Source of the DNA: Prevotella sp.
Lineage (GTDB): Bacteria; Bacteroidota; Bacteroidia; Bacteroidales; Bacteroidaceae
Length of the DNA stretch: 34,620 nt
Direction of reading: 5' to 3'
Assembly: GCA_017449025.1 (NCBI GenBank)
Contig: JAFSKJ010000083.1
Location: 1 to 34,620, forward strand
The position numbers and the translations under genes are program-made. How positions within the stretch are numbered: position 1 is the stretch's first letter; every line of letters begins with the position of its first letter. The notes beneath the pieces were generated by a model. That model was not told the origin of the DNA. It did no database searches and saw only the letters and a program-made list of their open reading frames with translations. Of this stretch, positions 1 to 34,620 are shown piece by piece.

Positions 1-4
1 AAGA

Positions 5-140
5 GTGCCCCAGCAGCAGTATAGGGCGACCCCTTCAGGGTCGTTGTCCTCCCCTCTGCTTCTCCGGGGGTGCTTCGCACCACCCGGTTATTTAGAGGTG
101 ACCGCGTTGCGGTCATACTGCTGTTCAACCGCACAGCACG
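5..140 (+). repeat. Structured 136-bp repeat, left copy of a terminal inverted pair
   Basis: This stretch is the exact reverse complement of 34485-34620. It folds on paper into a multibranch structure. An outer stem CAGCAGTAT/ATACTGCTG (14-22 with 115-123) encloses three hairpins: CGACCC/GGGTCG (27-32 with 38-43), CCGGG+GGTGC closing on GCACC+CCCGG around a TTC loop (64-87), and GACCGC/GCGGTC around GTT (100-105 with 109-114). Both copies lie upstream of a glycoside hydrolase gene and in the same orientation relative to it. The identity is read directly; calling it a dispersed repeat that broke the assembly is inference. Confidence 0.9.
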
Positions 141-175
141 TTAATTTCTTCCCTGTTTTGCCTCTGTTTACAGTC

Positions 176-198
176 GAATTGTGTTAATCTTCCAAAAT
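176..198 (+). promoter_or_regulatory. Candidate activator site shared with the 23.4-kb gene
   Basis: A 23-bp motif with core TTAATCTTCCAAAAT recurs at 23285-23307 with a single mismatch. In both places it ends 26 bp before the -7 box TATCTTTG, just above the -33 region. Both downstream genes encode secreted proteins with likely roles in polysaccharide use. The match and spacing are seen directly; binding by a hybrid two-component or similar regulator is inference. Confidence 0.55.
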
Positions 199-201
199 CC
201 G

Positions 202-232
202 TTGCTGTTTCAAGCTATTTGTTGTATCTTTG
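202..232 (+). promoter_or_regulatory. Bacteroidetes-type promoter of the GH43 gene
   Basis: TTG at 202-204 and TATCTTTG at 225-232 are separated by 20 bp, matching the Bacteroidetes sigma-ABfr consensus (TTTG, 19-21 bp, TAnnTTTG). Transcription would start near 238, giving a leader of about 75 nt before the ATG at 315. Confidence 0.75.
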
Positions 233-314
233 CGGCGTCCAACCAGTGGGGCGCGCTCCCTGATGAAGTTATATGGCAGCCGTAAGTGATAATCGAAAAA
301 GAATAAATGACAAG

Positions 315-2030
315 ATGAAGAAACTGTTGATTGTCTTGCTGGCCTTGATGAGCCATGCTATGTATGCACAAATGACGAATCCCGTCATCTTTGCCGACGT
401 GCCCGACCTCGATATTATTCGCGTGGACAATACCTATTACATGGTGTCTACCACGATGCACTTTGCACCGGGCTGCGGCATCATGAAGTCGAAGGACTTG
501 GTGAACTGGGAGATTGTGAACTACGCCTACGACGAGCTGGACGAGGGCGACAACTTCCGCCTGCTCAACGGCAAGAGCGAGTACTCACAGGGGTCGTGGG
601 CGGCCAACCTGCGCTACGACCCGTACGAGAAGATGTACTACATGATCATGACGTGCAACACCACGGGCAAGACCTATTTCTACGTGACTGACGACATTGA
701 GAACGGTCGCTGGCACTGCTCCGTAACGGACAAGTGCTACGACCCGGGCCTGCTGTTCGAGGATACTGGCACGGAGGTGAGGAAATATGTGCTGCATCCT
801 GCCGACACCTTCGACGACCATGCCATGTATCTGCGTGAGATGAAGGTGGACAAGAACTGGAATGTCACTGTTGGCGAACGCCGCAAGGTGATTGACTATG
901 CCAACTTGGAGAATCCTGCCCGCGGCCTGCGCGCCGAAGGCTATCATGGCTATAAGATTGGCGACTACTATTATATCTTTATGATTCAGGGCTGCGACGG
1001 TCAGCGGCAGGAGATAGTGTGGCGCTCTCGCGACCTTTTCAATGGCAAATGGGAGGGCCGTATGGTCTTTGGCGGCGAGATGGTTGACGGTCAAGGAAAC
1101 ATTGTGATGCAGACCAACGGCATAGGCCAGGGCGGCGTTGTGGAAACCCCCGATGGCCAGTGGTGGTGCTTCCTCTTCAAGGACTATGGTTCCATTGGTC
1201 GTATGCCTATATGGCTGCCGATGACGTGGAGTGCCGACGGCTGGCCTGTAGTGGGCAATGGCACTACCGACAAACTGCCAAAGGGCAAGAACATGACAAC
1301 CCCCTACAGCCTCCCCTTGCCCCTGCAAAAGGTGGGGAGCATTGCCTCCGGTGTTGTAGAGAGCGATGAGTTCAAATCATACAAGCCCAAGAAGAGCAAG
1401 AGTGTCTTTGGCGCCCGTTATGAGCAGTCAATACTTGGCGACAAGGCGCACGGCTGGCTTAAGCCCGTCTGGCAATGGAACCATATTCCCGACATGAATG
1501 GCTGGAGCCTCACTGAGCGCAAGGGCTGGCTGCGACTGAAGCCCACCTCTGTGGTGAAGAGCATCCGCGAAGCCCGCAACACACTTACCCAGCGTGCTTT
1601 CGGTCCTAAATGCACTGGCGAGGTGCTGCTCGATGCCTCCGGCCTTAAGGAAGGCGACTATGCGGGCATCAGTGCCTTCCAGAACCGCTACGGTTTTGTT
1701 GGTGTGAAGAAGGAAAAAGGTCAGCTCTACATCGTCATGCACCGTGCCATGGAGAAAGGCGACGCCGTGGGCAAGGAAATTGAGAGCCTCCCCCTGCCCC
1801 TACAGAAGGATGGGAGAGTTTTTCTCCGCGTGAAGATGGACTTTACCGACCGCACCGACAAGGCCACCTTTGCCTATAGCCTCGACGGAAAGCAGTGGCA
1901 GTCCATCGGCGACACCTTGCAGATGCACTATGACTGGCCTGACTTCTGCGGCTATCGCTTCGCTCTCTTCCACTTTGCCACACAGCAGACGGGCGGCTGC
2001 GCCGACTTCGAGTTTTTCCGCGTTGGGTAG
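315..2030 (+). CDS. Secreted glycoside hydrolase family 43 (xylosidase/arabinofuranosidase type)
   Basis: This is a 571-residue protein. The ATG at 315 is chosen over the upstream in-frame ATG at 273 because it starts a clean signal peptide (MKKLLIVLLALMSHAMYAQ). The first ~330 residues form a GH43 five-blade propeller. NPVIFADVPDLDIIR holds the expected catalytic base Asp (about D31) followed by TYYMVSTT. YDPGLLFED likely holds the pKa-tuning Asp, and GLRAEGYHGYKIG the acid Glu (about E208). This layout resembles the subfamilies acting on xylan or arabinose-containing side chains. The C-terminal ~200 residues (from about 'WQWNHIPDMNGWSLTERKGW') resemble the concanavalin-like beta-sandwich common in GH43 enzymes. 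Two copies of a short in-frame repeat encode SLPLPLQK. Exact substrate cannot be read from sequence alone; arabinose or xylose release is likely, possibly from pectin given the other enzymes here. Confidence 0.88.
   Translation: MKKLLIVLLALMSHAMYAQMTNPVIFADVPDLDIIRVDNTYYMVSTTMHFAPGCGIMKSKDLVNWEIVNYAYDELDEGDNFRLLNGKSEYSQGSWAANLRYDPYEKMYYMIMTCNTTGKTYFYVTDDIENGRWHCSVTDKCYDPGLLFEDTGTEVRKYVLHPADTFDDHAMYLREMKVDKNWNVTVGERRKVIDYANLENPARGLRAEGYHGYKIGDYYYIFMIQGCDGQRQEIVWRSRDLFNGKWEGRMVFGGEMVDGQGNIVMQTNGIGQGGVVETPDGQWWCFLFKDYGSIGRMPIWLPMTWSADGWPVVGNGTTDKLPKGKNMTTPYSLPLPLQKVGSIASGVVESDEFKSYKPKKSKSVFGARYEQSILGDKAHGWLKPVWQWNHIPDMNGWSLTERKGWLRLKPTSVVKSIREARNTLTQRAFGPKCTGEVLLDASGLKEGDYAGISAFQNRYGFVGVKKEKGQLYIVMHRAMEKGDAVGKEIESLPLPLQKDGRVFLRVKMDFTDRTDKATFAYSLDGKQWQSIGDTLQMHYDWPDFCGYRFALFHFATQQTGGCADFEFFRVG
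1308..1340 (+). repeat. In-frame palindromic mini-repeat in GH43, copy 1
   Basis: Encodes SLPLPLQKVG. CTCCCC and GGGGAG form hairpin arms around a ~20-nt loop. It matches 1785-1816 at 27 of 32 positions, in the same reading frame. It lies at the junction between the catalytic propeller and the C-terminal sandwich. Confidence 0.7.
1785..1816 (+). repeat. In-frame palindromic mini-repeat in GH43, copy 2
   Basis: Encodes SLPLPLQKDG and is homologous at the DNA level to 1308-1340. It sits in a probable surface loop of the C-terminal beta-sandwich domain. Differences are scattered, so the two insertions are not a very recent duplication. Confidence 0.7.
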
Positions 2031-2084
2031 GTTTGGTAGGTGTAGTAGGTTTGGTAGGTGTAGTAGGTTTGGTAGGTGTAGTAG
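2031..2084 (+). repeat. Three perfect 18-bp tandem repeats between convergent genes
   Basis: The unit GTTTGGTAGGTGTAGTAG occurs three times without error, starting directly after the GH43 stop codon. The stop (TAG at 2028-2030) looks like the end of a degenerate earlier unit. The array ends 3 bp before the stop of the convergent TPR gene. No intrinsic terminator hairpin is visible here. Confidence 0.9.
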
Positions 2085-2087
2085 GTT

Positions 2088-2936
2088 TTACACTCCGAAG
2101 GGAGATGCGTTTTTGTATGCCTCCTTCACTTGTTGTTCAATGTCCTCGTTGTCCTGTTCCGGGTTCAGCTCCTTGGCCTGCTGCAGGTCGCTCTCGGCTT
2201 TGTCGGTACGTCCCATGGCCATGTACAGCTCTCCGCGCCTGCGGAAAGCCTCTGCTGAGAAGGGGTTGACCTCGATGGCCATGTCGTAGAGCTTCAGTGC
2301 CGTCTCCTGCTGCCCTTTTGCCGTCTCCACCTGTGCCTTTAGCAGCAGCACGTCCTCGTGTCCTCCGGCAAATTCAAGTAGCCACATGGCATCTGCGTCG
2401 GCCTCGTCGGTGAAACCAAGATTGAGCAGGGTCTTCGAACGTAGCAGCCTTGCGTCGGCATAGTCGTCGTGGTTGGTGATGAGGGTGTTTAGGTGTTCAA
2501 TGGCTTTCTCTGGCTGATTCTTGCCTAACATGGCCTGTGCGAGCATCAGCAATACTCGTTCGTCAGCATTGGGGTCAAGGGCCGAGCATATCTGCTCCAT
2601 TCGGTCGTAGTCTTCCATCATATATGCTACATGCGCCATCTGCAGGTTCAGCATCAGGTTGTCTGGTTCGGCAGCGGTCATAATCTCAAGCTGGCTCATG
2701 GCTCCTTCCAGGTCGCCCTGGCGTATCAGCACCTGCTGCAGGTAGTCGCGCACCTCCAAGTCGTTCCTCATCTTGAGGGCTTCCTCGAAACAGCGCACAG
2801 CATAGTCGGCGCGCCCAATCTTCATGGCCTTGATGCCGTCGTACTTAAGCAGGTCGAAGTTCTTGTCCTCGGCCTCCTTTTTCTCTTCCTCCGGCGTAAG
2901 CTCCTTGCCGCCGAAAATAGCTTTCCAAAAACTCAT
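2088..2936 (-). CDS. Tetratricopeptide repeat protein
   Basis: This is a 282-residue protein without a signal peptide, so probably cytoplasmic. After a charged N-terminus (residues ~1-30, rich in Glu and Lys) it is built of helical TPR units, visible as recurrent 'A..cFeeAL', 'G..e.A...l' and 'A.eLnP' patterns (e.g. ADYAVRCFEEALKMR, PEKAIEHLNTLI, TALKLYDMAIEVNPFSAEAF, DKAESDLQQAKELNP). TPR proteins act as protein-binding scaffolds; no catalytic motif is present and the partner cannot be told. It is monocistronic, with a TAACTTTG promoter element on the minus strand at 3016-3023. Confidence 0.8.
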   Translation of the reverse strand: MSFWKAIFGGKELTPEEEKKEAEDKNFDLLKYDGIKAMKIGRADYAVRCFEEALKMRNDLEVRDYLQQVLIRQGDLEGAMSQLEIMTAAEPDNLMLNLQMAHVAYMMEDYDRMEQICSALDPNADERVLLMLAQAMLGKNQPEKAIEHLNTLITNHDDYADARLLRSKTLLNLGFTDEADADAMWLLEFAGGHEDVLLLKAQVETAKGQQETALKLYDMAIEVNPFSAEAFRRRGELYMAMGRTDKAESDLQQAKELNPEQDNEDIEQQVKEAYKNASPFGV

Positions 2937-3015
2937 ATTGTTTCTTTTCTTAAAGGATGTAGTGATACTGATGGTCGGAAACCGTTGTGGGCGGGACGCC
3001 CGCGTTCCGATGCTG

Positions 3016-3023
3016 CAAAGTTA
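3016..3023 (-). promoter_or_regulatory. -7 element of the TPR gene
   Basis: TAACTTTG on the minus strand fits TAnnTTTG about 80 bp upstream of the TPR start. A convincing -33 TTG/TTTG is not obvious. Confidence 0.5.
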
Positions 3024-3147
3024 TTAAAATGTTTGAAGAACTCTTCATTTGGAGTGTTAAAAAACTATATTGCAAGCTTAGTGGCAGCAAAAGTGGCTGT
3101 TAGGAGTTAAAGGTAGTTAAAGCATGATAGTTTTCACGCAAAAGTTG

Positions 3148-3155
3148 TACCTTTG
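3148..3155 (+). promoter_or_regulatory. -7 element of ftsK
   Basis: TACCTTTG fits the Bacteroidetes -7 consensus 29 bp before the ftsK ATG. The -33 box is weak. The gap 3024-3147 shows nothing else recognisable. Confidence 0.6.
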
Positions 3156-3184
3156 CATGTTGTAAGGAAAAAAGAGAGAAAGAC

Positions 3185-5656
3185 ATGACAAAAAAGAAGA
3201 AAAAGACAAAGTCCACACCCAAGTCGTTCAGCGAGGTGATGGGCATGAGGAGTTTTGTCAACAGCGAGTACTTGCTCTTCTTCACGGGCTTTGCCCTGCT
3301 GCTGATAGCCGGATTCTTGGTGCTCTCGTTCATCTTCTACTTCACCACAGGGGCTTCCGACCAGAGTCTGATAGAGAATCTGCGTGATGGCGACATGATG
3401 AATGAGCAGCGTATGTTTGCCAACAAGTGTGGCTCCATAGGAGCCTACGTCTCATATTTCTTCATAGACAAGTGTTTCGGCCTGGCCGCCTTTGTTATTC
3501 CCGCCTTTCTGGTGATGGCGGCTCTCAGGATGATGCGTGTCTATAAGGTTAACCTGCTGAAGTGGTTTCTCTGCTTAGGCATAGTTATGGTTTGGGCATC
3601 GGTGACCATGGCGAAGTTTCTGGAGCCGTTCTTCGTGGATAGCCACTTTTCGCCTGGCGGCAACCATGGCCTCTATGTTTGCCAGTGGACAGAGAACCTG
3701 GTGGGCACGCCCGGACTCACGGCCTTGCTGGGCCTGACGGCAATAGCCTTCCTGACATACCTCAGCTCAGAGACCATCTATACCATACGTAAGCTGCTCA
3801 ACCCGGTGAAGTTCTTTACCGACCGCGTGAAATTCAACATCACCAACACCGACACAGGTGAGGAGCCTACGGGCACATACAGCATTGAGACTGAAGACGA
3901 CCCCGACGTGTTCGATGACCCGCGAACTCAGACCGTGGACTTCCCCGACGACGGGGAGCCGGTGGGCAACGATGGCTTCGGACAGACTGGCATTATTGGC
4001 GGCGGTGGCGACAAGAAAACCGCTGACAGGGCGCAGGCCGGCAACGACCATGAGATGGAGATAGAGGTGGCTGGCAACGAGGAGACTGCCGACAGCAAGA
4101 CGCTGGTGCAGGTGGGCGACATGGAGCTTGAGCCATACGACCCGAAGCGCGACTTGGAGAACTACCACTATCCGACGCTCGACCTGCTCAAGCATTATGA
4201 GGAAGACGGGAAACCGTATATCGACATGGTGGAGCAGACGGAAAACAAAAACCGAATAGTGGAAGTGCTACGCAACTTCGGTATTGAGATATCGAGCATC
4301 AAGGCTACCGTAGGACCCACCATCACACTCTACGAAATCACTCCAGCCCAAGGCGTGCGCATATCAAAGATACGCTCGTTGGAAGACGACATTGCCCTGA
4401 GCCTGAAAGCCCTTGGCATACGTATCATCGCCCCAATCCCAGGCAAGGGAACCATAGGAATAGAGGTGCCTAACGCCAAGCCGAACATAGTGTCGATGGA
4501 GTCGATACTCAACTCGAAGAAATTCCAGGAGACGAAGATGGAGCTGCCATGCGCCATGGGTAAGACCATCACCAACGAGGTGTTCATGTTCGATCTGGCC
4601 AAGGCGCCTCACCTGCTTGTGGCAGGAGCCACCGGACAGGGTAAGTCGGTAGGCCTGAATGCCATCCTCACCTCTTTATTATATAAGAAGCATCCGGCAG
4701 AGATGAAGATAGTGCTTGTAGACCCGAAGATGGTGGAATTCTCCATCTACAAGAACATTGACAAGCATTTCCTTGCTGCACTGCCGGAAGAGATGGAGAC
4801 CCCAATCATTACCGACACCAGCAAAGTGGTGCGCACGCTGAACTCCCTCTGCGTGGAGATGGACTCTCGCTACGAGCTGCTCATGGCGGCAGGCGAGCGA
4901 AACATAAAGGACTATAACAAGAAGTTCATTGAGCGCAAGCTCAATCCGGAGAAGGGGCATAAGTACATGCCTTACATAGTGGTGGTAATCGATGAGTACG
5001 GCGACCTGATTATGACTGCCGGCAAGGAGATAGAACTGCCCATTGCCCGCATAGCTCAGAAGGCCCGTGCCGTGGGCATACACATGATCATAGCCACGCA
5101 GCGCCCAACCACCAACATCATCACTGGTACCATCAAGGCCAACTTCCCTGCACGCATAGCCTTCAAGGTGTCACAGGGAATAGACTCCAAGACCATCCTC
5201 GACCGCATGGGTGCTAATCAGCTCATTGGTCGCGGCGACATGCTTTACCTGCAGGGCAACGACCCCATCCGCGTGCAGTGCGCCTTTGTCGACACACCCG
5301 AGGTGGTCGACATCAACAACTTTATAGCCGCCCAGCAGGGATACATCGAGCCGTTCCAGCTGCCAGAGCCTATTGTCGACGACGGAAGTGCCGACAGCGA
5401 ATCTCGCGAAGTAGACATGACCCACCTCGACCCGATGTTCGAGGATGCTGCACGGCTCATCGTAATGTCGCAGAGCGGAAGCACCAGCCTCATACAGCGC
5501 AAGTACTCCATAGGCTATAACCGGGCAGGCAGGCTCATGGACCAGCTTGAGAAGGCAGGAGTGGTGGGGCAGGCACACGGCTCCAAACCGCGTGAAGTGC
5601 TGATACAAGACGAGATGAGCCTCGAAAGCCTGCTAAGCGGGCTTCGCTCAAGATAA
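3185..5656 (+). CDS. ftsK: DNA translocase FtsK
   Basis: This is an 823-residue septal DNA pump that helps resolve and segregate chromosome termini during division. The N-terminus has several hydrophobic membrane segments (residues ~30-200), followed by an acidic linker (~220-300). The motor follows: alpha domain from ~320, Walker A GATGQGKS at 481-488, Walker B VVVIDE with D603/E604, and the conserved ATQRPTTNIITGTIKANFPARIAF stretch (here split over about 640-665). The C-terminal ~65 residues are the gamma winged helix that reads polar chromosome sequences (SLIQRKYSIGYNRAGRLMDQ). Length is normal for the family and no key residue is missing. A LolA-like gene follows after 25 bp, an arrangement known in Bacteroidales, and is probably co-transcribed. 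Confidence 0.97.
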   Translation: MTKKKKKTKSTPKSFSEVMGMRSFVNSEYLLFFTGFALLLIAGFLVLSFIFYFTTGASDQSLIENLRDGDMMNEQRMFANKCGSIGAYVSYFFIDKCFGLAAFVIPAFLVMAALRMMRVYKVNLLKWFLCLGIVMVWASVTMAKFLEPFFVDSHFSPGGNHGLYVCQWTENLVGTPGLTALLGLTAIAFLTYLSSETIYTIRKLLNPVKFFTDRVKFNITNTDTGEEPTGTYSIETEDDPDVFDDPRTQTVDFPDDGEPVGNDGFGQTGIIGGGGDKKTADRAQAGNDHEMEIEVAGNEETADSKTLVQVGDMELEPYDPKRDLENYHYPTLDLLKHYEEDGKPYIDMVEQTENKNRIVEVLRNFGIEISSIKATVGPTITLYEITPAQGVRISKIRSLEDDIALSLKALGIRIIAPIPGKGTIGIEVPNAKPNIVSMESILNSKKFQETKMELPCAMGKTITNEVFMFDLAKAPHLLVAGATGQGKSVGLNAILTSLLYKKHPAEMKIVLVDPKMVEFSIYKNIDKHFLAALPEEMETPIITDTSKVVRTLNSLCVEMDSRYELLMAAGERNIKDYNKKFIERKLNPEKGHKYMPYIVVVIDEYGDLIMTAGKEIELPIARIAQKARAVGIHMIIATQRPTTNIITGTIKANFPARIAFKVSQGIDSKTILDRMGANQLIGRGDMLYLQGNDPIRVQCAFVDTPEVVDINNFIAAQQGYIEPFQLPEPIVDDGSADSESREVDMTHLDPMFEDAARLIVMSQSGSTSLIQRKYSIGYNRAGRLMDQLEKAGVVGQAHGSKPREVLIQDEMSLESLLSGLRSR

Positions 5657-5681
5657 TAATTGAACAATAAGTAAAGTAATA

Positions 5682-6329
5682 ATGGGAATGAAAGAAATTA
5701 TTAAGACTTTAACCAGCAGTAGACTGATGACAGTGATGGCATTGTCGCTTGTCATTTGTCAGTTATCATTCAGCCACGCAGGAGCGCAGTCAGCCCGCAG
5801 CATACTTGACAAGACAGCAGCGGTGCTGAGCAACAAGGATGGGGTGACGGCAAACTTCACCATGACCAACAGCCAGAAGTTGCAGGTTAGCGGCACCGTG
5901 GCCGTGAAGGGCATCAAGCTCTACGCCAAGACCCAGGTGGGTATAATCTGGTTCGACGGCAAGACCCAGTGGACATATCTTACCAAGAACGACGAGGTGA
6001 GCGTCACCACCCCCACAGCCGTTCAGCTTCAGACCATCAACCCCTACACGTTCATCAACATGTATCGCGACGGCTACAAGTACACCTTGAACAAGTCGGG
6101 CAGCGAGTATAAGGTTCACCTTACTGCCACCGACCCAAAGCGAAAGATACAGGAAATGTTCGTCAACGTGGACAAGAAGACCTACGCCCCCACACAGGTG
6201 AAGCTGTTGCAGGGCAACAAGTGGACGCTGTTCGACATCTCGGGCGTGAAGCAGCAGAAGCTCAACGATGGAATGTTCCGCTTCAGCTCAAAAGACTTCC
6301 CCAACGCGGAAGTCATCGACCTGCGCTGA
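5682..6329 (+). CDS. LolA-like outer-membrane lipoprotein carrier
   Basis: This is a 215-residue periplasmic protein. It has an N-terminal signal peptide (hydrophobic core LMTVMALSLVICQL, likely cleavage after AGA). The LolA-type half-barrel pattern follows: 'ARSILDKTAAVLSNKDGVTANFTMTN', then repeated short strands (GIIWFDGKTQWTYL, EVSVTTPTAVQLQTINPYTFINMY, NVDKKTYAPTQVKLL). LolA family proteins shuttle lipoproteins across the periplasm. The gene lies 25 bp after ftsK and 60 bp before the next gene, suggesting one operon. A second ATG at 5688 is an alternative start. The Bacteroidetes versions are divergent, so the precise cargo is inference. Confidence 0.82.
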   Translation: MGMKEIIKTLTSSRLMTVMALSLVICQLSFSHAGAQSARSILDKTAAVLSNKDGVTANFTMTNSQKLQVSGTVAVKGIKLYAKTQVGIIWFDGKTQWTYLTKNDEVSVTTPTAVQLQTINPYTFINMYRDGYKYTLNKSGSEYKVHLTATDPKRKIQEMFVNVDKKTYAPTQVKLLQGNKWTLFDISGVKQQKLNDGMFRFSSKDFPNAEVIDLR

Positions 6330-6389
6330 TGAGACTATCGACAACAGCAGGGGTTAGAGGACTCAATAATGAATTACTGAAGACCGACA

Positions 6390-7871
6390 ATGAATAGATT
6401 CAGACTCTATCGGCTTATTCGTCGCAACACGCGGTTGGCCTATCGCCGCAGTCCCGCCCTGGAACAGAGCCGCGTGGCCAAGGTGATGCTCTTCCTCGGA
6501 GGGGGATTGTTTGTCATCTACCTTATTCTTTACGGCACCATCATGGGCATGGCTGTGGAGCGTGGCGAGTACGCCACACTGATGTGTTTCATGCCCTTCG
6601 TGCTGGTCATCGACTTCCTGCTGCGGTTCATGGTGCAGCAGACGCCCGACATGATGGTGAAACCCTACATTCTGCTGCCAATCTCCAAATACTCCGTCAT
6701 CGACTGTTTCCTGCTGTCATCACTCGGCAGTACCTACAACTGGCTGTGGCTCGCCATGTTCGTGCCCTACTCAGTAATAGCCTTGGCCAGCGGATGCACA
6801 TGGGGCGGAGTGCTGATGACGCTCGTCACAGCACAGCTCCTCATCTTGCTCAACAGCCAGATATACATCACCATGCGCACCCTTATAGGGCGTTCACTGC
6901 TGTGGTGGCTGCTGGCATTGGTTGTCTATGGGGCATTGTACCTGCCGTGGATAGTGATAGGCGGCGACAAGGGCTTGGAGACCATGATGGAGACGTACGT
7001 TGCAGCCGGCAGCAGCCCGCTCATGCTTCTCGGCGTGGCAGTGGCGCTCGCAGCCATGCTGTGGATAAACCGCCGCATGCAGTTCGCCTTCGTCTATGAG
7101 GAGATTTCCAAGCAGGAGAAGACCAAGCTCAAGAGCGTCAGCCAGTTCGGATTCCTCAACCGCTTCGGCGAGACGGGAGAATACCTGAAACTGGAAATAA
7201 AGTCGGTAATGCGCAACAAGGCCATGCGCAACCGCTTCACAATGAGCCTCGCGCTGATAATAGTCTTCAGCCTGCTCATAGCCTACACGCCTATCTACGA
7301 CGACAACGCCATGCTCAACTTCTGGTGCTTCTACTGCTTTGGCATCTACGGCATTACCAGCCTCACTAAGGTGATGGGACCCGAGGGCAACTACATAGAC
7401 CTGCTGATGAGCCACCGCGAGAACATCATACGCCTGCTAATGGCAAAATACCTGTTCCACTGCGCCATATTGTTTGTGCCGTTCATAGTCATGCTGCCTG
7501 CCGTCATTGCCGGCAAGTTCACCCTACTTATGATGGTGGCCTACATGCTGTTGTCAAGCGGGCTTCTCTATTTCATCATGTTCCAGCTGGCCGTCTACAA
7601 CAAGCAGACACTGCCGCTCGACCAGAAGCTCACAGGAAAGGGAAACTTTGAAAACGGCGTGCAGCTTGTCATTGAGATGGTGGCACTCATCTTGCCCATT
7701 GCCTTAGTGGCACTGTTGCAGCTCACGCTCTCACAGACTGCAGCCTACGTCATACAGTCACTCATAGGCTTGGCCTTCACGCTCACCAGCCCTATATGGA
7801 TGCACAACATCTACCACCGCATGATGGCCCGCAAGTACGAGAACCTTGAGGGCTTCCATGCAACACGGTGA
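6390..7871 (+). CDS. DUF5687 family multi-pass membrane protein (ABC permease-like)
   Basis: This is a 493-residue integral membrane protein with about ten or more hydrophobic spans (e.g. VMLFLGGGLFVIYLILYGTI, LLWWLLALVVYGALYLPWIV, FTMSLALIIVFSLLIAY, LVIEMVALILPIALVALLQL). The opening 'MNRFRLYRLIRRNTRLAYRRSP' and a central cytoplasmic stretch (~residues 230-280) match the DUF5687 pattern as I recall it. Such proteins resemble ABC-2 export permeases and are usually encoded beside an ABC ATPase. Here no ATPase gene follows; the DNA 21 bp downstream is a broken BspA-like gene. Transport function and substrate are unknown. Confidence 0.75.
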   Translation: MNRFRLYRLIRRNTRLAYRRSPALEQSRVAKVMLFLGGGLFVIYLILYGTIMGMAVERGEYATLMCFMPFVLVIDFLLRFMVQQTPDMMVKPYILLPISKYSVIDCFLLSSLGSTYNWLWLAMFVPYSVIALASGCTWGGVLMTLVTAQLLILLNSQIYITMRTLIGRSLLWWLLALVVYGALYLPWIVIGGDKGLETMMETYVAAGSSPLMLLGVAVALAAMLWINRRMQFAFVYEEISKQEKTKLKSVSQFGFLNRFGETGEYLKLEIKSVMRNKAMRNRFTMSLALIIVFSLLIAYTPIYDDNAMLNFWCFYCFGIYGITSLTKVMGPEGNYIDLLMSHRENIIRLLMAKYLFHCAILFVPFIVMLPAVIAGKFTLLMMVAYMLLSSGLLYFIMFQLAVYNKQTLPLDQKLTGKGNFENGVQLVIEMVALILPIALVALLQLTLSQTAAYVIQSLIGLAFTLTSPIWMHNIYHRMMARKYENLEGFHATR

Positions 7872-7891
7872 TGCGCGTGCGCACCTCTCGA

Positions 7892-8180
7892 GATAATGCC
7901 TTTTACACAACGGGATTGTCTTCCATCACTCTTCCAAATTCAATAAAAAACATTGACGAAGGTGACGATTCCTGGCACGGTGACAACTATCGCTGACGGA
8001 GCCTTCGCAGGCTGCGAGAACCTACGGTCCATCTATGTATTTGCTCCAGAGCCTATCAGCCTGACAGCCACTGAGGTGCGCAACATGGTGACCAGAGCAG
8101 ACGGGAATGTGCCCTCGCAGTTCGAGGGCGTCGACTTCAATAGTGCCGAGTTTCACTTCGAGACTTGGCACTATTTATTC
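7892..8180 (+). pseudogene. Eroded BspA-like LRR gene, remnant 1
   Basis: One frame encodes DNAFYTTGLSSITLPNSIKNID, two joined pieces of a leucine-rich repeat (7892-7957). At about 7955 the frame shifts to one encoding VTIPGTVTTIADGAFAG and then TRADGNVPSQFEG, nearly identical to residues in the intact BspA-like genes at 10122 and 13663. The coding match stops at the 'DF' codons and runs in frame into the hairpin at 8140-8174. It is therefore an internally deleted, frameshifted and truncated copy with neither start nor tail. Confidence 0.8.
8140..8174 (+). repeat. Hairpin repeat, copy 1
   Basis: Twelve-base arms ATAGTGCCGAGT and ACTTGGCACTAT (one G-T pair) surround the loop TTCACTTCGAG. The same hairpin, with a perfect stem, recurs at 9009-9043 and 12518-12552. 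Here the DNA downstream is unrelated to that of the other copies. It could act as a terminator for the BspA remnant, though no U-tract follows. Confidence 0.85.
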
Positions 8181-8207
8181 CAGACAATTCAACTTTTCCT
8201 CGATTTA

Positions 8208-8239
8208 TTTGGAACTTTCATAATAAATCCGTAAATTTG
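8208..8239 (+). promoter_or_regulatory. Promoter of the first PIN toxin-antitoxin pair
   Basis: TTTG at 8208-8211 and TAAATTTG at 8232-8239 are separated by 20 bp, a full Bacteroidetes consensus. The antitoxin ATG lies 26 bp downstream. Confidence 0.75.
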
Positions 8240-8265
8240 CGGACAGAAACAAATATGATACGATT

Positions 8266-8484
8266 ATGGCAGCAACTGTATTAAATGATGCACAGCTTGA
8301 ATTGTTGAGGATGATGTCCATCTTCAACACCCCAGAAGCCGTAAGCGATCTGAAGCAGGCTATTTCCAACTTCTTTGCTCAAAAGGCAGAAGAGGAGATA
8401 GACAAGTTGTGGGAGGACGGTATTCTGACCGATGCAAGAATTGAGAGCTTCCGCTCCCTGCATGAGCGTACAGAGTATAAATAG
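8266..8484 (+). CDS. Antitoxin-like partner of PIN toxin (module 1)
   Basis: This is a 72-residue, mostly helical, acidic protein encoded 13 bp upstream of a PIN-domain toxin gene. It is paralogous to the 81-residue protein at 9163: the pattern QLELLRMM...L.Q....F...A..E.D.LWE.GI......E matches QLHILEMM...L.K....F...A..EADRLWEAGV. The family is recognised only by its repeated pairing with PIN genes; no DNA-binding fold can be assigned by eye. By analogy with type II systems it should neutralise the toxin and may repress the operon. Confidence 0.7.
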   Translation: MAATVLNDAQLELLRMMSIFNTPEAVSDLKQAISNFFAQKAEEEIDKLWEDGILTDARIESFRSLHERTEYK

Positions 8485-8497
8485 TCCTATAGGAAGA

Positions 8498-8917
8498 ATG
8501 GACAATGTCGTCATCGATACAAACAGCCTGATTATGGCCATATCGTCGAGAAGTGCCTATCATAAGATTTGGCAGTCATTTCTTGCTGGTGACTATTGTC
8601 TTTGTGTTTCAAACGAAATCCTTGAGGAATATGCAGAGGTAATCGCACGTAACATTAGCGTCAATGCAGCCCGTTATGTTGTTTATACCATCATGGAGCG
8701 TAAAAATGTCAGGCAGATAACGCCTTCATATAAGTGGAATCTCATTACTGCTGATCCAGATGACAACAAATTTGTAGATTGTGCCATTGCCGCCAATGCG
8801 AGATTCATAGTCACAGAAGACCATCACTTCAATGTGCTCAAAGAAATCAATTTCCCATCCGTTGACGTGATTAATATTGATGACTTCCTAAAGGAGATTC
8901 AATCTAAATACTCATAA
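8498..8917 (+). CDS. PIN-domain ribonuclease toxin (module 1)
   Basis: This is a 139-residue protein. The start at 8498 is chosen because AGGAAG lies just upstream and because the fold begins immediately (MDNVVIDTNSLIMAI). Acidic PIN active-site residues are visible: Asp in VVIDTN, Glu in SNEILEEY, Asp in ADPDDNKFVDCAIA and Asp in VTEDHHF. The spacing matches the 'putative toxin-antitoxin system toxin component, PIN family' group, Mg-dependent RNases that cleave RNA when not bound by antitoxin. It is about 45% similar by eye to the PIN protein at 9405. The active site looks intact. Confidence 0.85.
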   Translation: MDNVVIDTNSLIMAISSRSAYHKIWQSFLAGDYCLCVSNEILEEYAEVIARNISVNAARYVVYTIMERKNVRQITPSYKWNLITADPDDNKFVDCAIAANARFIVTEDHHFNVLKEINFPSVDVINIDDFLKEIQSKYS

Positions 8918-8924
8918 TGTATAA

Positions 8925-9055
8925 CCTTCAAACAATAGCCGCCAATGCCTTCAAGGGTAACCAGAGCAGACGGGAATGTTCCATCGCAGTTCGAGGGTAT
9001 CGACTTCAATAGTGCCAAGTTTCACTTCGAGACTTGGCACTATTATGACATCTAA
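8925..9055 (+). pseudogene. Eroded BspA-like LRR gene, remnant 2
   Basis: The DNA encodes IAANAFKGN, a typical BspA repeat piece. After the overlap GGTAACCAG it jumps, in another frame, to TRADGNVPSQFEGIDF and then to NSAKFHFETWHYYDI ending at TAA (9053-9055). The first part therefore looks deleted against the second, possibly through the short overlap, which resembles GGTGACCAG in remnant 1. A 36-codon ORF (ATG at 8947) survives across the join, but there is no evidence that it is translated. Confidence 0.7.
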
Positions 9056-9154
9056 AACACCTTGCACAAACATCTTTTCGCTCAATAATATCATATTTTC
9101 TCCTCTTTTCGTTGGGATTTAGAAGAAAATGTGTATATTTGCACCGTTAAATAA
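9006..9154 (+). repeat. 149-bp hairpin-promoter module, copy A (drives PIN module 2)
   Basis: It is identical to 12515-12663 at all but two of 149 positions, without gaps. It starts with the hairpin ATAGTGCCAAGT/ACTTGGCACTAT (9009-9020 with 9032-9043, loop TTCACTTCGAG). It ends with a promoter: TTG at 9112-9114, 19 bp, TATATTTG at 9134-9141. The antitoxin ATG lies 22 bp after the -7 box. The downstream gene family differs between the two copies. Confidence 0.92.
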
Positions 9155-9162
9155 TAAAAGAG

Positions 9163-9408
9163 ATGAATATGATAACAACATCACAACACACTTCTTTAAG
9201 TATAGGCCAACTCCATATTTTGGAGATGATGAATAGATGCAGAACAGAAGAGTCTTTGAGGCAACTAAAAAAGCTTCTGTTTGATTTCTATTCCAAGGAG
9301 GCTGTTGCTGAGGCAGACCGTTTATGGGAAGCAGGAGTAATTAGTGAAAGTAAAATTGAGGAGTGGGGCCAGGAACACATGCGCACTCCCTATGTTCATG
9401 CAAAATGA
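9163..9408 (+). CDS. Antitoxin-like partner of PIN toxin (module 2)
   Basis: This is an 81-residue helical protein related to the module 1 antitoxin-like protein (shared QL.IL.MM and DRLWEAG.I patterns). Its stop codon overlaps the toxin start in the sequence ATGA (9405-9408), so the two are translationally coupled. A second Met codon at 9169 is an alternative start. It is transcribed from the promoter in the 149-bp repeat. Antitoxin function is inferred from pairing with the PIN gene. Confidence 0.72.
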   Translation: MNMITTSQHTSLSIGQLHILEMMNRCRTEESLRQLKKLLFDFYSKEAVAEADRLWEAGVISESKIEEWGQEHMRTPYVHAK

Positions 9409-9815
9409 GACGAATTGTCTTGGATACCAACTGCCTGCTGATGTGCGTTTCCCCCAAGAGCCCGTACCACAAAGTGTGGACGGAGTTTGTGGGAGGAAAG
9501 GTGGTATGGTGTGTCACAACAGAAATTCTCTCTGAGTACATGGAAATATTGGAGCAGAAAACCAATGCATGGTTTGCCGAGGTCATCGTAAACGCGATAG
9601 TCAATAACGAGAACACCATTAGGGTTTCCCCTTCGTTCTTTTTCAATTTGATTCAAGCAGACCCTGATGACAATAAGTTTGTTGACTGTGCTATCTGCGG
9701 GAATGCTGAATACATCGTCTCTAACGATTCACATTTTCGTGTTCTCAACGATATAGAATGGCCCAAGCTTCAACTTGTCACCATACAGGAATATATCAAA
9801 GAGATAGACAAATAA
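9405..9815 (+). CDS. PIN-domain ribonuclease toxin (module 2)
   Basis: This is a 136-residue protein starting at MRRIVLDTNCLLMCV; the 9405 ATG overlaps the antitoxin stop by 4 bp, the usual type II coupling. PIN acidic residues are present: Asp in VLDTN, Glu in TEILSEY, Asp in ADPDDNKFVDCAI and Asp in NDSHF. ADPDDNKFVDCAI is identical to module 1, showing the same toxin family with otherwise diverged sequence. The catalytic set looks intact. Expected role: metal-dependent RNase held in check by its upstream partner. Confidence 0.85.
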   Translation: MRRIVLDTNCLLMCVSPKSPYHKVWTEFVGGKVVWCVTTEILSEYMEILEQKTNAWFAEVIVNAIVNNENTIRVSPSFFFNLIQADPDDNKFVDCAICGNAEYIVSNDSHFRVLNDIEWPKLQLVTIQEYIKEIDK

Positions 9816-9838
9816 TATTCGTAATGAACTAAAACCGC

Positions 9839-10083
9839 ATTGCCTATGACATAGCAAGGACAAAAGACATATAGATAAGAAGCGTTAGCTTTATATTCTT
9901 GCTTCGGACAAATCGCCAAATTTAATGAAGCTTCAAGAGTAAAAGTTATTAACGCTCACGTGTTCGCACGTGGGCTTTTACTCGTATATGAAGCAATGGT
10001 GTTTGGCGATACCTTCCGAAGCGTAGACGAAGTAATCAGTCCACGTTTCTTTTTCTGTCTTCTCACAAGCATTTGGACTGTAG
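9839..10083 (+). ncRNA. Structured leader element, copy A (upstream of first BspA gene)
   Basis: It is homologous along its length to 13374-13619. Nested pairings in order are GCTTCGG/CCGAAGC (9901-9907 with 10016-10022), ATCGCCAAA/TTTGGCGAT (9912-9920 with 10002-10010), GCTTCA/TGAAGC (9930-9935 with 9989-9994), GAGTAAAAG/CTTTTACTC (9937-9945 with 9975-9983) and a cap CACGTG-TTCG-CACGTG (9957-9972). A separate stem CAGTCCA/TGGACTG (10037-10043 with 10074-10080) follows, and a dyad around TATGACATA lies at the start. Covariation with copy B supports the fold. It ends 38 bp before the BspA ATG. No TAnnTTTG box is obvious between it and the gene. It may be a 5' UTR regulator, a separate RNA, or a folded recombination site. 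Confidence 0.72.
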
Positions 10084-10121
10084 TCAAACATTAATTGTAA
10101 ACATTAAAAACAAAAACAACA

Positions 10122-12494
10122 ATGAGACAAAGGTATTTACACATTTTCTCGCTGCTCGTAGCCTTGTTCGTATCAGGTATTGCTTCTGCAGCCAGTTATT
10201 TTAAGGATACACAGACAAATATTACGTATTCTTTCTATATCAACGATTCTGGCGTTGGTGAGGCTCAAGTCTGTAGGTCTGGTGGCGTCAATGGCGATGT
10301 CACCATCCTTGAGAGCTTCATAATCAACAATGTAAAATATACTGTGACCAGTATGCAAGAAAAAGCGTTCTACTATAACAATGACATCACCTCGGTCGTC
10401 CTTCCAAACACCATTAAGGGAATTCCCGAACAGGCCTTCTATAACTGTAAGAATCTGAAGTCGATAGCTTGGCCAACCCAGTTGACTAGCATTGGTAAGC
10501 AGGCTTTCTATTTTACTGCCATCGACTCGCTCTTCTTGCCTGACCAGGTGGAGACAATATCCGCAGAAGCTTTTTCTACCTGTATAAATCTCAAGTATGT
10601 GGAGCTGCCCAAGTCGTTGAAATCCATTGGAGAAAAGGCATTTTACAATGGTGGCAATATTCACCGAGTAATATCGTACATAGAGGAGCCGTTTGAGATA
10701 CCCGAGAACGTGTTTTTCGTCAACACATCCGATGGTGAGGTGTTCGGCTGGGGCGATCTTTATGTCCCCGTAGGCACAAAGGATAAATATCTTGCCACCA
10801 CAGGCTGGAACAGCTTCGCGACTATAATAGAGATGGAACCGGAGACTCCAGAGCCGGAATATAAAGACGGTGACAGGTTCACGGCTAAGACTCCGGAAGG
10901 AGTAGAAATGTCCTTCATGGTTATCTCTGCCGCTGACAAGACATGCATGACAGTCTCCCGTGACAGTAGGTATCCTATGGTGTGCATTGATAGTAATACA
11001 ACAGGAACGGTAACCATTCCTTCCGAGGTAAACGGCTTTAAGGTGGTACAGATAGGAGAGGAGACGTTCAGTTCGCTGGATGGCCTGACTGCTATCAACA
11101 TCTCCGATGGCATCACAACCATAGACAGACTCGCGATAGGATACTGTGAAAACATCACATCAATATATATTCCAGCTTCTGTCACAAGTATTGGTGAAGG
11201 AAACTTCTCCTCATGTCATAATCTCAATAGCATTGTTGTAGATAGTAAAAATCCAGTTTACGACTCACGCAACAACTGCAACGCTGTCATCGAGACGGCA
11301 ACCAAGAAGGTCGTGGCTGGCTGTAATACTACAGTTCTCTTCGACGGGATAACCGCTATTGGAGCAAGAGCATTCATTGGTGTACTGGCACTTTCTACGT
11401 TTAATTTGCCTTCAACGGTGACAAGCATTGAAGACTTAGGTTTTTATGGATGCAGTAATCTACAGTCAGTCGTAGTTCCCAAGACGGTCACAAGTATGGG
11501 TGTCGCACCATTTGAAGCTTGTAATGGTCTGACTTCTCTTTCTGTTGAGGCAGGAAACCCTAACTATGACTCGCGTGAAAACTGCAATGCCATTATTGAG
11601 ACCAAAACAGAAAAGTTAATCAATGCATGTAATGTGTCTTTTATACCAGAAGGAATTAAGACCATAGGCATAGGCGCGTTCTATGGTTTAAGAAACATCG
11701 AGGTGATTACAATTCCCAAAAGTGTAGAATCCATAGAAGGCGCCGCATTTTATGGGTGCCCAAACCTGAAGATTGTCAAGTCTTTCATTGAAGAACCATT
11801 TGTGCCAGGCTACGCCTGCTTTTGGAAAATATCAAAGGATGCGACGCTCTATGTTCCCATCGGAACGAAAGCCAAATACGAGGCAACCGACGGCTGGAAG
11901 GATTTCAAGAACATCGTGGAGATGGCCCCATACGACGTGCTGGATGACAATACGGTGGCGGCGCACTTCCTTGAGCCGGATGAGGATGGGAAGTTGGAGA
12001 TTCCTGCGACGGTGGAGATAGACGGCAAAACGTACACCGTGACGGCGATTGCGGCTGGTGCCTTCAAGGATAACAAGGAACTGACAGAGGTGACGATTCC
12101 TGGCACGGTGACAACTATCGGTGACGGAGCCTTTGCGGGCTGCGAGAACCTGCGGGCTATTTATGTCTATGCTCCAGAGCCTATCAGCCTGACAGCCACT
12201 GAGGTGCGCAACATGGTGAAGCGTGCGGCGGAGAACGTTCCGTCGCAGTTCGAGGGCATCGACTTCGAGGCCTGCACGCTCTACGTCCCTGTCGGCTCCG
12301 AGCAGAAGTACCGTGAGGCAGAGGGCTGGAAGCTGTTTACACACATTGTCGGTGTGGAAAACCCAGCAGGCATCGCCACCATCCATACGGAGAAGAATGG
12401 CTATAGTGCTGTCTACAACCTCTCCGGCCAGCGACTCGCAGCTCCGCAGAAAGGCCTCAACATCATCGGAGGCAAAAAGGTCGTTGTGCGCTAA
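10122..12494 (+). CDS. BspA-like secreted leucine-rich repeat protein
   Basis: This is a 790-residue exported protein. A signal peptide (residues 1-23, ending IASA) is followed by a beta-rich start. Many BspA/TpLRR (LRR_5) units then appear, seen as 'F..C..L.s..iP..v..Ig..aF' (e.g. QAFYNCKNLKSIAWPTQLTSIGKQAF, AFYGCPNLKIV). Blocks ending 'LYVPVGTKDKYLATTGW' recur three times. The C-terminus carries NLSGQRLAAPQKGLNIIGGKKVVVR-type residues, the Prevotella tail that resembles a type IX secretion signal. BspA proteins typically mediate adhesion to host proteins or other cells. The last ~190 residues are nearly identical to those of the protein at 13663, suggesting gene conversion. Promoter not evident; the structured leader lies just upstream. 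Confidence 0.88.
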   Translation: MRQRYLHIFSLLVALFVSGIASAASYFKDTQTNITYSFYINDSGVGEAQVCRSGGVNGDVTILESFIINNVKYTVTSMQEKAFYYNNDITSVVLPNTIKGIPEQAFYNCKNLKSIAWPTQLTSIGKQAFYFTAIDSLFLPDQVETISAEAFSTCINLKYVELPKSLKSIGEKAFYNGGNIHRVISYIEEPFEIPENVFFVNTSDGEVFGWGDLYVPVGTKDKYLATTGWNSFATIIEMEPETPEPEYKDGDRFTAKTPEGVEMSFMVISAADKTCMTVSRDSRYPMVCIDSNTTGTVTIPSEVNGFKVVQIGEETFSSLDGLTAINISDGITTIDRLAIGYCENITSIYIPASVTSIGEGNFSSCHNLNSIVVDSKNPVYDSRNNCNAVIETATKKVVAGCNTTVLFDGITAIGARAFIGVLALSTFNLPSTVTSIEDLGFYGCSNLQSVVVPKTVTSMGVAPFEACNGLTSLSVEAGNPNYDSRENCNAIIETKTEKLINACNVSFIPEGIKTIGIGAFYGLRNIEVITIPKSVESIEGAAFYGCPNLKIVKSFIEEPFVPGYACFWKISKDATLYVPIGTKAKYEATDGWKDFKNIVEMAPYDVLDDNTVAAHFLEPDEDGKLEIPATVEIDGKTYTVTAIAAGAFKDNKELTEVTIPGTVTTIGDGAFAGCENLRAIYVYAPEPISLTATEVRNMVKRAAENVPSQFEGIDFEACTLYVPVGSEQKYREAEGWKLFTHIVGVENPAGIATIHTEKNGYSAVYNLSGQRLAAPQKGLNIIGGKKVVVR

Positions 12495-12514
12495 ACGTTC
12501 TCACTTTTATACTA

Positions 12515-12663
12515 TCAATAGTGCCAAGTTTCACTTCGAGACTTGGCACTATTATGACATCTAAAACACCTTGCACAAACATCTTTTCGCCCAATAATAT
12601 CATATTTTCTTCTCTTTTCGTTGGGATTTAGAAGAAAATGTGTATATTTGCACCGTTAAATAA
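12515..12663 (+). repeat. 149-bp hairpin-promoter module, copy B (drives mntA-hepT)
   Basis: Differs from 9006-9154 at two positions only. Hairpin arms lie at 12518-12529 and 12541-12552; promoter TTG at 12621-12623, 19 bp, TATATTTG at 12643-12650. The mntA ATG lies 23 bp after the -7 box. Upstream it begins 20 bp after the BspA stop codon, so the hairpin may also end BspA transcription. Confidence 0.92.
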
Positions 12664-12672
12664 AATTCGTTT

Positions 12673-12966
12673 ATGCTTGACAGGACACAGACCATAGAAA
12701 AGTTGAAGAGCACCCGCCAGTACCTTGGCGAGCACTATGGTGTGCACTCCATGACGCTCTTCGGCTCGCTGGCACGCAACGAACAGCGAGAAGACAGCGA
12801 TGTGGACATTTGTGTAGAGATGGTACCCAACTTGTTTAACCGCGCTGGCGTGAAAATCTATTTGCAGGAATTACTTGGATGTGACGTCGATGTGGTGCGA
12901 ATGCGCGAGAACATGAACCCCTTGTTTAAACAGCAAATTTTGAAATATGGAATTCGAGTCTACTGA
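12673..12966 (+). CDS. mntA: MntA-type nucleotidyltransferase antitoxin
   Basis: This is a 97-residue minimal nucleotidyltransferase. The motif GSLARNEQREDSDVD fits GSx10DxD exactly, with the two metal-binding Asp residues present, and a third Asp is likely in GCDVDVVRM. In studied MntA/HepT pairs the antitoxin adds AMP groups from ATP to a Tyr of the HEPN toxin and so silences it. The gene overlaps the HEPN gene by 20 bp, showing tight coupling. It is transcribed from the second copy of the 149-bp promoter module, not from a promoter typical of its own family. Confidence 0.9.
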   Translation: MLDRTQTIEKLKSTRQYLGEHYGVHSMTLFGSLARNEQREDSDVDICVEMVPNLFNRAGVKIYLQELLGCDVDVVRMRENMNPLFKQQILKYGIRVY

Positions 12967-13348
12967 GAAACTTCAGATGGTCTATGAGACCCTAAAGAAT
13001 ATTGAGACGGCCATCACCCGACTACAGGAGCGGACAGTGCAGATCCATACTGCCAACGATTTTCTTCTTTCACCCTTTGGCATGGAGAAACTCGATGCTG
13101 CCTGCATGGTGCTCATTGCTTTGGGCGAAGCTGTAAAAACGCTCGACAAACTCACCAACAAGGAATTGCTTCCTACATACCCCGCTGTAGAATGGAAGAA
13201 AGTCATGGGATCAAGAGACATTATGGCCCACCACTATTTTGAGGTTGATGCCGATGAAGTGTTCAACATCGTGAAGAACGACCTGGAACCCTTGAAGAAA
13301 GCTATCGACTATTTCAAGGAAGAACTGTTTGGAGACGACAATCAATAA
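12947..13348 (+). CDS. hepT: HepT-type HEPN ribonuclease toxin
   Basis: This is a 133-residue all-helical HEPN protein. The sequence RDIMAHHY satisfies the RX4HXY active-site motif, with Arg and His for RNA cleavage and the Tyr that MntA modifies. Length is normal (about 110-140). The upstream overlap with the nucleotidyltransferase gene makes the pair a canonical type VII toxin-antitoxin module. The active site looks intact, so the toxin should be functional if released. The structured element B begins 25 bp after its stop codon. Confidence 0.9.
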   Translation: MEFESTEKLQMVYETLKNIETAITRLQERTVQIHTANDFLLSPFGMEKLDAACMVLIALGEAVKTLDKLTNKELLPTYPAVEWKKVMGSRDIMAHHYFEVDADEVFNIVKNDLEPLKKAIDYFKEELFGDDNQ

Positions 13349-13373
13349 CAAATAATGTATAACCCCTTAAAGG

Positions 13374-13619
13374 ATTGCGTATGACATAGCAAAGACAAAA
13401 GACATATAGGAATTGAAGCGTCCGCTTGAATCTTGCTTTCAGAAATTTCGCCAAAATTTAAAAGCAACCAAGAGTAAAAGCACGGATGCTCACGCTGGCC
13501 GGCGTGGGCTTTTACTCGGATATGGTTGTTAAGGTGTTTGGCGATACCGCAGGAGACGTAGACGAAGTAATCAGTCCACGTTTTCTTTTTCTGTCTTCTC
13601 ACAAGCATTTGGACTGTAG
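13374..13619 (+). ncRNA. Structured leader element, copy B (upstream of second BspA gene)
   Basis: Same element as 9839-10083. Its pairings are TCGCCAAA/TTTGGCGA (13448-13455 with 13537-13544), GCAACCA/TGGTTGT (13464-13470 with 13523-13529), GAGTAAAAG/CTTTTACTC (13472-13480 with 13509-13517), a cap CACGCT-GGCC-GGCGTG (13491-13506) and CAGTCCA/TGGACTG (13572-13578 with 13610-13616). Relative to copy A, four consecutive pairs in the second stem and two in the cap have changed while still pairing. The outermost GCTTCGG/CCGAAGC stem of copy A is poorly kept here. It ends 43 bp before the BspA ATG. Confidence 0.72.
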
Positions 13620-13662
13620 AGACTATTCACATTCAAACTAACAATTCAAAGAACGAGATAAT

Positions 13663-15129
13663 ATGATGAGAAGATTTTACGCATTGCTTCCTTTGCTTGC
13701 AACCCTATTGATACCAACAGCAGCATGGGCAGACGTATGGCAAGACCCAGAGACAAAAGTTAATTATGAGTATACACCTGGACAGAGTGAGGCCGGTGTG
13801 AAAAAGGGGACAGGTTGGGATAGTAATGATCAAGCCGGATGCCCAGAGGCATCAGGTGACATCGCTATATTATCCTCTTTTACTATAGGCGGAGAAACCT
13901 ATACTGTTACCGAGATTAGAAATTACGCCTTTGCACATTGTAACAATTTGACTTCCGTTAAAATCCCCAATACTATCAACTTTATCGGAATAGGTGCTTT
14001 TGCAGAATGCTGGTCTCTGCATTCAATAAACATTCCAGAATCTGTTAAATATTTATGTCCCTGTGCTTTCATGAGGTGTGCTCTCACATCAATAGACATT
14101 CCTGGCAGCGTAGAAAGTATTGGTTACCAAGCATTTCTTCAGTGCTCAAGACTTGAAACCGTTACCATTGGTGAAGGTGTCACTACTATTCGTGGAACTA
14201 ATGTGTCAGATCATTTAGATGGTGGCGCATTCTCGTGGTGTTTCAATTTGAAAAAGGTAACATTGCCCGAATCTCTAAAAGAAATTGGCACGGAGACTTT
14301 TGGAGGGTGCAATAAATTGTCTGCAATAGAGCTTCCCAAGAATCTGGAGAAGATTGGGAAGAAGGCATTTTATGGCACAGGGAATGAATGTGAATGGTTT
14401 GATGTGTACTCCCATATCGAAGAGCCGTTTGCCCTTAATGAGGTGTTTGATGGAAATGGAAAGAATCCAGATGAAAACACCCTCTACGTCCCAGCTGGCA
14501 CAAAAGCAAAGTATGAGGCTACTGAGGGTTGGAAGGAGTTCAAGAATATTGTGGAGATGACACCTTACGATGTGCTGGATGGCAACACGGTGGCGGCGCA
14601 CTTCCTTGGGCCGGACGAGGACGGGAAAGTAGAGATTCCTGCGACGGTGGAGATTGACGGTAGGACGTACACCGTGACGGAGATTGCGGCTGGTGCCTTC
14701 AAGGATAATAAGGAACTGACGGAGGTGACGATTCCCGGCACGGTGACGACCATCGGCGACGGAGCCTTTGCGGGCTGCGAGAACCTGCGGGCTATCTATG
14801 TGCTGGCTCCAGACCCCATCAGCCTGACTGCTGCCGAAGCACGCAGCATGGTGACCAGAGCAGATGGGAATGTGCCTTCGCAGTTCGAGGGCATCGACTT
14901 TGACGCCTGCACGCTCTACGTCCCTGTCGGCTCCGAGCAGAAATACCGCGAGGCCGAGGGCTGGAAGCTGTTTACCCACATTGTCGGTGTGGAAGACCCG
15001 GCTGGCATTGCCACCATCCATACGGAGAAGAATGGCTATAGTGCTGTCTACAACCTCTCCGGCCAGCGGCTTGCAGCTCCACAGAAAGGCCTCAACATCA
15101 TCGGAGGCAAAAAGGTTGCTGTACGCTAA
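13663..15129 (+). CDS. BspA-like secreted leucine-rich repeat protein
   Basis: This is a 488-residue exported protein. The signal peptide (1-23) ends in AAWA. A short beta-rich start (KVNYEYTPG...) and about eight BspA-type LRR units follow (SYAF-like blocks such as AFAHCNNLTSVKIPNTINFIG, with consensus 'F..C..L..v.iP'). A 'TLYVPAGTKAKYEATEGWKEF' type block comes next. The last ~190 residues are almost the same as in the 790-residue neighbour, including the sorting-like tail. The N-terminal LRR parts of the two differ, so variation is concentrated in the presumed ligand-binding region. Probable surface adhesin. It follows the mntA-hepT module and structured element B. Confidence 0.88.
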   Translation: MMRRFYALLPLLATLLIPTAAWADVWQDPETKVNYEYTPGQSEAGVKKGTGWDSNDQAGCPEASGDIAILSSFTIGGETYTVTEIRNYAFAHCNNLTSVKIPNTINFIGIGAFAECWSLHSINIPESVKYLCPCAFMRCALTSIDIPGSVESIGYQAFLQCSRLETVTIGEGVTTIRGTNVSDHLDGGAFSWCFNLKKVTLPESLKEIGTETFGGCNKLSAIELPKNLEKIGKKAFYGTGNECEWFDVYSHIEEPFALNEVFDGNGKNPDENTLYVPAGTKAKYEATEGWKEFKNIVEMTPYDVLDGNTVAAHFLGPDEDGKVEIPATVEIDGRTYTVTEIAAGAFKDNKELTEVTIPGTVTTIGDGAFAGCENLRAIYVLAPDPISLTAAEARSMVTRADGNVPSQFEGIDFDACTLYVPVGSEQKYREAEGWKLFTHIVGVEDPAGIATIHTEKNGYSAVYNLSGQRLAAPQKGLNIIGGKKVAVR

Positions 15130-15141
15130 AAGGATGATTAC

Positions 15142-15269
15142 CATGCACAGCCTAATGCCCCTATAGGGGTATGATAGGAGTAGCCAGCCATTTCGCCGTA
15201 CCTCTGGCACGGCTGTATGGTTGGCTATCCCTATCTGATGCCTCTGGCATCGTAAAATCAAGGTGCATG
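15142..15269 (+). repeat. Multibranched palindromic element after the second BspA gene
   Basis: An outer stem CATGCAC/GTGCATG (15142-15148 with 15263-15269) encloses four helices. They are the palindrome CCCCTATAGGGG (15158-15169), GATAGG/CCTATC (15173-15178 with 15230-15235) leading into TAGCCAGCCAT/ATGGTTGGCTA (15181-15191 with 15217-15227), GCCGTACC-TCT-GGCACGGC (15195-15213) and GATGCC-TCT-GGCATC (15237-15251). The general design resembles the terminal repeat at 5-140 but the sequence differs. It begins 13 bp after the BspA stop. Role unknown. Confidence 0.75.
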
Positions 15270-15328
15270 ACACCATAAAAGTTAAGGAAATTAACAAAAA
15301 TGTAATTAATATACGACAACTATGACAA

Positions 15329-15362
15329 CTTCAGCCCCCCTTTGTCCCCCCTGGGGGGAGAT
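15329..15362 (+). repeat. C/G-run repeat, intergenic copy
   Basis: ACTTCAGC is followed by runs of C and then CCCCCCTGGGGGG, which can form a hairpin. The same pattern starts at 21821 inside dnaE, so it is a dispersed small repeat family found both between and within genes. Confidence 0.75.
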
Positions 15363-15438
15363 AAATTGACAAGTAGATAAGTTGAAAGGTTGTTTTTGTT
15401 GTTTAGGTTGTCGTTTTTTTTGTGCACTGCGGCTACTG

Positions 15439-15468
15439 AGCTTTGAATTCTCGAGAGAATTCAAAGCT
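15439..15468 (+). repeat. Near-perfect 30-bp palindrome in the 608-bp gene-free stretch
   Basis: Arms AGCTTTGAATTCTC and GAGAATTCAAAGCT surround GA. The reverse complement of its centre (15447-15460) recurs at 15511-15524. The rest of 15130-15737 contains the direct repeat GTGTCAGCCTTG (near 15577 and 15599), long T runs and the radical SAM promoter. A 105-codon ORF crossing the palindrome is not considered a gene. Confidence 0.8.
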
Positions 15469-15688
15469 AAAGTGCCCCTCGCTCATGCTCATGTGCCACT
15501 TTTCCGTTCAATTCTCTCGAGAATCCACTTATTCGCGTGCTCTGCCGAACGGGATAAGCCTCTCACTGCCCGCAAATGTGTCAGCCTTGTGTCACCCGTG
15601 TCAGCCTTGAAAAAGGTTGCAAACGCCCTGTACATCGGCGTTGTGTCAGCGTGTCAACCTATTTTGCGTTTTTTTTTCTTCTCTTTTA

Positions 15689-15718
15689 TTGTCGTATAGA
15701 ATAAAATGTGTATATTTG
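15689..15718 (+). promoter_or_regulatory. Promoter of the radical SAM gene
   Basis: TTG at 15689-15691, 19 bp, TATATTTG at 15711-15718; ATG 20 bp downstream. The flanks (TCTTCTCTTTT before it, AAAATGTG just before the -7 box) match the promoter in the 149-bp repeats at 9006 and 12515. Confidence 0.8.
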
Positions 15719-15737
15719 CAGCGAGTTTTTAAAGTAT

Positions 15738-16502
15738 ATGAGTACAATTATTTATCCATCGCCAATATTCGGCCCGGTGAAGAGCCGCCGGCTCGGCATT
15801 TCGCTTGGCATAAACCTGCTGCCGGGAGACGGCAAGGTCTGCACGTTCGACTGTATTTACTGCGAATGTGGCTTCAACGCCGACCACCGTCCCAAGGCTT
15901 CAATGCCGACGCGCCATGAGGTGGCGGCGGCACTCGAACGGCGCTTGCAGGACATGAAGCAGAACGGCCCCCATCCTGACGTGCTTACGTTTGCAGGCAA
16001 CGGCGAGCCGACGGCCAACCCGGAGTTCCCCTCCATAATCGATGATACGCTGCGGCTGCGCGACAAGTATTTCCCCGAGGCTAAGGTGTCGGTGCTGAGC
16101 AATGCCACAATGATTACCCGGCCTGAGGTGCATGAGGCTCTGATGCGGGTGGACAACAATATTCAGAAGCTCGACACCGTGTCGGAAGAATACATCAGCC
16201 GCACAGACAGGCCCACAGGCCACTACAACTTGCGCAAGACCATTGAGGCGCTGAAGGCCTTCAACGGACATGTGATAATACAGACAATGTTCATGAAGGG
16301 CGGTGAAGCCGACAATACCTCAGACTCATACGTGGAGCCGTGGCTGAAAGTAGTGGCAGAGATAAGGCCGCAGAAGGTGATGATCTACACTATTGACCGT
16401 GAGACTCCCGACCGCAGCCTTCAGAAAGCGACACATGAGGAGCTGGATGCCATACGCGACAGAGTGACAGCCGAGGGCATACCTTGCCAGGCGTCGTACT
16501 GA
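15738..16502 (+). CDS. Radical SAM protein
   Basis: This is a 254-residue cytoplasmic enzyme. The start at 15738 (MSTIIYPSPIFGPVKSRRLG) is preferred over 15708 because 15708 lies within the -7 promoter region. The iron-sulfur motif CTFDCIYC gives Cys35, Cys39 and Cys42, the CxxxCxxC that binds the [4Fe-4S] cluster and SAM. It is followed by the SAM-binding-like TFAGNGEPTANPEF. The overall pattern (SRRLGISLGINLLP before the cluster) matches the COG0731-like, wyosine-synthase-related group whose substrate is unknown in most bacteria. A fourth nearby Cys44 is present. Its promoter is monocistronic-looking; the ATPase gene downstream has its own -7 box. Confidence 0.88.
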   Translation: MSTIIYPSPIFGPVKSRRLGISLGINLLPGDGKVCTFDCIYCECGFNADHRPKASMPTRHEVAAALERRLQDMKQNGPHPDVLTFAGNGEPTANPEFPSIIDDTLRLRDKYFPEAKVSVLSNATMITRPEVHEALMRVDNNIQKLDTVSEEYISRTDRPTGHYNLRKTIEALKAFNGHVIIQTMFMKGGEADNTSDSYVEPWLKVVAEIRPQKVMIYTIDRETPDRSLQKATHEELDAIRDRVTAEGIPCQASY

Positions 16503-16536
16503 GACATGCAAGCCAAAGTACAGGAACAAGCCAAAG

Positions 16537-16573
16537 TTTGCAACCGAGTTGCAAAACATTTGTCATACCTTTG
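16537..16573 (+). promoter_or_regulatory. Promoter and candidate metal-responsive operator of the ATPase
   Basis: A perfect dyad TTTGCAAC-CGA-GTTGCAAA lies at 16537-16555, 10 bp before the -7 box TACCTTTG (16566-16573), so it covers the -33 region. This is a natural position for a repressor such as a Fur/Zur or ArsR-type regulator. The dyad is seen directly; the regulator identity is not known. Confidence 0.6.
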
Positions 16574-16602
16574 CACCCGGAAACAACAAACAGAAGAAAG
16601 GT

Positions 16603-18543
16603 ATGACACACGAACACCATCACAACGAGAAGTGCTGCGGTCATGAGCACCACAGCGAGCACCACCACGACACCAATCATAGGCGGCAGATAGTACTGAT
16701 AGCAGTGAGCGCTGTGCTGTTGGCTGTTGCCATAGGCATAGAGCACAGCTGCGACCTGACAACATGGCAGTTGCTGCTGGTTTATTTGGTGCCCTACCTG
16801 CTTTCTGGCCACGAAACGCTGCACGAGGCTGCCGTGGGCATGGCCAAGGGAGAGATGATGGACGAGCACTTCCTGATGTCGATAGCCACTATCGGCGCAC
16901 TCTGCATAGGCTTCATGCCTGGCGCAGAGAACGAGTTTCCCGAAGCGGTCTTCGTGATGCTCTTCTTCCAGATAGGTGAACTCTTCGAGAGCTACGCCGA
17001 GGGCAAGAGCCGCGCCAGCATAGCCCACCTGATGGACATACGTCCCGACGTGGCCCACGTGAAGGGTGGGGGAGACGTGTCGCCGGAGGAGGTGGCCGTG
17101 GGCACTACAATCATTGTGCGTCCGGGCGAGAAGGTTCCTATCGACGGCATCGTTATAGAAGGAGTGTCGGCGCTGAACACTACGGCGCTGACGGGCGAGA
17201 GTGCACCGCGCAGCATTGCCGAGGGCGACGAGGCACTGTCGGGCTGTGTCAACCTGTCGGGACTACTGTACATACGCACCACCAAGACCTTCGGACAGAG
17301 CACCGTGGCAATGGTTATCGACCTGGTGGAGAACGCCAGCAGCCACAAGTCGAAGAGCGAGACTTTCATCACTCGCTTCGCCCGCGTCTACACGCCTATA
17401 GTGGTAGTGGCTGCTGTGGTGCTGGCAGTGGTTCCGCCGTCGGTGGCGTACTTCGCAGGCCATCAGCCCTTTGGTGAAGCATTTGCCACATGGTTCTACC
17501 GTGCTCTGATGTTCCTGGTTGTCTCGTGTCCTTGCGCTCTGGTCATAAGCGTGCCGCTGACCTTCTTCGGCGGTATAGGAGGAGCCTCGCGCAAGGGAAT
17601 ACTTATAAAAGGAGCCAACTATATTGACGTGCTTGCCAAGACGCGGACAGTGGTGTTCGACAAGACGGGCACCCTGACAAAGGGGCATTTCGAAGTGCAG
17701 GCCGTACACCCGGAAACATGCGACGAACACCGGCTGCTGCATCTGGCTGCTCATGTGGAGCACTTCAGCACCCACCCCATAGGGGCGGCTCTGCGCGACG
17801 CCTTCCCCGACGAGGCCACCGACGGCTGCATGGTGAGCGACATCAGGGAGATTGCCGGCCAGGGAGTTGTGGCAAGAGTTGGGGCGGAGCTTGTCAGCGT
17901 GGGCAACACCAAGCTGATGGATACCGTAGATGCCCGGTGGCGTGACTGCTCTCACGTGGGAACAGTCATCCATGTGGCTATTGACGGCAGCTATGCTGGT
18001 CACATTGTAATAAGCGACAGCATCAAGGCCGACAGTGTCGAGGCCCTGATGCTGCTGCGCAAGATGGGTGTGGAAAAAACGGTGATGCTAACTGGCGACA
18101 GCAGGGCTGTGGCAGCCCACGTGGCCGACAAGCTTGGCATAGACGAATATCACGCAGAACTGCTTCCTGCCGACAAGGTAAGCTACATCGACGAGAGCCG
18201 GCAGGCACCCGTTGCTTTCGTCGGTGACGGCATCAACGACGCTCCGGTGCTGGCTCGCGCCGACGTGGGAATAGCCATGGGAGGCTTGGGCAGCGATGCT
18301 GCCATAGAGGCTGCCGACGTGGTGCTGATGGACGACAAACCGTCGAAGCTACCAGTGGCAATAGCCATCAGCCGCCATACCCTAACCATAGCGCGCCAAA
18401 ATGTCTGGTTCGCCATAGGAGTAAAGGTGGCAGTGCTCATGCTTGCAACCGTAGGACTGAGCACCATGAGCATGGCCGTCTTCGCCGATGTCGGCGTAAC
18501 GGTGATAGCAGTGCTTAACGCCATGAGGGCGCTGAGGAAGTGA
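16603..18543 (+). CDS. Heavy-metal P1B-2 type ATPase (Zn/Cd/Pb exporter)
   Basis: This is a 646-residue inner-membrane pump. The start at 16603 follows the -7 box; an earlier in-frame ATG at 16549 lies upstream of that box. Instead of a heavy-metal-associated domain the N-terminus is rich in His (about 10 of the first 28 residues) with CC, likely a metal-collecting tail. Conserved parts are TGES in the actuator, SCPCALV with CPC at 309-311, DKTGTLTKG with the phosphorylated D353, HP in 'STHPIG', and GDGINDAPVLARADVGIAMG. K608 (GVKVAVLM) and D629 (FADVGVT) match the transmembrane metal site of ZntA, pointing to Zn, Cd or Pb rather than Cu. Ends 6 bp from a convergent gene. Confidence 0.92.
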   Translation: MTHEHHHNEKCCGHEHHSEHHHDTNHRRQIVLIAVSAVLLAVAIGIEHSCDLTTWQLLLVYLVPYLLSGHETLHEAAVGMAKGEMMDEHFLMSIATIGALCIGFMPGAENEFPEAVFVMLFFQIGELFESYAEGKSRASIAHLMDIRPDVAHVKGGGDVSPEEVAVGTTIIVRPGEKVPIDGIVIEGVSALNTTALTGESAPRSIAEGDEALSGCVNLSGLLYIRTTKTFGQSTVAMVIDLVENASSHKSKSETFITRFARVYTPIVVVAAVVLAVVPPSVAYFAGHQPFGEAFATWFYRALMFLVVSCPCALVISVPLTFFGGIGGASRKGILIKGANYIDVLAKTRTVVFDKTGTLTKGHFEVQAVHPETCDEHRLLHLAAHVEHFSTHPIGAALRDAFPDEATDGCMVSDIREIAGQGVVARVGAELVSVGNTKLMDTVDARWRDCSHVGTVIHVAIDGSYAGHIVISDSIKADSVEALMLLRKMGVEKTVMLTGDSRAVAAHVADKLGIDEYHAELLPADKVSYIDESRQAPVAFVGDGINDAPVLARADVGIAMGGLGSDAAIEAADVVLMDDKPSKLPVAIAISRHTLTIARQNVWFAIGVKVAVLMLATVGLSTMSMAVFADVGVTVIAVLNAMRALRK

Positions 18544-18549
18544 CACTTT

Positions 18550-18873
18550 TCACTCCTCGCTCTTCAGCTGGAAGTCGAGGTCGGCCTGTACAACGAAGAA
18601 CACCTCCTGGGGGTCGAAATGTCCGACCTTGTCTTTCAGTGCACTCTTGGTGATGGCGTCTGCCACCTGTTGCAGGTCTATGTCAACCTCCTCGTCGTCG
18701 CTCTCCAGAATGCCGCTCTCGTAGTAGTAGTCCACGATGGCATCCATCAGGTAGAACAAGTCGCTGTCGCTGAAGTGTGCCTTGATTTCCAATGGCAGCT
18801 GTTCGCGTATGTACTCAGCTTCTCGGCGTGCCTCCTCCTCGTCGAGGCGCAGCTCTTCTTCAAGTGTGGGCAT
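18550..18873 (-). CDS. Small acidic conserved protein downstream of thioredoxin
   Basis: This is a 107-residue, very acidic, mostly helical protein with no signal peptide and no known motif (opening MPTLEEELRLDEEEARREAEY, tyrosine cluster VDYYYESG). It begins 6 bp after the thioredoxin gene, so it is surely co-transcribed with dnaE and trx. Function is not recognised. The dense Asp/Glu content could suit binding to a basic protein or nucleic-acid mimicry, but nothing supports that directly. Confidence 0.75.
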   Translation of the reverse strand: MPTLEEELRLDEEEARREAEYIREQLPLEIKAHFSDSDLFYLMDAIVDYYYESGILESDDEEVDIDLQQVADAITKSALKDKVGHFDPQEVFFVVQADLDFQLKSEE

Positions 18874-18879
18874 GGCGGG

Positions 18880-19197
18880 TCAGGAAACAAGTGCTTGGAA
18901 CTTCTCTTCTAACTTGGCCTTGGGAACGGCTCCCACAAGTTTGTCTACCACTTCGCCGTTCTTGAAGAACAGCAGGGTGGGGATGTTGCGGATGTCATAC
19001 TCGGCAGCCAGGTCGTCGTTGTCCTCGACGTCGCACTTGCCCACTTCCAACTTTCCTTCATACTTCTCGGCCAACTCCGACAGTATAGGGGCAATCATGC
19101 GGCAGGGTCCGCACCATGTTGCCCAGAAATCCAACACAAAAGGCTTGTCGCCATTCTTCAAGCTCTCGAAATTCTTTTCTGTTACAACTATTTCCAT
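18880..19197 (-). CDS. trxA: Thioredoxin
   Basis: This is a 105-residue cytoplasmic thioredoxin, the classical length. It contains the redox centre WATWCGPCRMIAP, the cis-Pro loop RNIPTLLFFKNGE and the helical end. It reduces disulfides with electrons from thioredoxin reductase, for example in ribonucleotide reductase. It lies 75 bp after dnaE on the same strand, an arrangement I recall from other Bacteroidales, and 6 bp before the small acidic gene. The 75-bp gap has only a weak promoter-like GATATTTG, so some independent expression is possible. Confidence 0.95.
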   Translation of the reverse strand: MEIVVTEKNFESLKNGDKPFVLDFWATWCGPCRMIAPILSELAEKYEGKLEVGKCDVEDNDDLAAEYDIRNIPTLLFFKNGEVVDKLVGAVPKAKLEEKFQALVS

Positions 19198-19272
19198 AAT
19201 TCTTTTCGTTAAGATGGTTATATTTTACATGCAAATATCGTGCCAATAATTCTCCTTTCACATCTCTCTCGT

Positions 19273-22200
19273 TTAGTTTATCTTGTAGTCTAATGCCTGC
19301 TGGCTCTCAATGTAGTCGATGAGGGCATGGCGCACGTCTACGGTGTTTCTTTTCGACTGCAACAGCACGTGGTGCCTGCCCCGCGAGTCGCGCAGCTGGA
19401 AGAAGAGCTTGGTCTTGCCCGGATGCTCGTCTACCAACTGGCTTAGGTCGTTAACCACCTGCTCGTCAATCATGTCGGTGACGATGGAGATGGTTATTCG
19501 GTCTATGGCCTTGTCCTTGACCGTCTGCAGGTACTCTATGTTCTGCACTTTCAGGTCGAGAGGGCTGTTCTCCTGGAAACGGAAGCGCGGCTGTAGCTTT
19601 GCTAATACATAGACAGAGGCCCCTTCGGTGAACATGCCGTTCCACCGTCCCCAGTCCTCGCCGAAGAGTGCCAGCTCGCCCTGCCCGTTGAAGTCTTCTA
19701 TGGTTACGAAGCCGCATGGCTTGCCGGTTTTTGTGAACTTTGAGCGCACGGCAGTGACTATGCCTCCTATTACCACATCCTCACGTCCCTTAAGGTTCTG
19801 CACGTCGCTGATTTCTGCACACTTGGTGTTGCACAGGTTCTCGAGAATCACCTTGTACTCGTCGAGGGGGTGTGCAGAGAGGTAGATGCCCACCAGGTCG
19901 CGCTCCTTGTTCAGTCGCTCTATGTCACTCCATCGCTCGTCGGTCTTAGGCACGGGCGGCGTGGCTATCTCTATGTCGTCGAAACCTCCGAAGAGAGTGT
20001 TCTGCGCCTCAGCCTTTGCCTGCTGGTAGTTCTGTCCGTAGCGCACCAGCGTGTCGATGAACAGCTCGCCCTTGGCATTCGGGGTGAAGTAAGCCTCGCG
20101 GCGTATGCCGAAGGAGTCGAAGCCGCCGCTGAGTGCCAGCGACTCAAACGACTTGCGGTTGACGTTGGCGAAGTTGATGCGCTGGGTGAAGTCGAACACG
20201 TCGCGGTAGGGGCCGTTCTTCTCGCGCTCGTCTATGATGGCATTGGCAGCGCCGTCGCCCATGCCCTTGATGGCTGCCAGTCCGAAGCGTATCTCGCCCT
20301 TGTGGTTGACACCGAACTTGAGGTACGACTCGTTGACGTCGGGTCCCAGTGTGGCTATGCCCATCTGCTTGCACTCGTCCATGAGCTTTGTGATTTCTGT
20401 AATCTGGTCGCGGCGGCGCGTCATGATGGCAGCCATGAACTCTGCCGGGTAGTTGGCCTTGAGGTAGGCTGTCTGGTAGGCCACCCACGAATAGCAGGCG
20501 GCATGCGACTTGTTGAAGGCGTAGGATGCGAATTTCTCCCAGTCGGCCCATATTTTCTCAAGTATCTTCGGGTCGTGGCCGTTCTTCTGTCCGCCCTCAA
20601 TGAACTTGGGCTTCATGGCGTCTACAATGTCCTTCTTTTTCTTTCCCATGGCCTTTCGCAGGGCATCGCTCTCACCGCGGGTGAAGTCGGCCAGCTGGCG
20701 CGAGAGCAGCATCACCTGTTCCTGGTAGACGGTGATGCCGTAGGTGTCCTTCAGGTACTTCTCCATGCAGGGTATGTCGTACTTTATCTCTTCGCGTCCG
20801 TTCTTTCGGGCAATGAACGAGGGTATGTAGTCCATAGGCCCCGGGCGGTAGAGGGCGTTCATGGCTATCAGGTCTTCGAAGACGGTAGGGTGCAGCTCGC
20901 GCAGGTATTTCTGCATGCCGCTCGACTCAAACTGGAAGGTGCCTATGGTGCGTCCCTGCTGGTACAGCTCGTAGGTCTTGGGGTCGTCGATGGGTATGGT
21001 GTCGAGGTCAATGTCGATGCCTCTGGTAATCTTGATGTTGGCGCATGCCTCCTTAAGCTCTGAGAGGGTCTTCAGTCCGAGGAAGTCCATCTTGATGAGG
21101 CCTGTTGACTCAATGACGTGTCCGTCGTACTGGGTGCAGTTGGTCTTGGTGTCTTTGAAGTCGGGGTCGTCGGCTGTTGACACGGGCACCCAGTCTGAGA
21201 TGGGGTCGCGGCAGATGATGAAGCCGCAGGCATGTATGCCTGTGCCGCGCACGGTGCCCTCGAGCATTTTCGCGTACTTAATGGTGTTGGCCAGCACGGG
21301 GTCGGCCGAGGCCTCGGCATCGCGTAGCTCTGGCACGCACTTGATGGCGTTGGCCAGGTTCATCTTGAGGTTGTCGGGCAGACGGTCGGGAATGGCCTTG
21401 CACAGTGCGTTGCTCACTGCCAACGGCAGCTTCTCCACGCGTGCCACGTCCTTGATGCTGTTCTTCGTGGCCATCGATGCGTAGGTTATGATGTGTGCGC
21501 AGTTCTCGTGGCCGTACTTGTCTTCCACCCACTTCAGCACCTTTCCGCGTCCGTCGTCGTCGAAGTCGGTGTCGATGTCGGGTAGCGATATGCGGTCGGG
21601 GTTCAGGAAACGCTCGAAAAGCAGGTCGTACTTCAGTGGGTCAATCTTAGTGATGCCTAAGCAGTAGGCCACCACAGAGCCGGCAGCCGAGCCGCGCCCC
21701 GGCCCCACCATCACGTCAAGCTCGTCGCGGGCGGAGTTTATGAAGTCCTGCACAATGAGGAAGTAGCCCGGAAAACCCATCGTCTTCATGATGTGCAGCT
21801 CGAAGCGGATGCGGTCCAAGACTTCAGCTCCCCCCGGTCCCCCCTTGGGGGGAAGAGAGGTCAGTGTGGCTATGATCTCATCTGTCGTCAGGGTTGTGTT
21901 CTCCCCTCCAGGGGGGGGCTGGGGGGGGCCGTATCTCCTGTATGCCCCCTCATACGCTAACTTGGCCAGGTAGTCGGCCTCGAACTTTATGCGGTATAGC
22001 TTGTCGTAGCCGCCCAGCTTCTTGATTTTCTTCTCGCCCTCTTCGCGCGGTAGCGGGTTCTCGCCGTTCTCGTCGGAGGTGAACTCGCGGAAGAGGTCTT
22101 CCTCGGTGAACTTCTGCCGCCACTGCTCCTCGGTGCCGAAGCTCTCGGGAATTGGGAAGAAGGGCATGATGGGGTCGTGGTCGAGCGAGTAGATTTCCAC

Positions 22201-23076
22201 CTTGTCCAATATCTCAAGGGTGTTGCTTAGGGCTTCTGGCACGTCGCTGAAGATGTCGTTCATCTCCGCCCGTGTCTTGAACCACTCCTGCTTCGAATAG
22301 AGCATGCGCGTTGGGTCGTCAAGGTCTTTGCCCGTCGACAGGCATAGCAGGTGGTCGTGGGCCTCAGCGTTCTCCTGGTCCACGAAATGGGCGTCGTTGG
22401 TACAGACAAGCTTGATGCCATACTCGCGTGCCAGCTCTATCAGCACCTTGTTGGCCTGCTGCTGCATGGGGAACGTCTCGCGGTTGGCGCGTATCGAAGG
22501 GTCTTTGACCTCATGGCGCTGCAGCTCCAGGTAGTAGTCGTCGCCAAACACCCTGTGATACCACTCCACGGCCTCGCGGGCACCGGCCATGTCGCCATTG
22601 ATAATCTTCTTGGGCACCTCGCCGGCAATGCACGCCGAGCAAACTATCAGCCCCTCGTGGTAGCGCTCCAGGTCCTCGCGGTCGGTGCGCGGGCGCATGT
22701 AGTAGCCCTCAACCCATGAGTTGCTCACCAGCTTTATCAGGTTCTTGTAGCCCGTGTAGTTCTTTGCCAGCACTATCAGGTGATAGCCGCCCTGGTCTTC
22801 CTTTCCGCGCCGCAGCGACTTTGAGCCGTGGCGCGAAACATACATCTCGCAGCCGAAGATGGGCTTGAATGGCTCCAACCCCTCCTTCTTGCGGCCTTTG
22901 TTAACGCCGTTCACAATGTCGTGGAACTCCTTGATGCCGAACATGTCGCCATGGTCGGTGATGGCCATGCCGCGCATCCCGTCGCCGACGGCCTTGTCTA
23001 CCAGCTTCTTGATGCTCGACTGGCCGTCGAGAATGGAGTAATAAGTATGTACGTGCAGGTGAATGAAATCTTCCAT
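19273..23076 (-). CDS. dnaE: DNA polymerase III alpha subunit
   Basis: This is the 1267-residue replicative polymerase. The start at 23076 (MEDFIHLHVHTYYSILDG) is chosen because the longer reading frame to 23112 would start inside the promoter. The PHP domain is at the N-terminus (HLHVHTYYS, ITDHGDMFG). Palm motifs follow: GPGRGSAAGS near residue 460, PDIDTDFDDDGRGKV near 500 with catalytic Asp residues, and the YQEQVM stretch. Fingers and helix-hairpin-helix follow (GYDSF-like GGFDSFGIRREAYF), then an OB fold (DVVIGGIVTAVRSKFTKTGKPCGFVTIED) and a C-terminal tail. About 37 extra residues encoded by a palindromic repeat lie near 381-418. Heads the dnaE-trx operon. Confidence 0.96.
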   Translation of the reverse strand: MEDFIHLHVHTYYSILDGQSSIKKLVDKAVGDGMRGMAITDHGDMFGIKEFHDIVNGVNKGRKKEGLEPFKPIFGCEMYVSRHGSKSLRRGKEDQGGYHLIVLAKNYTGYKNLIKLVSNSWVEGYYMRPRTDREDLERYHEGLIVCSACIAGEVPKKIINGDMAGAREAVEWYHRVFGDDYYLELQRHEVKDPSIRANRETFPMQQQANKVLIELAREYGIKLVCTNDAHFVDQENAEAHDHLLCLSTGKDLDDPTRMLYSKQEWFKTRAEMNDIFSDVPEALSNTLEILDKVEIYSLDHDPIMPFFPIPESFGTEEQWRQKFTEEDLFREFTSDENGENPLPREEGEKKIKKLGGYDKLYRIKFEADYLAKLAYEGAYRRYGPPQPPPGGENTTLTTDEIIATLTSLPPKGGPGGAEVLDRIRFELHIMKTMGFPGYFLIVQDFINSARDELDVMVGPGRGSAAGSVVAYCLGITKIDPLKYDLLFERFLNPDRISLPDIDTDFDDDGRGKVLKWVEDKYGHENCAHIITYASMATKNSIKDVARVEKLPLAVSNALCKAIPDRLPDNLKMNLANAIKCVPELRDAEASADPVLANTIKYAKMLEGTVRGTGIHACGFIICRDPISDWVPVSTADDPDFKDTKTNCTQYDGHVIESTGLIKMDFLGLKTLSELKEACANIKITRGIDIDLDTIPIDDPKTYELYQQGRTIGTFQFESSGMQKYLRELHPTVFEDLIAMNALYRPGPMDYIPSFIARKNGREEIKYDIPCMEKYLKDTYGITVYQEQVMLLSRQLADFTRGESDALRKAMGKKKKDIVDAMKPKFIEGGQKNGHDPKILEKIWADWEKFASYAFNKSHAACYSWVAYQTAYLKANYPAEFMAAIMTRRRDQITEITKLMDECKQMGIATLGPDVNESYLKFGVNHKGEIRFGLAAIKGMGDGAANAIIDEREKNGPYRDVFDFTQRINFANVNRKSFESLALSGGFDSFGIRREAYFTPNAKGELFIDTLVRYGQNYQQAKAEAQNTLFGGFDDIEIATPPVPKTDERWSDIERLNKERDLVGIYLSAHPLDEYKVILENLCNTKCAEISDVQNLKGREDVVIGGIVTAVRSKFTKTGKPCGFVTIEDFNGQGELALFGEDWGRWNGMFTEGASVYVLAKLQPRFRFQENSPLDLKVQNIEYLQTVKDKAIDRITISIVTDMIDEQVVNDLSQLVDEHPGKTKLFFQLRDSRGRHHVLLQSKRNTVDVRHALIDYIESQQALDYKIN
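21821..21933 (-). repeat. In-frame palindromic insertion inside dnaE
   Basis: Two C/G-run arms in inverted orientation (21828-21852 and 21899-21931) flank a ~45-bp core. The left arm with its ACTTCAGC lead matches the intergenic repeat at 15329-15362. It encodes GPPQPPPGGENTTL and, further on, SLPPKGGPGG, low-complexity sequence between YEGAYRRYG and DRIRFELHIMKTMGFPGYF. In other DnaE proteins, from memory, this linker is shorter. Reading frame is kept. Confidence 0.8.
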
Positions 23077-23081
23077 GTGTG

Positions 23082-23112
23082 CAAAGTTACATCTTTTCTG
23101 CGATACCTCCAA
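23082..23112 (-). promoter_or_regulatory. dnaE promoter, with almost no leader
   Basis: On the minus strand TTG (23110-23112), 20 bp and TAACTTTG (23082-23089) form a full consensus promoter. The dnaE ATG begins only 5 nt after the -7 box, so the transcript may be leaderless. Confidence 0.7.
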
Positions 23113-23189
23113 GGGAAACCACGTTAAATAATATTAGGCAACTTAAGTTTCACAGTATCTTTAGTCTCAAAACACCATGGCTGATGAGG

Positions 23190-23261
23190 AGTGGCACTTT
23201 ACGACCGTAAAGTGCCACTTAATTTCAAAGAAGTGCCACTTTAGCTCCGTAAAGTGGCACT
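23190..23261 (+). repeat. Pair of related hairpins between dnaE and the barrel-protein gene
   Basis: Hairpin 1 has arms AGTGGCACTTTACG/CGTAAAGTGCCACT (23190-23203 with 23206-23219). Hairpin 2 has arms AGTGCCACTTTA/TAAAGTGGCACT (23232-23243 with 23250-23261). All four arms are versions of one word, so arms can also pair across the two hairpins. Located between divergent promoters; neither is followed by a U-tract. The remaining part of 23077-23419 holds the shared motif and promoters. Confidence 0.85.
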
Positions 23262-23284
23262 CTACGGATGAGGCATTTTAGACT

Positions 23285-23307
23285 GAATTGCGTTAATCTT
23301 CCAAAAT
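23285..23307 (+). promoter_or_regulatory. Candidate activator site shared with the GH43 gene
   Basis: Matches 176-198 at 22 of 23 positions, and the distance to the TATCTTTG box is the same (26 bp between). See the first copy for interpretation. Confidence 0.55.
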
Positions 23308-23310
23308 ATG

Positions 23311-23341
23311 TTACAAGTTACAAGCTTTTTTCGTATCTTTG
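23311..23341 (+). promoter_or_regulatory. Promoter of the 1108-residue secreted protein
   Basis: TATCTTTG at 23334-23341 is identical to the GH43 -7 box. The -33 position holds TTA rather than TTG (23311-23313), a weak box consistent with a need for an activator. Leader of about 72 nt. Confidence 0.6.
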
Positions 23342-23419
23342 CAAAATGAATCTCCCCTTCGGCATACGGCTGCTGAGAAGGAGCGGGTATTGAAACGAAA
23401 TCAAAAAAAGTAAACTAAT

Positions 23420-26400
23420 ATGAAGAAGATGCTTCTTGCACTGGCTTCCATGCTGACAGCTCTTGCTGCATGGGCCGACGATGGTCGTACTGACGTTACG
23501 GCTGAGTTTTTGACTAACCCCTCGTTTGAGGTCGATGACATTACTAAGCTGTCGGCGGTGAACAACCAGTCTGACGGTCTGCGCGGATACACGGTAGCAG
23601 CACCGCAGGGCTGGACGGTGGCCAACGGAGTCAACGCCGTGAGCCTCATCGTGACAGCCGACTGTTACACTGACAACAACTTCGGTAAGGTGACCACTAT
23701 GGCCGGCGGCTCGCAGGCCTATTACCTGCGCATGGGCTGGAGCACGGGCACGACCACCATTCGGCAGACCATTACCGCTCTGCCCAAGGGCAAATACCAG
23801 TTTCAGGCCAGCGTGCGCTCGGCCTACTCCAACCAGGCCGTTTCCACTTTCAAGTTAGTGGCAGGCGGCGGTAGCTCCAGTGTTTCTTTCACACAGGGGG
23901 TGCAGGGGTGTATGCCATCGATGAAATGGAGCGTTGAGACGTTGGACTTCAAGCAGGCTGCCGACGGCACGGCCACAGTAGGCTTCGACGTGAACTGGTT
24001 GTCGGGCGGCTCATGCATCATGTTCGACGATATCAGGCTCTATAGGCTCAGCGACGATTACGTGGCTCCGGATGCCCCCGCCGATGCCAGCCCGACAGAA
24101 GGCACTGTGCTCAGCGATTTCGTAGCTGAGGAAACAATGCAATCCGACTTGCTGCAGATGCTTGCCAACTTCGCCGTTTATATGAAGAACGACTTCCAAG
24201 ACTGCCAGTGGCCCAACAGCATTGAAGAGCCTTGCGGCTGCTTCCGTGGCGAAAACACGATGGCAAACGACGAGAGGGGAGTGCGCCCTAATGCCGACCT
24301 GTCGATGATTTGTGCCTTCCTCGTGAAATATGGTAAGAACAGGGTGACGCTGCCTGAAGGCGTGACGTGGGATGACTTGGAGTCGATAGCCATGAAGAGC
24401 CTCGTCTTTGCATACTCTACCCACAAGGCCAACAAGTTGAAGGTGTGCTCCGGCGGCAATTACTGGGGGTCGGTGTCAAACGCCGACCACGTGTGGGAAA
24501 GCTCGCTATGGGCAATGAGCGTTGCATATAGCGCCTTCTTCCAGTGGGACAAACTCAGTGAGCAGCAGAAGGGGTACGTCTACCAGCTGCTGAAGGCCGA
24601 GTGCAACTACGAGCTGGAACGCTCCATACCCACTGGCTATGCCGGCGACACGAAGGCAGAAGAGAACGGGTGGGAGGCCGACGTACTGGCTGCCACTCTG
24701 GGACTATTCCCCAACGACCCGATGGCGCCACGCTGGTTCCAGCGGCTGCGCGAGTTTGCCATCAACAGCTACTCGCAGAAGTGGGATGCCACAGACGATA
24801 CCGTTGTAGACCCCGACTACGACACGAAGAGGGTGAGAGACCTCTACAAGGGCAAGAACCTCTACGACGACTACACACTGCAGAACCACAACTATTTCCA
24901 CACCTCCTATCAGAACGTGGTTGTCCAAGAGCTGGGCGAGGCCGCCCTGGCGCTGAAGCTGTTCCAGCAGGGACTCTACGGCAAGGAGCTGTGGAAGACC
25001 AATGCCTTGATGCACAACAATGACAAGGTGATGCAGGAGGTGCTCTACTGGCTGGCACTGGCCGACGGCGAGCTGGCCATGCCCAACGGCAACGACTGGA
25101 GTCTGTTCCTCTACGACCAGATTACCTCTTACAGCACCATCGCCTGCTTCCTGCGCGACCCGCACGCCCTGCTTTTAGAGAACTTGGCATACAAGATGAT
25201 CAAGGCACGCCAGACGACCACCGCCGACGGTTCCTGGTTGTTGCGTCCCGACGTAGGCGCACGGCGCATGGGTGTGGAAGCCCACCGCGTGATGATGACG
25301 TGGCTCATGCATGAGGTGCTCAGCACCGCCGACCTTGCCGCCACCACCTGGGACGACTTCAACACAGAGTACTCGCCTGCCAAGGTCTTCACTTCGCAGA
25401 ACATAGTCCGTGCCGCTACCGACAGCCGCTTCACCTGCTTCTCGTGGAGTGAGGGGCTGAAGAGCTATACTGGCTATATTGCCGCCAACTCGGTTGACAA
25501 GAACAAGATAATAGTGCCATATCGTGCCAACAACACGGGCAACTTCATCGGATGGTATGAGGTCAAGGACAAGGGCACCAACGCCACGCCCGTAGTCAGC
25601 GGTATCTATGACCTGCGCGGCAACAGTTACGTGATGAACGGTGAGCTGCAAACCAACGATGCTACGCTTAACAACCGGTTTGCCATCTACTCCACGCCAG
25701 GCAATGCTGTCATATATATAGATTATGTACGCGCGAACCAGCCTGTCACCATCACTGCAGAAAAGGGCGGACTGATGGCCATCAGCGTCGACGAACTGAC
25801 GAAGAGCAAGCGCACGCTGACCAGTGAAAGCGGGAGCATTAAAACCGATGGCTCGGCATTGACAACTCTGGATGGAAGCTGGGTCAACGTCGACGACGCC
25901 GTGGGCATTGTCACACCGGCCTATCGCATGTTCGCCTTTGGAGAGAAGGCCGACAACAACTCCATCTTGACGGCCAAGCTCTATACGCTCTACAGCCGAG
26001 GTAGCCGCACAGTCCAGACTGGCGAAGTGGTGAGCCGCCGCGCCGTGGCATACTACTCTAACGTCACCGCAGAACAGACCGCCAGCCTGTCGGCACAGGC
26101 CGCCCAGCTCTCAACGCCAGCGGGCTGGAACGCCTTCATGGCCTTCGACCCCGACCAGACGGGCTACCTGTTGCTCAGTAATTTTGCAAGCGGAGAGAAG
26201 TGTACGCTGCCCGACGTGCTAACATCGCTCGGAGCACCCGTGTTTACGGTTCCGACCACCATCAGTTCCACAGGCTCCACTGCAACTTTCGATGCAGATG
26301 AAAACCACTCGGTGGTGAACACCCTGAAGTTTTTCGCCAACGGCACAGGAATAGAGGCCATGCAGGCCGTTGGCGACTCAACTGCCATCTACCTGAAGAA

Positions 26401-26746
26401 CAACCTTAAGGACAAGAACACCGTCACCATAACCGCATACGACAAGGGCGTAAGCATGAGCAAGGATGTCACTCTGTACTATAAGGTGCTCAAAGTCTAC
26501 ATTAGCGATGGGGAACTTATGACAGAGGAGGCGGAAAACATGCCATACGATGAGAAGCCCACCCGCATTAGCGCCGACCTGCGTCAAAAGAACGATGACG
26601 GAACAGACAATAGCGTGTATGACTTTTTAGGACGCAAAATAATGAAGTGGAGCCGGCATGCAGCCGGCTCCACCAGAAATCTGTCTTATAGCGGGTTAAA
26701 CAGTGGACTTTATGTCGTTGGCGGAAGGAAGGTTGAGGTGAAGTGA
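23420..26746 (+). CDS. Large secreted protein with probable (alpha/alpha) barrel, likely polysaccharide-active
   Basis: This is a 1108-residue exported protein of a family I do not recognise by name. After the signal peptide (1-19, ending AAWA) comes a beta-sandwich of carbohydrate-binding type (~25-215; 'LTNPSFEVDD...GYTVAAPQGW', 'FDDIRLYRL'). A long helical region (~235-640) follows with patterns of alpha-toroid lyases and hydrolases: HVWESSLWAMSVAY, TKAEENGWEADVLAATLGLFP, YTLQNHNYFHTSYQNVVVQE, MGVEAHRVMMTWLMHEV. The Asn-His-x-Tyr pattern resembles active sites of polysaccharide lyases, but this is only a likeness. Beta-rich modules (~680-1060) and a sorting-like tail (YDFLGRKI...SGLYVVGGRKVEVK) follow. 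Its stop abuts the convergent gene's stop. Its upstream motif is shared with GH43. Confidence 0.7.
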   Translation: MKKMLLALASMLTALAAWADDGRTDVTAEFLTNPSFEVDDITKLSAVNNQSDGLRGYTVAAPQGWTVANGVNAVSLIVTADCYTDNNFGKVTTMAGGSQAYYLRMGWSTGTTTIRQTITALPKGKYQFQASVRSAYSNQAVSTFKLVAGGGSSSVSFTQGVQGCMPSMKWSVETLDFKQAADGTATVGFDVNWLSGGSCIMFDDIRLYRLSDDYVAPDAPADASPTEGTVLSDFVAEETMQSDLLQMLANFAVYMKNDFQDCQWPNSIEEPCGCFRGENTMANDERGVRPNADLSMICAFLVKYGKNRVTLPEGVTWDDLESIAMKSLVFAYSTHKANKLKVCSGGNYWGSVSNADHVWESSLWAMSVAYSAFFQWDKLSEQQKGYVYQLLKAECNYELERSIPTGYAGDTKAEENGWEADVLAATLGLFPNDPMAPRWFQRLREFAINSYSQKWDATDDTVVDPDYDTKRVRDLYKGKNLYDDYTLQNHNYFHTSYQNVVVQELGEAALALKLFQQGLYGKELWKTNALMHNNDKVMQEVLYWLALADGELAMPNGNDWSLFLYDQITSYSTIACFLRDPHALLLENLAYKMIKARQTTTADGSWLLRPDVGARRMGVEAHRVMMTWLMHEVLSTADLAATTWDDFNTEYSPAKVFTSQNIVRAATDSRFTCFSWSEGLKSYTGYIAANSVDKNKIIVPYRANNTGNFIGWYEVKDKGTNATPVVSGIYDLRGNSYVMNGELQTNDATLNNRFAIYSTPGNAVIYIDYVRANQPVTITAEKGGLMAISVDELTKSKRTLTSESGSIKTDGSALTTLDGSWVNVDDAVGIVTPAYRMFAFGEKADNNSILTAKLYTLYSRGSRTVQTGEVVSRRAVAYYSNVTAEQTASLSAQAAQLSTPAGWNAFMAFDPDQTGYLLLSNFASGEKCTLPDVLTSLGAPVFTVPTTISSTGSTATFDADENHSVVNTLKFFANGTGIEAMQAVGDSTAIYLKNNLKDKNTVTITAYDKGVSMSKDVTLYYKVLKVYISDGELMTEEAENMPYDEKPTRISADLRQKNDDGTDNSVYDFLGRKIMKWSRHAAGSTRNLSYSGLNSGLYVVGGRKVEVK
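26649..26671 (+). repeat. Perfect palindrome inside the sorting-tail coding region
   Basis: GGAGCCGGC and GCCGGCTCC surround ATGCA. It encodes part of 'KWSRHAAGSTRNL', extra residues between YDFLGRKI and SGLYVVGGRK, which are adjacent or close in the other tails of this window. Confidence 0.75.
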
Positions 26747-29014
26747 TTACCTTATAACCACCTTGCGGCCATTGATGATATAGAGTCCCTTCGACGGGTT
26801 GCTCACGCGGCGTCCCTGCAGGTCGTACATCTGATTGTCAACGTTACGTTCGCCGGCTTCCGTTTCCCTGATTGCCGTCACCTCGTCTATAGTCTTGCTG
26901 CCATAGTAATAGAGGTGGAAGCTGTCGAAGATGGCCCAGTAGCTGGAAGGCATCGACGACGACAAGATGCCCACCTTTAGCGAGCCTCCCTGAACGGCCA
27001 CAGCACTAACGACACGGTTCTCGTAATAGCCTTTGTTGAAATAGGCGGATGCCGACTGCATGTCGTCGGGGATGAAATTACCGTTCATGGTCTGCTCACG
27101 GCCAATGCCCAGCTTCTTCGACTGGCTGCCTTCCTTGATGTGAAGCAGTTTCTTCGACTTCGAGCCGGCATAGATTGTGGCGTTGACGGCCACGTTGGCT
27201 GCCGAGCTGTAGGGGCCGGGGCGCTGGAAGGCCTGAGCAGTGAAGGCGTAGGTGCCGGCAGGCAGTCCCTTGACAGTCTGGTTGAAGTCGAAGGTGGTTT
27301 GGTAGAACTCACCGCAGCCGTAGCTGATGGCAGGGCTGCCATTCCATCCGTCGCTGCTTTCATCGATAGTGGGGTTGACAAGCATGTAGGTCAGGTCAAA
27401 GGGCGTGTCGGTGGGTGTCACCCCTTTCAGGAAGTTGGTGCCAGCGGTTTCTGCCTCTGTTGCCAGCAATGTCATTTCCGTGACGGTGGTAGCTGCTGCC
27501 AGTCGTGTCTCAATGTCGCTTATTGCTGCTGCCAATGCGTCGTCGGTGCCGGCCACGTTCTCAGTGTGAGGCACTGCCGCCAGTTCCTTCACCAGCTTCA
27601 GGGCATCCTCCGTCTGCTTCTTCAGCTGTGCCATGGCATTTGTCTCGGCAGCCTGTATCTCTTCCGTTGTCAGGATGAGCCAGCGCTGTGCCTCTGCCGA
27701 GTTGGAGATGTTGAAGGTGGCTGCCGTGGTGATGCCGTTGACGTTTGCCTGCAGGCACTTGGGGTCCCAGCCCGACTGGGGGTGTATAATCCAATAGCCT
27801 CGCTGTCCGTCAACGTCAACCCTTCCCTTCATCAGGTGCCAGTTCTCGTTGGCCGTCAGTGTGGTCTTTGAAAGGGTTTTGATGCCACTGCTATATGTAA
27901 GGTATTGGCCTGTGGAAGCGTTGCGTATCTGGTAATACTGGTTGTCGGGCGTAAAGGTTATATACCACGCCGCGCTGTCGTTCTGTGCAGCCTCTGCCGC
28001 AGTCATTGTCACCCATCTCAGCATGCCGGTGTCTGTGGGTTTAAGGTATGAGGTGTAAAGGCCACGGTCCTTGGACTCGTTTTTGATGTAGTACTTTACA
28101 GTCTCTTCCTGATTGAACGAATAATATGGGTCGGCGTATGTGCTGTAAGTGTGCTCCAGGCCGTCTTCGCCGAGAGCCTGACCTATCATGGCGTTGGCGT
28201 AGTAGAGCTTCAGCGTGCCGTTGTCCTCACTGGCACCATTGATGCCGTATGGCCACATGTGCTGGTTGTCGCCGTTGAGTCGCGAGCCAGTGGCGTTGTC
28301 CCAGAAATCGAGGAACTCCGACACGCGGTCGCCCAACCACTGGCCTGTGCCGTTGCCTGAGCGCAGGATGTCGCCATGCCACTGTGTGGAGTAGGGTATA
28401 ACTCCCAAGCCATGCTGCATCTCGTGCATAATGGTACCCGTGCGCTGATAGCTGGCATTGGGTCCCACGTTCATCCACGGAGTGTCCTGGTAGTTGCAGT
28501 CGGCTGTTGGCGTCCCCGACCCATAGCCCACGTTGAAGTGCTTCTTGATGCTTGTCAGGTTGCAGAAAATGTCGCAAGCCTGTGTCAGCGCATTGTTTAT
28601 GCGTTCGTTTTCCTCGGCACTTCCGCCGTTGTTGTAAGAATAGGTGATGGCACCCTTGGGCAGGGTGTAGAACTTGATGACATCGCCATATCCGGTGACA
28701 TTATCGTTATTGGTGACGTATGCACGCATGTAGTACTTCGTGGCAGGCTTCAAGTCGACGAAATAGTAGATGATGCCATTGTTCGACAGCATCTTTGTGC
28801 TTACGACATCGCTGACCGTTGGATTCGGTTCCTCGCTTAGGCAGAAACCACGATTCTTGATGGTAGGTCCGCCATTGGTCGAGACATTTGAGAGACGCCC
28901 GAAAGCCATGGTGGCGCCACGCGCAAAACGCGTGTCGGTGGTTACTTGTGGTACCTGTGCCGATGCCGAAATGGTCGGGACAGACAGAAGGATAGTGAGG
29001 ATTAGGTGTTTCAT
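26747..29014 (-). CDS. Secreted zinc metallopeptidase-like multidomain protein
   Basis: This is a 755-residue exported protein (signal peptide 1-20, ending ASAQ). An Ig/fibronectin-like domain (~22-118) is followed by a domain with HEMQHGLGVIPYSTQWH. His197, Glu198 and His201 fit HExxH, Gly204 fits the metzincin-like HExxHxxG, and His213 could be the third ligand, although farther away than in classical metzincins. Next is a trefoil-like region (YYQIRNASTGQYLTY), a helical spacer (~475-550), a beta-sandwich (GLPAGTYAFTAQAFQRPG) and the sorting-like tail. It lies 33 bp after the pectate lyase-like gene, so it is probably co-transcribed. It may process glycoproteins or free polysaccharide from protein; the fold could also be non-catalytic. 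Confidence 0.68.
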   Translation of the reverse strand: MKHLILTILLSVPTISASAQVPQVTTDTRFARGATMAFGRLSNVSTNGGPTIKNRGFCLSEEPNPTVSDVVSTKMLSNNGIIYYFVDLKPATKYYMRAYVTNNDNVTGYGDVIKFYTLPKGAITYSYNNGGSAEENERINNALTQACDIFCNLTSIKKHFNVGYGSGTPTADCNYQDTPWMNVGPNASYQRTGTIMHEMQHGLGVIPYSTQWHGDILRSGNGTGQWLGDRVSEFLDFWDNATGSRLNGDNQHMWPYGINGASEDNGTLKLYYANAMIGQALGEDGLEHTYSTYADPYYSFNQEETVKYYIKNESKDRGLYTSYLKPTDTGMLRWVTMTAAEAAQNDSAAWYITFTPDNQYYQIRNASTGQYLTYSSGIKTLSKTTLTANENWHLMKGRVDVDGQRGYWIIHPQSGWDPKCLQANVNGITTAATFNISNSAEAQRWLILTTEEIQAAETNAMAQLKKQTEDALKLVKELAAVPHTENVAGTDDALAAAISDIETRLAAATTVTEMTLLATEAETAGTNFLKGVTPTDTPFDLTYMLVNPTIDESSDGWNGSPAISYGCGEFYQTTFDFNQTVKGLPAGTYAFTAQAFQRPGPYSSAANVAVNATIYAGSKSKKLLHIKEGSQSKKLGIGREQTMNGNFIPDDMQSASAYFNKGYYENRVVSAVAVQGGSLKVGILSSSMPSSYWAIFDSFHLYYYGSKTIDEVTAIRETEAGERNVDNQMYDLQGRRVSNPSKGLYIINGRKVVIR

Positions 29015-29047
29015 GTCGATGGTAATTATGTTAATAATAAGTAAGCC

Positions 29048-31753
29048 TTATCTGGCAATAATCTTTGCCGTGTGCACGGTGCCCTGCTTGTCGGTCACCT
29101 TCATGACATAGACTCCATGCGACTCAAGGGCAGTGACTTGGCGGCCGTCTGTGGTGAAGAACTCGCGCTTGGCGGCGTCTATCTTGTCGATGTCTGTGAA
29201 GGGCTGCTTGATGCCGGTCACATCGCCTAAGATGACGATGCCGAAGGGCTGGGCGAAGGTGGTCTCGCCGTCGTCCGCGGTGACGTTGACGCTATAAATG
29301 CCCTTTGCATTGGGCTTTACGTCGTATATCTTCAGCACCGACCCGTCCATAGTGAGCTTGAAGATTCCGTTGTTAACCACAGAAAGCCTATATTCGGGTG
29401 TGACGGCATTGCCGTTCTGTCCGTAGAATCCTGCAAAGTATGGCTTTACGTCAATGGTGGCCTCGCCGTTGGATTCCATCTCTACGTATGGATGAGCCAT
29501 CAGTTCCAGATAGTCTTCCAACAATGTCCATCCGTCGCCATTGGGGTCGTCGTTCTGGTTGGCCGTGTTGGCATCGCTGCCTATGAGGTTCTCATACCAG
29601 TTGGGCATGCCGTCCTGGTCGGTGTCCCAGTCTTCGGGGCGCTGCTCCTCGGGATATGCCTCCCAGCCCTTGCCATCGGCATGCTCGGTGATGTCGGCCT
29701 CGGTGTCAATCTCTCCCTTGATCTTCGACTTCGAGCCAACGTATGTATAGGTGCCGTCGAGGGTCTCGCGGACATTACGCACATGGTGCTCGTCGCGCAT
29801 GGGCATGGTGGCACCAGCATAGCTGGTCACAATCTTCATGGCGTCCTTGGCCGAGTGGATGGTGGCGTGGCTGTCGAACAGCGGCTCGCTGACGCGATAC
29901 TGATAGGTGGTGGGAATGTTGCCCGTGGCGTTATATGTCACATTCACGGCATCCTCCGTCTGTGTGTGGTTCTTGTTTTCCCGGATGTTGCCCTTTATGT
30001 AGGCTTGGTCAATGCCGTCGGGAGCTATGGCATCCTCGAAGTCTTGGGTAAAGAGTATGGTCTTGCGGGTGTCTGCCCCCATCTTGTAGTAGTTGTTCAC
30101 GAAGTTCACGGCGTGGCAGTTGCCGTCGGTTGTGCGGTTGTGCCAGTTGTAGCATACGTTGTTGAACAGGTCGAGGCCTCCAATGGGGCGGTTCTGGCCG
30201 TCCATGCCGCCGCCCATGCTCCAGTTGCGGCCCTCGCAGTTCACCAACAGGTTGTGGTGCCACGACCCTATGCGCCCGTCGATGGTAGCAGCATAGCCGT
30301 GGTTGGTGCCGTCGGAATAATTCTTGTGGCCCGTGATGCCTAATGCCTCGGAGATGACATTATATTGGAATGAGATGTTCAGTGCGCCGCGTCCGCTGAC
30401 AGTCTCGTCTGTTCCCCAGGCGGCTGTGCAGTGGTCTACTATGGCATGGTCGGCTCCCGACATGCCCATGGCATTTCCCGTATTCTCGCCATAAACGCCC
30501 AATCCGCGCTTAAAGCGTATATGCCTGCAGATTATGTCCGAGCCTATGTTGATGTTCGATGCCTTTATGCAGATGCCCTTGCCGGGAGCTGTCTGTCCGG
30601 CTATGGTGGCGTAGGGCTTGACGAAGTTCGAACTGAAGTCGAGTTCTATGATGCCGCTCACGTCGAACACTATGTAGCGAGGCTCGTCCATCTCGGTCAG
30701 TCCGTATAGCAGCGTGCCAGGTTCCTTGCTGCCGCTGAGGCTTGTCACATGATACACCTTTCCCCCTCGTCCACCTATGGCATAGCGGCCATAGCCTTCT
30801 GCTTCGGGGAAAGCCAGCTGGCAAGGCTGGCAAGTCCAGGCCGTACCCTTATGTATGTTGCCCGTAGCATCCACCTCGTCAACGCGCCACCAGTAGCGCT
30901 GCCTCGACGAGAGGCCTTTCTTGGTATATTGTGTGGCCGTGCCCTCGTATTCGTATGTGTCAGTCTTGGCCACTGTAGCCGAATCGGTGCCGAACACCAG
31001 TTTGTGGCTCACGGCCTCAGGGGCTGCTACCCACGAGAACCGGATGGTGCCGTCTTCCGTCCCAGCGTGGAAGTCGTGGTTGGCGGGCTGCGGGTCGGTA
31101 GCCGTCATCTCGGCCACGTCGAACTCCAGGCCATTCAGCATCGCGCGGGTGTTGGTATAGGTCTTGCCCTCTTCCAGCACGGTGGTATATGCAATCACCA
31201 CGGGCTTGCCCTCCGTCACGTTGAAACTGATGAATGACGAGCCTGCCTCTATGGTGCTCTGTGCGGCCGAGGTGAACGGCTGGTTGGTGGCCACCACCGT
31301 GCCGTCTACGCTCACGTCAATCAGCGGTTGCACCTGGTCCTTGTCCGAGTTGTTGTGATAGGCCTTCAGCGTGTGTTTGCCTGGTGTCATGCCCGTAATG
31401 GTTAGTATGAGTGAAGTAGAGGCATCGTTGATGTTAGTCAGATTGCCGTCCACTATGTTTGTGGCCAGCACCTCGTCGGCAATCACCCTCAGTCCCTTTG
31501 TCTCCACGTCGGTCTTGCTCCAGTTGCTGCCCACGGCTGTGGCTGCGCCACCTGCGGTGATGGCGATGGTCATGCCGTTGTCCAGGGTCTTCGTGTCGCT
31601 CGTGGCACGGGGTACGGCCCACGAGATGTAGTTTATTTCCGTATCCTTGCCGGGGGCGGTCTTTCCCGGAAGGTCAAAGTCAATGTTTTGTGCAGTTGTG
31701 TTCAGAGCTGCCGATGCCATAAGAAGCATGGCATACCAAGTTTTTTTCTTCAT
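29048..31753 (-). CDS. Secreted pectate lyase-like multidomain protein
   Basis: This is a 901-residue exported protein. The start at 31753 (MKKKTWYAMLLMASAALNTTAQ) gives a signal peptide; the longer frame to 31816 would overlap the promoter. A jelly-roll binding domain (~25-215) and a fibronectin-like domain (~220-320) come first. A right-handed beta-helix opens with AFPEAEGYGRYAIGGRGG, typical of family 1-type pectate lyases, and runs to ~640 (IAGQTAPGKGICIKASNINIG, VDHCTAAWGTDETVS). A calcium-binding DTDQDGMPNWYE...DPNGDGW segment, as in thrombospondin type 3 repeats, and a short sorting-like tail follow. It likely cleaves homogalacturonan or a rhamnogalacturonan by beta-elimination with Ca2+. 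Lies between GH78 and the metallopeptidase-like gene and has its own promoter. Confidence 0.85.
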   Translation of the reverse strand: MKKKTWYAMLLMASAALNTTAQNIDFDLPGKTAPGKDTEINYISWAVPRATSDTKTLDNGMTIAITAGGAATAVGSNWSKTDVETKGLRVIADEVLATNIVDGNLTNINDASTSLILTITGMTPGKHTLKAYHNNSDKDQVQPLIDVSVDGTVVATNQPFTSAAQSTIEAGSSFISFNVTEGKPVVIAYTTVLEEGKTYTNTRAMLNGLEFDVAEMTATDPQPANHDFHAGTEDGTIRFSWVAAPEAVSHKLVFGTDSATVAKTDTYEYEGTATQYTKKGLSSRQRYWWRVDEVDATGNIHKGTAWTCQPCQLAFPEAEGYGRYAIGGRGGKVYHVTSLSGSKEPGTLLYGLTEMDEPRYIVFDVSGIIELDFSSNFVKPYATIAGQTAPGKGICIKASNINIGSDIICRHIRFKRGLGVYGENTGNAMGMSGADHAIVDHCTAAWGTDETVSGRGALNISFQYNVISEALGITGHKNYSDGTNHGYAATIDGRIGSWHHNLLVNCEGRNWSMGGGMDGQNRPIGGLDLFNNVCYNWHNRTTDGNCHAVNFVNNYYKMGADTRKTILFTQDFEDAIAPDGIDQAYIKGNIRENKNHTQTEDAVNVTYNATGNIPTTYQYRVSEPLFDSHATIHSAKDAMKIVTSYAGATMPMRDEHHVRNVRETLDGTYTYVGSKSKIKGEIDTEADITEHADGKGWEAYPEEQRPEDWDTDQDGMPNWYENLIGSDANTANQNDDPNGDGWTLLEDYLELMAHPYVEMESNGEATIDVKPYFAGFYGQNGNAVTPEYRLSVVNNGIFKLTMDGSVLKIYDVKPNAKGIYSVNVTADDGETTFAQPFGIVILGDVTGIKQPFTDIDKIDAAKREFFTTDGRQVTALESHGVYVMKVTDKQGTVHTAKIIAR

Positions 31754-31802
31754 TTCAGTTAGTGTTTTGGGTTTTTCTGTTCTGTTGTTTGCTATCTGCG
31801 CG

Positions 31803-31834
31803 CAAAGGTAATACATTTAACTGAAACTGCCAAA
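31803..31834 (-). promoter_or_regulatory. Promoter of the pectate lyase-like gene
   Basis: On the minus strand TTTG (31831-31834), 20 bp and TACCTTTG (31803-31810) match the full Bacteroidetes consensus. It lies between the GH78 stop and the gene start, so the two-gene unit can be expressed independently of GH78. Confidence 0.8.
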
Positions 31835-31853
31835 TCCTTGGGGCGTTTTGTTG

Positions 31854-34451
31854 TTAATAATCGCCCTGCCGCCGTATCTCGGCGTCGCATCCGCCGGGAA
31901 TGGTGACCGTGAGCTGGCTGCCGTTGTCGTGCATCTCTACCTTCACCTCGCCGTAGAGGGTGTGGATGGTGGTGCTGACAGTGTGGATGCCTTCGACATG
32001 CGCAGGGCTGATGACGAGGTGTCGCATGCCGTGAGTGCCGGGCTTCTGGCGTATACCGCTGATTGAGCGGAACAGCCACTCGTCGATCTGGCCGAGCATG
32101 AAGTGGTTTTCCGAAGCTCCTTGGCGCGGGTCCCACTGTTCGGTGAGTGTAGTGGCGCCTTGTGCTATCTGGAAGCCGTAGCCAGGTGTGTCGTAGTGGT
32201 TGAGCATCTGGAAGAGCAGGTCGTCAAGGCCGTTGTCGGCGAGCACTCGGAAGAGGTATCGGTTGCCCACGTCGCCGGTGGTGAGGCGGTTGCCGTGGGC
32301 GTGGATGTCGTCGACGAGGCTGTTCAGCACGGCGGCTTTGTTGTTGCCGCAGATGCCGAGGAACAGGGGCAGTGCGTTGGAGGTTTGGGAGCCGGTGCCG
32401 TAGTAGCAGGAGTCGGGGTTATAGAAGTGGCGGTTGAAGGCATTGACCACCTTATGGTAGAGTGCACCGTACTTCTTTGCGTCGGCGGTGCGGCCTGTCA
32501 TGTGTGCCGCCTCTGTGACGAGCTGCAGGTCATAGATGTAGTGGGCCGTCGCCACGAGCGGCACGGGCGTGTTCTTCGAGAAGCCAGCTCGGCCTGGCCC
32601 GTAGTCGTACCAGTCGCCGAGGCCATGGCTCACGATGCCGCTGTCGGCTCGGCTTGTCAGGTAGTCTACGTAACGGCGCATTGGCTCATAGTTATCGGTA
32701 ATGAGGGTTGAGTCGCCGTACATGTCGTAATACTGGAATGGAAGTATGATGAGGGTGGAGCCCCATTCGGGTGAGTCGTCGAAGAGATTGCCAAAGGATA
32801 CGTATTGTGGGGCTGTGGTTGGCACCATGCCGTCGGGCTTCTGTGTGTCTACGATGTCGCGGATGATTTTTGGCACGAGGCGCGTCATGTCGTAGTTGTA
32901 GAGCAGCGAGGGTCCGCATAGGTGGTCCTGTTCCAGCCATCCGAGCTTCTCGCGATGCGGGCAGTCGGTGAGCACGGCCTGCATGTTGCTCCGCTCAGCC
33001 CGTTCTATGAGGCGATGGGTGGTGGTGAGGATGGTGTTGTTGCACCAGAATGCAGACACTTCTGGGGCACTGTTGTAGACAAAGCAGCTTCTGAGGCTGT
33101 GGATGACGGGGAGAGAGTGGGGGTTGGGCTGGCCCTGCATGACTGCCCCCTCTACCTGAATGTATCTGAAGCCGTAATAGGAGAAGCGGGGTTGCCATTG
33201 CTCCTGATGGTCTCCCTTGAGGGTGTATTCGTAGTAGTGAGGCCGCCCAGTCTGGCTCTGGTCGCAGGTGCCCTGTGGGGTGAGCCTCTCTGAGACAAGG
33301 AGCCTTACTGTCTGCCCCCGCTGCCCACTGACGGTGAGCTGTGGGAAGCCTGCGAGGTTCTGTCCCATGTCGGCCACTGACGTGGCGGGGTTCCATGAGA
33401 CAACGTCGTAATGCTCCATGACCTTGACGGGTTGGCAGGTCTCTGGGCGCAGGCGGCCTTCGGGTCCTTCAGTGATGACTACTGGCTTCCAGTTGTGGCT
33501 CGCTTCTAATCGGGCATCGTAGGACTCGCCGCCGTAGATGCTGTTGAAGGTGATGGGACTGATGTCCCACTTCCAGCTTGGGTCGCTGACAATCTGCTCT
33601 GTGGTGCCGTCATAGTAGGTGATGTCCATGCGGAAGAACAGTTGTGGCGGGCCGAAACTGGTCTGGAGCTTGCTGTAGCGCCCGCCTCGCTGTACGTTGA
33701 AGAAGCCGTTGCCTAAGAGGAGGGTGACGGCGTTCTCGCCTTCTGATAACGAGGGCGTTACATCGTAAACGTTGTAATACACTGTCTTGCTGTATTCACT
33801 CCAAAGGGGCGCAAATGCGCTGTCGCCAATTTTCCTGCCGTTGATTTTAAACTCGTAATGCCCCAGTCCGCAGACATAGGCTATGGCATCTGCGACCTTC
33901 TTCCGGGGCTTGAACTCTTTGCGTAGCAGGATGCTCTTGGCCGAGAGCGTATCGACGTTGTCCCATTTGGTCTTGAACGAGTCTTTCTTGAATACGGTGT
34001 TGGCCCAGCGCCCCTCAGGTATGTGCGCTTCCTTCTTGGTGATGGCTCCTATCCACGTTGGCGACATTGTTTCGGGCATCACGCGGATGGTCTGTTCCTT
34101 GCTCCAGTCGCTCCACTTGCCTCGACTGGCTATTCTCACTTTCCACTGATAGCCGAGGGCGTTGTGCTTAAGCTGAGGGAGTTCGATGAACTGGCTCTGG
34201 TTGGTTGCAACTTTCTTGTCATAGACTTTACGCCCTGGTCTGCCGCGCTCAGTGACGATGATATGACAGGCTTCCTGCATGACAGTGGCTTTCTTGTGGT
34301 CGATGTACTGCCAACCCACGCGGATTTTCCCGTCAACGATTGCCATGGGTTCGCTCTGGTAGTTGCAGAGGGTTTTGGTGATTATGGGTTTTGCGCTGGC
34401 GTAGTTGCCGGTCAGGCATATTAGTAGGAGTTGTATTAAGAGTCTATTCAT
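31854..34451 (-). CDS. Secreted GH78 alpha-L-rhamnosidase
   Basis: This is an 865-residue exported enzyme (signal peptide 1-20, ending YASA) that releases terminal L-rhamnose, for example from rhamnogalacturonan. Domains in order are an Ig-like N-terminal domain (~25-125), a beta-sandwich of the Bac_rhamnosid_N type (YVCGLGHYEFKINGRKIGD...WSEYSKTVYYNVYDVT), a second sandwich, the (alpha/alpha)6 catalytic barrel (~470-790) and a C-terminal sandwich (ISPAHVEGIHTVSTTIHTLYGEV). The catalytic barrel contains LTDCPHREKLGWLEQ, matching the family's DCPxRxExxGW with its acid Glu, and TLTEQWDP with the second Glu. Length is normal. The ATG is only 33 bp from the terminal repeat and no TAnnTTTG box is seen in between, so its promoter lies in or beyond the repeat. 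Confidence 0.93.
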   Translation of the reverse strand: MNRLLIQLLLICLTGNYASAKPIITKTLCNYQSEPMAIVDGKIRVGWQYIDHKKATVMQEACHIIVTERGRPGRKVYDKKVATNQSQFIELPQLKHNALGYQWKVRIASRGKWSDWSKEQTIRVMPETMSPTWIGAITKKEAHIPEGRWANTVFKKDSFKTKWDNVDTLSAKSILLRKEFKPRKKVADAIAYVCGLGHYEFKINGRKIGDSAFAPLWSEYSKTVYYNVYDVTPSLSEGENAVTLLLGNGFFNVQRGGRYSKLQTSFGPPQLFFRMDITYYDGTTEQIVSDPSWKWDISPITFNSIYGGESYDARLEASHNWKPVVITEGPEGRLRPETCQPVKVMEHYDVVSWNPATSVADMGQNLAGFPQLTVSGQRGQTVRLLVSERLTPQGTCDQSQTGRPHYYEYTLKGDHQEQWQPRFSYYGFRYIQVEGAVMQGQPNPHSLPVIHSLRSCFVYNSAPEVSAFWCNNTILTTTHRLIERAERSNMQAVLTDCPHREKLGWLEQDHLCGPSLLYNYDMTRLVPKIIRDIVDTQKPDGMVPTTAPQYVSFGNLFDDSPEWGSTLIILPFQYYDMYGDSTLITDNYEPMRRYVDYLTSRADSGIVSHGLGDWYDYGPGRAGFSKNTPVPLVATAHYIYDLQLVTEAAHMTGRTADAKKYGALYHKVVNAFNRHFYNPDSCYYGTGSQTSNALPLFLGICGNNKAAVLNSLVDDIHAHGNRLTTGDVGNRYLFRVLADNGLDDLLFQMLNHYDTPGYGFQIAQGATTLTEQWDPRQGASENHFMLGQIDEWLFRSISGIRQKPGTHGMRHLVISPAHVEGIHTVSTTIHTLYGEVKVEMHDNGSQLTVTIPGGCDAEIRRQGDY

Positions 34452-34484
34452 GGTTGGTAGGTGAGGGGAGAGAGGTGATTTTTC

Positions 34485-34620
34485 CGTGCTGTGCGGTTGA
34501 ACAGCAGTATGACCGCAACGCGGTCACCTCTAAATAACCGGGTGGTGCGAAGCACCCCCGGAGAAGCAGAGGGGAGGACAACGACCCTGAAGGGGTCGCC
34601 CTATACTGCTGCTGGGGCAC
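34485..34620 (-). repeat. Structured 136-bp repeat, right copy
   Basis: Exact reverse complement of 5-140, running to the last base of the window. It lies 33 bp upstream of the GH78 start and faces it in the same orientation as the left copy faces GH43. It may be part of the GH78 leader. Confidence 0.9.

Follow-up and report, generated by a model that had tools for sequence, protein, structure and literature searches.

Bacteroidota dominate the rumen and the gut, and of the RNA regulators they possess only a few are, as far as we know, understood. The Bacteroides tetQ leader encodes a very short leader peptide.

In the parts of the sources considered here, the tetQ leader of CTnDOT is described as acting by translational attenuation (review PMC5418344), the E. 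coli toiL, an upstream ORF of topAI-yjhQ, as a sensor of translation stress (PMC12121999), and the aptamer and expression platform of transcriptional riboswitches as covarying together (PMC13273304), while structured 5' leaders without Rfam matches are reported from Flavobacterium psychrophilum (PMC9723704). The locus analysed here is a window of 34,620 nt (the whole stretch studied, from a Prevotella sp. contig) that carries two copies, A and B, of an element ahead of genes for BspA-type leucine-rich repeat proteins (Table 1). Judged by comparison of sequences, the element resembles an on/off switch, since two of its shapes, each of which rules out the other, have apparently been retained in evolution. 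The predicted leader RNA offers a directly testable control point for BspA-type and other surface proteins, and both states of the switch can be read from the sequence; covariation rarely brings out a terminator-like state next to the folded one, as it does here.

The two copies and their family

Copies A and B are members of a large RNA family that is unlisted in Rfam and extends across Bacteroidota, where its members stand ahead of many genes, in numerous cases genes for surface proteins. A first-pass annotation had described two copies of ~245 nt that keep the same nested stems despite altered sequence; its coordinates hold, and on alignment the pair exchanges are genuine. From copy A to copy B, the stem beside GAGTAAAAG/CTTTTACTC changes G-C to C-G, C-G to A-T, T-A to A-T and T-A to C-G, and in the cap T-A becomes C-G, G-C becomes T-G and the loop TTCG becomes GGCC. 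Two stems that the annotation called invariant, CGCCAAA/TTTGGCG and AGTCCA/TGGACT, are the same in both copies but vary across the family: the outer stem also occurs as TCGGCAAA/TTTGCCGA, or as TTGGGGAA with TCCCCAA, and the 3' strand of AGTCCA/TGGACT is present in 54 of the 105 aligned close copies. Single-sequence folding could not have decided the question of a fold, because its z-score, -5.1 for copy A, is just -1.4 for copy B (9 of 100 shuffles equally good).

Table 1. Features of the window, numbered from its first nucleotide.
Feature	Position	Strand	Remark
Promoter-like element TATATTTG upstream of PIN gene pair	9134..9141	+	
PIN_3 toxin-like gene	9363..9815	+	Ends 30 nt ahead of copy A upstream ORF; partner ORF (9163-9408) without Pfam match
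Element, copy A	9839..10083	+	
Copy A mini upstream ORF	9846..9854	+	Met-Thr-stop, in conserved GCCTATG motif
Copy A structured domain	9866..10053	+	Complete match to R1 model (196.6 bits)
Copy A AAGC and GTTA	9880..9887	+	AAGC is a P1 strand, paired with tail 10045-10048 in the rod; GTTA pairs with 9950-9953 and, together with AGC, also forms X1, a longer helix (second fold)
Copy A TTCTTG	9896..9901	+	Part of P2 5' strand (rod); X2 strand, partner CAAGAG 9934-9939 (second fold)
Copy A apical hairpin P6, GCTCACGTG/CACGTGGGC	9954..9975	+	9968-9976 has alternative partner 10038-10046 (H_T)
Copy A tail AGTCCACGTTTCTTTT	10038..10053	+	3' strand of terminator-like hairpin H_T, plus U-rich tract
Copy A TGGACT	10074..10079	+	Complementary to tail AGTCCA (helix P7, modest support)
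BspA-type LRR gene, 790 aa	10122..12494	+	Downstream of copy A
Promoter-like element TATATTTG upstream of MNT/HepT pair	12643..12650	+	
Nucleotidyltransferase and HepT-like pair	12673..13348	+	12673-12966 and 12947-13348; ends 32 nt ahead of copy B upstream ORF
Element, copy B	13374..13619	+	
Copy B mini upstream ORF	13381..13389	+	Met-Thr-stop
Copy B structured domain	13401..13588	+	177.4 bits with model R1
BspA-type LRR gene, 488 aa	13663..15129	+	Downstream of copy B

A covariance-model search found further homologues across Bacteroidota, with very strong covariation. The element is present in at least 60 of 395 genomes of the phylum by this search and in at least 77 of 200 genomes of the same genus by blastn, the source genome being counted in each; both are lower bounds, since at most six (phylum) or three (genus) candidates were scored per genome. 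There are 15 copies in the source genome, and up to 15 per genome among those examined. Rfam 15 returned no match at the gathering score for the window or for 20 loci with divergent copies, which bears out the annotation in knowing no named family of this shape, and a known Rfam family was rejected as the identity of the element. The best weak matches, under gathering, had E-values of 6.4 for copy A and 0.024 for locus L164 (rli48, on the element's strand; 24.3 bits against a gathering score of 100). The element was not described in the open-access literature that we searched, which does not prove its absence there. Plasmids and phages gave no match at the search settings and viral contigs none by exact pattern, and a phage or plasmid element was rejected on these grounds.

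From the first set of 33 loci (L001-L004 and L009-L037) four were omitted from the counts (L022, cut short; L023, L032 and L035, with the anchor missed or misplaced). The 145 copies were reduced to 141 and then to 137 distinct ones, four being the same element from two collections, and the counts of upstream ORFs, promoters and downstream ORFs rest on these 137 close copies. Alignment A2 holds 105 of the 141 (101 distinct), as 36 failed the start anchor, and the neighbour alignments retain repeats (A4, 56 rows, 54 distinct; A5, 30 rows, 29 distinct; A6, 119 of 122 rows, 117 distinct).

Two sets of covarying helices

Selection on a fold, as first proposed from the two copies, is supported by 543 double-change cells in the 101 distinct close copies, compared to 154 ± 12 after shuffling. 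In the 105 rows from which these derive, 93.7% of cells pair in the long rod, versus 83.6% when shuffled and 35-49% when slid. A phylum-wide alignment of 57 copies, fitted to the rod, likewise gave 542 double-change cells versus 153 ± 12, with double changes in 45 of 47 pairs; in P1 no double change occurs among close copies, and one to two such cells per pair are seen in the phylum set. The loop GTTA/GTCC/GTTT/ATCT and its partner pair in 387 of 420 cells versus 326 ± 6 (105 rows, including 4 repeats). A mobile or repeat-derived sequence that recurs in the genome and folds to no purpose for the cell would account for the many copies per genome, but it is contradicted by double changes in every rod helix throughout the phylum and by the constant gene context, and we consider it extremely improbable.

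Comparison across copies also supports a second fold that excludes the rod and consists of a 5' hairpin and a 3' hairpin with a U-rich tail, so that an earlier reading of a single fold is amended to two covarying folds. In 34 distant copies X2 scored 15.5 versus 11.4 ± 0.45 and H_T 20.7 versus 18.3 ± 0.39 (each 0 of 300 shuffles as high), and in 20 hold-out copies absent from every model X2, H_T and X1 were each matched by 0 of 500. In close copies H_T is weakly above shuffles (21.96 versus 21.73 ± 0.14; 15 of 300 as high), because both of its strands are nearly constant there. When 276 window pairs were scanned without reference to any named helix, on the rod-fitted alignment of the 34 distant copies, the median z was 0.05; 20 pairs exceeded 4, and these include the H_T stem, X2 and helices of the rod along with some that fit no named helix. 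For the 3' strand of P6, either its 5' strand or the tail can serve as partner, and both pairings covary in distant and hold-out copies: mutually exclusive helices with a common strand are both conserved, as is looked for in an attenuator. At least five of the final eight nucleotides are T in 23 of 34 distant and 13 of 20 hold-out copies, the U-rich tract being moderate in some distant copies. By simple energies computed without pseudoknots, the rod beats the H_T fold by a median of 10 kcal/mol (range -6.5 to 24) and in 100 of 105 copies, so fold 2 would need to be kinetic or induced; spontaneous bistability was rejected for the same reason.

Other candidate helices fared differently. H_G (GGU/ACC), a candidate helix placed inside the putative terminator, had scored 192/228 versus 177 ± 3 and 399/420 versus 390 ± 1 in an earlier test (set of 141, with 4 repeats), and was rejected when 80 of 500 proved equally good in the hold-out. 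A local terminator, CGTAGAC/GTCCACG, was rejected as its pairs are present and covariation never is; the retrieval pattern fixed these letters in the copies it collected, and with them the points where P1, P2 and H_T finish on the 3' side, which makes the close set a poor test of those helices. P7 (AGTCCA/TGGACT) scored 13.36 versus 13.04 ± 0.19 in close copies, inside the range of 20 shuffles, and 13.4 versus 12.2 ± 0.45 in distant copies; among 54 copies the adjoining pair reached 40 (shuffled mean 30.6, maximum 39 of 2000) and the following pair 27 versus 27.8.

Putative leader position and upstream ORF

The TAnnTTTG motif, which in the window we take to be the Bacteroidetes -7 element, is present in 47 of 110 close copies at 12-75 nt ahead of the upstream ORF (control 186/5800) and within 75 nt of 34 of 46 distant copies (control 122/2300), 24 of these 34 having it 14-23 nt ahead of the model start; there is none in the 110 nt preceding copy A. 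Copies without the promoter often come after toxin-antitoxin pairs. An ORF in the same direction starts within 135 nt downstream in 118 of 137 distinct close copies (5 of the remaining 19 are at contig ends), with the start codon at a median of 65 nt (141 copies, including 4 repeats). A small RNA running from promoter to terminator and acting in trans, upstream of genes merely by location, would fit the promoter motif right at the start of many distant copies and the terminator-like end, but we regard it as very unlikely, given the constancy of the downstream ORF and the several copies per genome ahead of unrelated genes.

We judge similarly, and if anything a shade more sceptically, an attC-like recombination site folding as single-stranded DNA and moving toxin-antitoxin or surface-protein cassettes. 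The toxin-antitoxin pairs that precede copies A and B are different ones with 99% identity between their upstream flanks, and such pairs often precede promoter-less copies, as this would predict. The reading is nevertheless weakened by the orientation toward the gene, the promoter spacing and the strand-specific wobble pairs of the rod (e.g. T-G in 100 of 101 rows), and further by the two exclusive covarying folds and the lack of a match in the plasmid, phage and viral collections.

Among distinct close copies, to which the upstream ORF counts apply, 116 carry G[CT]NNATG, and in 110 of these a stop follows in frame within four codons; the two remaining frames give 75 and 30 (a few rows used another ATG: L012 and L122, and by eye L113 and L151). 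A short ORF closed by a stop in its own frame, as in leader-peptide attenuators, is thus conserved in these copies. By eye, the 21 of 137 without the motif comprise 7 with ATG and a stop within four codons, 6 with ATA for ATG and 8 with neither. Downstream, 34 of 119 proteins have a BspA-type repeat and 10 a dockerin-type domain, a crude home-made signal-peptide heuristic classes 98 of 118 as apparently secreted, and distant copies precede genes for TonB-receptors, sigma factors and others; the genes are unrelated and point to no ligand. The proposal of a 5' leader of adhesin genes is supported as to position, by promoter distance and the start codon that comes next; a BspA-specific leader was rejected, most downstream proteins belonging to other families.

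Candidate mechanism and comparison with known systems

These sequence patterns make it probable that the element works as a transcription attenuator: it would form part of the 5' leader in the mRNA of the gene that follows and adopt one or the other of two folds that exclude each other. We infer that the RNA is made and that its 3' hairpin terminates transcription, the switch working in the following direction. In fold 1, the 5' half would pair with the 3' half to give helices P2-P6 of a long rod, with P1 closing it; the rod would sequester the beginning of the U-rich tract and permit read-through. In fold 2, each half would pair internally, with X1 around X2 as the 5' hairpin and the P6 3' strand with the tail, followed by the U-rich tract, as an intrinsic terminator; transcription would then stop ahead of the gene whenever something confined the 5' half to its own hairpin. 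Since an upstream ORF of 1-4 codons lies at the start in Bacteroidales, ribosome loading or termination is a likely input in that order.

Alternatively, the leader RNA may act on translation or mRNA stability, with the rod and a pseudoknot shielding the 5' end or gating ribosome entry and the U-rich tract incidental. The leader position, the far greater stability of the rod, the adjoining mini upstream ORF and the nearby start codon would suit such a role, but the covariation between P6 3' strand and tail ahead of the U-rich tract is left unexplained, and we think it rather unlikely. Building on the attenuator, we tentatively suggest a phylum-wide two-state RNA switch of ancient origin by which a single signal controls unrelated genes, and to which Bacteroidales added a start-and-stop upstream ORF with the ribosome as sensor. 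If so, many genes of one genome, for surface proteins, nutrient uptake and regulation, would answer to one cellular signal.

Insofar as the sources describe them, transcription attenuators and riboswitches (PMC13273304) share with the element a 5' leader position, predicted in its case, together with two exclusive folds under selection, a terminator-like 3' hairpin with a U-rich tail and placement before several unrelated genes within one genome, whereas the element has no recognised ligand, binding core or Rfam match and has an upstream ORF in Bacteroidales. Flavo-1 (RF01705) and other Bacteroidetes motifs of Weinberg 2010 (PMC2864571) are likewise structured RNA candidates of the phylum, but none matched the window or the 20 divergent loci at gathering. 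The tetQ leader, likened here by its description, is a Bacteroides leader working by attenuation, but serves a resistance gene (PMC5418344). As with toiL, an upstream ORF is linked with toxin-antitoxin genes, which for toiL lie downstream and are regulated, whereas here the pairs lie upstream of the element (PMC12121999). The F. psychrophilum leaders are, in what their source reports, also unnamed conserved 5' elements of the same phylum, set apart by the names of their genes (pheA, hisG, alaS and others; PMC9723704).

Two competing folds

Re-reading of the sequence confirmed the positions that the first-pass annotation had assigned to copies A and B, the two repeats of the element that each lie 5' of a BspA-type gene, and the paired changes it had listed between them are exact when read on the alignment. 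Folding of copy A beats that of shuffled sequence (z -5.1), and copy B hardly does so (z -1.4). In the alignment of close copies (105 rows, 101 distinct), the element forms a rod composed of P1 (AAGC with the tail, i.e. the 3' end of the structured domain), P2, P3, P4, P5 and the apical P6. Here 93.7% of the rod cells are paired, 25 of 51 pairs show double changes, and double-change cells number 543 versus 154 ± 12 in shuffled alignments. Phylum-wide the numbers are 542 versus 153 ± 12, with some in every helix of an alignment that was fitted to the rod. P1 is the weakest rod helix, having no double changes in the close set and 1-2 cells per pair phylum-wide. A loop pairing joins the four bases 3' of AAGC with the four bases 5' of P6: GTCC faces GGAT in 34/34 cases, the partners of GTTA are mostly TAAT, TGAT or TAAC, rarer matched variants also occur, and the total is 387 of 420 cells versus 326 ± 6. 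One P6 pair is a T-G wobble in 100 of 101 rows, which speaks for RNA rather than a DNA cruciform.

Three further helices compete with the rod. H_T pairs the 3' strand of P6 with the tail directly before the U-rich tract, X2 pairs the 5' strand of P2 with the start of P5, and X1 can lengthen the loop pairing to ~7 pairs; jointly they yield a pair of simple hairpins, with U-rich sequence after the second. Tested in 34 distant copies, H_T gave 20.7 versus 18.3 ± 0.39 and X2 15.5 versus 11.4 ± 0.45 (0/300 shuffles each), and X1 gave 11.2 versus 10.3 ± 0.29 (1/300). In 20 hold-out copies that entered no model, each of the three stood at 0/500, and fully rewritten examples are present. In the close copies, H_T is weakly above shuffles (15/300 as high) and its strands hardly vary. 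When 276 window pairs cut from the rod-fitted alignment were scanned with no helix specified, the median z was 0.05; the 20 pairs exceeding z 4 included helices of the rod as well as X2 and the H_T stem. An inner GGU/ACC hairpin was supported in one test and unsupported in the hold-out copies.

Distribution and flanking sequences

In agreement with the annotation, which could name no family with this shape, Rfam 15 gave no match in scans of the window and the element, nor at 20 loci carrying divergent copies. With copy A as query, blastn found four good copies in its own genome; of 200 genomes of the genus, 77 had a match at E up to 1e-4, the own genome being counted among them. Public genome contigs scanned for a sequence pattern yielded at least 116 stretches, those listed being mostly metagenome assemblies, many of them ruminant judging from titles, with Prevotella, Prevotellaceae, Bacteroidaceae, Bacteroidales, Muribaculaceae, Salinivirgaceae and others among the labels of the matches listed; plasmids and phages gave zero matches, as did viral contigs for the same exact pattern. 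The covariance-model search that had been proposed did find further homologs: R1, built on 105 copies, matches 46 of 395 phylum genomes (E up to 0.001), and R2, a second model from 57 diverse copies, matches 60 of 395 (E up to 1e-5), 32 of 170 genera and 28 of 40 same-genus genomes (1 to 15 copies each), always including the own genome with its 15 copies.

The motif G[CT]NNATG precedes the structure in 116 of 137 distinct copies, and in 110 of these 116 an in-frame stop lies within 4 codons of the ATG (0 to 3 codons between), all three stop codons being used. A stop is equally near in 75/116 and 30/116 copies in the other two frames, the frame +1 count being raised because ATGA contains TGA. 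By eye, some divergent copies (L158, L159, L163) have a short ORF at the same place. Before two divergent copies of the own genome (L195, L198) lies an ORF of 8 codons whose end is at the element. ATA replaces the ATG in a subgroup (L065, L082, L083, L085, L093, L152), in which inspection by eye shows several members still reaching an in-frame stop shortly afterwards.

TAnnTTTG, which we take to be the Bacteroidetes promoter motif, occurs 12-75 nt 5' of the upstream ORF; 47 of 110 close copies have it there, compared with 186/5800 random windows. Among 46 distinct distant copies, 34 carry it no more than 75 nt from the model start (control, 122/2300), 24 of them at 14-23 nt. Many transcripts should therefore begin at the element. 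Of 137 distinct close copies, 118 have an ORF start no more than 135 nt downstream (median 65 nt), and 5 of the other 19 lie at contig ends. By a crude rule, 98 of the 118 ORFs look secreted versus 146 of 514 other ORFs; Pfam assigns BspA-type LRR_5 to 34 and Dockerin_1 to 10 of 119 downstream rows. A scan of seven selected genes that lie downstream of divergent copies gave four TonB-receptor-like (with CarbopepD_reg), two sigma-70-like and one reverse transcriptase, and several hold-out neighbours lack a signal peptide by eye. The distant copy at L190 precedes a reverse transcriptase gene (RVT_1, E 6e-21) by 449 nt.

Toxin-antitoxin neighbours

TAnnTTTG is absent from the 110 nt before copy A and before copy B, and toxin-antitoxin genes precede both. 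The promoter-like TATATTTG of both pairs sits in a repeat whose two copies, 99% identical, lie upstream of these unrelated pairs, and the pair thus looks exchangeable between common flanks. In the window, element and BspA gene are probably co-transcribed with the toxin-antitoxin pair.

Coordinates of the features
Feature	Position	Remark
Copy A	9839-10083	
Copy B	13374-13619	
PIN toxin-antitoxin genes	9163-9815	before copy A
MNT/HepT toxin-antitoxin genes	12673-13348	before copy B
149-nt repeat, 99% identical	9006-9154 and 12515-12663	hairpin and promoter-like element of two unrelated toxin-antitoxin pairs
Hairpin AATAGTGCC.../...GGCACTATT	8139-8175, 9008-9044, 12517-12553	ends of BspA gene 10122-12494 and of two BspA-like remnants
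136-nt perfectly inverted repeat	5-140 and 34485-34620	both contig ends; probably an assembly-graph end
Reverse transcriptase gene	L190:95-1051 (-)	

The ORFs directly upstream of promoter-less copies (n = 56, 54 distinct) include 9 HepT-like, 6 nucleotidyltransferase, 5 DUF2442, 3 ParE and 2 PIN_3 (best 25 of 35 families), as raw counts without a background rate before other secreted-protein genes. Likewise in raw counts, for the 30 ORFs upstream of promoter-bearing copies the best 25 of 39 families include DUF2442 in two ORFs and AAA_21, whose description is putative AbiEii toxin, in one; HepT, nucleotidyltransferase, ParE and PIN are absent from these 25. Promoter-less copies are often preceded by a toxin-antitoxin pair (HepT, MNT, PIN, ParE, YoeB, DUF2442), promoter-bearing copies rarely.

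Attenuation as the best-supported reading

The reading best supported by sequence is that the element is a transcription attenuator, in which the rod would allow read-through and the 3' hairpin would cause a stop. The rod is the energetically preferred fold, by a median of 10 kcal/mol (100/105 copies). Read-through should thus be the default state, and switching off should need something that holds the 5' half. Because the upstream ORF is a start-and-stop, ribosome activity would be a candidate signal in Bacteroidales. The open-access literature searched held no description of the element that we could find, which is no proof of absence. Precedents are tetQ attenuation in Bacteroides (PMC5418344), the toiL upstream ORF (PMC12121999), whole-riboswitch covariation (PMC13273304), the unnamed structured leaders of Flavobacterium (PMC9723704) and the Bacteroidetes motifs of 2010 (PMC2864571).
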